Positions 1 through 58,829 of a stretch of DNA of 58,829 nucleotides are shown piece by piece. The notes beneath the pieces are model-generated. The model did no database searches, was not told where the DNA came from, and was given only the letters and a program-made list of their open reading frames with translations. Every line of letters starts with the position of its first letter. Position 1 is the stretch's first letter. Made by a program: the position numbers and the translations under genes. Source of the DNA: a virus. The stretch lies in the IMG/VR virus record IMGVR_UViG_3300026382_000018, positions 1 to 58,829 of that record; one strand, written 5' to 3'.

Positions 1-333
1 TTTCCACTTATAAGTAACTTTGTAAGTCATTTTCGTTCCTGTTTTCCATACTTTTTTAACTTTCCCAAGAACTAACCTATCATTTTCAATATCATAAGAG
101 TAAACATAAAAGTCCTTCTTTCCCACTAATTCTCTTATAGGTATTCCTTTTGGATATTTTGATACATCCCTAAAAGCAACTTCTATTAATGTATCTCCAG
201 AAACACACCCAGAAGCTTCTCCTAGTAGTATCATTTTAGGGTCTTTAAAATTCCCTCTTGGTTTGACAAAATGAGATTTACATTGTTTATAGAGACCACA
301 TAATTTACATCTTTCTGGTATTTTTTCTTTCAT
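1..333 (-). CDS. Uracil-DNA glycosylase superfamily protein interrupted by an intein (partial)
   Basis: The first 42 residues look like the start of a family 4/5-type uracil-DNA glycosylase. C9-x2-C12 and C18 resemble iron-sulfur ligands, and the segment MILLGEASG matches the GEAPG active-site motif. The reading frame then changes abruptly at C43 into CVSGDTLIEV, the typical first block of an intein (Hint domain). It continues with a segment ending KTGTKMTYKVTY that resembles the stretch before block B. The rest of the intein and the downstream extein lie beyond the window edge. The start at 331-333 has an AGAGGT ribosome site and overlaps the preceding zinc-ribbon gene. The expected role is removal of uracil from phage DNA, which fits the nearby dUTPase and ThyX. 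Seen: the motifs. Inferred: enzyme family and splicing. Confidence 0.75.
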   Translation of the reverse strand, partial: MKEKIPERCKLCGLYKQCKSHFVKPRGNFKDPKMILLGEASGCVSGDTLIEVAFRDVSKYPKGIPIRELVGKKDFYVYSYDIENDRLVLGKVKKVWKTGTKMTYKVTYKWK

Positions 334-463
334 TCTTTCTACCTCTTTTTGAAAGATTATAAAACTCTACAAATTCAACTCTTCCACAAATAGGACATAT
401 AAATGACATTCCTTGTTTTTCTTTGAATTCTGCCATCTGACTTCCACATCTTTTACAAATCAT
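305..463 (-). CDS. Small zinc-ribbon protein
   Basis: This 52-residue protein has two CxxC knuckles (MICKRCGS near the start and FICPICGR at about 22-28), as expected for one bound zinc ion. The start at 461-463 is preceded by GGAGG, which lies inside the end of the upstream gene. The 3' end overlaps the start of the glycosylase gene, so the three genes are translationally packed. The C-terminus is very basic. The function is unknown; nucleic-acid or partner-protein binding is the usual role of such ribbons. Confidence 0.65.
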   Translation of the reverse strand: MICKRCGSQMAEFKEKQGMSFICPICGRVEFVEFYNLSKRGRKNERKNTRKM

Positions 464-464
464 A

Positions 465-716
465 TTACAACTTCACCTCCAAATGATAGTTTCTATTTTC
501 AGGTTGAATTAAAATTCTGTTTCCATCTAGATAAACATACCATACTTGAGTTTCAAACTCGATAGGTATCCATAGCTCACTAATTCGTATCCTTCCTAAC
601 TTTGCTTCAATGTCAACTTGGTCGTCTTGAATTTTCTTTAATAAGTTTTTCATTTTGAATTTTTGTGCCACTCTTACTAAAGTCGATCTTACGAAATCGC
701 AACATTGAACTTTCAT
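465..716 (-). CDS. Hypothetical protein (83 aa)
   Basis: I do not recognise this protein. It begins MKVQCCDFVRSTLVRVAQKF and has a basic N-terminal half and a beta-rich C-terminal half (WYVYLDGNRILIQ). The start codon overlaps the stop of the preceding gene (ATGA), and a GGAGG sits 7 nt upstream. It belongs to the short leftward operon that begins at the promoter near 1000. No signal peptide or membrane segment is visible. Confidence 0.6.
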   Translation of the reverse strand: MKVQCCDFVRSTLVRVAQKFKMKNLLKKIQDDQVDIEAKLGRIRISELWIPIEFETQVWYVYLDGNRILIQPENRNYHLEVKL

Positions 717-940
717 ACTATTTCCTCCTTTTCCATGAAATCTAAAATAGTTTCAATTGCTTTTTCAATGTTGGAAGTTTCAAAGTCTGTTATCAGTATC
801 TCAAAATCAGAAAATGTAGCGTTATAACTTATAAAAATCTTGTTTAACAAAGAATTAAATTTTTCATCTTCAAATAAAAGTAACCCTACAGGTTGATCTA
901 ATAGTATTTGAACCTTATTGTTGAAAACATTTATCTCCAT
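713..940 (-). CDS. Hypothetical protein (75 aa), first gene after a promoter
   Basis: This unknown protein starts MEINVFNNKVQILL. A longer frame reaches 994, but the ATG at 938-940 follows a GGAGGAG site and lies about 29 nt downstream of the predicted transcription start, so the shorter form is chosen. It is the first gene of an operon with the next small gene, the zinc ribbon and the glycosylase. The C-terminal half is predicted helical (NIEKAIETILDFMEKEE). Confidence 0.6.
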   Translation of the reverse strand: MEINVFNNKVQILLDQPVGLLLFEDEKFNSLLNKIFISYNATFSDFEILITDFETSNIEKAIETILDFMEKEEIV

Positions 941-975
941 TATTCTCCTCCTTAATTTACTTTTATTTTTAGTTA

Positions 976-1004
976 AATATAACATATTTTCCAAAAAATA
1001 TCAA
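976..1004 (-). promoter_or_regulatory. Sigma-70-type promoter for the left-end small operon
   Basis: On the minus strand there is a TTGATA -35 box (999-1004), a 17-nt spacer and a TATATT -10 box (976-981). The promoter lies between the helicase stop and the start of the next leftward gene. Spacer and flanks closely resemble the promoter at 58301-58328, including the shared string GGAAAATA, so the two probably respond to the same polymerase or regulator. Confidence 0.65.
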
Positions 1005-1019
1005 GTATTTTAGAAAAAC

Positions 1020-2312
1020 TTATTGAATTTCTCCAATATACATAGTTTCTAAATTCCTTTTAAGAGGTATTCTTATACCTGATTTCCCACGTCTATTAAA
1101 CCCTAAATAAAAATACCCTTCAACTGCTCCTGTTTTGAAATTTAAACTGGAGATAGACCAACTTCTATGGGCTTTCCTTGCTGAATGAGCAAGATCATGA
1201 GGTTCTATTACTTCGCCTTTGTCAGGTTTATTCCAAGCATCCCTAACTGGTTGTGAAAAAGTCAAAATTGGAACTTGCCATTTTACTGCTAGATTAATCA
1301 AATCTGAATAAATATCCCCTGAGCTTTCGTAAAGCGAATCATTTTTACCTGAAGTAGGAATAAGACAATCATCATAATCTATTATAATGAAATCAGGTTT
1401 CCAGTTTTTAATTGCTTTTTGTCTAATAAGCCACGAATGTATATCAGTAGTAGTAGCTGATTTTTCAGGATAGTAAAGAACAAATAAATTGTCTTTAAGA
1501 ACTTGTGAAAACACTTTCTCTTTAAGCATACCCCATTCATCCTCATTAAGCCTTAAAATATCTGAATATGAAATTCCTCCGATTCTTTGAATATATCTCA
1601 TTAAAACTTCGTAATGAGTAAGTTCTAATGTAACATGCAACACTCGTTTTCCTAACATAGCGTTTACAGCACCAACATTAACTCCAAGTGCCGATTTTCC
1701 AGCTTTCGGTGGTGCTTGAACAACATGAATTTCACCAGGAGCAAAACCACCGTGAAAAATGTTGTCAAGTGTTGGAAAGCCAGTTGAAACGAGCACCGAA
1801 GGTGAATACCTTCTTATGAGCTCTTCTCTCACTTGATCTAAATCTTGAAAACTAACTGCATTATAACTTGAAGCACCTATCGATGCGATATACTCAAATT
1901 TATTCAGAACATAATCAATTTTCCCTTCCATAACATAACGCGGTAAATCAGGAAGAAGTTCTTTTATTTCTTTTTCTTTAAGAAACTTTACTACACGCTC
2001 CTTAACATAATTTACATCTACTGTTTCTTTGAATAATCTTTTGGCTTCTTGCAATACTTCTTTTGTGTCTTCAATTGCAAGTTGAGACAATCTATTTGAA
2101 ACTTCAACTAAAAATTGAGAAGAATTAAATGTTTCTTCAGATGCAAGTTCTTGCAAAATTTGAAGAAAAAGATTATATGGAAATTCAAACATTGGAGGCT
2201 CTAAAAGCATTAAAAAATCGAGCCTAAAAAGTGCATCTTGAACTAAAGCTACTAAAACCTGAAATTGAAATTGAGGTGAATAAAGCTTAGCTGTTGTAGG
2301 TTGTGCTAACAT
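1020..2312 (-). CDS. Replicative DNA helicase, DnaB-like
   Basis: This 430-residue protein is the likely ring helicase that unwinds DNA at the phage fork. A helical N-terminal region (1-160) precedes a RecA-type ATPase core. Walker A is APPKAGKS at 200-207, Walker B is PDFIIIDYDD at about 306-315, and the LTFSQPVRDA segment matches the sensor strand of DnaB-family proteins. An arginine-rich C-terminus (GFNRRGKSGIRI) could supply the arginine finger. The start is preceded by GAGGAGGGTAAG. The exonuclease gene lies 21 nt upstream in the same operon. The start region has 15 nt of perfect complementarity to the candidate antisense RNA at 20424-20454. Confidence 0.88.
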   Translation of the reverse strand: MLAQPTTAKLYSPQFQFQVLVALVQDALFRLDFLMLLEPPMFEFPYNLFLQILQELASEETFNSSQFLVEVSNRLSQLAIEDTKEVLQEAKRLFKETVDVNYVKERVVKFLKEKEIKELLPDLPRYVMEGKIDYVLNKFEYIASIGASSYNAVSFQDLDQVREELIRRYSPSVLVSTGFPTLDNIFHGGFAPGEIHVVQAPPKAGKSALGVNVGAVNAMLGKRVLHVTLELTHYEVLMRYIQRIGGISYSDILRLNEDEWGMLKEKVFSQVLKDNLFVLYYPEKSATTTDIHSWLIRQKAIKNWKPDFIIIDYDDCLIPTSGKNDSLYESSGDIYSDLINLAVKWQVPILTFSQPVRDAWNKPDKGEVIEPHDLAHSARKAHRSWSISSLNFKTGAVEGYFYLGFNRRGKSGIRIPLKRNLETMYIGEIQ

Positions 2313-2333
2313 CTTACCCTCCTCGTTTTAATT

Positions 2334-3188
2334 CTAAAAATCAATAAGTTTTGCAACTAAAGATTTAAATCCATACTTTTGAAGTTTCTGAGTAGCACCT
2401 ATCAAATCAAAAGTTGGAAACTTCACCTTGATATCTAAATTTGACAAATCTACAAATTTAAAATCAATAAGCTTCAAATTTCTTTCAACAATCTCTATGT
2501 TTTGTATAATTCTTTTTGCCCAAGATTCTTTCTTTGTCTTTAATAAACGAATTAACTCTAAAATTTCAGGCTCTAAATTTCTTTTATACATCTCTTGAAC
2601 AATTTGAGTAGCTCTTTTGTTCCCAATTCCTTTTATTCCTGGAATATTGTCAGATACATCTCCCATCAAAGCTTTTTTGAGAGTTAGATATTTTGGATGA
2701 TAACCAAACTTATCAATAAAATCGTTTGCTGATTCATAAAACTCACCTTTCATAGGTCTATGAATTTTTACATTCCACTGCAATAACTGAAGATAATCTT
2801 CATCGTCAGTATGAACTATTGATTTATTTTGGTAATGTTTTGTAGTAAGCCAGTAAATAATGTCATCTGCTTCTTGTCCAGGGATTTGAACTATTGCTAT
2901 TCCTAAGGCGAGTAAAATTTCTTTGAGGATTTTCTGAGTTATTTTAAACTGATTTTTGAAATTCTCATCTAGCTCTTTTTTAACTTTGTAACTCTCAAGT
3001 AATTTCTTTCTCCTTTGTGAATGCCCTCCATCAAATACAACAATTGTATTTTTGATATTATTAAGCGAAAACAAAACTCTTAAAAAGATAAACGCTCCTC
3101 CTGTAAATAAACCATTATAAGTTAATCCCTGTCCTTTGTGAATGCTTCTATGAATCAAGTAATTTCCATCTATAAAATGATAAACCAT
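2334..3188 (-). CDS. 5'-3' exonuclease / flap endonuclease (FEN, T4 RNase H or T5 D15 type)
   Basis: This enzyme probably removes RNA primers and 5' flaps during lagging-strand synthesis. FEN features are clear: HFIDGNYLIHR at the N-terminus, VVFDGG, the acidic cluster QEADDIIYWL, HTDDEDYLQLL, and the helix-3-turn motif GDVSDNIPGIKGIGNKRA that binds duplex DNA. The ATG at 3186-3188 follows GGAGGAAACTAGT and directly precedes VYHFIDG, so I prefer it to the longer frame reaching 3221. The predicted length is 284 aa, usual for phage FENs. Confidence 0.88.
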   Translation of the reverse strand: MVYHFIDGNYLIHRSIHKGQGLTYNGLFTGGAFIFLRVLFSLNNIKNTIVVFDGGHSQRRKKLLESYKVKKELDENFKNQFKITQKILKEILLALGIAIVQIPGQEADDIIYWLTTKHYQNKSIVHTDDEDYLQLLQWNVKIHRPMKGEFYESANDFIDKFGYHPKYLTLKKALMGDVSDNIPGIKGIGNKRATQIVQEMYKRNLEPEILELIRLLKTKKESWAKRIIQNIEIVERNLKLIDFKFVDLSNLDIKVKFPTFDLIGATQKLQKYGFKSLVAKLIDF

Positions 3189-3201
3189 ACTAGTTTCCTC
3201 C

Positions 3202-3579
3202 TTAGATTTTATTGAGCTCAATAAACTTACAAATTAAATCATACGCAACTTCTTTAAGAGTTTCAGTTTCTTCATCTGTTAAATCTAAAAGCTCTATTAA
3301 TTGAGATAGCTTACATAAAGAATATTTTCTTCCTTTTCCAAAAATGTTTGCAATAAGATAATTTTCGTTGTTGTTAGGATCCATTCTAACGAAAATTCCA
3401 TCATAAATATATTTCTTTCCGTTTCTAATCACATAAAGTAAATCATTATACTCAAAATATTTATCTTTAAGAACCTCTTTTCCTGGAAGAGAGAAAGCAA
3501 AAGAAGTGTGATATGCGTCATCGTCATAAGTAATAGCATAAATACCTTTATCAGTTATTGTCATTAATAGTGATAACAT
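3202..3579 (-). CDS. Hypothetical protein (125 aa)
   Basis: I do not recognise this protein. It begins MLSLLMTITDKGIYAITYDDD and reads as a small beta-rich domain followed by a helical C-terminus (LTDEETETLKEVAYDLICKFIEL). GGAGG precedes the ATG by 5 nt. It lies between the dNMP kinase and exonuclease genes in the replication operon. No membrane segment or catalytic motif is evident. Confidence 0.6.
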   Translation of the reverse strand: MLSLLMTITDKGIYAITYDDDAYHTSFAFSLPGKEVLKDKYFEYNDLLYVIRNGKKYIYDGIFVRMDPNNNENYLIANIFGKGRKYSLCKLSQLIELLDLTDEETETLKEVAYDLICKFIELNKI

Positions 3580-3632
3580 CTAAACCTCCAAGCTATTAAG
3601 TTTTTCAAAAAGTTTCTTTACACCTTAAAACT

Positions 3633-4346
3633 TCAATCATTTTGTATTTCCTCCAGCAATCTTTTTACTAAACTAATAAAAGACGGTTCATACTGATTTC
3701 CGTTTCTGACAACTTCACAATGAACTTTCAAAGTGTCTGTAAAAGACTCTGAAGAATGGTTATAATTTTCATTTTCATCTGATTTAATTCTAAGCTTAAA
3801 AACTTTAAATAAAGGATAATCATATCTTTTGTAAGTTAACTCTAAATCTTCGTTTGGAAATCTAAAATCATCAATGAAAACAATATCAATAATACCAACT
3901 AACTTCTCAACTTGATTTACTAAATAACTAACAAAAAACGATGAATTAATATTTCTGATAATTTCAGTTCCGATAGTTTGTGCAAATAACCGAAATCCTT
4001 CCTTATAATTTCTTTTCTTGAAATAAAGATAAAATGCTTCCTCTAGTATATTTTTATGAAGCTCAATATATTTTGAAAGCTCGTAATCATCAATATAAGT
4101 GTTGTGATAAATTAAAAAATTCTGAAGACTATTTTTCAAATCCTGTAAGAAAAGATCAAAGCTCTCAAATTCTATTTCTAGAGGGAAAGATTTTGTTATT
4201 CCAAGTTTTCTTAAAAACTTTTTGAGTGGAGATGCAAAGGATAGAAATGCTGAAGAATAACCTAAATTAGCTAGTTCTTTAGAAAGAAGACGAGCCAGAG
4301 TGGTTTTCCCAGCCCCAGCTCGTCCAGTAATTTCAATTACTACCAT
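3633..4346 (-). CDS. Deoxynucleoside monophosphate kinase (phage type)
   Basis: This P-loop kinase (GRAGAGKTT at 8-16) is probably the phage enzyme that phosphorylates dNMPs for DNA synthesis. The central block FRLFAQTIGTEIIRNI and the acidic strand VFIDDFRFPNEDLE match phage dNMP kinases, where the DxRFPNE-like motif is characteristic. At 237 aa it has the family's usual length. It sits immediately downstream of the dUTPase gene in the same leftward operon. A different P-loop nucleotide kinase is possible but less likely. Confidence 0.75.
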   Translation of the reverse strand: MVVIEITGRAGAGKTTLARLLSKELANLGYSSAFLSFASPLKKFLRKLGITKSFPLEIEFESFDLFLQDLKNSLQNFLIYHNTYIDDYELSKYIELHKNILEEAFYLYFKKRNYKEGFRLFAQTIGTEIIRNINSSFFVSYLVNQVEKLVGIIDIVFIDDFRFPNEDLELTYKRYDYPLFKVFKLRIKSDENENYNHSSESFTDTLKVHCEVVRNGNQYEPSFISLVKRLLEEIQND

Positions 4347-4359
4347 TTTGACCTCCTTC

Positions 4360-4929
4360 TTAAATTCCTGTAGAACCGAATCCTTTTGAACCTCTCAATG
4401 ATGGATTTATATTCTCCCAGTTAACATAAAGTTTTCTACTTACACAATAATAAATAGGAATGTTTTCGTGTGGCACAAAAGCAGTTCTCAAAATTATAGC
4501 TTGAGCCAATCTAGTACCTTTTGGAATTTTAATTGCATCAGGAAGATTTTTTATATCCTTATAACCTTCAAAGTAAACATAAGCGTCTCCACAAATTCTC
4601 AATATAACTCCTATATCACCTCTGTAAGAGCTCTCAACTGTTCCTGGACTATTAGCAATTACAAGAGGAGTGTTTAAAGATAGTCCGCTTCTTGGAACTA
4701 CGAATATAAAGTAACCAGAAGGAGCAGACCATTTACATCCAGTTGGAACTACTTTAGTTTGATATTCATTTAAAATAACTTCTTCCTTTGCTTTCAAATC
4801 AAATCCTGTATGCATTTCAGAGTTGAAATCAGGAACACAATCTTTACTTTCAAAAATCAAGAGGATACATCTTTCATTATTTTTAATCTTTTCAAGAACT
4901 TCTTTTTCTGAAATTTGCTTAACAACCAT
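4360..4929 (-). CDS. dut: dUTP diphosphatase (dUTPase)
   Basis: The protein hydrolyses dUTP to dUMP, keeping uracil out of DNA and feeding ThyX. All five trimeric dUTPase motifs appear in order: TGFDLKA (41-47), PRSGLS (79-84), GTVESSYRGD (96-105), KGTRLAQAII and the P-loop-like RGSKGFGSTG at the C-terminus. In motif III the usual Asp is replaced by Glu99, which is notable because that carboxylate positions the catalytic water. The ATG at 4927-4929 follows AGGAGGGTAAA and is preferred to an upstream in-frame ATG. About 40 extra N-terminal residues precede motif I. Confidence 0.88.
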   Translation of the reverse strand: MVVKQISEKEVLEKIKNNERCILLIFESKDCVPDFNSEMHTGFDLKAKEEVILNEYQTKVVPTGCKWSAPSGYFIFVVPRSGLSLNTPLVIANSPGTVESSYRGDIGVILRICGDAYVYFEGYKDIKNLPDAIKIPKGTRLAQAIILRTAFVPHENIPIYYCVSRKLYVNWENINPSLRGSKGFGSTGI

Positions 4930-4939
4930 TTTACCCTCC

Positions 4940-5200
4940 TTAATCATTTATCATTTCCAAAACAGAAAATCCTAATTGTCTTAACACTTCGATTTGAAAT
5001 TCAGAAGCTTCAACAATTACATTCTTATCGTATTTTTCAAGAATTTGAAAAACATTATTCTTTATTGTCTCTAAATCTTTTTCGTTTTTAATCTTTACAA
5101 GATACTTTTTCATTTTCTTCCTCCTTTTGTTTTTTATAACTTCTTCTTTTAATCTGAACATATCCATTAAACCAATAACTGGATTTATAGGAGTTACCAT
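4940..5200 (-). CDS. Hypothetical protein (86 aa) with a second in-frame start
   Basis: The full frame starts at 5200 behind GGAGGTCATT. A second in-frame ATG at 5111-5113 (MKKYLVKIKNEKDL) has an equally strong GGAGGAAGAAA site, so a 57-residue form may also be made. The shorter form is a compact alpha-beta unit (YLVKIKN, NVIVEA, LGFSVLEMI). The 29-residue extension ends in a basic stretch that may only reflect the embedded ribosome site. The function is unknown. Confidence 0.55.
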   Translation of the reverse strand: MVTPINPVIGLMDMFRLKEEVIKNKRRKKMKKYLVKIKNEKDLETIKNNVFQILEKYDKNVIVEASEFQIEVLRQLGFSVLEMIND

Positions 5201-5210
5201 AATGACCTCC

Positions 5211-5435
5211 TTACAAATCGATTACTGAAGTTCTAAGCCATTCGTATGCCTCTTGTTCTGAATTAAATTTTGGAGAATAATAAACATCTTGACTTGCTTC
5301 ACTGTCATATAAAATGGTATACACTTTCCAAAAATACTTTTCTTTTTCGTTTATTAACTCTATACACTCAACATGTAAAAGATTGACCATAATGTTTCTT
5401 CCGCAGTTTGCTCCTAAGCCTTTTAAAAACTTCAT
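5211..5435 (-). CDS. Hypothetical protein (74 aa)
   Basis: This unknown protein begins MKFLKGLGANCGRNIMV and ends EQEAYEWLRTSVIDL. It is the first gene downstream of the two-box/hairpin element at 5457-5500 and has an excellent GGAGGAG site. Positions 5436-5448, the ribosome site abutting the ATG, are identical for 13 nt to 20442-20454, so a rightward transcript of the latter would be complementary to this site. Confidence 0.58.
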   Translation of the reverse strand: MKFLKGLGANCGRNIMVNLLHVECIELINEKEKYFWKVYTILYDSEASQDVYYSPKFNSEQEAYEWLRTSVIDL

Positions 5436-5456
5436 CTCACTCTCCTCCTTTAGTTT

Positions 5457-5500
5457 TCTATTTCTATTAAAAATAGACTTAACTTCTTGAAAAATTCAGG
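5457..5500 (-). promoter_or_regulatory. Two-box/hairpin regulatory element (copy D)
   Basis: On the minus strand the box CCTGAATTTT (5491-5500) is followed 20 nt later by TTAATAGA, which is part of a perfect 7-bp hairpin (TCTATTT / AAATAGA, 5457-5477). The same arrangement occurs at 11837-11880 and 15523-15565, and without the hairpin at 16363-16400. The upstream box lies inside the last codons of the DnaG-like primase gene. It is a probable phage-specific promoter or leader element. Confidence 0.5.
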
Positions 5501-6480
5501 TAATTTTTCAAAATATTTGGCTCAAAAAGAACAACTGAAGCTAAATCTTGTTTAATCGCTTTCTCGAGAAAATAAGGGAATTTATCTTTAACAGAATCTA
5601 CATCATAACCTTGAGGAAGAAAAACAGGAAATACTTTACAACCTTTTATAAGAAATTTCATAATACTTTTTTGCCACTCTTCAATTGTTAAATCTGAATC
5701 TAATGCTAGATAAACAGTTTTAACTCCATTTTCAACGATAATATTTACTTGCTCATCAGTTATTTCTTTTCCTAATGTCGCAACGCTATATATTCCAGTA
5801 GTTCTTTTAGCATTAATTGCATCAAATATACCTTCACAAACTATAATTTCAGAAGTTCTAAAAGTTCTTGACGGAAAAAGTTTGTCTCTACGACTTCCTT
5901 TGGAATTTAAATACTTAGGTTCTTGCCCTGTATAACTTCTTCCAACAACATATATAACCTGATTATTTTCAAAAAACGGAAACAGAACTCTTCCTTTCCA
6001 TTTTCTTATAATTTTGTTATCAATTTGGTAGGATTTACCAACCCTTATTTGATATTCCTCAATTTCTAAATCACTTAAATTTCTACTTTTAAGATAGTTA
6101 TAAGCTATTGGAGTTAAACTTTTATCAACTTGAATTGAAATAACATCAAGATTAATTACTTCGTTATTCTGAGTTTGTTTTGCAAATACTTGAGAAGAAT
6201 TATCAAAATAACTTAATGCATCTTGAATAACCTCGTTCCAATCACTAAATAAACTTTGCGATTTTCCTGTTAAAATCCTCACAAGTTGGTTTAAACTTCT
6301 AAACTTACCTGAAGCACTACATCTAAAACAATGAAATAACTTCTTTTTTAAGTGAATATACAAATGAAACTTGGTATCAGGTGGTTTTCCAATTTTTTCA
6401 CAGAAAGGACAACATATTTGTATTTCATCTGGATCACTTGGTTTAATCTTGTATTCAAATGGAAAATTTTTGAGATTCAT
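5479..6480 (-). CDS. DNA primase, DnaG-type (zinc-binding plus TOPRIM)
   Basis: This 333-residue protein should make RNA primers. An N-terminal zinc ribbon (ICCPFCEK at 22-29 and FHCFRCSASG at 49-58) matches the CHC2-like domain. A TOPRIM catalytic domain follows (IIVCEGIFDAINAKR, with its Glu, and VYLALDSDLT, with the DxD). The helicase-binding C-terminal domain of bacterial DnaG is missing, as is usual in phage versions. A second, unrelated primase-like gene lies at 12013-14178. The last codons double as the CCTGAATTTT box of a regulatory element. Confidence 0.85.
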   Translation of the reverse strand: MNLKNFPFEYKIKPSDPDEIQICCPFCEKIGKPPDTKFHLYIHLKKKLFHCFRCSASGKFRSLNQLVRILTGKSQSLFSDWNEVIQDALSYFDNSSQVFAKQTQNNEVINLDVISIQVDKSLTPIAYNYLKSRNLSDLEIEEYQIRVGKSYQIDNKIIRKWKGRVLFPFFENNQVIYVVGRSYTGQEPKYLNSKGSRRDKLFPSRTFRTSEIIVCEGIFDAINAKRTTGIYSVATLGKEITDEQVNIIVENGVKTVYLALDSDLTIEEWQKSIMKFLIKGCKVFPVFLPQGYDVDSVKDKFPYFLEKAIKQDLASVVLFEPNILKNYLNFSRS

Positions 6481-6491
6481 TTCTTACCTCA

Positions 6492-6962
6492 TCATAGAAG
6501 AGGTTGAATTTTCCCATAAAACACAAGCATTTCAGAATGCTCTTTTGTGCCAAAAGGTAAAAACCTGTCAAAATAATAAATCTGTTTGTCTTTATAAATA
6601 AATTGATAACCTTTTTCATTACAGGATTGAATAAAACTCTTTAAATCATCTTTACTTTTAAAAACAAGCGTAGGAAGCAGAAAAATATCTTTGATAAAAC
6701 TCTCGATTACAAAATTTGAACTCTTTAAAAATTTCTTATCAAGACAACCAGTCCAAAAAAGTCCTATTTGAGTTGGATAATCTTTTATTGAATTTAAAGT
6801 TTCAAGATTATAGTTTTTGTAATGAATAAGTGAAGTTGCTTTATTTTTAATAGCTTCTTGTAAATCCTTTGTTGTTTCGTAAAGTTCATCTATAACTACA
6901 TTTCGTATCCTGTTTAATAAATCATCTGGAAGAAGATACGAAAGACTGAGAAGACTATACAT
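6492..6962 (-). CDS. Hypothetical protein (156 aa)
   Basis: I do not recognise this protein. The N-terminal half is helical (YLLPDDLLNRIRNVVIDELYETTKDLQEAIKNK) and the C-terminal half looks like an alpha-beta domain (IQSCNEKGYQFIYKDKQIYYFDRFLP). The gene overlaps the end of thyX by 8 bp and has a GGAGG site, so it is co-translated with thyX and the downstream primase. No known catalytic motif is seen. Confidence 0.6.
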   Translation of the reverse strand: MYSLLSLSYLLPDDLLNRIRNVVIDELYETTKDLQEAIKNKATSLIHYKNYNLETLNSIKDYPTQIGLFWTGCLDKKFLKSSNFVIESFIKDIFLLPTLVFKSKDDLKSFIQSCNEKGYQFIYKDKQIYYFDRFLPFGTKEHSEMLVFYGKIQPLL

Positions 6963-7575
6963 CGTATTCCTCCTTAAGTAAAGATACCACTATCGGACAA
7001 TAAGGTTCTACAAGTTCTAAAACGGCTTTTGCATACTCCCTGATTTCCTTTTGAGCATGTTTATCAAGTCTTACCTTTAAAAAGTTTATAAGACTTCTTA
7101 AATTAACTTGCCAATAAAATACTGTATATAAAGAAACCGGTAAAATTCCACGTGCAACTTCTTTTCTAACTCCACTTTTCACAAGTTTTTCATAAAAGCT
7201 TTTACAATTTTCGCAAAGTTTTATATATTCCTCTTTCAAATTTTCGTTTAGATCTTCTGGTACAAAAAACTCTAGATTATCTTTAACATATCTTCTACTA
7301 ATTTCCTGATAAGAGGCTATCCTATGTCTAAACCACTGACGAGCAACAAAAATAGGACATTTAACCTCAAAAAGAAAATTAACAAATTCGAAAGAAGATG
7401 TAGGATTCCCAGCGTGTTCAAACATTAACTTTTTTAACAAAAATCTTTTCTTTTCTTCATCGAAGTTTTCTATCCTTTTTCCATAACATATAGAAGCAAC
7501 CTTTAAAATGTCGTCTTCCTCATCAGCTTTTAAAAGTTTAATATAACCTTTATCTAAAACTTTAACTTCAATCAT
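6955..7575 (-). CDS. thyX: Flavin-dependent thymidylate synthase
   Basis: ThyX converts dUMP to dTMP using FAD and methylene-tetrahydrofolate. The signature RHRxxSxxxxSxR is present as R83-H84-R85-IASYQEI-S93-R-R95, followed by Tyr. The length of 206 aa is typical. The N-terminal MFEHAGNPTSSFEFVNFLFEV segment matches the FAD-binding helix region. A GGAGG lies 8 nt before the ATG. Together with dUTPase, dNMP kinase and the ribonucleotide reductase it forms the phage's deoxynucleotide supply. Confidence 0.93.
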   Translation of the reverse strand: MIEVKVLDKGYIKLLKADEEDDILKVASICYGKRIENFDEEKKRFLLKKLMFEHAGNPTSSFEFVNFLFEVKCPIFVARQWFRHRIASYQEISRRYVKDNLEFFVPEDLNENLKEEYIKLCENCKSFYEKLVKSGVRKEVARGILPVSLYTVFYWQVNLRSLINFLKVRLDKHAQKEIREYAKAVLELVEPYCPIVVSLLKEEYDV

Positions 7576-7587
7576 TTTACTTACCTC

Positions 7588-7986
7588 CTATTTACTTTCA
7601 TTTAATAACTCATTTAACTTTTGTTCCATATGCTTTATCATCATTACCCCAATTTTGTCTCCATCTTTAAAAACTTTTTGAACTGTCTTTGAATTAACTA
7701 CTTTAGGTAAAATATAGATTGTTGCAAATTCCTCAGTATCGGGTATTATGAGAGCAATAATAAATAGTATCAAACCAAATAAAAATGAAATCTTTCCAAA
7801 ACGCAACAGCTTCATTCTGGATCCATCTGTAAAACTTTTAAAAAGAGTGCTTTCATACTCATCTAAAAATGCAATAAACCAAATAAATCCTCCTAATATC
7901 ATTAAAAGAGCTGATGCTACAGCTAAGAAAAATACAATATCATCAAGCTTTAACCATAACCAAACCTCAAAAGAATTCAAATGCAT
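7588..7986 (-). CDS. Small integral membrane protein, two transmembrane helices
   Basis: Two hydrophobic segments are evident: IVFFLAVASALLMILGGFIW (about 17-38) and ISFLFGLILFIIALIIP (about 66-82). A hydrophilic C-terminal tail of about 50 residues follows. The ATG follows AAAGGAGGTATAAA. It lies between the UvsW-like helicase and thyX, far from the lysis cassette, so an early membrane function is more likely than a holin role. The function is unknown. Confidence 0.6.
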   Translation of the reverse strand: MHLNSFEVWLWLKLDDIVFFLAVASALLMILGGFIWFIAFLDEYESTLFKSFTDGSRMKLLRFGKISFLFGLILFIIALIIPDTEEFATIYILPKVVNSKTVQKVFKDGDKIGVMMIKHMEQKLNELLNESK

Positions 7987-7987
7987 T

Positions 7988-9493
7988 TTATACCTCCTTT
8001 TTACTTCCTGTGTTTTTCAAAGCATTTATTACAAGTTTCTTAAATTCAATTGGATTTTCAATTTCTTCAATAGCTTGCTCTTGATACAATTTTCTCCTTT
8101 TCTTGTATTGAGAATAAAGATATACATGAGACACATCTTTAAAATCAATAATGAAACTAACTCCAGTTGAACCTTTTCTTGCTCCTCTTCCAATTCTTTG
8201 TTTAAGTTTTATTGATGACCTTCCGGCACCAGCCATTATGACAACTCCAATTTCTGGAAGATCTACACCTTCGTCCATTACTTGCGAAGCTATAACAGTA
8301 AGAATTTCTCTGTTTTCAATTTTTCTTTTTAACTCAGAATAATCCATTTCTCCTATGTTAACTAGTCCTCCGTGCTCACATATATAAGTGTTTCCTCCTC
8401 CAAATATACAAATCGATTTATCGTCGTTAAGCATATTTAGAAGCTTTTTACCGTGCTCTAGTCTTTGAACTAGAACAAGAGTTGGAACTTTCCACTCTTG
8501 AAAAAATTTAATCCATTTTATTATTTTCTCATTGCGTTCCTTATTATTAATGATGTGTTTTTCGTATACTTTGTGAAAATTAGTTGGAAATTGACTAAAG
8601 CTTCCTGAAAGCTTTTCAAAATAAACATACATTTTAGCAAGTAATCCTTTCGAAACAAGATATGGCATAGTAACTCTGTAAATTATTCCACCAGTAATAG
8701 CTTGAATAATAGCATCTCCATAATCGTCTTTGACTGATTCTTTAAATGGAGAACCTGAATACCCCAAAATATATTCAGCTTGAGTTGAGTTAATTACAAT
8801 TCGTTTGTATGATTCGGAACGACCATGATGAAATTCGTCAAGTATCAATCCATATAAATCTTTATACCATCTTAGAAACATTAAATTTTCTTCTTTTAAT
8901 GCAATGTTTAAGGAATTTACTATACCTATCGTAATCTGAGAAAGTCTTTTGATTTTACTATAATACATTCCAAGTTGCCTTTTATGAAATCCTCTTTCAA
9001 GAAATCTTTTATATGTTTGTTCAAGTAAAAATTCTGATGGAACAACTACTAAAAACTTTGCATCTGGTTTTTCGTTTTCAAGTATCCACTTGATAGTAGC
9101 AATAAACATTTCAGTTTTTCCTGAACCTGTACAAGCTTCAATAACACCTGTTTTATACAAAATTGCTTTCTTTACACCTATCACTTGATGCTCAAATAAT
9201 GTTATTCCTGGAAGGATATCTGGATTGACATCAATAATTTTTGGTTCGACCCTACCGAGTCGAACTAGCACTGGATAGTAATCTGTCTCAACTTGAAGCT
9301 CATGAGGTATATAATCCTTGATGTAAAAATACATTCCCCAGTATGTCTCAATAGTATTTTTATCTATTTCATTAAATAAGTTATACTGAAGTCCTGTTAC
9401 TTTGTCATTCCAGGTCAAAAGCGATTTGGCTCTCCTAAGCTCAAAAGGAGAGCCAGAAATTAGACATTTTTTGTCTTTAAGAGTTATTCTCAT
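7988..9493 (-). CDS. Superfamily 2 DNA helicase, UvsW-like
   Basis: This 501-residue helicase resembles T4 UvsW, which rewinds and branch-migrates recombination intermediates and drives the switch to recombination-dependent replication. An N-terminal accessory domain (1-95) precedes the Q-like motif LFEHQVIGVKKA. Motif I is CTGSGKT (121-127), motif II is DEFH, motif III is GYSGSPF, and motif VI is QRIGRGARKG. The start overlaps the recA-like gene by 17 bp, fitting a shared recombination role. RAD25/XPB-type naming is an alternative within the same family. Confidence 0.85.
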   Translation of the reverse strand: MRITLKDKKCLISGSPFELRRAKSLLTWNDKVTGLQYNLFNEIDKNTIETYWGMYFYIKDYIPHELQVETDYYPVLVRLGRVEPKIIDVNPDILPGITLFEHQVIGVKKAILYKTGVIEACTGSGKTEMFIATIKWILENEKPDAKFLVVVPSEFLLEQTYKRFLERGFHKRQLGMYYSKIKRLSQITIGIVNSLNIALKEENLMFLRWYKDLYGLILDEFHHGRSESYKRIVINSTQAEYILGYSGSPFKESVKDDYGDAIIQAITGGIIYRVTMPYLVSKGLLAKMYVYFEKLSGSFSQFPTNFHKVYEKHIINNKERNEKIIKWIKFFQEWKVPTLVLVQRLEHGKKLLNMLNDDKSICIFGGGNTYICEHGGLVNIGEMDYSELKRKIENREILTVIASQVMDEGVDLPEIGVVIMAGAGRSSIKLKQRIGRGARKGSTGVSFIIDFKDVSHVYLYSQYKKRRKLYQEQAIEEIENPIEFKKLVINALKNTGSKKEV

Positions 9494-10595
9494 TTATTGC
9501 CTCCTTTAAGGCATCATAAAGTTTTTGTTCTTCTTCATTAAGAACTGTTACTGGTTTTCCATACCACTTATTTTCAATTTCAATAAGATAATCATAAAAT
9601 TTTATTTTCATAAACATTGAAATTTCTGCAAAATGTTTATAAACAAGATATTTGAGAAATTCTTCTAATTCTTGATTTTCTTCAACTTTACTTTTTAGTT
9701 GTTTTTCATTTTGAAACTTGATAATTTTCCCATCAGGAAGCTCAAGACTAAACCACGAGCCACTTTTCTTGATGTATGGAGTCTGTTTTAAAAACTCGGC
9801 AAGAGTGGACCATTTATCTATACCTTTTTCACCATAGATTGTAATCATTGTTGATAAACCAGGAAGACCAAGTTTATTTTTCACAAGAGTAAGTTTTGAT
9901 TTAATACCGATAGGAGTTTCAACTCCATTTACATTTTTGACTATTTTTGCCTTTTTTTCTATCAAAATTCTAACTGAAGCGTGAAATTTAATTCCTCTTC
10001 CACCTGGAGATTCTACTTCTTGAACATATGAACCAACTTTGTCATACACTTGATTTACAAAAAGCATCACCGAATCTGACTTTCCAAGAGGGAGTGTTAT
10101 TCTTCTAAGAAGTGACCTTACAAGTCTAGCTTTTTCTGAAATTCCTCCTCCAAAAGTACCTTCTTTCTTTTCCTTCTCAGTTGAACATGCTGCAATTGTA
10201 TCCCAGACTATAAAAACTTTCTTGTTTTTTTCTTGAGCTTTTTTGAGTATGTTTTCTATGAGTTTAAAACCATCTTCAACTGTATCAACTTCTTGAATTA
10301 AAACTCTATTAAGATCAATACCAAATGCTAAAGCTCTCTGAACATCAAAAGCAGATTCACTTTCAATCCAAAGAACTACCGCATCATCTTTCCAATAGTC
10401 TAAATAAGCTTTAGCAAAATGAAGTGCTAATGTAGATTTTCCTGATGACTCTTCTCCAAAAAGTTCATATATCTTTCCTGAATGAATTCCACCTGATAAA
10501 AGAGCATCGATTGGATAAATTTTGGTTTCATAAATGATATTTGAAGAACTTGCTAGTTCTTTTATCTTATCTAATGCTGAAGTAAGCTCAAACAT
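9477..10595 (-). CDS. RecA/UvsX recombinase
   Basis: This strand-exchange recombinase has Walker A GEESSGKS at 47-54, Walker B VFIVWDTIA at about 131, the RecA substrate contact LWIESESAF, and the L1/L2-type segments around FGGGISEKAR and VYDKVGSYVQEVESPGGRG. The PGGRGIKFHASVRI block is strongly RecA-like. The C-terminal 110 residues diverge. It is flanked by the UvsW-like helicase and an SSB, together a complete recombination-replication set. Confidence 0.9.
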   Translation of the reverse strand: MFELTSALDKIKELASSSNIIYETKIYPIDALLSGGIHSGKIYELFGEESSGKSTLALHFAKAYLDYWKDDAVVLWIESESAFDVQRALAFGIDLNRVLIQEVDTVEDGFKLIENILKKAQEKNKKVFIVWDTIAACSTEKEKKEGTFGGGISEKARLVRSLLRRITLPLGKSDSVMLFVNQVYDKVGSYVQEVESPGGRGIKFHASVRILIEKKAKIVKNVNGVETPIGIKSKLTLVKNKLGLPGLSTMITIYGEKGIDKWSTLAEFLKQTPYIKKSGSWFSLELPDGKIIKFQNEKQLKSKVEENQELEEFLKYLVYKHFAEISMFMKIKFYDYLIEIENKWYGKPVTVLNEEEQKLYDALKEAINENNS

Positions 10596-10608
10596 AACTA
10601 TTCCTCCT

Positions 10609-10884
10609 TTAGTGAATTCTATTATTAACTACTGCATCTAGAATTAATTTGTAGAAAACTATGCTATTATTTGTGATTGCTAATAAAATATCATCAATCA
10701 CTAGATAAAAGAAATCGGGAGGTAAAATTAACCTCCCTAGTTCATCTACATAAGCTTTTTCAATATTTGAAACAATCATTACTGCCATATCTTTAATACT
10801 TGTAATGTACTGACCATAACTTTTCTCAATTTTTCTTTTCTCTTCTTCAGGTAAACTTTCGTCAAGATATATAACTTTAAACAT
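10609..10884 (-). CDS. Hypothetical protein (91 aa)
   Basis: This unknown protein is squeezed between the SSB and RecA-like genes with almost no spacing. It begins MFKVIYLDESLPEEEKRKIEK and ends FYKLILDAVVNNRIH. A weak GTGGAGTG site precedes the ATG. Its position suggests a recombination or replication accessory, but no motif supports a specific role. Confidence 0.55.
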   Translation of the reverse strand: MFKVIYLDESLPEEEKRKIEKSYGQYITSIKDMAVMIVSNIEKAYVDELGRLILPPDFFYLVIDDILLAITNNSIVFYKLILDAVVNNRIH

Positions 10885-10886
10885 TT

Positions 10887-11816
10887 CTACACTCCACTTG
10901 CTTGTCTACATTCAAGTTCATAAATGCAAATCATACATCTTGAACTTCCTTCTTTATAGTTTCCAAAACATTCAGGAGCATCATCAGGTTTATTAACCAT
11001 TTGAGTTGAGTTAGTCTTCATAGAAGACTGAACTTTATTTGCACTTTCAGTAGTTATATTTACAGCTTCATCAATCGATGAAGCAATTATTTCAGTTTTT
11101 TGAGTATCTGCATTTGGAGTATCAAGTAATCCTACTTTTCGTTTAACTTGCTCTTCAATTTTCTCTGCAATCTTAATTAACTTTTGATAGTATTCATCAT
11201 CAGGTTGTTTTACTAATGTTGTCAAATCTACACATTCGTTTGCAATTCTTTCTATTTCCTCATCAGTTCCTATAGTGCAAGGTTTTGGAATGATTTGAAA
11301 ATCAAGTTGATTATTTTCTTTTCTTGTTACTTTTACCCAAAATCCTGTTTTTGGATCAGTTATATCTCCTATCTCATTATCACCTATAGTTTGAATGAAC
11401 CAAACAAGTGCTGACTTTGGTAACGAAATAATATAAGGAGTGCCTTCTTTATACTTGTCAGAATCCTTTATTAAGACATTAAACAATCCTCTCATAGTCG
11501 CAAAATGTCTTCTTACTAAATCTTCACCAAATTTCCTTTCGAGTTCAGATAATTTTTTACAAACTGGACATTCCATATCCCAAGTCTTCAAACAGTTAAT
11601 ATGAGTTGTCCCTTCTGCATCTGAATTAGGAACTTGATAATGTTTTACAAGTTTAACAAAAGGAAGAGACATATTTCCTACTGGAGGTAAGAATCTGATT
11701 TTAAAACTTTCTCCTTTTTCGGGTAAATTTGCCCAATTGTATCTTCTATTGTTGTTTGAATTATTAAGGTTTAGAGCTTTTTTAATTTCTTCAAGGTTGT
11801 AGCTTTTGAATCCCAT
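10887..11816 (-). CDS. Single-stranded DNA-binding protein, T4 gp32-like
   Basis: This 309-residue protein matches the gp32 plan. A basic N-terminus, which could serve co-operative binding, precedes a beta-rich OB-type core. The core contains a zinc site, with a Cys/His set around HINCLKTWDMECPVCKK. Aromatic and basic residues (FKIRFLPPVGN, GLFNVLIKDS) are typical of the DNA-binding face. The C-terminal region has a second cysteine cluster (CFGNY, CMICIYELEC) instead of the plain acidic tail of T4. It is transcribed from the element at 11837-11880. Confidence 0.78.
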   Translation of the reverse strand: MGFKSYNLEEIKKALNLNNSNNNRRYNWANLPEKGESFKIRFLPPVGNMSLPFVKLVKHYQVPNSDAEGTTHINCLKTWDMECPVCKKLSELERKFGEDLVRRHFATMRGLFNVLIKDSDKYKEGTPYIISLPKSALVWFIQTIGDNEIGDITDPKTGFWVKVTRKENNQLDFQIIPKPCTIGTDEEIERIANECVDLTTLVKQPDDEYYQKLIKIAEKIEEQVKRKVGLLDTPNADTQKTEIIASSIDEAVNITTESANKVQSSMKTNSTQMVNKPDDAPECFGNYKEGSSRCMICIYELECRQASGV

Positions 11817-11836
11817 TTTACTCCTCCTATTAGTTT

Positions 11837-11880
11837 TCTATTTCTACTAAAAATAAACAGAAATTCTCTAAAAATTCAGG
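11837..11880 (-). promoter_or_regulatory. Two-box/hairpin regulatory element (copy A)
   Basis: On the minus strand, TGTGCCTGAATTTT (box CCTGAATTTT at 11871-11880) is followed 20 nt later by TTAGTAGA inside a hairpin (TTTATTT / AAATAGA, 11837-11857, one G-U pair). It lies just upstream of the SSB gene. Copy D has TCTATTT where this one has TTTATTT, so the pairing is kept although the base changes. Probably a promoter plus 5' leader hairpin. Confidence 0.5.
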
Positions 11881-11920
11881 CACATTTTTGTAAAAATTAT
11901 TGTCATAAATTTGAGAAAAT

Positions 11921-12017
11921 GAGTATTACCTGAGTAATAATAAAATCCAATCAACCCCTGAATATTTTGATTTCAGTATTACTAAATATTACAAAAAATT
12001 AATTTTGTAATACTAAG
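11921..12017. repeat. 97-bp palindromic element, copy E (partner at 31401-31497)
   Basis: The element holds five copies of the hexamer TATTAC or its complement GTAATA. They form a small hairpin at 11923-11938 and a 10-bp perfect stem with a 6-nt loop near 11988-12013. The right 57 bp align without gaps to 31441-31497 with 47 identities, and both share ACCCCTG next to ATATTTTGA. It sits between the AEP primase and SSB genes and overlaps the primase stop codon. A protein-binding array or a structured RNA is possible. Confidence 0.7.
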
Positions 12018-14178
12018 CAACTAGTTTTGTAATTACATAAGCTTTTGCACTAATTAACTTCATTTTATCTTCCCAAAAGACAAACTCATCATCTCTCAGT
12101 CGTCGTTTAAATAAACTTTCCCAATATCTTGCTTTCTCATCTACATATCTATGTATCCACCACCACAAGTTTTTAACCCATTCAATTTCTAAAACTTCTT
12201 CAAGCCACTCTTCATACCATTTCACTTTCACTTTTGCAAAAAACTCTCTTAGAATTTTTCTTAGTCTTGGAGGTAATCCTTTAAAACCAGTTTCTTTAAG
12301 TTCATTTTCATTAACTTCTTCCCACCATACAACCAACCCATTTTGAGTTCGTTTGAATTTAAATCCAAGTTTTTCCAATTCGTTTCGTAACGCTCTAAAC
12401 ACTTTTGAGCGAGATATTATGTCCGATGGAACGAACTTTTTAACCAAAACTGGAGAAGAAGGTTTTTTCATAAGCTCTTTTATAAATTCAACAACATAAC
12501 CTTCTACTTTTTCAAAATGAGAATAAATGTATCTTTCATGTAGTTTATATTTCATGACAAGGTTCCAAAACTCAGCTTTTGTAATCTTATAATCAAAATT
12601 TTTACATACCCATTGAAGAACTTTGATTAAATGAGATATATGAAGTACTGGTCTTCCATCTTGAGTATAACTCACAATATACTTATAACACCAAGGAAAA
12701 TGTCTAAGAGCATTCTCAGATTGAAAATAAAAAAATTCTGGATTATCCTCATAGAAAAAAATGTCAAAAGGTGTCTTTTCATTTGGAGAAACTGAAATTT
12801 GATAATATCTTTTAACTTTCCCATTTTCATCATAGTGTTCATAAATTTTAAAAGGAAATCCTACTTTTTCTGAAAGCTCTTGAATAAATCCAATAAGACC
12901 TTGTTGAAACCTTCTTACTTCAGATTTAAGTTTTGGATTGTGAAGTTTTTCACCTCTTACAGTAGCTATTGCCTCACTTTTTAACTCTTGTACTTTTTTA
13001 TTTGAGGAGGTTTGAGGTTCTGAGGTTGTTTTCTCGTTATTAGAAATACTGATTTGAGTTGCAAATAATTTCTTAGAAGTTAATTTTCCATGCTTCTCCT
13101 TAAAATACTTAAGTAATCTATCTCCGTCTATATAAGTTCTGATGTATAAAGGACCATCTTTTTTAACATAGTTTTTGTGTCCTTCTTCAGAAAGCTGATG
13201 TTTTTGAAGTCTATAATGAAGCTCTTTTACTTCCTCTTTTTCCATTAATTGTTTATCCTTATAAAAATCTCTTGCAAGAGCTACTTTGCAAACTTCCTCA
13301 ATTTTATATTGTGAAGAAAATATAAGTCTTGCAGGTTCATATATAGAAATATCTGCTAAACCTTTGTATTCAAGTTGCATATAAGCAAGAATTTGATCCA
13401 TTTGTTTTTTATCTTTCACTTTAACTGGAATGAAAATATGAAGTCCTTTTCCAGATTTTGAAACTTGTCTTAAGTAATAGGTTGTTCTATTAAGTAAAGT
13501 GTCTACTGGTTTTCCATTTTCAAATTCTTTTAAAACCTCATAAATATTATCTTCATCATCAATATCAATGCAAATAAGTGTTATAGAATTTTCCTCGATT
13601 CTTGCGTTCTCTTGTTTTCTGTGATTATTTTCAAAAATGTAAGGTGTATAAAATTTTCCTTTTTTCATCATAATCTTTTTAAATTCCTCAATTGTAAGTT
13701 TTTGAGAATAGGATTTATTTTTACTTAAAGTGAAATCTCCAATCCCAATTGTGAGCTTATCATCTGAAGACATAGGAGTATTAAGATAAAACCAACCAGA
13801 TGGAAAACGACTTGTAGTGTTAACTGGAAGATGAACTCCTGTTATAAAATCAGATTTACCAAATGAAAATCCGTGTAAAGTGTTTCTTTGATACCTAAGT
13901 CCAAAAGGAGTTTCAAATTCAATTACTTCAATTGTTGATTGTAAAACTTGAGATTCTAAAACTGCATTTTCTATATACCACTTTAACGCTTCTTCATTAT
14001 GTCCCACCCAAGGCATATAATATTTTTTGGCATCTTCATAACTTTTAAATGTTAAAAAATCTTTTTGAGTTCTTGTATCCTTGTATCTAGTTAAAATAAC
14101 GCCAGTAGTGGGACATTTTTCTTCTCCAAGTTTTTCATATCTTCCAACTGTCAATATTCTCTTTATTTTGTAGTCCAT
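12013..14178 (-). CDS. Archaeo-eukaryotic primase (AEP/PrimPol)-like protein
   Basis: This 721-residue protein carries the three AEP motifs: the metal-binding pair in LICIDIDDED (D205, D207), the nucleotide-binding SKSGKGLH (240-247), and the third acidic residue in LADISIYEPARL (D276). The pattern resembles AEPs of the VirE/BT4734 and phage prim-pol type. A linker (about 330-410) leads to a C-terminal domain rich in Trp and basic residues without Walker motifs, so no fused helicase is present. The ATG at 14176-14178 follows GGAGGGTAAG; a longer start at 14190 would overlap that site. Two linker segments and the start region match rightward intergenic sequences. Confidence 0.65.
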   Translation of the reverse strand: MDYKIKRILTVGRYEKLGEEKCPTTGVILTRYKDTRTQKDFLTFKSYEDAKKYYMPWVGHNEEALKWYIENAVLESQVLQSTIEVIEFETPFGLRYQRNTLHGFSFGKSDFITGVHLPVNTTSRFPSGWFYLNTPMSSDDKLTIGIGDFTLSKNKSYSQKLTIEEFKKIMMKKGKFYTPYIFENNHRKQENARIEENSITLICIDIDDEDNIYEVLKEFENGKPVDTLLNRTTYYLRQVSKSGKGLHIFIPVKVKDKKQMDQILAYMQLEYKGLADISIYEPARLIFSSQYKIEEVCKVALARDFYKDKQLMEKEEVKELHYRLQKHQLSEEGHKNYVKKDGPLYIRTYIDGDRLLKYFKEKHGKLTSKKLFATQISISNNEKTTSEPQTSSNKKVQELKSEAIATVRGEKLHNPKLKSEVRRFQQGLIGFIQELSEKVGFPFKIYEHYDENGKVKRYYQISVSPNEKTPFDIFFYEDNPEFFYFQSENALRHFPWCYKYIVSYTQDGRPVLHISHLIKVLQWVCKNFDYKITKAEFWNLVMKYKLHERYIYSHFEKVEGYVVEFIKELMKKPSSPVLVKKFVPSDIISRSKVFRALRNELEKLGFKFKRTQNGLVVWWEEVNENELKETGFKGLPPRLRKILREFFAKVKVKWYEEWLEEVLEIEWVKNLWWWIHRYVDEKARYWESLFKRRLRDDEFVFWEDKMKLISAKAYVITKLVA

Positions 14179-14192
14179 CTTACCCTCCATTT

Positions 14193-15293
14193 CTACTTTG
14201 AGATGTGTTTTACAACTTCATTTACTAATTTCATTACACCTTCAAAACCTTCCACCTCTTCTTTAAGCAAAGCTTTATATATTTCCGCTACTGTTTCTGA
14301 GTTATTTCTAACTTTCTCTTCAATTTCTGAAAGTCTTTGTGAAATAAAACTATCTTGAGCATTAATCATATCAACAAGTTTCGATAATGCAATAATAAGA
14401 TTTTTTCTTTCAACTTCAGAAAGCTCAATATTTTCTAAAACTTCCAAAATGAGCTTTGCATCTTTTTTGTTTAGGTTGTATTTCTTTGCAAGTTTTTCAA
14501 GCGATAAACCTTCTATCTTATAGTCATAAAACAAAACCAAAACTGGAACAATAGTTCTAAGTTCTGAAACAGAAGGAATTCTTATTGTTTGCCCTCCTAA
14601 AGTAGCAACAAGTTTTGCCATACTTTCTAAATCAAGAACAAGAAAAAGAGGTGAAATCATAATTCCTGCTAAAGCTCTCATAAGAGAATTGTTTGATACT
14701 TTCCGTTTACTCACTCTAACAACCTCCTTGCGGGTATAGTAATAAATTTCTTTGAGAAGAGTTTTTAAAACTTTACTCCTCTTTTTGTTTTTAGTTGCAA
14801 CTCTATCAAACAAATTGAACTTACTCTCTATAGCTAAACTGATTAAAATACGAATTTCAGGTTCAGAAAGATATGAAAATAAAACTTTTATCATCTCTAT
14901 AACACTTTCAATTTCTTCATAAGCTCTTTCTTTAAATGCTTTCAAGCTATCTATCTCAACTTGCTTTTCTCTCATAGTTTCCAAAACAATTTCTTTATTT
15001 CGAGGGTCTTTATACTTCTTTCTGATTTCTGAAAGGAGATGTCTTTTTAAATAAGCACTCCAATACTTTACATGACTTAATTTTCCTTCCTTTATCTGGA
15101 GGTAAATATCCAAAGCAAGTTCTTCAGATAAAGTCTCAAAATCCAAACCTTTTACAAAAGAGAATTTTGAAAGTTGTGTGGCAAGTAAATCTTTGATTAG
15201 GTCTTTCAGAATTTTGATAAGGTCTAAATCACTTTTTCCTAAATTCTTGATTAGGTTGTTTATTATTTCGTTGTATTCATTGAACCTAACCAT
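14193..15293 (-). CDS. Putative transcription regulator (sigma-region-2-like and Mor-like parts)
   Basis: The 366-residue protein is helical and basic. Residues about 45-95 (FETLSEELALDIYLQIKEG through HLLSEIRKKYKD) resemble region 2 of small sigma factors. Residues about 228-285 (LGGQTIRIPSVSEL followed by SLEKLAKKYNLNKKDAKLIL) resemble the Mor/Middle-operon activator domain, with its GG-IP motif and helix-turn-helix. Both similarities are read by eye and are moderate. It lies near the divergent control region, a typical place for a phage regulator. The acidic, coiled C-terminus has no assigned role. Confidence 0.45.
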   Translation of the reverse strand: MVRFNEYNEIINNLIKNLGKSDLDLIKILKDLIKDLLATQLSKFSFVKGLDFETLSEELALDIYLQIKEGKLSHVKYWSAYLKRHLLSEIRKKYKDPRNKEIVLETMREKQVEIDSLKAFKERAYEEIESVIEMIKVLFSYLSEPEIRILISLAIESKFNLFDRVATKNKKRSKVLKTLLKEIYYYTRKEVVRVSKRKVSNNSLMRALAGIMISPLFLVLDLESMAKLVATLGGQTIRIPSVSELRTIVPVLVLFYDYKIEGLSLEKLAKKYNLNKKDAKLILEVLENIELSEVERKNLIIALSKLVDMINAQDSFISQRLSEIEEKVRNNSETVAEIYKALLKEEVEGFEGVMKLVNEVVKHISK

Positions 15294-15301
15294 CTTTCAC
15301 C

Positions 15302-15502
15302 TCACTCAATAATTTCTGAAAGCAAAGTGTCGATATCAACATTACTTGGAATTGATACTTCAAAAAGAAAACCGTTTGGAGTTTTGTCTTTTTTGGTAAC
15401 CTTGACAAAATCAAGTTTTAGAGTTTCTCCCTTCCTTAAAGATGTTATCAAAAGTAAAATTTGAGCTAAATATTGTCTTGCTATTTTGCTTCCCTTAGAC
15501 AT
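15302..15502 (-). CDS. Hypothetical small basic protein (66 aa)
   Basis: This unknown protein begins MSKGSKIARQYLAQILLL and continues with beta-prone VKVTKKDKTPNGFLFEV. It is the first gene of the long leftward replication operon, right after the two-box/hairpin element at 15523-15565, with a GGAGG site. Being the first gene transcribed next to the control region makes an early regulatory role possible, but no motif shows it. Confidence 0.58.
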   Translation of the reverse strand: MSKGSKIARQYLAQILLLITSLRKGETLKLDFVKVTKKDKTPNGFLFEVSIPSNVDIDTLLSEIIE

Positions 15503-15522
15503 TCTGAAACCTCCTAATAAAA

Positions 15523-15565
15523 TCTCTCTACTAATAGAGAGACGAAATACATCTCAAAATTCAGG
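15523..15565 (-). promoter_or_regulatory. Two-box/hairpin regulatory element (copy B)
   Basis: On the minus strand, TGTGCCTGAATTTT (box at 15556-15565) is followed 21 nt later by TTAGTAGA inside a perfect 8-bp hairpin (TCTCTCTA / TAGAGAGA, 15523-15542). It lies directly upstream of the first gene of the leftward replication operon. The hairpin sequence differs from copies A and D while the pairing is kept, which argues for an RNA structure. Confidence 0.55.
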
Positions 15566-15972
15566 CACATTTTAACGCAATTTTTTGTTTCAATATGCGA
15601 TTTCATTTTTGACAAACATCCAAAAATTCGTAACAAAATCTACTATAACCTTTTGAATTACAATAAGTTAAATCGTAAATTTAAGTAAAAGATTGAAATT
15701 CAGTAAGTTATCATCACTTTTCTTAAAACAAAAAAGTATAATCTGCTCTATTTTGAAGTCATAGGTATTCAGATACCTTCCTAACAAAATAATCGAAATT
15801 AGAAGGTCATAAGTCATAAAACTCACTGAGTTTCAAAAATTTCTCAAATCAAAAACATTTTCTCATTCTCAACTCAATAATACTTTTCCTAATTCTTTCT
15901 TCCCTGCAATAATCGTTACGTATATCGTCTCGATTATATTTTTAATTTCCAAACTCCTTTCCCTGTGTATAT

Positions 15973-16250
15973 CGTAACGTATTGAAATTCAAAGAAAACA
16001 TTCTGAAAATGGAAGAGAGATATATCAGATACATCTGATTATTTATCTGAAGAAAGATAGGAAATGAAATATTTCTCGTTTAGCTATACTTTATTTCGGT
16101 TCTCATTTATTCTCTGTATAAATCATAACGTATTGATTTGCAAGGAATACATTCTGAAAATAGATGAGTAAAAAATAAACATATATCAAATCAGATATTA
16201 CTTCATAATTCATTGAAACTCAATAAAAACATTCTGAAAATAGATGAGAT
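15973..16250 (+). repeat. Three imperfect ~47-bp direct repeats
   Basis: Copies start at 15973, 16124 and 16204. Each has the form (C)RTAACGTATTGA, then about 15 bp, then ACATTCTGAAAATRGATGAG. The right half, CATTCTGAAAAT, is identical in all three, while the left half is weaker in the third copy. Spacing is about 151 and 80 bp, so the repeats are not tandem. They are likely binding sites for a phage initiator or regulator. Confidence 0.7.
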
Positions 16251-16362
16251 ATACACATAAGTTATGGTGAGATGAGTATATGACTTTTGACTTCAATAAA
16301 GTGAGATTTTAACCTAAGTTGAAATGCTCTAGATTTGAGATGAATTTTTTCGAAAATGTGTG

Positions 16363-16400
16363 CCTGAATTTTGAGGTGTGATTCGTTATTTATTAGTGAG
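16363..16400 (+). promoter_or_regulatory. Two-box regulatory element (copy C)
   Basis: On the plus strand, GTGTGCCTGAATTTTGAGG (box CCTGAATTTT at 16363-16372) is followed exactly 20 nt later by TTAGTGAG. It mirrors copy B across the divergent region and precedes the rightward operon by about 80 nt. Unlike A, B and D, no convincing hairpin follows. The likely role is the main rightward promoter. Confidence 0.5.
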
Positions 16401-16403
16401 AGG

Positions 16404-16447
16404 GGTTTGAGGTTCTGAGGTTATTATCAAGGTTTTGGATTGTGAAG
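16404..16447 (+). other. Leader segment with antisense matches to the AEP primase gene
   Basis: Bases 16404-16422 (GGTTTGAGGTTCTGAGGTT) are identical to 13009-13027, and 16432-16447 (GTTTTGGATTGTGAAG) are identical to 12930-12945. Both target stretches lie in the primase gene, which is read from the other strand. A rightward leader RNA would therefore be perfectly complementary to primase mRNA over 19 and 16 nt. The block order is swapped relative to the primase gene. Antisense control or a rearranged relic are both possible. Confidence 0.5.
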
Positions 16448-16477
16448 ATTTTAAAAAATTTAAAAGGAGGTTAAGTT

Positions 16478-17008
16478 ATGGCGAATGCTAAGATTTTAAG
16501 TTATTTGATTTATGATGGAGATGTAGTTTCTGTTGTATTTAGTAGGTATTCAGATTTGGAAAATGTTGTAAAAGTAGTTTCTGCTAATGTTAGTGATGAT
16601 GTGTTTTTAAAACTCGAAACAGATGAGGAAAGTGAAAAGAAACTTGAAAGTATAAATCTTAAAGGAGTTATTGGAATTTATACAGTTGAAACTAAAGGAA
16701 CTATTCAACTTTCTTCAGATTATAAGGTGATAGTTAACTTCAAAAACAAATTTAAAGTTGAAATTCCGTTTCAAGGAAGAAATTACTTTTTGAAAGCTTG
16801 TAATGAATTTGAAAACATCTTAAAGGAAGGAAAAACAAGATTCATTTTTTATCAAGGTAAGGATCTTCCAGCGTATTTGGATTTAACAAGTGTTAGATAT
16901 CTTAGATTTGTTAGACCAAAAAGAAAGAATCAGGACTTAGACCTTTCAGATTTGGATAAATACGAATTTGAGTTGCTTAAAAGTTTAATTGATGAGGAAG
17001 AGGTTTAA
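16478..17008 (+). CDS. Hypothetical protein (176 aa), first gene of the rightward operon
   Basis: I do not recognise this protein. It begins MANAKILSYLIYDGDVVSVVF, looks like a mixed alpha-beta fold, and ends in an acidic tail (LLKSLIDEEEV). AAAGGAGG precedes the ATG by 7 nt. It is the first gene after the rightward control element and is followed at once by the anaerobic ribonucleotide reductase genes, so a link with nucleotide metabolism is conceivable but not shown. Confidence 0.6.
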   Translation: MANAKILSYLIYDGDVVSVVFSRYSDLENVVKVVSANVSDDVFLKLETDEESEKKLESINLKGVIGIYTVETKGTIQLSSDYKVIVNFKNKFKVEIPFQGRNYFLKACNEFENILKEGKTRFIFYQGKDLPAYLDLTSVRYLRFVRPKRKNQDLDLSDLDKYEFELLKSLIDEEEV

Positions 17009-17009
17009 A

Positions 17010-17657
17010 ATGTCTACTTGTTTAATTGAGAATTATGTTATGACATTTAAGGATCATCCAGGTGAATATGCTATTGTTTTTTATACAAATCCACAACTTT
17101 GTAACCTCAATTGTTATAAATGTCATAATAAACTCAAATCTAAAAGTAAAAGTTTTAAGTTTATAAGTGAGAATGAGTTTAGAGATAAGCTCAGAAAAGC
17201 AAAGATGCTCGGTTCTTCCCTTGTTATTATTTGTGGAGGAGAACCAACTTTAGTTAACTTCAATGAATTAGTTAAAGTGTTGCAAATTATTAAAGAGTTT
17301 GGTTTTAAAGTTAGACTCGATAGTAATGGACAGAATTTGGAAGTTATAAAGAAATTAGTTTTAGAAAAATTAGTTGATGGTTTTGCAATTGATGTAAAAA
17401 TTCCTCTTTCAGTTTATAAAGAGCATTATTCTCTTATTTTGTTTTCGGAAGCAGGAAAGGAAGATAAAGTGAAGTTGTATCAAAAAAATTTGAAAGAAAC
17501 TTTGAGGTTTCTTTCTTGTTTCTCATTACCTTATACTTTACTTAGAACTGTTAAGTATCCATTGTTTGATAATGAAGATTTGTTTTTAATAAAACAGGAT
17601 ATTTTGAAGTTTAATCTTAAGCATTATATAAACGAATTTGTTGATTTGGAGGAATAG
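17010..17657 (+). CDS. nrdG: Anaerobic ribonucleotide reductase activase (radical SAM)
   Basis: The activase uses S-adenosylmethionine and a [4Fe-4S] cluster to form the glycyl radical on NrdD. The cluster motif CxxxCxxC is C31-NLN-C35-YK-C38, followed by HNK, and the SAM-binding GGE appears as ICGGEPTL. At 215 aa it fits the family. A longer in-frame start at 16989 would overlap the upstream gene. The ATG at 17010 follows the GAGGT site and directly precedes the conserved N-terminus. It is immediately followed by nrdD. Confidence 0.88.
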   Translation: MSTCLIENYVMTFKDHPGEYAIVFYTNPQLCNLNCYKCHNKLKSKSKSFKFISENEFRDKLRKAKMLGSSLVIICGGEPTLVNFNELVKVLQIIKEFGFKVRLDSNGQNLEVIKKLVLEKLVDGFAIDVKIPLSVYKEHYSLILFSEAGKEDKVKLYQKNLKETLRFLSCFSLPYTLLRTVKYPLFDNEDLFLIKQDILKFNLKHYINEFVDLEE

Positions 17658-17659
17658 GT

Positions 17660-19291
17660 ATGGAAGGTTATGTAAATCCTTATTTTCAAATTATTGAAAG
17701 TTATATAAAAGATGTAGATGAAATTTCAAGAAATAACGCAAACTTTGTAAAATCCTTAGCAACATTAGAAACATCAATAGTTGGAGCAGTATCTAAGGAC
17801 TACTTATTTGATGTAATTTATGAAGGTCTTCCAGTTAGACCTTTACATGACTATGGCTGGATATATCATCATCAAACATTTAAACTTTCTCCATATTGTA
17901 TAGGTTTATCTGCAAAAAGTATAGCATTTTATGGATTAAGAAGTAATGCTAAAAATGATAAGGTTGCTAAGTCACCAAAAAGATTAGATACATTGTTTAT
18001 GCAGTGTGCTAATCTGATATGCTTGGTATCTCAGGAAGTATCAGGTGCTACATCTTTAAACGACATATCAGTAGTAGCAGCTGGCTATTTGTATGTTGAA
18101 GAGGAAATTAACAAAACTAAGAAATATACCGATTATGAATTGAAGAATATCTGGCAGAATTTCCTTTACAACATTAACTTACCATTTAGAGCAGGTAATA
18201 GTCCTTTCTCAAACATTACGTTAGACTTTGGAAAACCTCCTTACAATCTGAAAGATGAACCAGTTATTTTTGCAGGAAAACCTTTAGACTTCACATATAA
18301 GGATATACCATCTGAATTTTATGACAGAATCAATAAAGCATTTATAGATGCAATGGATGAAGGAGATGGATTAGGAAATCCATTTACATTTCCTCTTATC
18401 ACTGTCAATGTAGATGAAGAATTTGATTATGACAATCCGGTTTGGAAATACTTCTTGCAAAAAGTACAAAAGTTCGGAGGATTTTACATTCAAAACTACT
18501 ATCAAAAACCGTTCATTGATACTCCTTATAAAGAGAAGAATCCGTATATTAAACCATTAGATAAAGGGACTATTTATAGTAACTGTTGCCGGATGATGTT
18601 TTCTACTTCTCTTATAAACGCTTTGGGAATATCAGATAATCAAACTTCTAAGAATGGAATTGAAGAAACTCTTGACTCCACTAAAGTTGGCTCACATGTT
18701 TTTGGTGCAATGTCAGGAGTAGGAGGAATAGGAGTAATCAATATAAATTTAGCAAGACTCATTTGGCTATCTGGTGGAAGTACTAGAGACTTATTTAAAG
18801 CTTTAGATTATTTATTCGAAGTAGCACAAAAAGCATTGCAAAGAAAAAGAGAGTGGATTAGAAAACATTACACAGATCTTTACCCATATCTTTCTTTCTA
18901 TCAACCATCTGATAAAACACTTTACAACATCTTCTCAGTAGTGGGAGTACATGAAGGTTTACAAGCATATTACAAAGGTGGAATTTACAATCCAAAAGGA
19001 AGAGAAATTGCTCATAAAATAGCACAATGGATTGCTAAGAAAATTGAGCACATGATGAATAGAGACAAAGTACTTTGCAATTTAGAATATGCGCCATCGG
19101 AAAATGCTGCACCTAGAATGGCAAAGTATGATTTAATTTTTGCAAATGAGTTAGCAAGAGCTATTGAAAAAGGAGAAGATCCTATTACTAAACTTTCTGA
19201 TACATTTCTCAAAGATGATTTTATTAGAGAATGGACAAAACAAATGTTAAATAAACATAGCGAAAAACTATTTAAAAGAATAGGAGGTTAA
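17660..19291 (+). CDS. nrdD: Anaerobic ribonucleoside-triphosphate reductase, catalytic part (split NrdD)
   Basis: This 543-residue protein holds the ten-stranded barrel of class III ribonucleotide reductase. Active-site cysteines are visible at Cys80 (SPYCIGLS) and Cys309/Cys310 (YSNCCRMMFS), and other conserved segments include RAGNSPFSNITLDFG, NGIEETLDSTKVGSHVFGAM and the late NLEYAPSENAAPRMA. The protein stops before the zinc and glycyl-radical domain, which is encoded by the next gene. The stop at 19289-19291 is only 2 nt from the next ATG. The combined length (712 aa) equals a full-length NrdD. Confidence 0.88.
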   Translation: MEGYVNPYFQIIESYIKDVDEISRNNANFVKSLATLETSIVGAVSKDYLFDVIYEGLPVRPLHDYGWIYHHQTFKLSPYCIGLSAKSIAFYGLRSNAKNDKVAKSPKRLDTLFMQCANLICLVSQEVSGATSLNDISVVAAGYLYVEEEINKTKKYTDYELKNIWQNFLYNINLPFRAGNSPFSNITLDFGKPPYNLKDEPVIFAGKPLDFTYKDIPSEFYDRINKAFIDAMDEGDGLGNPFTFPLITVNVDEEFDYDNPVWKYFLQKVQKFGGFYIQNYYQKPFIDTPYKEKNPYIKPLDKGTIYSNCCRMMFSTSLINALGISDNQTSKNGIEETLDSTKVGSHVFGAMSGVGGIGVININLARLIWLSGGSTRDLFKALDYLFEVAQKALQRKREWIRKHYTDLYPYLSFYQPSDKTLYNIFSVVGVHEGLQAYYKGGIYNPKGREIAHKIAQWIAKKIEHMMNRDKVLCNLEYAPSENAAPRMAKYDLIFANELARAIEKGEDPITKLSDTFLKDDFIREWTKQMLNKHSEKLFKRIGG

Positions 19292-19293
19292 AA

Positions 19294-19803
19294 ATGGAAA
19301 GACTTGTTCCAACTTATCGACCATCTGGAAACATTAAAAGTATGAAAGTTTATTTGTCATCTGGATTTCAACCACCAAATGATTATGATGACTTGTTAGA
19401 TGCATTAGATGTTACTGCTGAATTTCAATCATACGCTTCTGGTGGTGCTATTTTGCATGTATGGCTTTCAGAAGAGTTAAATAATGAAGAGCTTGAAAAA
19501 TTTATAAGAAGTATTGCCGAAAATTTGCCAGTTGTTTACTTTACTGTTACTCCATATCTTACAGTTTGTAATCAATGTGGTTATAAACAGGTTGGTAGAA
19601 TTCATAAATGTCCCAAATGCGGAAGTAATGATGTAACTCAATATTCTAGACCTATTGGATATTTCAGACCTGTAGAAAGACAATATGATTCTGATGAAAA
19701 TGCTTGTTATAAATTTTGGCTTGATGCAAAAATTGAAGAATATAAAAATAGACTTGATGTGACAAAAGAAATGATAGATGAGGTAATAAATAATTTTGGG
19801 TAG
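19294..19803 (+). CDS. Glycyl-radical and zinc domain of NrdD, encoded as a separate protein
   Basis: This 169-residue protein corresponds to the C-terminus of NrdD. It has the four-cysteine zinc site (C92-x2-C95 and C106-x2-C109) followed by the glycyl-radical loop R119-PIG122-YFRPV. The first 90 residues match the last helical/beta part of the large subunit. It has its own AGGAGG site and ATG, so it is a designed split rather than a chance frameshift. NrdG would have to act on this small protein in complex with the 543-residue partner. The extension after the radical loop (about 45 aa) is unusually long. Confidence 0.82.
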   Translation: MERLVPTYRPSGNIKSMKVYLSSGFQPPNDYDDLLDALDVTAEFQSYASGGAILHVWLSEELNNEELEKFIRSIAENLPVVYFTVTPYLTVCNQCGYKQVGRIHKCPKCGSNDVTQYSRPIGYFRPVERQYDSDENACYKFWLDAKIEEYKNRLDVTKEMIDEVINNFG

Positions 19804-19830
19804 TGAGTAAGTCCTCACTACCCATATTTT
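19798..19830 (+). terminator. Hairpin terminator after the ribonucleotide reductase genes
   Basis: A perfect 10-bp stem (GGGTAGTGAG / CTCACTACCC) with a 6-nt loop spans 19798-19823. It is followed by ATATTTTG, a weak T-tract. It overlaps the last codons of the preceding gene and probably reduces read-through. Confidence 0.7.
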
Positions 19831-19845
19831 GATGCGAGGAAAACA

Positions 19846-20367
19846 ATGGGAAGAAATAAATCGAAAAATAAAGGAAAAGCATTTGAGGAAAGAGTAGCTA
19901 AGATTTTTAGAGAGTGTTGGAATCTTTCAAAACATGAATGTCATAGAGCTCTTTCTTCAGGAACTTATCAAGTTGATTATTCAGATATAGTTTTTTCACC
20001 AGAAACAATAAAAAGACCTCATTTAGTTGTAGAGTGTAAAAAGAGAGCTCATCTTCCAGCAAATCAACTTTTATCATTTCCTAATGAACTTAAAGTTTGG
20101 ATAAATCAACTTGAAGAGTCGGTTCAAAAATATTTTAGTCATTTTCAAGTTTATCCACTTCCGTTAATTGTATTTGCAATTAACAATATGAAACCACTTG
20201 TAATAGTTGATAAAAGAGAACTTGAAAGAGTAAAAAACGAGCCAAGACTTAATTTAACTTTAGCAAAGTCAATAACTGAATTAGATTTTTACATCGTAAA
20301 TAAGAATTTTGTAGCTACTTGGCTTGAAGATTTTCTCAAGAGTTGTTTAATTCCAATTGAAATTTAA
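19846..20367 (+). CDS. Putative PD-(D/E)XK-type endonuclease / Holliday-junction resolvase-like protein
   Basis: The N-terminus suggests a nuclease of the restriction-endonuclease-like fold. An early glutamate helix (KAFEERVAKIF, E14/E15) is followed by GTYQVDYSDIVF (D44, D47) and LVVECKKRAH (E63-x-K65), giving an E-D-ExK layout. The family includes archaeal Hjc resolvases and phage recombination nucleases. Resolution of branched DNA before packaging would fit its place just upstream of the terminase genes. The C-terminal half is not recognised. Confidence 0.55.
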   Translation: MGRNKSKNKGKAFEERVAKIFRECWNLSKHECHRALSSGTYQVDYSDIVFSPETIKRPHLVVECKKRAHLPANQLLSFPNELKVWINQLEESVQKYFSHFQVYPLPLIVFAINNMKPLVIVDKRELERVKNEPRLNLTLAKSITELDFYIVNKNFVATWLEDFLKSCLIPIEI

Positions 20368-20423
20368 ATTTTGTGCAATTATATTAATTTAAAAGACCTA
20401 AGTTAAATAGGGAAAGTATATAA

Positions 20424-20484
20424 GTAGTCCATCTTACCCTCCTCACTCTCCTCCAAATTCGAGGCGGGAAATAACTCCCGCCTC
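20424..20484 (+). ncRNA. Candidate antisense small RNA against early-gene ribosome binding sites
   Basis: The segment 20424-20442 (GTAGTCCATCTTACCCTCC) is the exact complement of the ribosome binding site, start codon and next two codons of the AEP primase (14170-14188). Its bases 20430-20444 also match the helicase start region (2310-2324) over 15 nt. The adjoining 20442-20454 match the ribosome site at 5436-5448 over 13 nt. A rho-independent terminator ends the segment, and a TATATA box lies at 20417-20422. No promoter -35 box is clear, so transcription as a separate RNA is inferred; it could also be the 5' leader of a longer message or an inert relic. Confidence 0.35.
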
Positions 20485-20490
20485 ACCATT
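20461..20490 (+). terminator. Rho-independent terminator upstream of the terminase genes
   Basis: A GC-rich perfect 9-bp stem (GAGGCGGGA / TCCCGCCTC) with a 6-nt loop spans 20461-20484 and is followed by ACCATTTTAG. It is the strongest GC hairpin in this intergenic region and directly follows the antisense-like segment. Confidence 0.72.
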
Positions 20491-20510
20491 TTAGCTTAAA
20501 AGAGGATGAT

Positions 20511-20984
20511 ATGAGTAAAATTAAAACAGTATCGGAACTTGATAGGAAGCTAAAAGAGTTTAGAGATTACTTAGAAGGTTTTAAAAAATCCTATTCTATA
20601 GATCCAGATTTAGACTCACTTAAGCTAGAAGTTGCTTCATTTACTCGTTTGATGCTTAAAAAATACATGTCAAGACTTATTAAGCTTGGAGAACGCTTAG
20701 AACAACTTGAAGATGAGCTCTTATCTAACCAAGAGCTTGGTGATTTTATAGAAAAAGTTGAGTTTTATAATTCATTAATTCAATCATACAATATGATTTT
20801 TAATAACCTCAAATCACTTGTTCCAGTTTTGAAAGAGCTTTCAAAATTATCTAATTCAGTTGAGCTTAGAGTTGTAAATACTGAGGAAGATAGTTCAATA
20901 CTTGAAGAACTTGAACTTAATAAAGAGACAAGGGAAACACTAAAGCAGATTTTAGACTCAGTGATGCAATATGTTGAGGTTTAA
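20511..20984 (+). CDS. Probable terminase small subunit
   Basis: This 157-residue, mostly helical, acidic coiled-coil protein directly precedes the large terminase subunit. Position and size fit a T4 gp16-like small subunit, which forms a ring that recognises DNA and stimulates the motor. Long heptad-rich stretches are visible (KLGERLEQLEDELL, NNLKSLVPVLKELSKLS). No helix-turn-helix is evident. The call rests mainly on gene order. Confidence 0.5.
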   Translation: MSKIKTVSELDRKLKEFRDYLEGFKKSYSIDPDLDSLKLEVASFTRLMLKKYMSRLIKLGERLEQLEDELLSNQELGDFIEKVEFYNSLIQSYNMIFNNLKSLVPVLKELSKLSNSVELRVVNTEEDSSILEELELNKETRETLKQILDSVMQYVEV

Positions 20985-20987
20985 GAT

Positions 20988-22856
20988 GTGTTAGACTTAT
21001 TTAAAGAAAAGCTCAAAACTCTTCCAGAAAAAGAGAAACAAGTATTAAAAAAGCTAATTGAAAAGTTCCAAAGTGATCCAAAAGTTTTGTTTCAAATATA
21101 TGCAGAACTTGAAGGTTATAAAGAAGTACCTGTTGATATAATAACATTTATCGAGCATCCAAAATATTTAGGAGCTAATCTTAAAGGTAGAATATATCCA
21201 GTATGGCGTAAAGCGTTAAGACAAGTATTTCCAAATCCTTTTTATTCACCTTATTATGAAGTAATACTTAAAGGTGCAATTGGTATTGGAAAAACTACTA
21301 TTGCAAGAATTATTGTTTTGTATGATTTATATAGACTTTTGCTTCTCGAAAATCCTCACAAAAAATTTAACTTGATTCCAACTGATAGGATAGTAATAGC
21401 TCTTTTTAACGCGACTCTTGGACTTGCTGATCAGGTTTTATATGAACCATTTAAGAATTTGATAGCAAACTCAGAATTTTTTCAAGAACATCTTGATCCA
21501 GAAAATAAGAAAACTTCAGAAATCAGATTTGTTAATAACATTGGTATCGTTGCTGGTTCTCGTTTTACTCACACACTTGGTATGGCAGTATTTGGTGGTT
21601 TACTTGATGAAGCTAATTTTGATGTAATATCAAATCAAGCTCAGGAAAGTTATAATGCTCTTTTGAGACGTATGGAGTCAAGATTTGCTCAAGCTGGCGG
21701 TAAGCTTCCTGGACATCTTTGTTTAGTTTCATCTGAGAAGTCTCCAACTGATTTTGTTTCTCAGCACGCAGAGAAAGTAAAGAATAAAAAAGGAGTAATA
21801 GTTTTTCAATATCCGATATGGGAAGTTAAGAAACATCTTGGTATATATTCAGGTAAGACTTTTAAAGTTTTTATTGGAGACGAAACGACAGATCCATTCA
21901 TTATAGAAGATGAATCACAACTTAAGTATATAGACGAATCAAGAGTAATAGAAGTTCCAATAGAGTTAAAAGATAAATTTGAACTTGATCTTCATAATGC
22001 AATAAGGGATTTAGCAGGGTATGCTGTAGGTTCAACATTTAGACTCTTTAAGTCTAAAAACATTCTTATAAAGCAAGCAGTAGTAACAAATCCAGTAAAA
22101 CAAGAAATAGTTCGTTTATCATTTAACGATAAATCAGATGTTCTTATCAACTATTTTAATGTTGATTATCTCAGAAATCCACTTCATAAGACCTCACCAA
22201 GAGTAATGCATATTGACCTTTCTATAACAGGTGATAGAACAGGTATAGCGTGTGGATACATAAAAGGATATAAGGAAGTAAAAAGAGTTGATCCAATAAC
22301 TCTTGAAACTCATGTATTTTCAGAACCAGAAATTGTTATTGATTTTGTAGTTTATTTAGAACCTCTTCCAGGTGAAAGAATTCCGTTTTATAAAATAAGA
22401 CAGTTTATACTTGACTTATCTAAACTTAATTATCCACTTGTAATGATAACTACTGATGGTTTTCAATCTGAAGATATGAGACAACAACTTACTCAAATGG
22501 GATATAAAACTGCTTTGCTTTCAGTTGACAAAACTAAAGATCCATATCTCTCATTTAGAGATGCAATATACGAAGAAAGAGTATGGATACCAAAACATAA
22601 TCTTCTTATAAAAGAGCTTTTATATGTAGAAGATGTTGGAAAGAAAATCGATCATCCTCACGAGTTTCCAGACGGAACGAAAGGAAGTAAAGATGGTGCA
22701 GATGCAGTAGTTGGTGTGTATTGGAACTTAATGACTAATAAGGATCTTATTAAGCAATTAGCATTCTATAAAATTCATAATGTTGAGTCAAAGGAAGAAG
22801 AAAAAGAAAGAACTTTAGCAAAGCTTTTCTGGGGACATTCTGAGTACGATTTATAG
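20988..22856 (+). CDS. Terminase large subunit
   Basis: This is the DNA-packaging motor. The ATPase domain has Walker A GAIGIGKTT (96-104) and Walker B VFGGLLDE (201-208). The nuclease domain shows MHIDLSITGDRTG (first acidic residue), MITTDGFQSEDM and GSKDGADAVVG (last acidic residue), typical of RNase-H-fold terminases. Its length of 622 aa is usual for myoviruses. The start codon is GTG at 20988; an ATG two bases earlier is out of frame and runs into a stop. The gene is tightly coupled to the small-subunit gene. Confidence 0.92.
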   Translation: MLDLFKEKLKTLPEKEKQVLKKLIEKFQSDPKVLFQIYAELEGYKEVPVDIITFIEHPKYLGANLKGRIYPVWRKALRQVFPNPFYSPYYEVILKGAIGIGKTTIARIIVLYDLYRLLLLENPHKKFNLIPTDRIVIALFNATLGLADQVLYEPFKNLIANSEFFQEHLDPENKKTSEIRFVNNIGIVAGSRFTHTLGMAVFGGLLDEANFDVISNQAQESYNALLRRMESRFAQAGGKLPGHLCLVSSEKSPTDFVSQHAEKVKNKKGVIVFQYPIWEVKKHLGIYSGKTFKVFIGDETTDPFIIEDESQLKYIDESRVIEVPIELKDKFELDLHNAIRDLAGYAVGSTFRLFKSKNILIKQAVVTNPVKQEIVRLSFNDKSDVLINYFNVDYLRNPLHKTSPRVMHIDLSITGDRTGIACGYIKGYKEVKRVDPITLETHVFSEPEIVIDFVVYLEPLPGERIPFYKIRQFILDLSKLNYPLVMITTDGFQSEDMRQQLTQMGYKTALLSVDKTKDPYLSFRDAIYEERVWIPKHNLLIKELLYVEDVGKKIDHPHEFPDGTKGSKDGADAVVGVYWNLMTNKDLIKQLAFYKIHNVESKEEEKERTLAKLFWGHSEYDL

Positions 22857-22869
22857 GAAGGTTCTAGTG

Positions 22870-24330
22870 ATGAGTTTAATAGGAAAAATCCTTTCTGGTT
22901 TAGGGATAAACATTTTTCAAAATCAAGTTTTACATCAACCTGAAGAAGCTAAAACTTTAAAAGTTAAAAATGACTTTAATTTCAGAGAATTAAACGAGCT
23001 TTTATCAACTTATTTTCAGATAAATAGAAATTACACTCAGTATTACAAAGAAATTTCAAGGATAAAAGAAATATATATTGCAGAAATAATTTTAGAGCAG
23101 TTAGCTTTTGATGTTTTAACTCCTGACATTTCCTCACAAAACATTATTGAAATTGTTCCTAATATAGATAACAAAGAGCTTAAAGATGCGTTAAAAGAAT
23201 TTGAAGAAATTCATAATATAGATCAGCTTGTTTCTGATATCATACAAGACCTCATAGCGTTTGGAAGTTATCCTTTACGTTTAGTTATTGAAGAAGGAAA
23301 AGGGATAGTTGAGATAATAGATGATTTAGAACCTTATGAAGTTATTCCTTTTTATAGAAATCAAGAGCTTGAGTTTTATTTAAGACTTGATGAATACGGA
23401 AATCCAGAAATACATTCTCCTCATGAATTTGTAGTGTTTTTAATTGATGCAAAGAGAATTAAACTAAAACTTGACAAGCGTTATCTATATTACATAGAAC
23501 AAAAGAAAGGAAAACAATTTCCACGTTACATAAAAGTTGGCTCTCCTCTCTTTTCTCCAGGAGTTATCAAAAAGATAAAAGAACTTGATTTATTAGAAAA
23601 GCTTATTCCAGCTTCAAAGATAAATACTTTGTCAAAAGGTAATGTAGTTGGAGTGTATGTTCCTCCTTCTATGTCTCCTGAGGAAGCTTTAGAATTTGCT
23701 AAAAAGATTGAAAGAAAACTTAATGCACTTGGAATAGGAATAAATAAAGACTTAGACCAGCTTTCTATAACTGATATTCTAAAAGGTGCAGGTCGTATTA
23801 AAGTAATTCCTGTTACAAATGAAAAAGGACAGGTTGTTAAAATAGATTATAAACCTGAAGAGCCATCTGATTTACTTGATGTAATTCAAAACCTCAGAGA
23901 AGTTATTTTGACATCTATAGGTATTCCTCCGGAACTTATTTTTAATACAGGAAATTCAACGAAAGGGGAAATTCTTAAAAGATACTCAAGATATCTGAGA
24001 AAGTTAAAATATATTCAAAAGGCGATAGTAAATGGTTTAAAAGAGCTTGTTTTAATTCATCTTGTTAATAAAGGTTTATCAGTAACTCCTAAAGATTTTT
24101 CAGTTAGATTTACTAATACACTTGTTAATGTTGATGATTTAGATAAGCTTGAGTTTCAACAAGCTACTACTCAAATACTTACAGATATAAAACGTTTTGT
24201 AGATGAGCTAAAACAAGACGAGGAACTTTCTCAATATGTTAATAACGAAGGTTTTGTTGAATACCTAAATAATGAGCTTACAAAAGTAAATTTAGATAAA
24301 CTTATTCAACTTCCAGGAGAGGAAAAATGA
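22870..24330 (+). CDS. Portal protein
   Basis: This 486-residue protein follows the large terminase and fits a dodecameric portal. The wing/stem region contains the DEYGNPEIHSPHEF segment, and a conserved block before the C-terminal helix reads ILTSIGIPPELIFNTG, a portal-like gating-loop context. The ATG at 22870 lies 8 nt after AGGAAGG; a GTG one codon upstream is possible. The last 4 bp overlap the next gene (ATGA). Confidence 0.8.
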   Translation: MSLIGKILSGLGINIFQNQVLHQPEEAKTLKVKNDFNFRELNELLSTYFQINRNYTQYYKEISRIKEIYIAEIILEQLAFDVLTPDISSQNIIEIVPNIDNKELKDALKEFEEIHNIDQLVSDIIQDLIAFGSYPLRLVIEEGKGIVEIIDDLEPYEVIPFYRNQELEFYLRLDEYGNPEIHSPHEFVVFLIDAKRIKLKLDKRYLYYIEQKKGKQFPRYIKVGSPLFSPGVIKKIKELDLLEKLIPASKINTLSKGNVVGVYVPPSMSPEEALEFAKKIERKLNALGIGINKDLDQLSITDILKGAGRIKVIPVTNEKGQVVKIDYKPEEPSDLLDVIQNLREVILTSIGIPPELIFNTGNSTKGEILKRYSRYLRKLKYIQKAIVNGLKELVLIHLVNKGLSVTPKDFSVRFTNTLVNVDDLDKLEFQQATTQILTDIKRFVDELKQDEELSQYVNNEGFVEYLNNELTKVNLDKLIQLPGEEK

Positions 24331-24935
24331 AACTTGTAGAAAAGCTTAAACGCAAACTTGAAGAGTTTAATGCTCTCACAATTGCACCAATTGGAACACT
24401 AGGTATTGTTGATTTAGATACTGAAATTGAATATGACCTAGATGAACTTGAAGATAGATTTAGAGAAATACTTGATTATTTAGGTTTCAAAAATATAGAT
24501 GTAAAAATTTTATCTTTTGATGATATGACAGGTGATTTACTTGTTAGGTTTATTAATCCAGAAAATAAAGAAGAAGTTGATGTTCTTTTTACAGTAGCAA
24601 ACAATGAGATAGTCGCAGCTGTAGTTAGTGAAGACGACGAACCAATAGAAGTGAATTTAACTAATCTTGATATTCCTTTAGCACAATATTTTGTTCAAAT
24701 AGGTATCGACTGGGATGAACCTTTAACTTGGCTTAAAAAATCAGTTGTTTATGCTTTTCTTGAAGCAGGAAAACTTTTAAACGAAGTTCATGTTCCGATT
24801 TTTGGGAAAAGAAAAGCTAAACTTCCTCTTGTTAAGAAAGGATTACATCCTGTAGTAAAACATAATCTTAAGAGACTTAAAAATAGAGATTGTAAAAGAA
24901 AAGGGAAAGTAAAAGTTAAAAAAGTTAGAAATTAA
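24327..24935 (+). CDS. Head-associated protein with capsid-targeting-like N-terminus
   Basis: The first residues MKLVEKLKRKLEEFNA belong to a short amphipathic helix shared by six head-region proteins here, which resembles the capsid-targeting peptide of T4 internal proteins. The acidic middle (DTEIEYDLDELEDRFREIL) is followed by a strongly basic C-terminus (KRKAKLPLVKKG through KRKGKVKVKK), suited to binding packaged DNA. I do not recognise the core. The start overlaps the portal stop. Confidence 0.55.
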   Translation: MKLVEKLKRKLEEFNALTIAPIGTLGIVDLDTEIEYDLDELEDRFREILDYLGFKNIDVKILSFDDMTGDLLVRFINPENKEEVDVLFTVANNEIVAAVVSEDDEPIEVNLTNLDIPLAQYFVQIGIDWDEPLTWLKKSVVYAFLEAGKLLNEVHVPIFGKRKAKLPLVKKGLHPVVKHNLKRLKNRDCKRKGKVKVKKVRN

Positions 24936-24945
24936 TTTCTGATGT

Positions 24946-25022
24946 GCCGACGTAGCTCAGTTGGCTAGAGCGGGTGATTTGTAATCACCTGGTCGGAGGT
25001 TCGAGTCCTCCCGTCGGCACCA
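24946..25022 (+). tRNA. tRNA-Thr (anticodon UGU)
   Basis: A complete cloverleaf is visible. The 7-bp acceptor stem is GCCGACG/CGTCGGC, with a D-arm (AGCTCAGTTGGCTAGAGC) and an anticodon stem GGTGA/TCACC around the loop TTTGTAA (anticodon TGT). The T-arm contains GGTTCGAGTCC, and the 3' ACCA is encoded. The tRNA lies between two head genes on the same strand and decodes ACA, a codon suited to the AT-rich genome. Confidence 0.95.
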
Positions 25023-25049
25023 TTTTTGATTACATTTGAGGAGGAAATG

Positions 25050-25307
25050 ATGTCAAAAGTTATAAAACCTAAAACTAACGATAGAAAGATTTTCGTTCAA
25101 ATCAAAAACGAAATCAAAGTTTTCCCTCTTCCAGCTACAAATGAGATACTTAAACTTAAATCAGTTCAATACTTTTTAAATCAAGGTATTCTTGAAATTG
25201 TTGACGATGAAAAATCTAAAAGTGAAACCAGAAAATCAAATCATAAGAAATTTAAATCGAAAAAAGAGCGTACCGAGAAGAAGAAGGAAAATAAACCCAA
25301 AGCGTAG
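25050..25307 (+). CDS. Small basic protein (85 aa)
   Basis: This protein reads SKVIKPKTNDRKIFVQ at the start and ends in a long lysine-rich tail (SNHKKFKSKKERTEKKK). The ATG at 25050 is 5 nt after GGAGG and immediately follows another in-frame ATG. It sits between the tRNA and a neck-like gene. A role in head or connector assembly is only implied by position. Confidence 0.5.
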   Translation: MSKVIKPKTNDRKIFVQIKNEIKVFPLPATNEILKLKSVQYFLNQGILEIVDDEKSKSETRKSNHKKFKSKKERTEKKKENKPKA

Positions 25308-25317
25308 GTAAGATGTC

Positions 25318-25914
25318 ATGACTTTAGAGGAGTTATTTGATTTAGTTTTAAATAGAACAGGTGAATTTCTTCTTGGTCCGACTAATGTAGAGTTAGATAT
25401 AAGCAAGTTTGAAACGATAGTCAAAAACGCTCTTAAAGTTTATTCAAAATACAAACCAAAAAGAGAAAAACTTCAAATCACACTAGAAAACTATAAATAC
25501 ACTTTTAAAGACAAAGTTCCAAAGTATATTACTGATGTTAATCCAACTTTTACTCCAGTATATAATCCATTATTAGTTATAGCATCAAGAACTGAGTCAG
25601 AAACTTTTTATGTTGAATGGGAATATAGAAAACCAACTTTATATACAAATTTCAATGGTTCAGCTGAAGTTGAAGCGTTATTCGATTATGGAGTTTTAAT
25701 TGATGAAAAAGGAAATAAATATATTGAAGTTGAAGAAGAGTTATTTGTCGATTTAGTCACAGCAGAATTTATGATAGGACTTGCAAGAAGTAGAAGAGCT
25801 TTTACTCTTGATGAATTACCAGTTAGCACTGATGCTGAAATTCTTGTTTCAGAAGCGTTGAAAATGCGTGAAGATGTATTGGAGCAACTTCAGAAAAGTT
25901 CTATTTTGCTTTGA
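25318..25914 (+). CDS. Putative neck/head-completion protein
   Basis: This 198-residue protein begins MTLEELFDLVLNRTGEFL. The segment with an early helix, YSKYKPKRE, a beta-rich middle and a late helix (FTLDELPVSTDAEILVSEALKMREDVLEQL) is reminiscent of connector proteins that attach below the portal in T4-like phages. This is by-eye similarity plus gene order only. No catalytic motif is present. Confidence 0.4.
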   Translation: MTLEELFDLVLNRTGEFLLGPTNVELDISKFETIVKNALKVYSKYKPKREKLQITLENYKYTFKDKVPKYITDVNPTFTPVYNPLLVIASRTESETFYVEWEYRKPTLYTNFNGSAEVEALFDYGVLIDEKGNKYIEVEEELFVDLVTAEFMIGLARSRRAFTLDELPVSTDAEILVSEALKMREDVLEQLQKSSILL

Positions 25915-25925
25915 AGGTTTAAGCA

Positions 25926-26579
25926 ATGAGGTTGGTAGATGAGATGAATGAGCTTTTAAGCAAGTTAAATGAACTTAATAATACACTCGAACCGAAATTC
26001 CCTAAAAAGTTATTTGGTCGTCCTGTTAAGGATTTAGATACTGTAAAATACGAACCTACTCACCAGAGACGTAAGGGAAAATTAACATTAAAGCAACTAT
26101 ATTTAAACTTTCCTTATGCAGTTTTTAAGTATGATCCCATTCCTCCTCAACCTGTTAAAATACTTAAGTATAAAGTATCTGAAGATTTGCTTTCTTTAGA
26201 TGTTTGGGGTGAAGTTAAAAGTGCAACTCGTCCAGGAGTAACTCATAGATGTATTATTCAGCTTCATAGACCTGACCCTGATATTAGATGGCATTGGGAT
26301 TTACCTTGTGAAGTGTGGTGTAGCTGTGAAGCGTTTCATTATTTTTTAGCTTTTGCTCTTTATACAAGAGGTAATTTAGCAAGAATTTCAAGTCCTTGGA
26401 ATAAAGTTCCTGCAAAAATCAGAAATCCATTTAATGTTCCGGCACTTGATAAACATTTAGTTCTTTTAACAAATAAACTTATAAAGATGGGTCTTATCAA
26501 AGGAAGAGTTCTTTGGTATAGCAAAAAATATAGATATGGTGGAAAACATCCTAGACACACTTATTATAGCAAAAGGTGA
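25926..26579 (+). CDS. Head-region protein with degenerate SWIM-type zinc motif and targeting-like N-terminus
   Basis: The N-terminus MRLVDEMNELLSKLNEL is a member of the shared amphipathic helix family. The core contains PCEVWCSCEAFHYF (C128, C132, C134) and later VPALDKHLVLL. SWIM fingers read CxC...CxH; here the CxH is DxH (D175, H177), so one ligand is replaced. The C-terminus is basic and aromatic (YSKKYRYGGKHPRHTYY). Phage structural proteins with this layout exist, but the role is unknown. Confidence 0.5.
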   Translation: MRLVDEMNELLSKLNELNNTLEPKFPKKLFGRPVKDLDTVKYEPTHQRRKGKLTLKQLYLNFPYAVFKYDPIPPQPVKILKYKVSEDLLSLDVWGEVKSATRPGVTHRCIIQLHRPDPDIRWHWDLPCEVWCSCEAFHYFLAFALYTRGNLARISSPWNKVPAKIRNPFNVPALDKHLVLLTNKLIKMGLIKGRVLWYSKKYRYGGKHPRHTYYSKR

Positions 26580-26623
26580 CTCTAGTTATAGATAGTAGAT
26601 ATTTTGTTTCAAGGTGAATTCAG

Positions 26624-27217
26624 ATGCTTAAGTTTAAATCAGAAGAAGATAAAGTGCAGTTTCTTATAGAAGCTAATAGACCTGAACTTATTCATCAAAA
26701 TCTTACTGATGAGCAAATTTTAGAGCTGTGGCAAGGTATTATAAAACGACGTTCTTTACTTAAGAAGCGACTTAAAGATAAAAAACGTTCTCAAATTCAA
26801 AAACAAAATTGGAAAAAGTATCGTGCTAAATATTTGCTAGCTATACGAAATTGGCATCGTTCAATTGATGGTAAGAGATTTCACAGAAATTTAGGAAGGT
26901 TTCTTGCAACTCGTTTATTAAGAAGCGAATCTTCTATTTTATCTCCAGTTGAGCGTTATGAGTTTTTGAAGCTTCTTTCTAGTTTGAAAACCCATTGGTA
27001 TATAGAAGGAGTTTATTACAAATCGTTAACTGAAGAAATTGAATATGAACTTTTTGTTGAAGAAGTAATACCATTAATTGAGGATATTGAAAAGAAAGTG
27101 TTAACTCAAGGTAAACTTGATAAGGAAGATTATGAATTTTTACTTGATATTTTGACAGGTTGTCAATACGAAACGATTGATGAGGCTATTAATCAATTTT
27201 ATGTTAAGGAGAGTTAG
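26624..27217 (+). CDS. Hypothetical helical protein (197 aa) upstream of the prohead protease
   Basis: I do not recognise this protein. A very basic stretch (IKRRSLLKKRLKDKKRSQIQ) is flanked by acidic helices (SPVERYEFLKLLSSL, YELFVEEVIPLIEDIEKK). The spacing to the protease gene is 2 nt, so it belongs to the head assembly operon. A chaperone or prohead core component is possible. Confidence 0.5.
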   Translation: MLKFKSEEDKVQFLIEANRPELIHQNLTDEQILELWQGIIKRRSLLKKRLKDKKRSQIQKQNWKKYRAKYLLAIRNWHRSIDGKRFHRNLGRFLATRLLRSESSILSPVERYEFLKLLSSLKTHWYIEGVYYKSLTEEIEYELFVEEVIPLIEDIEKKVLTQGKLDKEDYEFLLDILTGCQYETIDEAINQFYVKES

Positions 27218-27219
27218 CA

Positions 27220-28578
27220 ATGGCAAAAGAGTTTATTAGAGATTTGATAGAACCTGAAATTAGTTTTGTTGTTGAGGAAGCCTCAAAAGAAGTTGATGGA
27301 GAACATATTTTAGCAAAAGTTAAAGGTCAATTTTTTGTTCCTGATGGATATTCTAGAAATAATAGATTTTATCCTCGAAAGTTATGGGAGAGGGTAATCA
27401 GTAGTCCTGAAATTCAAAAGAAACTTAGAGAACGTCGTATGTTTGGGACTATTGGTCACGATACTCCTATTAATGACGAAACGATAGCTGAAGGTAAGAT
27501 TTCTCATATTGTAACTAATCTTTATATTGATGAGCAAGGTAGAGGTATAGGAGAAGCTCTTATTCTCAATACCCCTGCTGGTAGAGTTCTCAATACTTTG
27601 CTTAGAGCTGGAGCTAAACTTTATGTATCATCTCGTGCTTTTGGAGAATATGAAGGTAAAGACCCTACAGGTCGTGTTCCAGCTCTAAAACCTGAAACTT
27701 ATGAGCTTATCACTTTTGATTTTGTATATGAACCAGGATTTCTTCAAGCTAATCCTCAACTTGTCGAGTCTATTAGAGAAGATCTTCAGAAGTGTTTAGG
27801 TGAATTTTGTGATTTGAATTCAAATCAAAAGATAAAGAAGGAGGATTTAAGTATGGCTTTGGATAAAGTAGTAGAACAGCTTTCTACAGAAAAAGCTAAA
27901 TTAGAACAAGAGCTCAGTAAAACTTTAGAAGAACTTGAAGCTACTAAAACCAAACTTAAAGCACTAGAAGATTTGCAAAAGAAAAATGAAGAACTTTCAA
28001 AAGAACTTGAAAGTTTAAAACAAACTTTAGCAAAGTATGAAAAACTTGGAAAACCTGAGGAGATTGAAGCACTCATTGCTAAATCCACTGAATTACTCAA
28101 AAAGTATGAGAAACTTGGAAAACCTGAAGAGCTCGAAGACACAATCAAAAACGCTAAACAGATTTTATTAAAGTATGAAAAACTAGGGTCTCCAGAAGAA
28201 CTTGAAAAAGCTCTTCGTAATGCAAGAAAAGAACTTAACAAAGTAGCAGACTTTATAGATAAAGTAGGAACTTTTGAAGAAGTAGAAGAAGTTTTAATTG
28301 ACTTTATGAATGTTCTTGATAATATGATTAAAGAAAAAAGACAAAAGCAAGTAGAAGAATTATCTCAAAAATATAATCAACCAAAAGATGTAGTTGAAAA
28401 ACTTTTATCTTCTATGTCAGTTAAAGATGTTGAAGAAGTTCTTTCTAAGATGACAGAATCTCAAAAAGTTCTTTCTAAGTATAAAGCTTCTACTAATGAA
28501 GCTAGGTCTACTTCAGGAAAACCTTCTTTTATATTTGAATCTAGAACAGCAAGAATAGCTAAATCTCTTTTCAAATAA
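27220..28578 (+). CDS. Prohead protease fused to scaffold domain
   Basis: Residues 1-190 are a herpesvirus-assemblin/T4 gp21-type serine protease. The catalytic set appears to be H80 (GTIGHDTP), S137/S138 (LYVSSRAFGEYEG) and the following acidic FDFVYEPG. Residues 212-452 form a long coiled coil with a ~23-residue repeat (KYEKLGKPEE, three copies at about 270-330), typical of scaffolding proteins. A strong internal ribosome site and ATG allow the scaffold to be made alone. The protease would cut scaffold and targeting peptides during head maturation. Confidence 0.85.
   Translation: MAKEFIRDLIEPEISFVVEEASKEVDGEHILAKVKGQFFVPDGYSRNNRFYPRKLWERVISSPEIQKKLRERRMFGTIGHDTPINDETIAEGKISHIVTNLYIDEQGRGIGEALILNTPAGRVLNTLLRAGAKLYVSSRAFGEYEGKDPTGRVPALKPETYELITFDFVYEPGFLQANPQLVESIREDLQKCLGEFCDLNSNQKIKKEDLSMALDKVVEQLSTEKAKLEQELSKTLEELEATKTKLKALEDLQKKNEELSKELESLKQTLAKYEKLGKPEEIEALIAKSTELLKKYEKLGKPEELEDTIKNAKQILLKYEKLGSPEELEKALRNARKELNKVADFIDKVGTFEEVEEVLIDFMNVLDNMIKEKRQKQVEELSQKYNQPKDVVEKLLSSMSVKDVEEVLSKMTESQKVLSKYKASTNEARSTSGKPSFIFESRTARIAKSLFK
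27853..28578 (+). CDS. Nested scaffolding protein from an internal start
   Basis: AGGAGG followed by ATTTAAGT precedes an in-frame ATG at 27853 (MALDKVVEQLSTEKAKLEQ). This yields a 241-residue scaffold that shares the C-terminus of the protease fusion. The layout equals the lambda C/Nu3 arrangement. The product is almost entirely coiled coil and contains the KYEKLGKPEE repeats. The excess of free scaffold over protease fusion would be set by this internal site. Confidence 0.72.
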   Translation: MALDKVVEQLSTEKAKLEQELSKTLEELEATKTKLKALEDLQKKNEELSKELESLKQTLAKYEKLGKPEEIEALIAKSTELLKKYEKLGKPEELEDTIKNAKQILLKYEKLGSPEELEKALRNARKELNKVADFIDKVGTFEEVEEVLIDFMNVLDNMIKEKRQKQVEELSQKYNQPKDVVEKLLSSMSVKDVEEVLSKMTESQKVLSKYKASTNEARSTSGKPSFIFESRTARIAKSLFK

Positions 28579-28606
28579 AAACTAACCTGCACTATCAGGT
28601 TAGTTT
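28579..28606 (+). terminator. Terminator/attenuator between scaffold and major capsid genes
   Basis: An 11-bp perfect stem (AAACTAACCTG / CAGGTTAGTTT) with a 6-nt loop lies directly after the protease-scaffold stop. The T-run after it is short. It may separate the capsid message or protect its 5' end. Confidence 0.65.
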
Positions 28607-28658
28607 AGCTCAATCCAACTGTAAATTTAATTTAACAAACAAAAGGAGGATTTAGGAA

Positions 28659-30041
28659 ATGGCAGAATTAAAATTAGAACAAAAGTTAAGAGAAATGGAA
28701 TATAAAGCTGAAGATTACTTAAAGAAATATCCAGAGCAAATTCATACTTTAGAGAGTTACACAATTTTAGGAAAAACTAGAGGAGTTCAAGCTTGGGATG
28801 TAGTTCAACTTGGTAAGCAACTTGAAAAATGGGAAATGCTTGAAGCAATGGTAAAAGAAGAAGGTGGACTTTCTGCACTTGGTGCTCTTCCAAAAGTTGC
28901 ATTTGATGTTATCACAGTTGCATATGGTAACTCTGTAATTCCATTCATTGCTTCAGTTCAAAACATTGAAGAAGAAAGAGGAAATGTATACTTTAAAGTG
29001 ATTAAGAGAAACGACACTGGTTCTACAATTATTGACCCAAGAACCGGAATGGTAATGCCATCTGGACTTGCTACTAACTTAGTTCAAGATTTGAAAGTAG
29101 CAGAAGGAGATGGAACAACAACTAATTTCAGCATTTCTCTTTCAAATGTTCCTGTAAGACCTGAGACATTTGAAGTTAAAGCAAAAGATGTTTATGGTAA
29201 AGATGATGGAAAAGGAAATATCTTAGGAATCGGAGTGTGGGGAACAATCGATTATAATTCTGGTGCTGTAAATCTCACATTTGCTACTGCTCCAGCATCT
29301 GGAGTTGATATAACTGTAAGCTATCAAGTTGATGTTGAAGCTAAAGATGATTTACCTTCTATAGGTTCTGTATTTGAAGCAGTTCCAATCACTGCTCATA
29401 TTTATGCTCTTAAAGGAGTTGTTGGGTTATTACAAGCATATGCTCTCAGACAAAGATTTGGAATTGTAGCTGAAGATGAACTTGCAAAAGACTTAGTAGT
29501 AGCAATTAATAACGAAATTGGAGGAGATTTAATAAGAAAATATAATGCAAAAGCTAAATCTTCTGTAACATGGAACAAAACTCCTCCTTCTGGAGTGTCT
29601 TACTTTGAACATAAACAAACAGTTAAAGACGCAATAGCTGATTTAGAAGGACAAATGGTTCAAAAAGCAGGAAGAGGAGTAATTAATGTTCTTATCGCTG
29701 GTTCTTCAGTTGCTGCAATTTTATCTACATTACCTGGATTTGAAAAGATAGCTGATGGAAAATCAATGGGAGCTCATGTATTTGGAACACTAGATGGAGT
29801 AACCATTATTAGAGTAAATGATACTTCTACTTTAGCTCCAAATGTAGCTATTGGAATTTATAATCCAGAAAATAACCCATTTGAAGGAGCTGGAGTATAT
29901 GCACCATATATGCCATTAACTACTACTGAGCTTATTCCATTAGGACCAAACCCACTTACAAACCAAAGAGCAGTTGCAGTGTGGGCTGGAGTAGAAGTTC
30001 TTGTTCCAGAGCTTGTAGCTAAACTTGAAGTAAATGCATAA
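28659..30041 (+). CDS. Major capsid protein (HK97 fold, T4 gp23-like)
   Basis: This 460-residue protein follows the protease-scaffold gene, has a strong AAAGGAGG site and is flanked by terminators, as expected for the most abundant product. The N-terminus (MAELKLEQKLREMEYK) is a charged helix that the protease could remove. A domain at about 145-230 (GTTTNFSISLSNVPVRPETF through GTIDYNSGAVNLTFATAP) looks like an inserted beta-sandwich that would project from the capsid surface. The C-terminal half has gp23-like segments (RRGVINVLIAGSS-type strand, GVYAPYMPLTT). Confidence 0.85.
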   Translation: MAELKLEQKLREMEYKAEDYLKKYPEQIHTLESYTILGKTRGVQAWDVVQLGKQLEKWEMLEAMVKEEGGLSALGALPKVAFDVITVAYGNSVIPFIASVQNIEEERGNVYFKVIKRNDTGSTIIDPRTGMVMPSGLATNLVQDLKVAEGDGTTTNFSISLSNVPVRPETFEVKAKDVYGKDDGKGNILGIGVWGTIDYNSGAVNLTFATAPASGVDITVSYQVDVEAKDDLPSIGSVFEAVPITAHIYALKGVVGLLQAYALRQRFGIVAEDELAKDLVVAINNEIGGDLIRKYNAKAKSSVTWNKTPPSGVSYFEHKQTVKDAIADLEGQMVQKAGRGVINVLIAGSSVAAILSTLPGFEKIADGKSMGAHVFGTLDGVTIIRVNDTSTLAPNVAIGIYNPENNPFEGAGVYAPYMPLTTTELIPLGPNPLTNQRAVAVWAGVEVLVPELVAKLEVNA

Positions 30042-30048
30042 GCTTTAA

Positions 30049-30084
30049 AAGGGAGAGGAAATCCCTCTCCCTTAATTTTATTTT
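30049..30084 (+). terminator. Rho-independent terminator after the major capsid gene
   Basis: A 10-bp GC-rich stem (AAGGGAGAGG / CCTCTCCCTT) with a 5-nt loop spans 30049-30073 and is followed by AATTTTATTTT. It is a classic terminator that isolates the capsid message. Confidence 0.82.
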
Positions 30085-30103
30085 AGCTTAAAGGAGGAAA
30101 TAG

Positions 30104-30520
30104 ATGAGATTGATAGACCAGATAAAACTCAAATTAGAACAGTTAGATGCTGAGATACCTAAGAAAGTTTGTGTATGTCCTAACTGTGGTTTTGAACAAG
30201 AAACACCAATGGGCGTTCCTTGTCGTTCCGTAATTTGTCCTAAATGTGGAAGTCAAATGGTAAGAAAAGAAGATAATAACCCAAATAATCAAAATCCAGA
30301 AGATACAACTCAAGAAGCTCTTACAAAAGCAATTTTGAGATTTAAAGGTTTTGAAGCTCCAATTTTTGAAATCGAAGTAAATGGAGAGGTTATATTCACT
30401 GGACTTGAACCTGAAGCTTTAACATTTTTACAAAATTTAAATTCCAATCCTTCAGCTGATAAAGCTATCGAATGTGCTAAAGAGAAAGGAGAATGTGAGA
30501 TAGAAATAAACTTAGAATGA
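30104..30520 (+). CDS. Zinc-ribbon head protein with capsid-targeting-like N-terminus
   Basis: The protein begins MRLIDQIKLKLEQLDAE, part of the shared N-terminal helix family. A zinc ribbon follows (VCVCPNCGFEQ and VICPKCGSQM, two CxxC pairs), then an acidic Asn-rich linker (NNPNNQNPED) and a small alpha-beta domain. LDAE resembles the (L/I)xE-type cleavage context of T4 prohead protease. It lies right after the capsid gene, so an internal head protein is likely. Confidence 0.55.
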   Translation: MRLIDQIKLKLEQLDAEIPKKVCVCPNCGFEQETPMGVPCRSVICPKCGSQMVRKEDNNPNNQNPEDTTQEALTKAILRFKGFEAPIFEIEVNGEVIFTGLEPEALTFLQNLNSNPSADKAIECAKEKGECEIEINLE

Positions 30521-30543
30521 GATAGAAATAAAGGAGGTAAATA

Positions 30544-30876
30544 ATGGCGTTAGTTCACGAACTTAAGATGCTTTTAGAAAGATGCAAACAAAGTTCTAAA
30601 GAAGAAGCACTTACAAGAGACTTATATGATAAGATTGGGCTTATTTTGAGAGAAGCTACATATATTGATTTTGATCCTCTCGATGAGGAAAAAGGAACTT
30701 ATATGGTGTCTATCAATATAGCTGGAAAGGAAATTATGCAGATAAATACCAAGTTAGATGAAAATGGAAATGTAGTGTTTGATAACTATGAGGTAGATGA
30801 AGGCGGAATAAGAGCTTTAATTGAATTTATTGAAAATAAAGCTCATGAGCTTCAAAATCAAAACCAGGAAGGATAG
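30544..30876 (+). CDS. Small head-region protein with targeting-like N-terminus (110 aa)
   Basis: The start MALVHELKMLLERCKQSS fits the shared N-terminal helix, though it lacks the MRLVD core. The remainder is a compact acidic domain (GTYMVSINIAGKEIM, NVVFDNYEVDEGG). Its AAAGGAGG site and position between two other family members suggest joint expression with the capsid. The function is unknown. Confidence 0.5.
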   Translation: MALVHELKMLLERCKQSSKEEALTRDLYDKIGLILREATYIDFDPLDEEKGTYMVSINIAGKEIMQINTKLDENGNVVFDNYEVDEGGIRALIEFIENKAHELQNQNQEG

Positions 30877-30881
30877 TAGCC

Positions 30882-31400
30882 ATGAGATTGGTGGATAAAG
30901 TAAAAACCCTTCTCCAGAAACTTGAAGAGGAAAATTGGATAGATAAAGTTAAAACTAAATGGCATCCTCCAGAAGGACTTTTCACTAAAGACCCAGAAAC
31001 GATAGCTAAAACCATTGCAAAAGCATCTAAAGACCTCAAGCAAGCAGTTGCAAGAGTGAATTTCTTTTACAATAGATATGGATGTTCAGGAGAAAGGAGA
31101 AACGATCCGATTTGTAAGAAACGTGAAAAGGTATTAAAACTTCTTCATAAGTATTTCAAAAAGGAAAGTGAAGAAGATCTTCGAAACAAAGTTATCATTT
31201 CTTATGATGGAAAATCTTATGACATAACCTTTTATTCAGGACACGTTATTTCTTTTAAGGACAGAAAAGCTTTTCTTCAGTTTCTTGAAGAAAATGATGT
31301 TGTAAGTGAAGATGGGAAAAAAGGAGAAGATTTGGTTAGAGAAGTTGAAAGAAATGGTTATGTTGGTGCAATAATAAACAATGTATCACAAATTTTTTAA
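30882..31400 (+). CDS. Head-region protein with capsid-targeting-like N-terminus (172 aa)
   Basis: The protein begins MRLVDKVKTLLQKLEEEN, the clearest form of the shared helix, with LEE as a possible cleavage context. A basic middle with a CxxxxxxxxC pair (YGCSGERRNDPICKKREK) is followed by an alpha-beta segment (ISYDGKSYDITFYSGHVISF). It ends just before the palindromic element at 31401-31497. The function is unknown. Confidence 0.52.
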   Translation: MRLVDKVKTLLQKLEEENWIDKVKTKWHPPEGLFTKDPETIAKTIAKASKDLKQAVARVNFFYNRYGCSGERRNDPICKKREKVLKLLHKYFKKESEEDLRNKVIISYDGKSYDITFYSGHVISFKDRKAFLQFLEENDVVSEDGKKGEDLVREVERNGYVGAIINNVSQIF

Positions 31401-31497
31401 TTAGTAATACTATAGTATTACACAAACAACATTAACCCCTGCATATTTTGAATTGAGTATTATCAAATATTACTAAAACGCAATTTTGTAATACTAA
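31401..31497. repeat. 97-bp palindromic element, copy F (partner at 11921-12017)
   Basis: The element opens with the perfect 18-bp palindrome GTAATACTATAGTATTAC and ends with a bulged hairpin of TATTAC/GTAATA arms. The last 57 bp match 11961-12017 at 47 positions without gaps. It separates head genes from a small gene at 31510 on the rightward strand, whereas copy E lies in the leftward operon. A plus-strand transcript of this copy would be largely complementary to the transcript across copy E. Confidence 0.7.
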
Positions 31498-31509
31498 AAG
31501 GAATTTACG

Positions 31510-31710
31510 ATGGATAAAAAGACAATTATTAATGCAATTTTAAGAATTTCAACTTATGAACCTGATCTCTACATAATAGAAGCTAATCAGCTTTTGAATT
31601 TAGCTCTTTTGATACTTGAGGAGGACCCAACAACTGCTTCTATTCTTTTTGGTAGAGCTGAAAAACTTCTTTTAAAACGAAATCAAAACAAGAAGGAAAA
31701 TGACAAATGA
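31510..31710 (+). CDS. Hypothetical helical protein (66 aa)
   Basis: This protein begins MDKKTIINAILRISTYEPD, has two amphipathic helices (ANQLLNLALLILEED, SILFGRAEKLLLKRN) and ends in a basic tail. It is the first gene after the palindromic element and overlaps the next gene by 4 bp. The fold hints at a small TPR-like hairpin. The function is unknown. Confidence 0.52.
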   Translation: MDKKTIINAILRISTYEPDLYIIEANQLLNLALLILEEDPTTASILFGRAEKLLLKRNQNKKENDK

Positions 31711-32114
31711 TTTTTGAGAATATTCTTAGAAGTATAAACAATGGAGTTCATAAAGTATTTTTAAATCTTGTTAATTTTTATGGAACGACAGCTGAACTTT
31801 ATCGTCCTAATTCCTCTGAAGTAGAAGGGTTTTTTGCAAAGTCATTTAAAACATCATCAACAGGAGAAACTTTTACAAAAGTAGCTGATATCAACATAAT
31901 TCCATTGATTTATTCAGACCAAGCTATATCTGATATATCAGCTGATTATTATGAGATGGAGAGAGTAGTTTATACGGATTACTCTGATGTTCATGTTGGC
32001 GATAGATTAATTTTTTCAATGTATGGAAAAACTTACGATATGAGAGTTAGTGATACAGAGCAACTAATTCCACTTGATACTTGTTCTATTTTTAAGATTA
32101 CTTTGAAGGGTTAA
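31707..32114 (+). CDS. Putative head-tail connector (neck) protein
   Basis: This 135-residue protein is beta-rich (FYGTTAELYRPN, DVHVGDRLIFSMYGKTYDMRVSD) and resembles small stopper or head-closure proteins that sit between portal and tail. Its place between head genes and the tail sheath supports that. The similarity is by eye only and no motif is diagnostic. Confidence 0.42.
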   Translation: MIFENILRSINNGVHKVFLNLVNFYGTTAELYRPNSSEVEGFFAKSFKTSSTGETFTKVADINIIPLIYSDQAISDISADYYEMERVVYTDYSDVHVGDRLIFSMYGKTYDMRVSDTEQLIPLDTCSIFKITLKG

Positions 32115-32118
32115 GATA

Positions 32119-32676
32119 ATGCTTTCAGTCATAGTTTATGAAGCCTTAAAATTTTTCAAAGATAAAGTTTCAAGTTTTATTCCACCAATTTCAGATAAGC
32201 TTGGAGAGGTATTTGTAATTGATGATGAAGATTTAAGCAGAATGAAAGCTTGTGTTGCAAATTTAGATGCAACGAAAGAGTTTTTCATAGCAACTTACAA
32301 TTTACAAGTAAACGATTTTCCTCTCAAAACTACAAATATTAGAGTAGCAGATATAGCTAAGAAAATAGGGAAAATTTACAGAGTTTCTCCAGTGAACATT
32401 CAAATTCAAGGTAATATTATTACAAATGATATCGTTTCAGCTTTAGATTTGCTTAATCATCTTTTTCTTTACAAAGATACTTTATACGAAACGACTGTAG
32501 TGGTAAATGATGTTGAAATTCCAATTCATCTCTTTATTCGTCCTGAAAGTTTTTCATTAACAGCTTTTTCAAGTTTAATTAGACTTCCATATCTTTTAGA
32601 TGTTTATTCTCTTGTATTTGAAAAGATAGGTGAAGGAAAACTTATTGAGAAAATTGATTTTAAACTTGAGTTATAG
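32119..32676 (+). CDS. Putative tail-completion/neck protein (185 aa)
   Basis: I do not recognise this protein with confidence. It begins MLSVIVYEALKFFKDKVSSFIPP and has a mixed alpha-beta pattern. It is placed just upstream of the tail sheath where tail terminator or neck proteins usually lie, and follows the connector-like gene by 4 nt. No zinc site or membrane segment is present. Confidence 0.4.
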   Translation: MLSVIVYEALKFFKDKVSSFIPPISDKLGEVFVIDDEDLSRMKACVANLDATKEFFIATYNLQVNDFPLKTTNIRVADIAKKIGKIYRVSPVNIQIQGNIITNDIVSALDLLNHLFLYKDTLYETTVVVNDVEIPIHLFIRPESFSLTAFSSLIRLPYLLDVYSLVFEKIGEGKLIEKIDFKLEL

Positions 32677-32690
32677 GAGGTTATGTCAGA

Positions 32691-33095
32691 ATGACATTGC
32701 TAGGTGAATTGAAATTTCTTGTGGAGAAACTTGCTAGTGAGGACTATGGTGTATCAACTAAAATAAGAAGAGCCATAGTTGGTGCGTTTATGAATATACT
32801 TGCAAAACAAGATGTATTTAGACCACCAAAACCAAAATTAACATTAACTCTTAAAAGCTCAGGAGCTAAAGTGGATATTGAAACTGATTTTGAAAAATAC
32901 ATTAAACTCATTGTAGACAAAACAAGTGCTAAAAATCCTGATAAGCTTGAAGCAGAGTTAAATAGACTCGAGTCTGAAGCAGGATTTGATATTTCAGATA
33001 TCGAAGAAGGAAAGTTTTATTTAGAACTTCCAGAACTCAGTAAACTTCCTATTGTTTTATCTGATTTAGCTGAATTTTTACTCAATTTAGTTTAG
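32691..33095 (+). CDS. Protein with capsid-targeting-like N-terminus (134 aa)
   Basis: The N-terminus MTLLGELKFLVEKLASED is the most diverged member of the shared helix family. The rest alternates beta strands (KLTLTLKSSGAKVDIE) and helices (NPDKLEAELNRLESE). It lies next to the tail genes rather than the capsid gene, so assignment to the head is less sure than for its relatives. The site GGAGGTTATGTCAGA before the ATG is nearly repeated before the tail sheath gene. Confidence 0.48.
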   Translation: MTLLGELKFLVEKLASEDYGVSTKIRRAIVGAFMNILAKQDVFRPPKPKLTLTLKSSGAKVDIETDFEKYIKLIVDKTSAKNPDKLEAELNRLESEAGFDISDIEEGKFYLELPELSKLPIVLSDLAEFLLNLV

Positions 33096-33105
33096 GAGGA
33101 AATAA

Positions 33106-33279
33106 ATGAAACTATATAACGGACTTAATCACCCAGTAAGAATACCTTATGGAGATGATGTAATAGTTATTCCACCTCAATCTGTGGTAAAGGTGGAGAA
33201 GCCTCAACTTTTAGGGGCATTACCAAGAGGGGTGATGAAGTTAGAAGTCAAGAAATCAAATAAGAAGAAATCTGAATAA
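33106..33279 (+). CDS. Small tail-associated protein (57 aa)
   Basis: This short gene has a strong AGGAGG site. The protein begins MKLYNGLNHPVRIPYGDDV and ends in a lysine-rich tail. A small gene of this style (MKVYNP..., beta-rich) immediately before the sheath gene is also found in Mu-like phages, so a minor tail role is a fair guess. The reading frame ends 28 nt before the sheath start. Confidence 0.6.
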   Translation: MKLYNGLNHPVRIPYGDDVIVIPPQSVVKVEKPQLLGALPRGVMKLEVKKSNKKKSE

Positions 33280-33307
33280 GTTTTACTTTTAATGGAGGTC
33301 ATGTCAG

Positions 33308-34915
33308 ATGTCATTAGGCGGATTACCACATGTAGAGATAAGAGAGATAGATTTATCTATTCAACCTAAATTAACTCAGCAATTTATTGAGGCTGGAGTA
33401 ATCGTAGCTCCAAGAGGTTCACTCAAACCTAGGTTTATTCCAGACTCAGCTACTCTAAGGTCAGTTTATTTCCCAGTAGATAAAAGATACAAAAGAGGAC
33501 TTGATACTTCTCTACTTGAAGCTGAAGTAGCACTTGAAGCATCAGCATTATGGTTAGTGAGAGCAGCTCACGATGATATCAAATACGCTGGAGCTACCTT
33601 ATTTGATAAGGATAGTACTAACAATAACGCAACTTGGACTACATCGCTTTTAGGTGGATACACTGATACTGGAGATATTTTTGATCCAGATGAAGATAGC
33701 TTCGATTTTTCTAGTGTATCTGACGCTACTGCAGTAATCATAGCTGAATCTCCTGGAGCTTGGGGAAACGATTTAGCTATCAATATAAAGAACTTAGATG
33801 CTACCGGTAAAGTACCTAACGCTGATGTTATTGAAGTATACGTAAAAGGAGAAAAGAAAGAAACTTGGTATGTGTCTACTGATCCTAACGCAAAGTATAA
33901 TAACAAATCTATTTACTTGCCGACAGTACTCAAACAGTCGGCTTATATTAGAGGGTTTGTAAATCCTCTTAAGCAAGGAAAAAGACTCAAGGAAGTAACT
34001 GGACTTAAACTTGGAGCTGGAGACGATGGCTCCGCAGTAACAGTAGGAGATAGAATTAGAGTTTTATCTCAACTTGAAGCTGAAACTTATAAGTATCAAG
34101 TCTTACTAGACTTTGGAGTAGCAGACCCAGCTTACGCTAACAAGCTAACTGAGATAGCTTATCAAAAGAGAAGTTTCGCAGTCTTATCAGTTCCATATGA
34201 AACTGTAGCTTCAGCAAACTATGTAAACGATATCAAAGACTATAGAGAGAGTCACTTAACAATAGGTGGAAACTACGCTAGCTTTGCAGGACTCTATGGT
34301 AACTGGCTCAAAACTTACATAGTAGATATAGATGACGCTTATTATTTATCTCCGTCCGGATATGTAGGTCAGGTGATAGCTAGAACTTGGGCTAACTACA
34401 ATCCTTGGACTCCACCTGCAGGATTTAGATACGGAGTTCTTTTAGCACTTGACGTTCGTAGAAGAATGAAAGAAGCTGAGATGGGACTCTTATATGAAGC
34501 TGGAATCAATCCAATTAGATTTGCTCCAGGCAAAGGAATAGCAGTATTTGGACAAAAGACACTTTATCCATTCTTATCTGCACTTGATAGAGTTAATGTG
34601 AGATTACTCTTAAACTATGTTGAGCTTATAGGAAAAGAGTTCTTAGAAAGCTTCATCTTTGACCTCAATGATAAGACAACTTGGGATTTAGTTTACTCTG
34701 GACTTGAGGCACTCTTTAAAAACCTCAAAGCTAGAGGAGCATTCTATAACTATAAGGTATTTCATCCAGGTGACGCTACGAGTTCGTTTGACATTGATAA
34801 CTACATTATGAGAGTACCAGTTGCAGTTCAACCGGTAAAATCTGCTGAATGGATTGATTTTGTTGTAGCTATTATGAAGACAGGTGGAGATATGTCAGTT
34901 GCAGCTAGTCTCTAA
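33308..34915 (+). CDS. Tail sheath protein
   Basis: This 535-residue protein is the contractile sheath. Typical features are the N-terminal GLPHVEIREIDLS, the SPGAWGNDLAINI strand shared by sheath proteins, and the C-terminal sheath domain with NPIRFAPGKGIAVFGQKTL, SALDRVNVRLLLNYVE and a final beta strand pair (YIMRVPVAVQPV). The presence of a sheath identifies the phage as a myovirus. It is followed by two tail tube-like genes. Confidence 0.92.
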   Translation: MSLGGLPHVEIREIDLSIQPKLTQQFIEAGVIVAPRGSLKPRFIPDSATLRSVYFPVDKRYKRGLDTSLLEAEVALEASALWLVRAAHDDIKYAGATLFDKDSTNNNATWTTSLLGGYTDTGDIFDPDEDSFDFSSVSDATAVIIAESPGAWGNDLAINIKNLDATGKVPNADVIEVYVKGEKKETWYVSTDPNAKYNNKSIYLPTVLKQSAYIRGFVNPLKQGKRLKEVTGLKLGAGDDGSAVTVGDRIRVLSQLEAETYKYQVLLDFGVADPAYANKLTEIAYQKRSFAVLSVPYETVASANYVNDIKDYRESHLTIGGNYASFAGLYGNWLKTYIVDIDDAYYLSPSGYVGQVIARTWANYNPWTPPAGFRYGVLLALDVRRRMKEAEMGLLYEAGINPIRFAPGKGIAVFGQKTLYPFLSALDRVNVRLLLNYVELIGKEFLESFIFDLNDKTTWDLVYSGLEALFKNLKARGAFYNYKVFHPGDATSSFDIDNYIMRVPVAVQPVKSAEWIDFVVAIMKTGGDMSVAASL

Positions 34916-34940
34916 TTTCATTTTAGGAGGATAAACCAAG

Positions 34941-35498
34941 ATGGCTTGGACTATGAAAGAAGTAAAAGCAAGATTGCCTCACCTATACTTGCCAAATAAA
35001 TGGCAATTTAAGATAGTAAAACCACCTCAAGCTAAGAATATTGGACTTCCTAACATAGACTGGAATGATTACGACTTGTTATGTTATACTCACGGAGTAC
35101 CTCAACCTCAAGCTCAAGTAGGAGATATTCAAGTACATGGATTTAAGATTAAGCAAACTCAAGGAGTTGATTACTCTATCTCAGGACTTTCTATCACGTT
35201 CTACCAAGGAGTTGACTTCAAGATAGAAGAGTTCTTCTGGGCTCTACTTAATGCATCTGAACATAATGAGAATGGAACTCAGACAAATAGAGAAGATTTG
35301 AAGTTTGATTTTGACCTAATTTCACTTAATCCTACTGATAATATGACTCCAGTTAGAACTATCAGAATTATTGGAGCTTTAGTGGAGAGTATCCAAACTC
35401 CTGATTTAACAGGAGACCAGCAAGCTGAATTTGCTCAACTTACAGTTACTATCTCAGCTGACTACCACAAGAGAGGTTATCCAGCTATAGAGGAGTAA
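34941..35498 (+). CDS. Tail tube protein
   Basis: This 185-residue protein directly follows the sheath gene, the usual place of the tube (T4 gp19-like). It begins MAWTMKEVKARLPHLYLPNKWQFKI and has alternating beta strands (DIQVHGFKIKQTQGVDYSIS). The N-terminal pattern (K-x2-LPHL, then W) and the central strand-turn-helix are shared with the next gene, so the two are paralogous. AGGAGG precedes the start. Confidence 0.72.
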   Translation: MAWTMKEVKARLPHLYLPNKWQFKIVKPPQAKNIGLPNIDWNDYDLLCYTHGVPQPQAQVGDIQVHGFKIKQTQGVDYSISGLSITFYQGVDFKIEEFFWALLNASEHNENGTQTNREDLKFDFDLISLNPTDNMTPVRTIRIIGALVESIQTPDLTGDQQAEFAQLTVTISADYHKRGYPAIEE

Positions 35499-35499
35499 G

Positions 35500-35994
35500 A
35501 TGTTCTCAGTGAAAGATATCAAGTCCAACTTACCCCATCTTCATACTTTCACTCAGTGGGAAGTCCAGCTTTCGGGCTTCCCTTCCCCATTTCTTATTTC
35601 TGAATTTAGGGAAGGAATAGGTGATTTTAAAGTAGAAAGTAAGGACATAGGTCCATTTCTTGTTCCATTTCCAGAGGGACGGACGACTTTTACCACATTA
35701 GAGCTTACTTTTTATGAAACTCACGACCTTAAGGTCGAAAAATTTATAAATGATTGGCTATCAGAATGTTTCAATGGTTTTAGAGTTAAATTCTTTGAAG
35801 ATATTGAGAAAGACTTATTTGTTACAAAATACAGTGTGGTTGATGTAAATAATTGGAAACCAGTTTATAAGGCACATTACAAAGTTGTTCCAGATGTTGA
35901 CTACTACTATGAAGGAAAATCTGAGAAAGTATTTCAGCAAGGAACTTTGCAACTTGTAGCTACAAAGATAGTAAAGAAAGAGTATTTAGGCTAG
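35500..35994 (+). CDS. Tail tube paralogue
   Basis: This 164-residue protein begins MFSVKDIKSNLPHLHTFTQWEVQL and shows the same layout as the preceding tube protein (KxxLPHL, W, TFTTLELTFYETHDLKVEKF versus ISGLSITFYQGVDFKIEEF). It has its own GAGGAG site with one base between the genes. It could be a second tube subunit, a tube initiator near the baseplate or a terminator. Confidence 0.62.
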   Translation: MFSVKDIKSNLPHLHTFTQWEVQLSGFPSPFLISEFREGIGDFKVESKDIGPFLVPFPEGRTTFTTLELTFYETHDLKVEKFINDWLSECFNGFRVKFFEDIEKDLFVTKYSVVDVNNWKPVYKAHYKVVPDVDYYYEGKSEKVFQQGTLQLVATKIVKKEYLG

Positions 35995-36008
35995 AGGAGT
36001 TTTGAGAA

Positions 36009-36683
36009 ATGAAGGTAAATATTTTAAATCCGTTTAGAAATAGCTTTGAGATTAAGGCTACAGAACTTCCAAGTAGAGGTGTGTTATATCCTGACCTTAT
36101 TTTCAGACTAAAACCTTATACTGTGGGAGATATATTAGCAATATCTTCTTCAACATTAACAACTCAAGGAAAGGTTTCGACAATACTTGCTGGAATTGAG
36201 ACATTGAAACCTTTTGATTTGGAAAACTTAGTTTCAATTGACCTCGATGCATTAGCTTTACTTAGATTTACAATTTCGTCAGATACTCCAGTGTACTCAT
36301 ATATAGTTAAATGTCCAAAATGTCAAAACGAATTTCAAGTAAAAGTTCCAGCAGAGGAAATAATAATTGAAGAAGTTTCCGTTAAAGAAATATTTGAAGT
36401 AAACGAAATGAAATTTTTCTTACCAACTATAAAGCAAGTGTTAGAACTTGAAACTTTATCTGAAAATGAGTTCTTTTTAGGAGTTGTAGCAAGCTATTGT
36501 ATAAATTATTCATTACGTGATGCAATGAAAAAACTTCAAAGTTTATCTCTTGGAGAATTTCAAAAGTTAAAAACTTATATTGAAAATCAATCCAATGCCG
36601 GAGTGCAAGACATAGAAACTACCTGCAAGCATTGTAATTATAAATTTAAGTTCATTCCGGACTTACTAGCAATCCCTTTCTAA
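36009..36683 (+). CDS. Tail assembly chaperone / baseplate hub-like protein (T4 gp26 style), frameshift donor
   Basis: This 224-residue protein has ELPSRGVLYPDLIFRLKPYT near the N-terminus and a zinc ribbon (VKCPKCQNEF and TTCKHCNYKF), a pattern seen in T4 gp26-type proteins. It lies just before the tape measure gene, where tail chaperones are encoded, and ends on a slippery heptamer followed at once by the stop codon. The C-terminal frame continues in -1 to give a longer product, as in classical tail chaperones. Confidence 0.6.
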   Translation: MKVNILNPFRNSFEIKATELPSRGVLYPDLIFRLKPYTVGDILAISSSTLTTQGKVSTILAGIETLKPFDLENLVSIDLDALALLRFTISSDTPVYSYIVKCPKCQNEFQVKVPAEEIIIEEVSVKEIFEVNEMKFFLPTIKQVLELETLSENEFFLGVVASYCINYSLRDAMKKLQSLSLGEFQKLKTYIENQSNAGVQDIETTCKHCNYKFKFIPDLLAIPF

Positions 36684-36826
36684 GTAAAGATCAAGTCAGG
36701 AAACTTTACAAGACTTTATATCTACTAGTACAACGAGGTTTCAGATTAAATGAGCTTTATGAAATGACTTTTCAAGAATTGAACTTGCTCCAAACTGTTG
36801 TTAAGGAAGTAGATGATAGAGGTTAG
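36674..36826 (+). other. Programmed -1 frameshift site and extension of the tail chaperone
   Basis: CCCTTTC at 36674-36680 obeys the X-XXY-YYZ slippery rule in the zero frame (C-CCT-TTC) and touches the TAA stop at 36681. A -1 slip would add 48 residues (starting LSKDQVRKLYKTLYLLVQRG and ending before TAG at 36824-36826). The extension has no own start codon, is helical, and stops 2 nt before the tape measure ATG. This matches the G/GT arrangement of other tailed phages. Confidence 0.65.
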
Positions 36827-36828
36827 AA

Positions 36829-39165
36829 ATGATTACATCAGCTATAGAGAATTTAGGAAAGACAGCAATCCGTCCAATTCGTACCTTAGCTTTTCCATTT
36901 CTTTCTCCAGCTCAATTTAATGAAATTCAGACAGGAATTACTACAACAGTATTACAACTTGAGACTTTAGTTTCACTTTACAAAAACTCAGTAAAAAATA
37001 TTAATGATGAGAAGACAAAAGTAGAAGTTTTAAAGCAACTTAATAAATATGAAAGTGAGATAAAAGAGTTTATAGAGAAATTTTATTCCACAGCGGAGCT
37101 CACTTCTGACGAGGTTGCTACACTAGTTGACTTTGTTAAAAGCTTAAAAGATATTGATGTAAATGTAAGTTTGGATGCAGATGCATTTGTAAATACTTTA
37201 GAAAGATTTGAAAGTAAGACCGTAACCGATAAGCTGAAGGAGAAAATAAGTTTAGATGTTTATAAATATATCTCACAAATTCAAAAGAACATTCAGTCTG
37301 AAATAGTTATTTTACAAGAGAAGTTAAAAGGGTCTTATTCAGAAGAGTTAGCAAGCAAACTTGATGAACTTTTAAAACTTCAAGAAGAAGTTTCAGAAGT
37401 TCTTAAAAATACTCCTAGAGAGCTTGCTTATTCTACGGAGTTACAACGAGAAATAAAATCCTTACTTGAAAAGATACATCAATATGATTTGGATAAGATA
37501 GACGATAGACTTTATAGTTTATCAAATGAGTTTGAGACTATAGCACCACAACCTGAGATACAGGAGAATTTAGAATCAGTAAAATTTGGAAAGAAACTTG
37601 AAGATTGGTTCAAAAACTTCTCAGGTGCATTCTCAGGTGGAGGATATAAAGAGTATCTTAAGACAGCTTTAACTCAAGTAGCGTACTCAATTGACCCTAG
37701 ACTCGGAGCTGCTATTGATCTTTTTGGCGACGCTGTAGGTGGAGCTATCTTAGGTAAAGCTGGAGGATTACTCAAAGGTGTAGGTAAAGTCGGATTAAAG
37801 CTTATAAAATCACCTAAACTAGCTTTAGTTGGAGCTACAGGATTTTTATCAAGCCTCACTACTCCAATCAAAACTCTAGGTCAGAAATTAGGTTTATTAT
37901 CAAAATCAGCTGATAGTGCTTTAAGTTCAGTTCGAGCTAGCTCCAGTGTTGCTACCGAAACTATATTTACACTAAATAAAGGAACTGGAAGCATCTTATC
38001 TTCAGTATCGGAAAAAGCTAGCTCCACTATAAGCAATTTATCTAAGTCTGTAGGTAGCATCACATCTTCTGTACCTGAAAAACTTCAGTCAGTCGTTAGC
38101 ACAGTAAAAAGTGCTGTATCTGACCATATATCTCAGCTTGGTGGAGTTACCTCTAAAATCAAAACTTCAGTAGCTAACTTAGTAGAGAGCACTAAATCAA
38201 GTTTAGGTAACGTAGTATCAAAACTCTCAGATAGCACATCTACAATAGTTAAGTCAGTATCTTCAAAGTCATCGGAAATTTTAACATCAACTAAGTCCAG
38301 TTTAAGTAAGGTAGTAGAGACTACAAAATCCAATTTAGGTGAAGTTGTAAAATCATTTTCATCTAAAGCTAGTGAGGTGTTTAAGTCTGTAACTTCAAAG
38401 TTATCTGAAGTAAAAAGCACTGTAACTAATATACTTACTAAGACTGTATCAAAAGCTAAAAATGTACTTGGAGTTACTACTAAGACAGTTGAGACTGCAT
38501 CTACTGTAGCAAAATCTTCAGAAGTAATCTCTGAAACTGGGGCGTTAGCTAAAGTTACATCAAAAGCATCTTTCTTCTCAAGAGCTTTAGGTGGAGTTGG
38601 AAAAGTATTAGGAAAGTTAGCACTGCCACTTAACATAGCTCTAACTGGATTTGATATGTATTCAGACTACAAGAATGCTAGGAAACAAGGTAAAAGCACT
38701 TTAGGAGCAGTAGCCGACGCACTTACATCGTCCGACACTGGAGTTTCAGGAGCACTTAAGTCAGCTTTGAAAGGTAGCTCAGTAGGAGCAGTCTTAGGTT
38801 CAGTCATTCCAGGACTTGGTACTGTAGCTGGAACTGTAGTTGGAGGATTAGCTGGACTTGTAGGATACGGAATTAAGTCTCTATTTGGAGGTTCTAAAAA
38901 TAGACCTGAGAAAACTCAAGCACAGTATAATGTCCCTGAGTCTTTACTTTCAAATAAAGCTAAAGTAGTACAGTCTCAAGCTACATATAAGTCTTTACCT
39001 GAAGCAAAGCTTACTTCTACTCATAAAGTTCATAGAGAAAGGCAGCAGAAGGTAGAACAACCACAACAATCAAGTCAAACTATAGTTAATGTGAATAATA
39101 CAGCTCCATCTAACGGACTAAGTGAAGATTATCTTGGATTGACTAAACTAATTCTAGGGTACTAG
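36829..39165 (+). CDS. Tail tape measure protein
   Basis: This 778-residue, helix-rich protein follows the chaperone frameshift. The N-terminal 250 residues form coiled coils. The middle is Ser/Thr/Lys/Val-rich with short heptad-like repeats (TKSSLGNVVSKLSDSTSTI, TKSNLGEVVKSFSSK). A Gly/Ala/Val-rich hydrophobic segment lies near the C-terminus (SVGAVLGSVIPGLGTVAG), as expected for membrane entry. At 1.5 Angstrom per residue it predicts a tail of about 115 nm. Some of the sequence is read by other ORFs on the other strand; these are shadows. Confidence 0.82.
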   Translation: MITSAIENLGKTAIRPIRTLAFPFLSPAQFNEIQTGITTTVLQLETLVSLYKNSVKNINDEKTKVEVLKQLNKYESEIKEFIEKFYSTAELTSDEVATLVDFVKSLKDIDVNVSLDADAFVNTLERFESKTVTDKLKEKISLDVYKYISQIQKNIQSEIVILQEKLKGSYSEELASKLDELLKLQEEVSEVLKNTPRELAYSTELQREIKSLLEKIHQYDLDKIDDRLYSLSNEFETIAPQPEIQENLESVKFGKKLEDWFKNFSGAFSGGGYKEYLKTALTQVAYSIDPRLGAAIDLFGDAVGGAILGKAGGLLKGVGKVGLKLIKSPKLALVGATGFLSSLTTPIKTLGQKLGLLSKSADSALSSVRASSSVATETIFTLNKGTGSILSSVSEKASSTISNLSKSVGSITSSVPEKLQSVVSTVKSAVSDHISQLGGVTSKIKTSVANLVESTKSSLGNVVSKLSDSTSTIVKSVSSKSSEILTSTKSSLSKVVETTKSNLGEVVKSFSSKASEVFKSVTSKLSEVKSTVTNILTKTVSKAKNVLGVTTKTVETASTVAKSSEVISETGALAKVTSKASFFSRALGGVGKVLGKLALPLNIALTGFDMYSDYKNARKQGKSTLGAVADALTSSDTGVSGALKSALKGSSVGAVLGSVIPGLGTVAGTVVGGLAGLVGYGIKSLFGGSKNRPEKTQAQYNVPESLLSNKAKVVQSQATYKSLPEAKLTSTHKVHRERQQKVEQPQQSSQTIVNVNNTAPSNGLSEDYLGLTKLILGY

Positions 39166-39167
39166 CT

Positions 39168-39767
39168 ATGCTTGAAGATATATTGAATGCAAATGAGTAT
39201 ACCGCTACAGTTCTGAGTAAGCAAGGTCCGTACATCAGAGGTATAATAACTGAAGGTTTTGGGTTCAGTATATCTCATGAATTTGATAGTCAGTTTGACC
39301 TTACAAAGCAGCAAGAGTTATCTAAACTCATAAATAAACTCAAGAGCTTTGTAGGTAAAGAGCAAAGTTCATTTATCAACGTAGCTCAGACAGTAAAACT
39401 CTGGATGTCAGGAAACGTGGATAGTTTTAATATAAGCATACTTATTCCAAATTGTCGACCTAACTACCTTAAGCAAAAGATTCAATCACTAGCAAAGTGG
39501 GCAGCACCTAAAATTGAGGATAATCAGATATTTGCACCTCACAATTATGCACCATCTTTAAAGGATTTAGACGCATCTAAGGGACTTTTAGCTCTCAGAT
39601 TTTCAACTTACATTAAAACTGGGTACTGGTTTGTTCTCCAGTCTTGTCAAGTCCAGTTTTCTAATGTTATTATGGATGACGGTTATCCAAGCTATGCTAA
39701 TGTAACCTTTACACTACTTCCATATAGAGCTATAGGTGCAAATGAGCTTAAGGAGATGTTCTTATGA
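39168..39767 (+). CDS. Tail tube/baseplate junction protein (probable)
   Basis: This 199-residue protein lies between the tape measure and hub genes. It begins MLEDILNANEYTATVLSKQG, and the C-terminal third (SCQVQFSNVIMDDGYPSYANVTFTLLPYRA) resembles tube-cap proteins of myoviruses (T4 gp48/gp54-like) that link the tube to the baseplate. There is no clear ribosome site. The stop codon overlaps the next start by 4 bp. Confidence 0.5.
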   Translation: MLEDILNANEYTATVLSKQGPYIRGIITEGFGFSISHEFDSQFDLTKQQELSKLINKLKSFVGKEQSSFINVAQTVKLWMSGNVDSFNISILIPNCRPNYLKQKIQSLAKWAAPKIEDNQIFAPHNYAPSLKDLDASKGLLALRFSTYIKTGYWFVLQSCQVQFSNVIMDDGYPSYANVTFTLLPYRAIGANELKEMFL

Positions 39768-40747
39768 TAAAATCTCAAAACATCATTGTAAGACTAAAGC
39801 TGAATGGTAAGGATATCATCTCGACAAGTAACTTGAACTCAATATACGTTAGAATACCTGGAGGTTTAGATTTACCTTATATTGAAGTAAATCTTAAACT
39901 TGAAGAAAAGTTAGATAAGCTTCTAAACTCCAAACTAGAGCTCTTACTTTCAGATAAGTATAGTTTCCTATCATACAGGTTTGATATATTCAAAGTATTC
40001 TATAGTAGCCAAACCTACACTTTGCAAGGAGTGGCGTTTTATAAGGAGATGTCAGACTCATCTGTGGATTATTCTGACTCAGACTCGACTCAAGCTATTA
40101 AAAAATTCTTTCCCAACTCAAAGCTTGAAGCCTCAGTTATGCAAGATAAGCAAGTTTGGATAAAATCAGTATCAACTAGATACACTCTAGAGACGATATG
40201 GAAGCATTCATATCATCCAAATCACTACCTTTTACTAGCACTTGATGATAAGCTTTATGTAAAAACCACAGATAAACTCAAATCTCCTCAGAAAGTATTT
40301 TCACCAAGGTTAAAAACTGCAGATTACATCATTTCAGGAGACTTTATAGTTGAGACTAGAAACCTGACTAATATTCTATTTTCATCAAGCTACGATATGG
40401 ATCTGGTTGAGGGTAAAGTGCATCAAATTAAAGCTGACCTCTCAAATCTATTTGGAAAAGATGTTATCAACTTTGACCTGAGCTTAAAGCAATTTTTGAT
40501 GTCGTCAGATAACGTCCACCAAAACTGGAATAAAGCTCTACTTAGAAATCAAAAGTTCTTCAGTAAAGGTTTTCAGACTACTGTTACGATAAATTCACTT
40601 GCTATAGACTTACCTCTTCTTACTCCAGTGAAAATATTAGGCGGAGACTATCCACTAGATGGTATTTGGACAATAGTTAGAAAAGAGTATCACATAACCC
40701 AGAGTGTGAGCTTTACCACTCTAACTTTATGGAGAGATGCATGCTAG
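39764..40747 (+). CDS. Baseplate hub protein (gp27/gpD-like)
   Basis: This 327-residue protein begins MIKSQNIIVRLKLNGKDIIS and is predicted to be all beta with small helices. Features include DSTQAIKKFFPNSKLE and the SVSTRYTLETIWKHSYHPNH segment typical of late-control-D/gp27 hub proteins. It sits between the tube-cap protein and the spike protein, exactly the order of hub genes in T4- and P2-type phages. It would form the trimeric hub on which the tail is built. Confidence 0.65.
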   Translation: MIKSQNIIVRLKLNGKDIISTSNLNSIYVRIPGGLDLPYIEVNLKLEEKLDKLLNSKLELLLSDKYSFLSYRFDIFKVFYSSQTYTLQGVAFYKEMSDSSVDYSDSDSTQAIKKFFPNSKLEASVMQDKQVWIKSVSTRYTLETIWKHSYHPNHYLLLALDDKLYVKTTDKLKSPQKVFSPRLKTADYIISGDFIVETRNLTNILFSSSYDMDLVEGKVHQIKADLSNLFGKDVINFDLSLKQFLMSSDNVHQNWNKALLRNQKFFSKGFQTTVTINSLAIDLPLLTPVKILGGDYPLDGIWTIVRKEYHITQSVSFTTLTLWRDAC

Positions 40748-41280
40748 GATTATATGAGCTTATTTCAAAGTTTAAACCTAGACTCGTTCTATCTAAAGTA
40801 GTAGATAACAAAGACCCTAAGAAACTTTGTAGGGTGAGATTAACAAATGAGCTGTATGAAGGAGTACCTAAAGACAAGCTACCTTGGGCATCTCAGCTTA
40901 CTTCAAGTTTCTCATCAAGTAATAGTAATACTAACTTCTATGTTCCAAATGAAGGTGATATAGTCCTAGCGATTTACCTAACTGATATCTATCATCCACT
41001 TTACTTTAGTTTCCATCATCAAGGTAATACTAAGACTTTAGCTACATATCCAGATGCATATGGATTTGTAGACAGTAAAGGCAATGAGTTTTATATTGAC
41101 AGAAAGACAGGCGAGCTTAAGTTCAAACATTTCACCGGAACTACTCTTACTATCAAGCAAGACGGAAGTGTAAAGGTTAATATAGTTAAAAGACTTAACA
41201 TTCACTCAGTTGACGAAATCACAATAAAGTCAGATAAACATATTTTAATGCAAGCACCTAAGATAGACCTTAATCCCTAG
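40741..41280 (+). CDS. Baseplate spike protein, OB-fold (gp5/gpV-like)
   Basis: This 180-residue protein has an N-terminal OB-like domain (LVLSKVVDNKDPKKLCRVRL, then PWASQL and VPNEGDIVLAIYL), found in gp5 and gpV spike proteins. A C-terminal beta-helix-like repeat follows (TTLTIKQDGSVKVNI, VDEITIKSDKHILMQAPKI). The stop lies 7 nt after the hub stop frame in an overlap, with GGAG upstream. A PAAR tip is encoded far away at 55981. Confidence 0.72.
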   Translation: MLGLYELISKFKPRLVLSKVVDNKDPKKLCRVRLTNELYEGVPKDKLPWASQLTSSFSSSNSNTNFYVPNEGDIVLAIYLTDIYHPLYFSFHHQGNTKTLATYPDAYGFVDSKGNEFYIDRKTGELKFKHFTGTTLTIKQDGSVKVNIVKRLNIHSVDEITIKSDKHILMQAPKIDLNP

Positions 41281-41289
41281 AGGTAAGAT

Positions 41290-41634
41290 ATGATAAGGTA
41301 TACTGACGTTGGAGATGATGGCAGAGTAATTTCTAGACTTGATGCAGTGAAGATAGGTATAAGAAACTTGCTTTCTACTCGTCCAGGAGAACTTGGACAT
41401 GACCTAGACTTTGGTTGTAATATACCAGATTTTCTATTTGAAGAGTGTAACGAAGATACAGCATTTCAACTTGAGCTAATGATAAAAGAGTGCTTAAAGC
41501 AAGAAAAGAGAATTAGAGTGGAAAAACTTGATATCACTCCAGTTCCAGATGAGCATAAGTTCATAGTAAGACTTATCTACTCCATACCTGAGCTTGAAGT
41601 GCAAGATACCATTGAACTTGAGTTATCAAAGTAG
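41290..41634 (+). CDS. Baseplate wedge protein gp25/W-like
   Basis: This 114-residue protein is the gp25/gpW family of wedge proteins that nucleate sheath assembly. It begins MIRYTDVGDDGRVISRLDAVKIGIRNLL, and RPGELGHDLDFGCNIPDFLFE is the characteristic family segment. The short gene has a GAGGT site and belongs to the tight baseplate gene cluster. Confidence 0.8.
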   Translation: MIRYTDVGDDGRVISRLDAVKIGIRNLLSTRPGELGHDLDFGCNIPDFLFEECNEDTAFQLELMIKECLKQEKRIRVEKLDITPVPDEHKFIVRLIYSIPELEVQDTIELELSK

Positions 41635-41644
41635 AGGTTAGACT

Positions 41645-41926
41645 ATGTATAGAGATACTGAAACTCCATACACAGCTCCAGACCATTACTTATCAACTAT
41701 TAACGATGTGATATTTGACTTACTTGATCCTCAAAATAGATTAGATATACTCCAACCTAGAAATATAATGCCTACTGAAAGGTTTGATATAGCATCTCAG
41801 AAATATTTAGATGACGATAGATTTTATTGGACTGGAGTATTACTCTCAAGTTCTACTGACAAATGTACTAAACTTCCTACACTTGAGAGTTTGCTAGATT
41901 TCTTAGCAACTCATAGGAGTGAGTGA
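41645..41926 (+). CDS. Small baseplate-region protein (93 aa)
   Basis: I do not recognise this protein. It starts MYRDTETPYTAPDHYLSTI and contains a FDIASQKYLDDDRFYWTGVLL strand-turn segment and a helical C-terminus. Its place between gp25-like and gp6-like wedge genes suggests a baseplate component such as a small wedge linker. There is no known motif. Confidence 0.5.
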   Translation: MYRDTETPYTAPDHYLSTINDVIFDLLDPQNRLDILQPRNIMPTERFDIASQKYLDDDRFYWTGVLLSSSTDKCTKLPTLESLLDFLATHRSE

Positions 41927-41928
41927 TT

Positions 41929-43212
41929 ATGATTGTATCTATAGGTGATATAGAGACTACAAGAAAATATTTTGAAGAGTATTTAAAAGATCAGCTAGGA
42001 GTAAGTAAATATCAAGAGTTAGTTTCAACTCAAACTTTTAGGATACTTCTTCACTTAATCAGTATAGCTATTAATTACTCTTCATTAGCTAACTCTGTAT
42101 CAAGAAGAGAGAGCTATATTGAGACTGCCACTTCAGAAAGTTCGTTAGTAGAGCTTGTTTATAATTATGGTTTTATACTTCCTCCTCTCAGAGGTAGAAG
42201 GATATGGATTAAGTCAGCCAGTGATATTAAGTTATATACTCCAATTGGACTTGCTGAAGGTTATGATATTGTTCCAGTAAAGTATGAATCTGATGGTTCA
42301 GTAATGTGTATTTTAGGATATTATCAAGAGTCAGTGATAAACCTGACTCAACCTTATCAGAGAGTAGTTCTCAAGAATAAAGGTAAGTTCTTATCAGATT
42401 ACGATATGTTATCTGAAGGATTGAGTAAGATTAAGCTTGCATCTGACATAACAGAGCAGATAGATAATCCGAAAACCTCAATACTAAGAGGTTCGGGATT
42501 TTACCAATCAAGGTTATTCTTTGGGGATGGGTGTTTAGGTTACTTTCGTAATACTACCTTAACTTACAAGAGAATCTCATATAATGAGGATGTAAATAAT
42601 GTAGACTTATCATCAGCTCAATTTTACATAGATAATATAGAAGTTCTAAAGTCAGAACCAGCTTGGGTTAACTACAACTTAGATACAGTAAGAACTATTT
42701 TGAAATACGTACCTCTTGACGCGAGATTAGTAAGAGAGAAAGATTTTGAGTCGTGGTTAGTCTGGAAATTTCCTCAGGTTTTGTCAGCTAGATGCTTCAG
42801 GAAAGAAGAGACATCTAGCTGTTGTGAAGCTGACCTTGAATTTATATTAACAGATAACTCAGTTCTTGATATTATCAAGAGTGAAATTGATAAAAGAAAG
42901 CTACTAGGACTTAAGATAAATTATATTCCGTACTCTCCTACTCAAGGAGATGACTTGGTAATGAAATTCAAGGTAAAGTATTTTAATAAAACTAACCTTC
43001 AATCTGAGGTAAACGATTATCTTCAATCTACTTACGCTTATAAACTGATGACTGAGGATGAGGTTATTGACTCATCTTTAGTAGCATTAGAATTGTCAGA
43101 AAAGTTTTATCCTGCAGTCTTTGTTCCGATTGAAGCTAAGACTTGCAAACCTACCTTACTCAACAAGACTGGATTTTTTAAGTCAGTTTCTTGTCAGTTA
43201 ATAGAGGTATAA
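41929..43212 (+). CDS. Baseplate wedge protein, J/gp6-like
   Basis: This 427-residue protein begins MIVSIGDIETTRKYFEEYLKDQLG and carries the Baseplate_J-like pattern: a long helical N-terminus (RILLHLISIAINYSSLANSVSRRESYIETATSE), a beta-rich core and the C-terminal segment KLLGLKINYIPYSPTQGDDL. The ATG at 41929 lies 9 nt after AGGAG; a GTG two codons upstream is possible. Its position after gp25 matches T4 and P2 order. Confidence 0.65.
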   Translation: MIVSIGDIETTRKYFEEYLKDQLGVSKYQELVSTQTFRILLHLISIAINYSSLANSVSRRESYIETATSESSLVELVYNYGFILPPLRGRRIWIKSASDIKLYTPIGLAEGYDIVPVKYESDGSVMCILGYYQESVINLTQPYQRVVLKNKGKFLSDYDMLSEGLSKIKLASDITEQIDNPKTSILRGSGFYQSRLFFGDGCLGYFRNTTLTYKRISYNEDVNNVDLSSAQFYIDNIEVLKSEPAWVNYNLDTVRTILKYVPLDARLVREKDFESWLVWKFPQVLSARCFRKEETSSCCEADLEFILTDNSVLDIIKSEIDKRKLLGLKINYIPYSPTQGDDLVMKFKVKYFNKTNLQSEVNDYLQSTYAYKLMTEDEVIDSSLVALELSEKFYPAVFVPIEAKTCKPTLLNKTGFFKSVSCQLIEV

Positions 43213-43213
43213 G

Positions 43214-44026
43214 ATGAACTTTAGAAGATTCATACCCGAGTCTCTTCAGGATGTAGAGATAATAAAGTTAGTCTTAGAGTTACTAGAAAAGTTCATTAAG
43301 TCTGATATAGAAGTTATAGGCAAAAGAACTTTTGATGAGGATATTCAGGAGCATTTGCGAACTCAGAATGCACAAGTTGAGAATTATTACTTGCAAACTT
43401 TTGGTAGCAAAGGATTTTATAAAGTCCTAGGTTACTTGACTGATCCAGAATTTCAAGTCAGAGAGTGGTATGAAGTTGAAGATGAAATAGATAGATGCTG
43501 TATTGTTATCCAAGCTAATAAAACAGGAAAGAGAGAAGAAGAGTTAAACGAGTTTATAGAGAGTGCTTGGAAATCATTAAGACATTTATGCCTTAGAAGT
43601 TATCTTATTAAAGTTATTTTAGAATTTATTGATATTGTTAAAGATTTTAAGTTAGGTGATAATTTAAGCTTTCACTCGGATAATCATTATAAAGATAGCA
43701 TATTTAACTCTTTTGCAGGTTGTTCTTCAGGTTCCATTGTAAACCACTTTACGGTAGGTCATTCTCTTATCAAGAGTTGTAATCTCTCTAATCTTATAGG
43801 ACATATTATAGTGAATCGTTTCTTCGTAGGCGATTATCATTTACCTCCTAGTATAAGTGATAGATTTACTGTTTACAGTCAGGAGAATTTTTCAGAAAAG
43901 ATTTCTTCTGATTTAAACTCAAGTTATCTAATTATAGGAAGTTCTTATGTAAATTGTGGAAAAGTAGCCTCTAGTGATAATGTAGACTCACATATTTATG
44001 ACGTCTTACGTATTGAGGAGGTCTAA
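43214..44026 (+). CDS. Baseplate wedge-like protein (270 aa)
   Basis: This protein begins MNFRRFIPESLQDVEIIKLV and has a helical N-terminal half (VLELLEKFIKSDIEV) and a beta-rich C-terminal half (CSSGSIVNHFTVGHSLIKSC). It follows the J-like gene without a gap, where phages often encode the tail protein I/gp7-like component. The identification is positional. Two cysteines (RCCIV) are unusual but carry no clear motif. Confidence 0.42.
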   Translation: MNFRRFIPESLQDVEIIKLVLELLEKFIKSDIEVIGKRTFDEDIQEHLRTQNAQVENYYLQTFGSKGFYKVLGYLTDPEFQVREWYEVEDEIDRCCIVIQANKTGKREEELNEFIESAWKSLRHLCLRSYLIKVILEFIDIVKDFKLGDNLSFHSDNHYKDSIFNSFAGCSSGSIVNHFTVGHSLIKSCNLSNLIGHIIVNRFFVGDYHLPPSISDRFTVYSQENFSEKISSDLNSSYLIIGSSYVNCGKVASSDNVDSHIYDVLRIEEV

Positions 44027-44027
44027 T

Positions 44028-44573
44028 ATGAAAGATAGAGTTAAGTATCATTCAAAATCCAGACTTGATATGGTTGAGAGTAGTAGTGTTAATGATTGTA
44101 TTGAGTTTAGAGCAAAAGGCACTTTCTCTATTTATGACGAGGAAAATAATCTTCTAATAAGAAAAAGTAATCTCGTAGTTCAAAACGCTGTTAGGATCTT
44201 TTTAGAACTTTTATCAAATCAACCAGATAAAGGAATTTCAAAACTCCTTCTAGGTTCAGGTGGATTAGATAGTAACGGTAGTCCAGTAAAACCGTTGTGC
44301 TCTGATACTTCTCTTCAAGATTTGAAATATGAAAAATCTATAGAGTCATATTCTATAGACTATGACGCAAAAAAGATTACATTTGAAACGACTCTTCTAA
44401 AAGAAGAAGGAAATAGTACTGACGGAGTTGCTCAATATAGTGAATACGCACTAGCACGATCAGATGGTCAGATTTTCTCTAGAGTAACTGACTATCCAAT
44501 TTACAAGACTCCCAGTAAATCTTATAGATTTTCTTGGACTATAGAATTGGACTGGGTATGTAGGGAGGAATAA
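44028..44573 (+). CDS. Tail fibre/collar-type structural protein (181 aa)
   Basis: The protein begins MKDRVKYHSKSRLDM; the upstream frame without a ribosome site reaches 43998, but GAGGAGGTCTAAT precedes the ATG at 44028. The segment KSNLVVQNAVRIFLELL, then a Gly/Ser turn region, and the C-terminal EYALARSDGQIFSRVTDYPI match the fold of phage fibre-related proteins that present loops along a beta-rich core. The role in receptor contact is inferred. Confidence 0.45.
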   Translation: MKDRVKYHSKSRLDMVESSSVNDCIEFRAKGTFSIYDEENNLLIRKSNLVVQNAVRIFLELLSNQPDKGISKLLLGSGGLDSNGSPVKPLCSDTSLQDLKYEKSIESYSIDYDAKKITFETTLLKEEGNSTDGVAQYSEYALARSDGQIFSRVTDYPIYKTPSKSYRFSWTIELDWVCREE

Positions 44574-44577
44574 GAAG

Positions 44578-45999
44578 ATGAAGCTCAAATCAAAACTTTC
44601 GTTTATCAAAAAACCTGTATGGGTACTAAATGAAACTTTAGCTAGAGGTACAGATAATTTAGATCAAGACATCTCTATAAACTATAACGATGGTTCACTG
44701 GAAGGTGGGGTAGATGGTAACCTCAATAATGGTTCAGCTACGAATTATGCAAATATAAAGTTAGTAAGTAAAGTGATCTCTGACTTAATGGACTTACTTG
44801 AGGATAACGGTATTTCTGACGATCCTTCGTCTATCATCCCAAAAGGTTTGACTTATGACCCCAATCCTACTTTTGACAGTTCCGTAACTCACGGAATGTT
44901 AGTATATAGAGGAGCTGATGGTAAATATTACCCTGCTTTAGCTGATGGTAGTGAAAAATCTCAAGTAGTTGGTTATGCTGATCTTGAAAATAATAGAATG
45001 ATAGTTTCAGGACTTATCAAAACTAACTATTCTTTTGCATCTGGAGAAGAGCTCTACTTATCCGATACTGAGGAAGGAAAAATAATTACTGATAAAACTC
45101 TTGTGAAAGTTGGCGTTAGTTTAGGTAATGGTTATATAATACTAGGATCGTCAGTTTCAGGTGGTAGTGTCGGAGATATTAGTAATCTAGTCACTTTTGA
45201 AGACTTAGAATATTACTCTCTTTTACTCAGTACTCCATTTCAGGATGTGTATTATGATAAACTATTAGAAGACTCTCTTCATATAGTTTCAGGTAGTGCT
45301 AACCATAATAGATATGATAGTAAATATATAATCCAGTCAGGAACTACTTTAGAAACTGATGATTTACTTAATCTAAGTGAAAACGACTATAGATTTTTCG
45401 TCCATTTAAACTCATCTGTTACTCCAAACATAGAGTATTCTGTTGACGGTGGTACAACTTGGTCTACCTGTGAGCCTGATAAGATAATCACTGTATCAGC
45501 AGGTTTTAAGAAAATCAGATTCAGATTTACTTTTAATAGTGACGCTGAACTCAACAGTTTCGGTGTTCTCTATCATTACAAAATACCTGGTGGAGCATAT
45601 TTTTCTGATACTAGAATGTTTGAAATCCTTAATATTGAGGAAGATAAACCTGAGGGCACTATCATAACTCTCCCAAACGGAGCAACATATACTCCTGATA
45701 GTAAGTCTCTTGAAGTCTATCTTAATCGTGTAAGACTGATACCCAATGTTGATTATGAAGAAGTAGATAGCATGTCCGTAAAGTTTAAACTACCACTACA
45801 CGCTGGAGATACGATTGTATTTACTGAAAAGTTCGGTTATGTTGATGTTTCAGAAGATAATAATACTAAACTTCAAGGTTTAGTGCCTAGTTGGACTAGT
45901 AATCATGCTGACTATATTGTATTGAGAGATCAGTCAACAGGTAAGCTTTATAAGCTATACATTGATAACGATGACTTAAAGTTTGAACCAATATCATAA
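44578..45999 (+). CDS. Tail fibre-like protein (473 aa)
   Basis: A Ser/Asn/Gly-rich, beta-rich protein begins MKLKSKLSFIKKPVWVLN. It contains helical bundle-like N-terminal parts (LVSKVISDLMDLLEDN) and a central region (KSQVVGYADLENNRMIVSGL) that resembles repeat units of phage fibres. No enzymatic motif is visible. It lies downstream of the baseplate wedge genes, where the proximal fibre or tail-tip proteins are expected. Confidence 0.48.
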   Translation: MKLKSKLSFIKKPVWVLNETLARGTDNLDQDISINYNDGSLEGGVDGNLNNGSATNYANIKLVSKVISDLMDLLEDNGISDDPSSIIPKGLTYDPNPTFDSSVTHGMLVYRGADGKYYPALADGSEKSQVVGYADLENNRMIVSGLIKTNYSFASGEELYLSDTEEGKIITDKTLVKVGVSLGNGYIILGSSVSGGSVGDISNLVTFEDLEYYSLLLSTPFQDVYYDKLLEDSLHIVSGSANHNRYDSKYIIQSGTTLETDDLLNLSENDYRFFVHLNSSVTPNIEYSVDGGTTWSTCEPDKIITVSAGFKKIRFRFTFNSDAELNSFGVLYHYKIPGGAYFSDTRMFEILNIEEDKPEGTIITLPNGATYTPDSKSLEVYLNRVRLIPNVDYEEVDSMSVKFKLPLHAGDTIVFTEKFGYVDVSEDNNTKLQGLVPSWTSNHADYIVLRDQSTGKLYKLYIDNDDLKFEPIS

Positions 46000-46012
46000 G
46001 TGAGGGTAAGTT

Positions 46013-46615
46013 ATGAGTATAGTTGCAAAGTCTGATTTATCAAATGTCTCCAGATTGACATTATTAGATAAAATAAGCCTCAGAATTATGAATTTAGGAG
46101 ATACTCCTATTACTCCAGAACCTGGCGAAGTTATTAAGATAGAGTTTAATAGTATTAGTAATGTCTTTGATGTTCCACTAACTAACATTAGTAATATGTT
46201 ATTTGAGTTTACTTTAGTGATAAGCTACAGCTCAAGCACTAACCTAGACTTCTTTCTTTATCCCAATGGTAGCTCTTACACTGATTCGTTTGGGAGAGAT
46301 TTTATATATTTTAGAGATAATGATGGAAATAGCAATGTAGATGCTATTGGTTATCAAAGTGAGTTTATCTGCTCTTGTTTCTCTGTGGATCCTTTAGGTG
46401 GAACTGCAGATACTCATCCTATAATATATAACTTCATCATTTCTACATATACAGATTGTAAGATGATTTCAGGTCTTTGTAGTGGAAGAAAAAGTTTATG
46501 TGTAGGTTCCTGTAAATGGATTGATACTACAACCATACGGAATGATTTTGGAAAAGTAAGAATAAGTTCAGGAGGTACTATCTCAGGTATTCTTACAATT
46601 AGGAGGATAGTATAA
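46013..46615 (+). CDS. Hypothetical tail-associated protein (200 aa)
   Basis: This protein begins MSIVAKSDLSNVSRLTLLDK. It is Ser/Thr-rich and beta-prone, with six cysteines in the second half (FICSCF, YTDCKMIS, GLCSGRKSLCVGSC). Cysteines are rare in this phage's structural proteins, so a metal site or a disulfide-like cluster is possible. The stop overlaps the next ATG by 1 bp. The role is unknown. Confidence 0.45.
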   Translation: MSIVAKSDLSNVSRLTLLDKISLRIMNLGDTPITPEPGEVIKIEFNSISNVFDVPLTNISNMLFEFTLVISYSSSTNLDFFLYPNGSSYTDSFGRDFIYFRDNDGNSNVDAIGYQSEFICSCFSVDPLGGTADTHPIIYNFIISTYTDCKMISGLCSGRKSLCVGSCKWIDTTTIRNDFGKVRISSGGTISGILTIRRIV

Positions 46616-47259
46616 TGCTCTATGCTTGGATTGAGAATGGTAAAGTTGTAGCAACAGACGATAAAAAGTATGTTAAGGTATCAGAGTATCAGATATTTGA
46701 AGATTTGACATTAGATGACGTTGAGTATTTAACAGTTAAAAACAATCAAGTTGTAGATATTAGAAAAGATAGTGAGCTTTTATCTGAGTACATTTCACGA
46801 AAGAAGAAAGAGTTATTAAATAGATTGTCAGAGTTTATAACTTCTTACATCTTTTTACATTATCCAGATGCAAAGCAAAAATCAGATTTAGCTGACAAAG
46901 AGTTTTTCACAACATTACTTATAAGTAAACTATCGCTAACAGCTGACGAGATCGCAAGTAAAGTATATGAAGCATCAGCTAATATCTTATCTAACACTTC
47001 AACATTGCAAGATGAAGTAAACAAGCTATCAAAAGATGAAACGGGTAATGAGATTACTTTTACTTGGAACGGACGAACAATTCACGCTAGCTTTGTATGG
47101 GAACAGCTCATCAAGGTAGGTGTTAGAACAGGATGGGTTCAACTTGTTAAACAGAAATATTATGAAATAGAAAGTCAGATTGAGAATTTAGCAAGTTTAG
47201 ATGAAGTTGAGAACTTTAAGGTAGAAAATTCTAAACTTCCACCGTTTCCTAAAATTTAA
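46615..47259 (+). CDS. Tail fibre assembly-like protein (214 aa), upstream copy
   Basis: The N-terminus MLYAWIENGKVVATDDKKYVKV resembles fibre-assembly (Tfa-like) proteins. Residues about 70-195 are clearly paralogous to the protein at 50953-51372, sharing ITSYIFLHYPDAKQKSD-like segments, the YEASANIL and WEQLIKVGVRTGWVQLVKQKYY motifs. It is directly upstream of the lectin-like fibre gene. Confidence 0.55.
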   Translation: MLYAWIENGKVVATDDKKYVKVSEYQIFEDLTLDDVEYLTVKNNQVVDIRKDSELLSEYISRKKKELLNRLSEFITSYIFLHYPDAKQKSDLADKEFFTTLLISKLSLTADEIASKVYEASANILSNTSTLQDEVNKLSKDETGNEITFTWNGRTIHASFVWEQLIKVGVRTGWVQLVKQKYYEIESQIENLASLDEVENFKVENSKLPPFPKI

Positions 47260-47278
47260 ATAGGAGAGGTAAATAAAT

Positions 47279-48925
47279 ATGGCAAAGCTTGATAGTAGAT
47301 TTGTTAGTGTTGTAAGTGGATTTAAAAATAGAATTATCAATGGTGACTTTTCTGTAGCACAAAGAGGTGAATATCACTCCTTATATAATACAAGTAAATA
47401 TACCCTTGATAGGGTGCGTGTTTGGAGTGCAGAACATTACTTATCACAGTGGAGAGGTAAAATTCACGCACCAGATGAAGGAATAACTGCAAATGTGCTG
47501 GATATATTTGGAGATGGAAGTTGTGTAGCGTGTTATCCGCTAGACGGAAATGCCAACGATCTATCTGGAAAGTACAATGGTACTTGGCACGGAAATGAGC
47601 AGTATGATGTAGGGAGATTTGGACAAGCTGCAAAGTTTGATGGGAGTAGTTATATACAAACTGACTTAACAGGAGTATTACCTCAAGAATTCACAATTAG
47701 CTTGTGGATTTATGTATTGTATTCAACAGGTGAAAGCGTTGATTTAGGACTAGGTACAACTCATGATGAAACTTTAACATTAATTACAAATAGAGACGGT
47801 AAATTTTGCTTTTATTCAGGAAGTGGAGGGATACTTTACTTTGCATTCCCTCTCCAGTTACGCAAGTGGTTTCATTTAACTGTTGTGAATAAATCTGATA
47901 AATCATATTTATATGTTGATGGAGTCTTAAGGGCTACACATAGTGCACTACATAGAGCAAGTAGCGAGCTATTTAGAATAGGAGGAGGCGTTTTTGGTTC
48001 AACTCAATTTGGACATAATCTTATCGACCAAGTCCGCATCTTCAATAGAGCTTTGACTGAGGACGAAGTTAAAGCTCTATATGTTGAGTCTAACAACTAT
48101 GAAGAGCGTCCATCATATTTTCTTGTAACTAGAATTGATAACATTAACTCTAGTGCTACAAAGAGAGGTATTGCACCTTACGTATACAGATTCGAAGGAC
48201 AACACCTATATGACTTAGCAATAAGTGGTAAGAAAGTAACGCTATCTTTTGAATTTGCTTCAAATAAGAATGGAAAGTACTCTCTTTCATTTAGAAATTG
48301 TACAGATGGTAAGTACGACTCGTATGTGAGAATATTTGAATATACAGGTAATGGTAAATTCCAAAGATTTGAGTTCACATTTGACTTATCTGAATTTCCA
48401 AAGAGGTTTAAAAATGACATTAACAAAGGCTTTGAGCTAATAATATGTGGTAATCATCCTAATTTCAAAGCTCCAGGTGAAGGACTATTTTGTAATGTTG
48501 ATTATCACTTTGCAGATGGAACTAATAACTTTGATGTTGGAGATTGGTTTAAGATATCTAATATTCAACTTGAGGAGGGAGATAGAGCTACGGATTTTGA
48601 ATACGTTCCATATGATATACAATTATTAAGATGTATGAGGTATTATGAAAAAATAAACTGTCAAGGCATCTCAGCTTCTTGGGTAGATCCAACTCAAGTC
48701 TTTTGTCACATTCCTTATAAAGTAATTAAAAGAACTACACCTTCAGTAGTTGACTCACGTTTTACATATTGGACTGGTTCGTCTTCAGTAGATGTTAGTG
48801 TTAATAAATTTAGCTTATGGACTGATTCATTAATGGTTAATTTAGCTGAACCTGCTGATAGAACATATGGTAGTTCATTTCCACTGTTTAGTGGTTCTTA
48901 TGTAGTTGTTGATGCTGAGATTTAA
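47279..48925 (+). CDS. Tail fibre with LamG/concanavalin-like lectin domain
   Basis: The N-terminus (FVSVVSGFKNRIINGDFSVAQRGE) is a motif of phage fibre proteins. The middle part is a LamG-type jelly roll (VACYPLDGNANDLSGKYNGT, VGRFGQAAKFDGSSYI, EFTISLWIYV, YLYVDGVLRATHSA, IDQVRIFNRALTEDEVKALY). The C-terminal third is fibre-like (FKISNIQLEEGDRATDFEYVP). It likely binds a cell-surface polysaccharide and so determines host range. Confidence 0.75.
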   Translation: MAKLDSRFVSVVSGFKNRIINGDFSVAQRGEYHSLYNTSKYTLDRVRVWSAEHYLSQWRGKIHAPDEGITANVLDIFGDGSCVACYPLDGNANDLSGKYNGTWHGNEQYDVGRFGQAAKFDGSSYIQTDLTGVLPQEFTISLWIYVLYSTGESVDLGLGTTHDETLTLITNRDGKFCFYSGSGGILYFAFPLQLRKWFHLTVVNKSDKSYLYVDGVLRATHSALHRASSELFRIGGGVFGSTQFGHNLIDQVRIFNRALTEDEVKALYVESNNYEERPSYFLVTRIDNINSSATKRGIAPYVYRFEGQHLYDLAISGKKVTLSFEFASNKNGKYSLSFRNCTDGKYDSYVRIFEYTGNGKFQRFEFTFDLSEFPKRFKNDINKGFELIICGNHPNFKAPGEGLFCNVDYHFADGTNNFDVGDWFKISNIQLEEGDRATDFEYVPYDIQLLRCMRYYEKINCQGISASWVDPTQVFCHIPYKVIKRTTPSVVDSRFTYWTGSSSVDVSVNKFSLWTDSLMVNLAEPADRTYGSSFPLFSGSYVVVDAEI

Positions 48926-48942
48926 ATTAGGAGGAGTTACTA

Positions 48943-49581
48943 ATGATAGATCTTCAGAACATAAAGTCAGTTAAGGAAGTTAGAGACATAACTAAATATA
49001 GTGTCAGTTTAGACTCTAATGGAAATAAAAGATTAGAAATTCCTCCTGTTGAGGGATATATTCTGACAATATCAGAAGAAATGCAAGATAGAATAATATA
49101 TGTTCCTGTTGATGCATCAAATAAATATTATCAGTCAATACAATCTTGGATAGAGTTAGGAAATACTCCACAATGTGCTCATACTGAAGAAGAGCTCTTA
49201 GAATACTATAAAAAAGTAAAACTAAAAGAGCTTAAGATTTCGTTTGAAGATTATAGATATAATAAAGCAAAGATATTTTCAAAAACTATTAATAAGTATG
49301 TTGATGCTAGAGAACGCGATTTGATTAATATAGATGCTCTAATTTCATCTCTTTCTGACAACAGTACAACCATACAATTTAGAACTTATGAAAATGACTT
49401 TATTGAAATAACAAAACCTCAACTTGAATCAATCAAACAAGAGATAATAGCATATGGATTAAAACTATATCAAAGAAAGTGGGAAATTGAAAGAAAAATC
49501 TCAAATGAAACTTATATTATCAATTTAATTGAAATGAAAATCACTGATAAACTCTGGGATATAGATGATGGAGGAAAATAA
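48943..49581 (+). CDS. Fibre-associated protein with DUF4376-like domain (212 aa)
   Basis: The C-terminal half (NKYVDARERDLINIDALISSL, TIQFRTYENDFIEITKPQLESI, YGLKLYQRKWEIERKI) fits the DUF4376 family, often fused to tail-fibre assembly proteins. The N-terminus is unrecognised (MIDLQNIKSVKEVRD). It lies between the lectin-like fibre and the second fibre gene and overlaps the latter by 1 bp. Confidence 0.6.
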   Translation: MIDLQNIKSVKEVRDITKYSVSLDSNGNKRLEIPPVEGYILTISEEMQDRIIYVPVDASNKYYQSIQSWIELGNTPQCAHTEEELLEYYKKVKLKELKISFEDYRYNKAKIFSKTINKYVDARERDLINIDALISSLSDNSTTIQFRTYENDFIEITKPQLESIKQEIIAYGLKLYQRKWEIERKISNETYIINLIEMKITDKLWDIDDGGK

Positions 49582-50942
49582 TGAGCTTGTCTCAATTTTT
49601 CTTTCAGATTGCACCTAATTCTTCAGTCTCCTTACCTGAAGGTATAAAGTTTGCTCCAGACGGTTCAATTAGGTTTATTGGCAATGCTACGGTATTCTCA
49701 GATCAAGTTACCCATAACATAGTTCCAGACAAGGATATAGTCGGATATGTACTTTCAGCTTCTGAGACTGAAGTAAATGTTGATTATGGAGTGCTTGAAA
49801 ATAAGGTCTACGTCAGAGTGAAAGGACTAAATCCTGGAGAAAAGATTTACTACTACTTTACTAAATCAAGTACAGGAAAACCTAGAAATGATAAAGTCTT
49901 TTATTGGTATGATGACTTTGAAAACTACAACACTACTGACGACCTAAAGAAGAAATACTCTACAGGTGGACACAAGCCTTGGCTTGTAGATATGAAAGAA
50001 AGATATTTAGGAACTAGGTCAGTATGCTCTGATCCTAGTATAACTGATGGACAAAATAGCTATCTTCAGCTTTCACTAGACATACCAGAAGAAGCTATAA
50101 TCTCTTTCTATCAAAAGGTAAGCTCAGAGCGAGGTTGGGATTTTCTCAGATTCTATATAGACGGTAGTCAAGTCTCAGCTATCTCAGGTGAGGTTAACTG
50201 GACTAAGTTTGAGAGACAGGTAAGTAAAGGAATACATTCGTTTAAGTGGATATACACTAAAGATGGTTCAGTTACTAGAGGTGCAGATAAAGGCTGGATT
50301 GATAACTTAGTAGTACGTTCTGCTTTAGATACACTGCATACTGAAATTGAAGAGCTCGCTCCAGGTCAGTATAAAGTTACTATAATGAATAATACTCCTG
50401 AGATCATTAGTGATGCTCAAATCAAGATTCCAGGTTTACCTGTAGACAATTATGTAGTCGTAGCAAGGTCTATAACTCCAACCTTAACAACTATAGCGTT
50501 TCCTCCAGGCAAGATTTCTTCCATTCAGTTCTATACTCAGTTTTCTCACGATATAAAGATAGGAAGTACTTGTAGATTTCACTTGCATACGTTTATTCCA
50601 CCTGATGCTACTCCAGGTAAGGTTAAGTTCCAACTTGAGTGGAAGACTTTACCTGTAGAAAGAGTTATTGGGGATGAAAGGATAACCGAAGGAAACTTTT
50701 CAATTTCTACACATAAGATTACTAAAGTATTTGAGATAACCGAAGAAGATATAGGTAAACACGTAGTTTTAAACTTTGGTGAGATAGATAAAGTATTTTC
50801 CATCTCACAAATAATTTTTCATAGACTTACTAGACTTGGAGTTCACGAAGAGGATACCTTTAACTATGAAATACCCATATTATTTGTCGACTGGCATACT
50901 GAGATAGACTCACTTGGTTCTCAAGATGAGTTTGTAAAGTGA
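49581..50942 (+). CDS. Second tail fibre-like protein with MAM-like jelly roll (453 aa)
   Basis: The protein begins MSLSQFFFQIAPNSSVSLPEG. A central beta-sandwich (AIISFYQKVSSERGWDFLRF, VNWTKFERQVSKGIHSFKW, GADKGWIDNLVV) is shaped like the MAM/carbohydrate-binding jelly rolls of fibre proteins. Flanking domains are beta-rich. It belongs to the second fibre/fibre-assembly pair; the following gene encodes a paralogue of the assembly protein at 46615. Confidence 0.5.
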   Translation: MSLSQFFFQIAPNSSVSLPEGIKFAPDGSIRFIGNATVFSDQVTHNIVPDKDIVGYVLSASETEVNVDYGVLENKVYVRVKGLNPGEKIYYYFTKSSTGKPRNDKVFYWYDDFENYNTTDDLKKKYSTGGHKPWLVDMKERYLGTRSVCSDPSITDGQNSYLQLSLDIPEEAIISFYQKVSSERGWDFLRFYIDGSQVSAISGEVNWTKFERQVSKGIHSFKWIYTKDGSVTRGADKGWIDNLVVRSALDTLHTEIEELAPGQYKVTIMNNTPEIISDAQIKIPGLPVDNYVVVARSITPTLTTIAFPPGKISSIQFYTQFSHDIKIGSTCRFHLHTFIPPDATPGKVKFQLEWKTLPVERVIGDERITEGNFSISTHKITKVFEITEEDIGKHVVLNFGEIDKVFSISQIIFHRLTRLGVHEEDTFNYEIPILFVDWHTEIDSLGSQDEFVK

Positions 50943-50952
50943 GGTAATGAAA

Positions 50953-51372
50953 ATGACTGAAAGAGAATCTATCTTATCTCAACTTACTACAAGTTTTATA
51001 CAAAGATACTATCCTGAGTGGAAACAGAGAAGTGACGAAGTAGACTGGAAACTTCATACTACAAGACTTGTTACTTATTCTGAAGGTAGACTTACTATAG
51101 ATAAAATTAGTAAACTCATATATCAAGCATCAGCTAGAATACTTGAGGAGAAATCTGACTTTAATACTGAACTTGATAATCTCTGTAGTATATTTGACTT
51201 GAGAAGTAGTTGGGAACAACTTCTCAAAGTTGGAATAAGAACAGGTTGGGTAGGCTTGATAAAAAGACTTTACTATCAAATTCTAAACGACACTTCTATT
51301 CCCAATGAGAGACTATATTTCGTAGTAAGGTCAACTTATGTACCACTGACAAAATTTTTACCTGAGAGGTAA
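50953..51372 (+). CDS. Tail fibre assembly-like protein, downstream copy
   Basis: This protein reads MTERESILSQLTTSFIQRYYP and shares with the protein at 46615 the pattern YP-x-KQ-SD, KLIYQASARIL and SWEQLLKVGIRTGWVGLIKRLYYQI. It lacks the N-terminal Tfa-like segment of its paralogue. An ATG two codons upstream has poor spacing (2 nt from GAGGT), so 50953 is preferred. Confidence 0.55.
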   Translation: MTERESILSQLTTSFIQRYYPEWKQRSDEVDWKLHTTRLVTYSEGRLTIDKISKLIYQASARILEEKSDFNTELDNLCSIFDLRSSWEQLLKVGIRTGWVGLIKRLYYQILNDTSIPNERLYFVVRSTYVPLTKFLPER

Positions 51373-51375
51373 ACT

Positions 51376-51741
51376 ATGATACAAGTCTTTAATGCTGAAG
51401 GTAAGAAAATAGCTGAAGCTGAAACTAGCATCAAGGCTGAAGTAAGTAATGCTAGAAGAGATTGTATGATTTATGTAGACTACATTCAAGGAAGTGAGGA
51501 TAACATCGTAATTTCATTTGAGACTAAGGAAGCTACTACTAAGAGCACTTTTCCAATTCAAGTTGATAATGGAACAGCTATAGTTCCGTATAGACGGACC
51601 TTGACTCGAGGTAAGTATAGAATTTACTTACCTATGGCTGAGAATGAAGAAGCACTGGTAGTAAATATCACTATGCAAGGAGACACTTCTTCTCCAGGTA
51701 CAGTTAAGGTCTGGGTTATTCCTACTTATCATTCTTACTAG
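51376..51741 (+). CDS. Hypothetical tail-associated protein (121 aa)
   Basis: This is a small beta-rich protein beginning MIQVFNAEGKKIAEAETSI. It has no catalytic motif and no membrane segment, and ends WVIPTYHSY. It is the last gene before the membrane/lysis cassette. It may be an accessory fibre or collar protein. Confidence 0.48.
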   Translation: MIQVFNAEGKKIAEAETSIKAEVSNARRDCMIYVDYIQGSEDNIVISFETKEATTKSTFPIQVDNGTAIVPYRRTLTRGKYRIYLPMAENEEALVVNITMQGDTSSPGTVKVWVIPTYHSY

Positions 51742-51753
51742 TGAGGTGAGGGT

Positions 51754-51972
51754 ATGCTAAATTATGATAAACTTCTTCACTTCATAGCTGGATTTTGTAT
51801 AGCTCTTTTCACTTACCAGATAACTTACAGTCATAAGCTTGCTACTTATGTTACTCTTATCATAGCTATAGCTAAAGAAATCTACGATCATATATCTACT
51901 AACCATATATCTGATTTTAATGATATCATCGCAACCCTAGTAGGTGGACTAACATACTTACATCTTAGCTAG
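51754..51972 (+). CDS. Small membrane protein, holin-like candidate
   Basis: This 72-residue protein has two hydrophobic segments (LLHFIAGFCIALFTYQI and ATYVTLIIAIAKEIYDH), with a third near the C-terminus (IIATLVGGLTYLHL). The HFIAGF...KEIYDH...DFNDIIAT pattern is shared with small DUF2279/VanZ-like membrane proteins. As the first lysis-cassette gene it is a holin candidate; the exact role is open. Confidence 0.5.
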   Translation: MLNYDKLLHFIAGFCIALFTYQITYSHKLATYVTLIIAIAKEIYDHISTNHISDFNDIIATLVGGLTYLHLS

Positions 51973-51984
51973 AGAGGTTATCAA

Positions 51985-52398
51985 ATGAACTTGTATGAGT
52001 TTCTTGATAGGTTAATTACTTCATATCCGCTATACAAGTCAGTAACGTTAGTGTTTTTGATGGGAGCTGGTGGAGTAACTGGATTTGTTGTTACCAGAGG
52101 TGCATATACACTATTTATCAAGAAGGTACTATCTGAACCAAGTAAGAATACTCCATCAACTTCGACTGACGTTTTAAAAGAGATAGAAATCAAGCTCAAC
52201 TCAATTGAACTATTGCTCAAGACTCATAAGGAAGTTAACGATACTAAACTCAGTCAGTTACTAGACCTTATTAAGGAAGTCAAAGAAACCATTATGAAGT
52301 TCCGAGAGTACTTTGATACCTCAAATAAAGAGATCAGAAGTTCACTAAACAATATAGAAGATAGAATTCGCGAAATCTCTTGGAGAGGAGATGAATAA
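51985..52398 (+). CDS. Membrane-anchored coiled-coil protein (137 aa)
   Basis: One transmembrane helix near the N-terminus (SVTLVFLMGAGGVTGFVV, about 19-36) is followed by a long coiled coil (SIELLLKTHKEVNDTKLSQLL and later helices). Orientation of charges suggests N-in with the coil in the periplasm or cytoplasm. It could be a holin, antiholin or spanin-like component; the next gene starts at its last base. Confidence 0.48.
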   Translation: MNLYEFLDRLITSYPLYKSVTLVFLMGAGGVTGFVVTRGAYTLFIKKVLSEPSKNTPSTSTDVLKEIEIKLNSIELLLKTHKEVNDTKLSQLLDLIKEVKETIMKFREYFDTSNKEIRSSLNNIEDRIREISWRGDE

Positions 52399-53144
52399 TG
52401 AACTGCAAAGAGTGTGGACTGTGTAAAAAGATATCTGATATTGACATAGCTTTTACTATTCCTACTAGCTCAGATTTTTTAAAAGTTGACACTGATATTA
52501 GACTTGTATCCACAGTTAACAAAATATTATCTCAGATCACTAGAATGGTATCTCAGTCGCTACTTGATTTGAGACTCAGCAAATTTAAATTTTGTCATTG
52601 TACCTACTATATCATTAAGGTAAAGTCGTCTCTATGGACAAACTTCTTACTACAAGCACTTAACTTCTTTGAAGCTAAGATTTATTATGACTGTGAGAAT
52701 TTAAGTAAGTTACTTATCAAGTTATCAGATGACATTGAGCGTACATATATATCAAAAATAAAGGATTTAAATACCGAAATAGCTCATAAGTTTCTAGAAG
52801 TTCATAAGAAACCTCATACTATTTTCAGAAAGAGACTTGAAGGTATTGATAGTAATGAAGTTTTGTCGTCAGTTCAAATTCTAGGTGACTATATTCAAGC
52901 TATCATAGCTATGTCAGTCTGCACATCAGCTTCAATTGACTTAAAGCTAAAGGGAGAAAACTACCTTTTTATACTTCCAGAGGTATTCTTGCTTAATGAC
53001 AGCTTTAGCTATATTGAAACTATAGTCAAAGCGTTAGATTTTGATAAGTTTAGAATTTACTATATCAACCCTGCACCTCGTAGTAAATTACTCACAAAAT
53101 ACTACTTAGAGAAAGCTAATCTACTTGATAAGGTGATACTATGA
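52398..53144 (+). CDS. Hypothetical protein (248 aa) in the lysis region
   Basis: I do not recognise this protein. It begins MNCKECGLCKKISDID, a cysteine-rich start with CxxC-like spacing, and then continues with long helices. The C-terminal strand-helix pattern (NYLFILPEVFLLNDSFSYIETIV, FRIYYINPAPRSKLL) resembles a glycosyltransferase- or Rossmann-like edge. It is co-translated with the membrane protein before and the i-spanin-like gene after it. Confidence 0.48.
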   Translation: MNCKECGLCKKISDIDIAFTIPTSSDFLKVDTDIRLVSTVNKILSQITRMVSQSLLDLRLSKFKFCHCTYYIIKVKSSLWTNFLLQALNFFEAKIYYDCENLSKLLIKLSDDIERTYISKIKDLNTEIAHKFLEVHKKPHTIFRKRLEGIDSNEVLSSVQILGDYIQAIIAMSVCTSASIDLKLKGENYLFILPEVFLLNDSFSYIETIVKALDFDKFRIYYINPAPRSKLLTKYYLEKANLLDKVIL

Positions 53145-53563
53145 GAGTCTTGATATCACTGCTTACTAGTCGCATCTCAATTTCACTTGTAGCTGTAGCT
53201 ATAGTATATGTCCAGTTAACTTACTTTAAACTTAAGTTAGAATACTATACCCAGAAGATACATAATCTAAAGTCTCAAGTTAGCTATCTCAAATCTGAGA
53301 ATCAAGATTTGAAAAGTAGACTAGAATATATCAAGTCAAAGTTATCTGCTTGTGAGATATCTAAAGAGAATTTAGAAAATACCATAGATAAACTTGTTAA
53401 GGAAAAGGATTTACTCATTTCTAGAATAGTTAAACTTCACCAATCAAATCTTAAGCTCAAAAGGTATAGGAAAGTAAACATCACCAATACTACAATAAAG
53501 GTTGAGGTAAATCCTGACGATGAGGTTACTAAAGTATTTAATCTACTTTCTTCTGGTAAGTGA
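53141..53563 (+). CDS. Inner-membrane spanin-like protein (i-spanin)
   Basis: The N-terminal transmembrane segment (ISISLVAVAIVYVQLTYF, about 12-29) is followed by a periplasmic coiled coil, the plan of Rz-like i-spanins. The end of the gene overlaps the next, lipoprotein gene by 44 bp in a different frame, which is the classic Rz/Rz1 overlap. Together they fuse inner and outer membranes at lysis. Confidence 0.65.
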   Translation: MRVLISLLTSRISISLVAVAIVYVQLTYFKLKLEYYTQKIHNLKSQVSYLKSENQDLKSRLEYIKSKLSACEISKENLENTIDKLVKEKDLLISRIVKLHQSNLKLKRYRKVNITNTTIKVEVNPDDEVTKVFNLLSSGK

Positions 53564-53831
53564 GTTTCTCTTTATGTTAGGTTGTCATAACGAACCTAAG
53601 GTCATAACGAAAGTAGTATACCGAGATAGAGTAATCTATAAGCAATCTTGTCCTAATCTCTCCTTTCCGGAGTTTCCTAAACTTAACATATATAAAGTTG
53701 AATATAATAGTTCAATCTATTACTGCTTTGATGTGACTTCAATTAAGTTATTAACCAAGTACTTACTTCAGATAAAAGACCTAGAAAAGACTTACAAGAC
53801 TCTAACTGGAGAGAAGAATGAAACGAAATAG
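53520..53831 (+). CDS. Outer-membrane lipoprotein spanin-like protein (o-spanin)
   Basis: This 103-residue protein starts with a lipoprotein signal (MRLLKYLIYFLLVSEFLFML) ending in a lipobox-like MLG-C22. The mature part is short and Pro/Tyr-rich (KVVYRDRVIYKQSC), typical of Rz1-like o-spanins. It is embedded in the end of the i-spanin gene. Its presence implies that the host has an outer membrane. Confidence 0.65.
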   Translation: MRLLKYLIYFLLVSEFLFMLGCHNEPKVITKVVYRDRVIYKQSCPNLSFPEFPKLNIYKVEYNSSIYYCFDVTSIKLLTKYLLQIKDLEKTYKTLTGEKNETK

Positions 53832-54123
53832 TTATTTTATCACCAAAGAAGACTACGACGCGATGTTTGAAAAGATGCACTCTTTAGAAGAAAGATTAGT
53901 TCATCTTGAAGAGCGTATTCATTACTTAGAACATAAGCTAAATAAAGAGTGTGCTACTCATAATGAGATTCTTGTTAGAAAGATAAGAGATATAAACGAT
54001 AAGCTAGCAAGACTTCAAAGTGATATTTTAAAACTGAGGCAAGATATGTCAAGTAAGTACTTGAATTTTATTGTAATCTCAGCACTACTGGGAATAGTCT
54101 TACTATACTTAATTCTGAAATAG
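53818..54123 (+). CDS. Tail-anchored coiled-coil membrane protein (101 aa)
   Basis: A highly charged coiled coil (SLEERLVHLEERIHYLEHKL and RDINDKLARLQSDILKL) is followed by one C-terminal transmembrane helix (FIVISALLGIVLLYLILK). There is no cleavable signal. Single C-terminal anchors on small lysis-cassette proteins occur in some holins and antiholins, so the role may be in timing. It overlaps the o-spanin gene by 14 bp. Confidence 0.5.
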   Translation: MKRNSYFITKEDYDAMFEKMHSLEERLVHLEERIHYLEHKLNKECATHNEILVRKIRDINDKLARLQSDILKLRQDMSSKYLNFIVISALLGIVLLYLILK

Positions 54124-54132
54124 GAGGAGGTT

Positions 54133-54384
54133 ATGATACTTAGCAAAGACGACTTAGAACTCATTCTCATTTCAAAGTCTCTTGGACTTGTAGGTATTAT
54201 ATTTGTTGCTATCATAGTAGTTTTCTTTGTAAGGTTAGCTTTAGGAGTAGTATTTAAGGACGAGTTTGAGTTTATTCATAGTGAAATTAAGAAAGGAAAC
54301 ACAGCTGTGGCTATCTATGCAGGGGTGATAATAGGATGCATAGCGTTAGGACTTATCTACGCAATATCAAACTTTCTGCTTTAA
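54133..54384 (+). CDS. Small membrane protein with DUF350-like features
   Basis: Two transmembrane helices (SLGLVGIIFVAIIVVFFVRLA and TAVAIYAGVIIGCIALGLIYA) flank the loop EFEFIHSEIKKGN. The string EIxKGNTAVAI is typical of DUF350 membrane proteins. In a lysis cassette it is a good holin candidate. The last 49 bp overlap the lysozyme-like gene. Confidence 0.55.
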   Translation: MILSKDDLELILISKSLGLVGIIFVAIIVVFFVRLALGVVFKDEFEFIHSEIKKGNTAVAIYAGVIIGCIALGLIYAISNFLL

Positions 54385-54860
54385 TCTTACTTTCAGTAGC
54401 GTTTGGAATAACTAAGAAATATGATAAGTATTTCATAGTTTACTCTCACATCTACTTTCCTTATCTTGACTGGAGATGGTTCAAAGCTCAAGCTATAGCT
54501 GAAAGCTCACTTAATCCTAAAGCTAAGTCAAAAGTAGGAGCTATTGGACTTATGCAAATAATGTCGTCTACGGCTAGGTGGTTAGGAGTAGATCCAAATA
54601 AACTCTACATACCTTGCACAGCCATAGCTACTGGAATAAGGTATGATAAGTGGTTAGAAAGATTCTGGAGACGGAAATCCAGTATTGAGTATCTCAGCTT
54701 ACTTGACTTCATCTTTGCAAGCTACAATGCAGGTCCAGGCAGAGTGTACAAATCATATAGAAAGACTAAATCTAAGTATATTTATGACCTTAGTCTACCT
54801 AGAGAGACTATAAATTACGTTACCAAAATCAAGTATTACTACTATCTGAAACTGAGGTAA
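54336..54860 (+). CDS. Lytic transglycosylase (SLT-type endolysin)
   Basis: Catalytic Glu56 sits in IAESSLNPKAKSKVGAIGLMQI, the signature of SLT/goose-type transglycosylases, followed by FASYNAGPGRV. The N-terminus has a hydrophobic segment (LSALILLSVAFGI) that could act as a signal or signal-arrest anchor. The protein would cleave the glycan strands of peptidoglycan. It starts inside the preceding holin-like gene, behind an AGGGGT-like site. Confidence 0.82.
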   Translation: MHSVRTYLRNIKLSALILLSVAFGITKKYDKYFIVYSHIYFPYLDWRWFKAQAIAESSLNPKAKSKVGAIGLMQIMSSTARWLGVDPNKLYIPCTAIATGIRYDKWLERFWRRKSSIEYLSLLDFIFASYNAGPGRVYKSYRKTKSKYIYDLSLPRETINYVTKIKYYYYLKLR

Positions 54861-54866
54861 CTTGTT

Positions 54867-55430
54867 ATGCTTCCAGTTATAAAAGATGCTTACAATAAAG
54901 CCAGAAGTGAGAAAAGATATGAAGTGAGAGTGGTCTTTTTTGAAGGTATCTCCATCGTATCTAAACTGATAAAGTGGTTTACTAGATCAAGATTTTCTCA
55001 CGTTGGATTTGATTTAGGAGATGGAGTTCATTTAGTTGAAGCTTGGGAAGATACTAGAAATAAACTGCTAGGTATCTTTGGGGCTAAATGGCAACTTACC
55101 ACTTACAAGTATCATACTCCAGAAACTCCCTACATAATACTAACTAAGAAAGTTGATATTTCAGTTTTATCTCATTATTATTACATTCTAGATTTTATAG
55201 CTCAAGCTAAAATACCGTATGACTGGAAGGAGATATTAGGATTTATCTTTAAGTGGAGGGAAAAAGAATCAGATGGAAAGTTTATCTGCTCCACTGGAAC
55301 TTGTTTTATCCTGCAGTGGTTAAGTATACTACCTAAAGAGTTACCTTATTGGAGAATGAGTCCACAAGATGTATTTGAAGTGTGCATAGCTAACGGATTT
55401 GAGATAGCTAAGACTGGAGTGGTGAAATGA
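54867..55430 (+). CDS. Putative permuted NlpC/P60-type peptidase
   Basis: The pattern RFSHVGFDLGDGVHLVEAW (H45) followed later by DGKFICSTGTCFILQWL (C141) fits circularly permuted papain-like (YiiX/YaeF) peptidases or amidases. A second lysis enzyme that cuts peptide stems would complement the transglycosylase. It lies directly behind it. A structural, non-lytic role in the tail tip is an alternative. Confidence 0.6.
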   Translation: MLPVIKDAYNKARSEKRYEVRVVFFEGISIVSKLIKWFTRSRFSHVGFDLGDGVHLVEAWEDTRNKLLGIFGAKWQLTTYKYHTPETPYIILTKKVDISVLSHYYYILDFIAQAKIPYDWKEILGFIFKWREKESDGKFICSTGTCFILQWLSILPKELPYWRMSPQDVFEVCIANGFEIAKTGVVK

Positions 55431-55981
55431 CTAGAAGTGAGTTTGAGAAGTGGTTAGATGAGGCTAAAAGTTATTGGAGTGAGAATGGAGGAAGTTATAA
55501 AAGTGAGATATTAGGTTATCTAAATGACTTAAAGTCTTATATAGACTCACTAATAAAGACTATACCTCAAGTAAAACTTAAGAGACTACTTATCACTGTA
55601 AAGTCATATCTTACAATGAAGAATGTCAGAGTTGAAGGTTACTCAAATCTAGTTGAAGATGTACCTATAGAACCTAGTGAGATAGTTCCTACATATGCTA
55701 ACTTTACTTTACCTGACTATAAAACTCTATTTATAGTAAGCTCAACTTTAGATACTACTAACTATGATAAGCTAAAGTCAGATTTGAGTAAGATATACTC
55801 AAGTATACCTAACGAAGTAGATAACTTTATAGAAAGATTAGCTAACGCTAGTATTGACTTACAAGTAGTGTTAGCTTTAGGTGGAGTTAAAACTACAACT
55901 CAAAATTGCTCTGATTGTGATTCTGTTATGCTACATGTAGTAGGTTATCTTCAGTCAGAATTTAACTTGAGGTTACCATAA
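55427..55981 (+). CDS. Hypothetical protein (184 aa)
   Basis: This is a helical protein beginning MTRSEFEKWLDEAKSYWSENG with a Ser/Thr-rich middle and a late CSDCD motif. Its start overlaps the upstream gene by 4 bp and its stop overlaps the next start, so it belongs to the lysis/tip cluster. It might load or bind the PAAR tip encoded next. No known domain is recognised. Confidence 0.45.
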   Translation: MTRSEFEKWLDEAKSYWSENGGSYKSEILGYLNDLKSYIDSLIKTIPQVKLKRLLITVKSYLTMKNVRVEGYSNLVEDVPIEPSEIVPTYANFTLPDYKTLFIVSSTLDTTNYDKLKSDLSKIYSSIPNEVDNFIERLANASIDLQVVLALGGVKTTTQNCSDCDSVMLHVVGYLQSEFNLRLP

Positions 55982-56280
55982 TGCCAGGTCATGCTAGATT
56001 TGGGGATATAGCTGTTGGAGTTTGCATATGTCATCCAATTCCCATACCTACAATAGCAATTCTAGTTACATTCTCAGGAGACGTTATCACTAATAGTAGA
56101 GGTACAGTCAGGTGTGCTGATATAGGAATTACTCCTTGTGGACATATAGGCGTAGTGGTGACTTGCTCTGGAGATGTTATCACTAACGAAAGAGGAACTG
56201 CTAGATGTGGTGATGCTCTAGTAGGATGCTTCAATGGAGTAATAGCAACTTGTTCTGGAGATACTTATAGCAATGGTTGA
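55981..56280 (+). CDS. PAAR-domain tail spike tip protein
   Basis: The 99-residue protein has the PAAR fold pattern: a glycine-rich start (MPGHARFGDIAVGV), His/Cys residues that bind metal (CICHPIP), and two repeats of GDVITN with short strands (VTFSGDVITNSRG and VTCSGDVITNERG). It would cap the baseplate spike and pierce the outer membrane. It is unusual that this gene sits about 15 kb from the spike gene and next to lysis genes. Confidence 0.82.
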   Translation: MPGHARFGDIAVGVCICHPIPIPTIAILVTFSGDVITNSRGTVRCADIGITPCGHIGVVVTCSGDVITNERGTARCGDALVGCFNGVIATCSGDTYSNG

Positions 56281-56292
56281 GGTAAAGTTAAA

Positions 56293-56760
56293 ATGAAAAT
56301 TACTTGTGGATTAGTATTAGGAAAATATCCTTACATAGCTAGACTCATTCCAGATAATCCTGATTTGAAATTAGCTAATGCTTTTGCGTTTTATGTAAGA
56401 ATTGAAAAGTCAAACTTACTGCCTCATATCGTAGCTCATGAACTCACTCACGTTATCCAGTTCTGGAGAAATCCGTTCAAGTGGATTTGGTGGCAAATTA
56501 CTGAGGATCAGTATTATCAGATTGAAATGGAATCTGAAGCGTATGCAGTTCAGGCTATAGTTAGAGGTTATGATGATAACGTAGTAAGAGCTTATGCTGA
56601 AACGATTTGTAAGAGTCCTTGTTATAAAGTGGATGATAACCTGGTGGGTTTTGTTGAAAGAAAAATCTGGGAGTGGATTAGTTGGTGGGAAAGTAGAAGA
56701 AGTGATTTAGAGAAAATAATTAAGGAGACTAATAAGGTGATAAAGAGATTGAAAGAGTGA
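56293..56760 (+). CDS. Putative zinc metallopeptidase with HExxH motif
   Basis: The zinc-binding motif H49-E50-L-T-H53 lies in IVAHELTHVIQFW, and a likely third ligand is in IEMESEAYAVQAI (E80/E82). The protein is 155 residues, Trp-rich (WIWWQ, WEWISWW) and basic at the C-terminus. It lies directly behind the PAAR tip gene and is the last gene of the rightward operon. It could process a phage or host protein; no substrate can be read from the sequence. Confidence 0.55.
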   Translation: MKITCGLVLGKYPYIARLIPDNPDLKLANAFAFYVRIEKSNLLPHIVAHELTHVIQFWRNPFKWIWWQITEDQYYQIEMESEAYAVQAIVRGYDDNVVRAYAETICKSPCYKVDDNLVGFVERKIWEWISWWESRRSDLEKIIKETNKVIKRLKE

Positions 56761-56784
56761 GAGGAGGGTGTCCTCTCACTCTTT
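56752..56784. terminator. Bidirectional terminator between convergent operons
   Basis: A perfect 14-bp stem (AAAGAGTGAGAGGA / TCCTCTCACTCTTT) with a 5-nt loop lies between the rightward and leftward genes. It is followed by an A/T-rich tract on each side, so it can stop transcription from both directions. Confidence 0.85.
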
Positions 56785-57241
56785 ACTCTAGATTTAGTTC
56801 ATCCTTTAGATACTCTTTAACTATTTTTGGTATTTCCTCTTCGAGGAGTTTTCTTAACTCTTCGTTGCTCAAATTAAATCTTTCTTTGAACTCAAGCAAC
56901 TTTTCTTTGAATTCTTCAGGTTCTAGATCATAAAGTTCTCTGCATATGCATTTTAATCTATACTCCTTATTCTTCCTATAGTTTTCTAAATCTTTCCATT
57001 CTTGCTCCGTTAGTTCTTTTATAGCTACTGGATTTTCTTGTATCATTTCTAATACAAATTCTCTTGATACTTCAAATTTATCAATAGGGTCATGGCTTAC
57101 GCATTGACAACTCCCAAGACCTAGCAACTCACTTGAGTAGCAGTTAACTTTTTCACAGTACCATTTACCATTTTCTAGGTAGAGTTGCTCAGGTATTATC
57201 TCTCCATACTGATTTTCTATTTCGTCAAATATAAGAGGCAT
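56783..57241 (-). CDS. Hypothetical protein (152 aa), tandem duplicate copy 1
   Basis: The protein is homologous to the neighbour at 57280-57738; about the first 100 residues are strongly alike. Both begin MPLI...ENQY and share NCYSS, GLGSC-x-CVSHDPI, and ELTE-x-EWKDLE. The CxC and neighbouring cysteines suggest a metal site. The C-terminal half is helical and acidic (EPEEFKEKLLEFKERF). The function is unknown. Confidence 0.6.
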   Translation of the reverse strand: MPLIFDEIENQYGEIIPEQLYLENGKWYCEKVNCYSSELLGLGSCQCVSHDPIDKFEVSREFVLEMIQENPVAIKELTEQEWKDLENYRKNKEYRLKCICRELYDLEPEEFKEKLLEFKERFNLSNEELRKLLEEEIPKIVKEYLKDELNLE

Positions 57242-57279
57242 TTCACTCCTCCTAACGGTGGTTTATAATAGAATTAGGC

Positions 57280-57738
57280 TTAGTACAAGTTTAATTCCTT
57301 CTCGATATACTTTCTTGCAAACTCAGGTACTTTCTTTAGCATTTTCTTTATATCCTCATCACTAAAGCATAATCTATCTCTTAGCATCACAATATAGCTT
57401 TTAAACTCCTCAGGCTCCATATTCAACTTCTCCAGAAATTTACACCTTAGCTCATATTCCTTGTTCTTTTTGTATTCTTCTAAGTCCTTCCACTCTACCT
57501 CCGTTAGCTCCTGCACAGCTGTAGGATTTTCCTTTATAGCTTCTAGTACCGCCTCTCTTGATACTTTTACTGTTCTAATAGGGTCATGTGATACGCATCT
57601 ACACGAACCTAACCCTAACTCTGAGCTGGAATAACAGTTTATATACTCGTAGTACCAAGAGTCTCCTTCGAGATAGTATTGTTGGCTTACTATCTCTTCT
57701 TCATACTGATTTTCTATTCTTCCGAGAATTAATGGCAT
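57280..57738 (-). CDS. Hypothetical protein (152 aa), tandem duplicate copy 2
   Basis: This is the paralogue of the gene at 56783-57241, with equal length and the same cysteine pattern (INCYSSSELGLGSCRCVSHDPI). The copies diverge mainly in their C-terminal helices. Tandem duplication in a small leftward operon near the end of the window suggests adaptive early genes. Confidence 0.6.
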   Translation of the reverse strand: MPLILGRIENQYEEEIVSQQYYLEGDSWYYEYINCYSSSELGLGSCRCVSHDPIRTVKVSREAVLEAIKENPTAVQELTEVEWKDLEEYKKNKEYELRCKFLEKLNMEPEEFKSYIVMLRDRLCFSDEDIKKMLKKVPEFARKYIEKELNLY

Positions 57739-57751
57739 TTTGCACCTCCCT

Positions 57752-58069
57752 TTATAGAGTTTCTATTTCAGCTTCTTCTCCATCTTCAACGTGAATATGA
57801 ACTCTAAAAGCTGAAAATTCTAATCCTTCTTTCTCGAGCTCATCAAGATAGTCAATGATTAGATAATTAGCATTCTTGAAGTACCATTCTATCTCGAACG
57901 GTACTCCGTACTTTTCCTTTAGCTTTCTTTCTAGAAATCTACAAGCCTTACTCTCGTGCATACCTAAATCATTTATCAGGAAGTTCACTCCAAATTCTAT
58001 ATCGTCTCTCACTTGTTTTACTTTTTCTTCGTCCTTAAGAAACTCCTTTAATTCTTTAGATAATTTCAT
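57752..58069 (-). CDS. Hypothetical protein (105 aa)
   Basis: This unknown protein begins MKLSKELKEFLKDEEKVKQV and has a helical N-terminal half and a beta hairpin near the end (SAFRVHIHVEDGEEAE). The ATG at 58067-58069 follows GGAGGTATAAT; an upstream in-frame ATG at 58094-58096 has no site. It is the second gene in the operon that begins at the promoter near 58300. Confidence 0.55.
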   Translation of the reverse strand: MKLSKELKEFLKDEEKVKQVRDDIEFGVNFLINDLGMHESKACRFLERKLKEKYGVPFEIEWYFKNANYLIIDYLDELEKEGLEFSAFRVHIHVEDGEEAEIETL

Positions 58070-58082
58070 ATTATACCTCCTT

Positions 58083-58259
58083 TTATAAAACTTCAACTGT
58101 AGTAGTTTTGTACTTTTTTCCTGTTTTCCAAGGATGAATTAGTATTTCTTTGTACTCCTTTTGCAATTCAATTAAATAGTCTACAAATTCTTCAACATCA
58201 TTAAATACACAAGAATATTTTTTGAACCCTGGAACTTTGAACCAAACTTTTAGTTTCAT
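58083..58259 (-). CDS. Hypothetical protein (58 aa), first gene of the right-end operon
   Basis: The chosen start at 58257-58259 (MKLKVWFKVPGFKKYSCVF) follows GAGGAGG. A longer frame reaching 58385 would run backwards through the promoter and palindrome, so it is rejected. The protein is a small beta-rich unit with a basic end (HPWKTGKKYKTTTVEVL). The function is unknown. Confidence 0.52.
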   Translation of the reverse strand: MKLKVWFKVPGFKKYSCVFNDVEEFVDYLIELQKEYKEILIHPWKTGKKYKTTTVEVL

Positions 58260-58300
58260 CTTACTTCTTCCTCCTCTAAATTTCATTTCATCTATTGATA

Positions 58301-58344
58301 AATATAAACTATTTTCCGAAAAAATCAAGTGATTTTCGGAAAAA
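58301..58344 (-). promoter_or_regulatory. Promoter with overlapping inverted repeat
   Basis: On the minus strand a TTGATT -35 box (58323-58328) and a TATATT -10 box (58301-58306) are 16 bp apart. Around them TTTTCCGAAAAAATCA and TGATTTTCGGAAAA (58312-58344) form an imperfect inverted repeat. The sequence GGAAAATA.GTTATATT resembles the promoter at 976-1004, so both probably serve the same gene class. A repressor or activator could bind the palindrome. Confidence 0.6.
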
Positions 58345-58447
58345 TTAATGTAATTTTGGGAAAAGAAACAGAATTTTGCAAACATTACAATTTGGTTTTT
58401 GACTTAGAATTTTGACATAGTTGGGAAGTTTGCAAAAGAGAAGTGAA

Positions 58448-58478
58448 AAGGAGACGAGAACAAAAACCTCGTCTCCTT
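58448..58478 (-). terminator. Terminator downstream of the right-end membrane gene
   Basis: An 11-bp stem (AAGGAGACGAG / CTCGTCTCCTT) with a 9-nt loop lies right after the gene at 58486. On the minus strand it is followed by a T-rich stretch (TTTTCACTTCTCTTTT). It separates that gene from the promoter of the next leftward operon. Confidence 0.75.
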
Positions 58479-58485
58479 AGAGCAT

Positions 58486-58767
58486 TTAATTCAGAAGTTC
58501 TTCATATATAAATTGTTTTAACCAGCTTTTTAGTTCCTCTTTTTCCTTATTTGAAAGTTCAAGACTATCTATTTTTCTAGAATATTTGTTATAGAGATAA
58601 TCTAAATAAGAGCCTATATCTTTAGTGATTTCCTTGAAATTTTTCTTGAATTCACATTCAACTTCTATTGTTAGAAATATATATTCGATTGCAAAAATTA
58701 AAAATTTAATTAGTTTGTGAAATAAAAATAAAAACGCGAAAAATATTAATACTTCTATCAGTACCAT
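58486..58767 (-). CDS. Small membrane protein (93 aa)
   Basis: The N-terminal half is hydrophobic (VLIEVLIFFAFLFLFHKLIK and FLIFAIEYIFLTIEV), with one or two membrane helices. The C-terminal half is charged and helical (KDIGSYLDYLYNKYSRKI). The ATG follows GGAGAGGATAAG. It is the last gene of a leftward unit that enters from beyond the right edge. The function is unknown. Confidence 0.52.
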   Translation of the reverse strand: MVLIEVLIFFAFLFLFHKLIKFLIFAIEYIFLTIEVECEFKKNFKEITKDIGSYLDYLYNKYSRKIDSLELSNKEKEELKSWLKQFIYEELLN

Positions 58768-58779
58768 CTTATCCTCTCC

Positions 58780-58827
58780 TTACAGAATTTCACCGTTTAA
58801 TATTTTCTTGTTTTCAATTCTAAAACT
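58780..58827 (-). CDS. C-terminal end of a gene cut by the window edge
   Basis: The last 15 codons of a leftward gene read SFRIENKKILNGEIL and end at a TAA (58780-58782) that overlaps the ribosome site of the downstream membrane gene. Nothing can be said about the product. The frame is chosen because its stop is tightly coupled to the next start, as elsewhere in this genome. Confidence 0.35.
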   Translation of the reverse strand, partial: SFRIENKKILNGEIL

Positions 58828-58829
58828 TC

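Follow-up and report, generated by a model that had tools for sequence, protein, structure and literature searches.

A candidate trans-encoded antisense RNA aimed at the primase start in a phage and its relatives

We describe an intergenic phage element that is best read, with a probability that we put at about 0.7, as specifying a trans-encoded antisense RNA directed against the translation start of the phage's own primase gene and carrying a second module for another gene start; at the RNA level, this remains a prediction. Such an element would probably switch primase synthesis off. The reading is built on computed complementarity, synteny in related phages, lineage-specific pairing, the second module, and an indel shared between element and gene.

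Genomic setting and phages compared

The window analysed here is the whole of IMG/VR virus record IMGVR_UViG_3300026382_000018 (58,829 bases, 32% GC), from an uncultured phage that we call the window phage. A gap of 143 nt holds the element; it is flanked on the left by a PDDEXK/RusA-like nuclease gene (19846-20367) and on the right by a gene for a 157-aa protein (20511-20984), the latter being followed by the large terminase gene (20988-22856). Both flanking genes point rightward, and from about 15.5 kb the replication genes are oriented leftward. A closely similar terminase (80-86% identity) was found on four viral contigs, and the three long ones, G001 (84,995 bases, locus L003), G002 (80,914 bases, L004), and G003 (88,755 bases, L006), were used for comparison, so that four phages including the window phage are considered, with G001 and G002 being close sisters. 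The order nuclease gene, gap, 157-aa gene, and terminase is common to the three relatives, and the sister phages have an extra small ORF between the nuclease gene and the gap. No further phage with the locus was found in searches of viral contigs with TerL, PDDEXK, 157-aa protein, and primase queries, in scans of genome contigs, in DNA pattern searches, or in phage and plasmid collections; one additional contig (L035) has the primase and lacks the element region.

The predicted target gene (12013-14178, minus strand) encodes a primase-like protein with 55-56% identity to its counterparts in G001-G003 and a weak match to the PHROG DNA primase (E 2.7e-4). Its start is taken to be the second ATG (14178-14176), and not the ATG at 14190 chosen by the ORF caller, because the first ATG lies in ATGGAGGGTAAG, which holds the Shine-Dalgarno (SD) letters of the second. 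In the relatives, the primase starts were read directly.

Several other features of the window deserve mention in their own right. An anaerobic ribonucleotide reductase, NrdD, is apparently split into two adjacent ORFs (17660-19291 and 19294-19803, covering Pfam NRDD positions 2-427 and 436-559), and a hairpin (19797-19824) lies downstream of the second. Early operons are preceded by a repeated CCTGAATTTT / GGCACATTTT motif (5450-5508, 11830-11888, 15542-15593, and 16335-16386), a similar form of which occurs upstream of the primase in G001-G003 and which probably represents the phage early promoters. A 99-nt intergenic repeat (11918-12016 and 31399-31497, 77% identity) contains AGTATTAC/GTAATACT palindromes and TTTTGTAATACTAA, and a noncoding divergent region (15959-16248) with three 59-nt direct repeats is a candidate origin or operator region.

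Complementarity to gene starts in the window

The anti-primase module (20424-20442, plus strand) is the exact complement, over 19 nt, of the primase translation start region (14170-14188, minus strand), where it covers the SD sequence, the AUG, and codons 2-3. An earlier sequence-only reading had reported this match, together with its extension past the ATG into coding sequence, and both are correct to the base. So are the other matches that it listed: positions 20430-20444 are the 15-nt complement of 2310-2324 (minus strand), the SD-AUG region of the DnaB-like helicase gene (1020-2312), mostly through letters in common with the primase site; positions 20442-20454 are the 13-nt complement of 5436-5448 (minus strand), the SD sequence and spacer in front of the gene at 5211-5435; and 14 of 15 bases match at the dUTPase start (4926-4940, minus strand), which holds for an internal start at 4929 (AGGAGGGTAAAATGG) and is probably generic. 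The gene at 5211-5435 is the first after a CCTGAATTTTT motif, a putative early promoter.

The primase match stands out within the window. A 19-mer pattern taken from the segment and allowing up to three mismatches is present only in the element and at the primase start, with 0.01 matches expected, and of 82 gene starts, that of the primase has the longest exact copy elsewhere in the phage, at 19 nt, the other starts having copies of 10-17 nt. The predicted duplex of element and primase start has an energy of -40.2 kcal/mol, compared with -37.5 for the best of 300 dinucleotide shuffles, and it is the strongest of 24,828 pairs formed from all intergenic windows and all gene starts, the next reaching -34.6. 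When the shuffling leaves the anti-SD letters in place, 7 of 300 sequences attain the energy of the window duplex; once generic SD complementarity is discounted in this way, the window match alone is thus moderately significant (about 2%), and taken by itself it is suggestive, not conclusive.

The remaining matches carry less weight. Those to the helicase (15 nt) and to the gene at 5211-5435 (13 nt) are of a length common among gene starts across the genome and draw attention only through their co-location, and the helicase, dUTPase, and 5211-5435 matches consist mostly of shared SD-spacer-ATG letters. As strong independent targets, these three were rejected on the grounds of their ordinary match lengths, and they are retained as possible targets, the helicase start as a possible secondary one and the ribosome site of the gene at 5211-5435 as a possible second one. 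The helicase homologs rank low among gene starts for pairing with the element (68th in G001 and 45th in G002). A broad shut-off of early genes was likewise rejected, since pairing to the early strand is no stronger than that of composition-matched shuffles or of a generic anti-SD tract. The proposal that the RNA is directed at several replication genes is consequently upheld for the primase, where the relatives support it, and was overstated for the rest, with no enrichment of the early class beyond anti-SD pairing. A search against 4227 Rfam families gave no match at or above the gathering score at the element, the only match in the window being a tRNA.

Conservation and co-variation in related phages

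In G001 and G002, the equivalent gap contains, on the late-gene strand, a reverse complement of the phage's own primase start: read backwards, the G001 element is ATGGAGTATAAAGTAAAGAGGATGGTTCAGGTTAGTAGGTAT and its primase start ATGGAATATAAAGTAAAGAGAATAGTTCAGGTTAGTAGATAT, and the G002 element is ATGGAATACAAAGTAAAGAGAATAGTTCAA and its primase start ATGGAATATAGAGTAGAGAGGATAGTTCAG. In the window phage and both sisters, a genome-wide comparison of both strands gives the syntenic element as the strongest non-self partner of the phage's own primase start, with energies of -40.7 (window), -55.4 (G001), and -60.1 (G002), compared with -38.3, -39.3, and -43.7 for the next unrelated windows. Conversely, the primase ranks first among all called gene starts in these three phages, falling to fourth in G001 when a shorter target region is used. 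Dinucleotide shuffles reach the observed energies in 0 of 300 cases for the window, 0 of 90 for G001, and 0 of 90 for G002.

The paired extent differs from phage to phage. It comprises the SD sequence, AUG, and two codons in the window, the AUG to about codon 14 in G001, and the SD sequence and AUG to about codon 10 in G002, so that pairing in the sisters reaches up to about 42 nt of primase coding sequence, with mismatches. In the G002 core (ATG to codon 10), every difference between element and primase fits a G:U wobble; the G001 duplex contains four A-C mismatches; and in the primase-like core, the elements of G001 and G002 differ by transitions only. Pairing is lineage-specific when the window phage is compared with the sister pair, the window element giving -40.2 with its own primase start, -21.9 with that of G001, and -23.7 with that of G002. 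Between the sisters it is not, since the G001 element pairs more strongly with the G002 primase start (-67.5) than with its own (-56.9). The perfect 19-nt match in the window is to a diverged primase start and is retained even though the surrounding spacer aligns poorly with the relatives.

G003 presents a different picture. Its anatomy is alike, with the hairpin and a CCCUCC tract kept (tracts of this kind occur in all four phages), and its segment pairs with its own primase start at only -12.6 and with none of the called gene starts better than expected by chance (61 of 150 shuffles did as well). In G003, the target may lie elsewhere, or the function may have been lost or not yet gained. Change in the segment without matching change at the target, which the sequence-only reading had named as evidence against its proposal, is thus seen in G003 and is not seen among the window phage, G001, and G002. 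Overall, the comparison supports well an antisense RNA at the primase start, the syntenic spot being antisense to it, in a lineage-specific manner, in three of four phages.

The arrangement corresponds to that of trans-encoded RNAs, which lie away from their target and show partial complementarity near its start: the element is separated from the primase start by about 6-12 kb, and its pairing is conserved or co-varies with the target in three of four phages, G003 being the exception. It does not correspond to cis-encoded RNAs of the OOP/sar type, as the target lies at 14170-14188 and the element at 20424-20442.

The second module

Between the primase module and the terminator hairpin, G001 and G002 carry a second module, which matches the start of another early gene, here called X (82817-83527 in G001 and 61641-62291 in G002). 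The G002 module is the reverse complement of CTGGTCAGGGAGGAGAGATGAG, a 22-nt exact copy of the start of X; no other gene start of G002 has so long a copy elsewhere. The G001 module, CTGGTCAGGGAGGAAGAGATG, agrees with CTGGTTAGGGAGGAAGAGATG at X in 20 of 21 positions, and the sole difference allows a G:U pair. In a scan of intergenic windows against gene starts, the pair of element and X came out on top in both phages (41,846 pairs in G001 and 81,700 in G002).

The two X genes have the same leader and promoter-like sequence in front of unrelated proteins, which would fit gene exchange behind a conserved leader. In G001, the X ribosome site has an extra A (GGAGGAAGAG) that recurs in the element; in G002, neither gene nor element has it. 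The equivalent of the anti-X module in the window is the 13-nt match to the gene at 5211-5435 (20442-20454); because it occupies the same relative position, the three phages share a common layout of anti-primase module, module against a second start, and hairpin, with a second target that differs.

Hairpins and transcript form

In each of the four phages, a strong hairpin of different sequence occupies the position directly downstream of the antisense segment (energies from -17.5 to -19.4 kcal/mol, z from -4.3 to -6.2). In the window, this putative terminator (20461-20484, plus strand) is a GC-rich stem of 9 bp, GAGGCGGGA-AATAAC-TCCCGCCTC, with an energy of -19.2 kcal/mol and z of -6.2. In G001-G003, the plus-strand hairpin is followed by a U-rich tail, and the U-tract of the window (ACCATTTTAG) is poorer; of the strong terminator proposed at 20461, the hairpin is confirmed, and the U-tract is weak.

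Upstream, a promoter-like TTGAAA-17-TATATT (20357-20385, plus strand) agrees at 10 of 12 positions, although such sites are no commoner in the region than in shuffled sequences; at the aligned place, G001-G003 have TATAAT where the window has TATATT. A small 5' hairpin, CCUA-AGUUAAA-UAGG (20397-20411, plus strand), was rejected as strong support because its energies are not significant, and a CUARGUUAR motif upstream is common to all four phages. The putative transcript may be a separate small RNA, or it may derive from the late operon as a terminated leader or from a 3' UTR.

Further observations concern the terminase region of the relatives. Between the 157-aa gene and terL, the relatives (L003 9895-9975, also L004 and L006) have a conserved, structured-looking RNA just before the terminase, which the window lacks; its outer stem is GCAAGGUAGGAGA/UCUCCUACCUUGC in G001 and GCAGGGUAGGAGA/UCUCCUACCCUGC in G003, a compensated pair, and it gave no Rfam match above threshold. 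The G003 terminase gene (L006, about 8740-10150) is split by an inserted segment that may be an intein with an endonuclease ORF. G003 also has a 34-nt repeat at both contig ends (start of L020 and end of L024), although it is listed as linear, which suggests a circular or terminally redundant complete genome.

Alternative explanations

The most serious rival, which we consider unlikely, is an inverted remnant: pieces of gene starts (primase and X) would have been copied in reverse by recombination and would now be decaying without function, as the orphan minus-strand translation start that the sequence-only reading had offered as its alternative. The minus strand of the element does read as the SD sequence, ATG, and first codons of the primase (MEYKVKR in G001 and G002, MDY in the window), G003, too, has genes with common leaders, and repeated copying could imitate the tandem modules, the mirrored indel, and the exact window match; the four A-C mismatches of G001, the better fit of its element to the sister primase than to its own, and the loss in G003 favour this explanation and urge caution. 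It is disfavoured by the arrangement itself, as two unrelated gene starts stand in tandem, in one orientation, and right before a terminator in three phages, with a second target that varies between them. The element reproduces the X indel, the window has an exact 19-nt match to its own diverged primase start inside a poorly aligning spacer, and the G001 and G002 elements differ in the primase-like core exclusively by transitions. Moreover, the minus-strand ORF has 9 aa in the window and 19-25 aa in the relatives (19 and 25) and is unconserved beyond the primase-like start, which is all that these ORFs have in common; a conserved minus-strand peptide was accordingly rejected.

We regard as improbable a generic C/U-rich anti-SD tract before a terminator, for instance in a host-directed or unspecific RNA, with a coincidental primase match. 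The CCCUCC-like tract of all four phages, the absence of specific pairing in G003, the 7 of 300 anti-SD-preserving shuffles that equal the window energy, and the lack of preference for early genes as a class would agree with it, but the same spot is the best primase antisense window in three genomes, and pairing in G001 and G002 extends well into coding sequence. Least plausible of all is a minus-strand decoy, in which a transcribed minus strand would mimic early ribosome sites and titrate a translational repressor or another antisense RNA: good minus-strand SD-ATG copies are present in the window, G001, and G002, but the element lacks a minus-strand gene context, the U-rich tails of G001-G003 lie downstream of the hairpin in the plus-strand direction, and no known repressor was identified within the window.

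Proposed mechanism

Pairing of bacterial antisense RNAs over the AUG and first codons blocks binding of the 30S subunit, long duplexes are cut by RNase III, and trans-encoded base-pairing small RNAs are often Hfq-dependent. We envisage that the candidate antisense RNA is transcribed independently, from a promoter near 20357-20385, or that it belongs to the flanking plus-strand operons as a terminated leader or 3' UTR; in either form, the anti-primase module would be followed by the second anti-start module and the terminator hairpin. Acting in trans, the RNA would pair with the primase mRNA over the SD sequence, AUG, and first codons, and also with a second early mRNA; this pairing would block ribosome entry and probably form a substrate for RNase III. 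As the element lies on the late-gene strand, the simplest course would be that plus-strand transcription toward the late genes lowers primase synthesis; its transcription, its timing, and its repressive effect are inferred.

A more elaborate version, which we hold tentatively and rate below an even chance, is a retargetable two-module antisense RNA made as a terminated late-operon leader. Such an RNA would be a reverse mimic of the primase start and of another early start, co-evolving with them, would couple the onset of late transcription to the shut-down of priming, and would have its second module re-aimed between phages.

Relation to known systems and significance

Antisense control of a replication gene has a plasmid precedent in the cis-encoded RNAII of pMV158, which serves copy-number control, whereas the element is a trans-encoded candidate in a phage, with a primase target. 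RNAII inhibits translation of the replication gene repB (PMC4485353). Among phages, lambda OOP and P22 sar are antisense RNAs to phage mRNAs, sar hindering initiation of ant translation and OOP promoting RNase III decay of cII mRNA (PMC12197685). The element resembles them as a predicted phage-encoded antisense RNA that pairs with a phage mRNA; unlike them, it is not encoded opposite its target but about 6 kb from the primase start, has two target modules, and pairs imperfectly in the relatives.

Trans-encoded base-pairing phage RNAs linked to replication are represented by PreS of lambda, which acts on host dnaN in an Hfq-dependent manner, and VpdS of phage VP882, which works via Hfq on host sRNAs and on phage and host mRNAs (PMC12197685); the predicted target of the element is instead the phage's own primase start. 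The virulent Pseudomonas phage PAK_P3 produces sRNA1 and sRNA2, intergenic RNAs of about 100 nt with strong late expression and a proposed trans action, whose best phage matches are 11 nt long and lie outside conserved gene starts (PMC4933390). The element is likewise intergenic and proposed to act in trans; for sRNA1 and sRNA2, no co-varying target was shown. RNAs of T4 have been described as of unknown function (PMC4933390). The open-access literature that we found describes no trans-acting phage RNA directed at the primase start of the same phage.

The functions of trans-acting RNAs that virulent phages direct at their own genes are hardly known, and the late RNAs of PAK_P3 are without a shown target (PMC4933390). 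A phage RNA with a predicted, co-varying target at its own primase start would be a testable case of RNA-based early-to-late control, and it would exemplify antisense RNA genes in which the pairing segment follows its target, or moves to another, from one related phage to the next.
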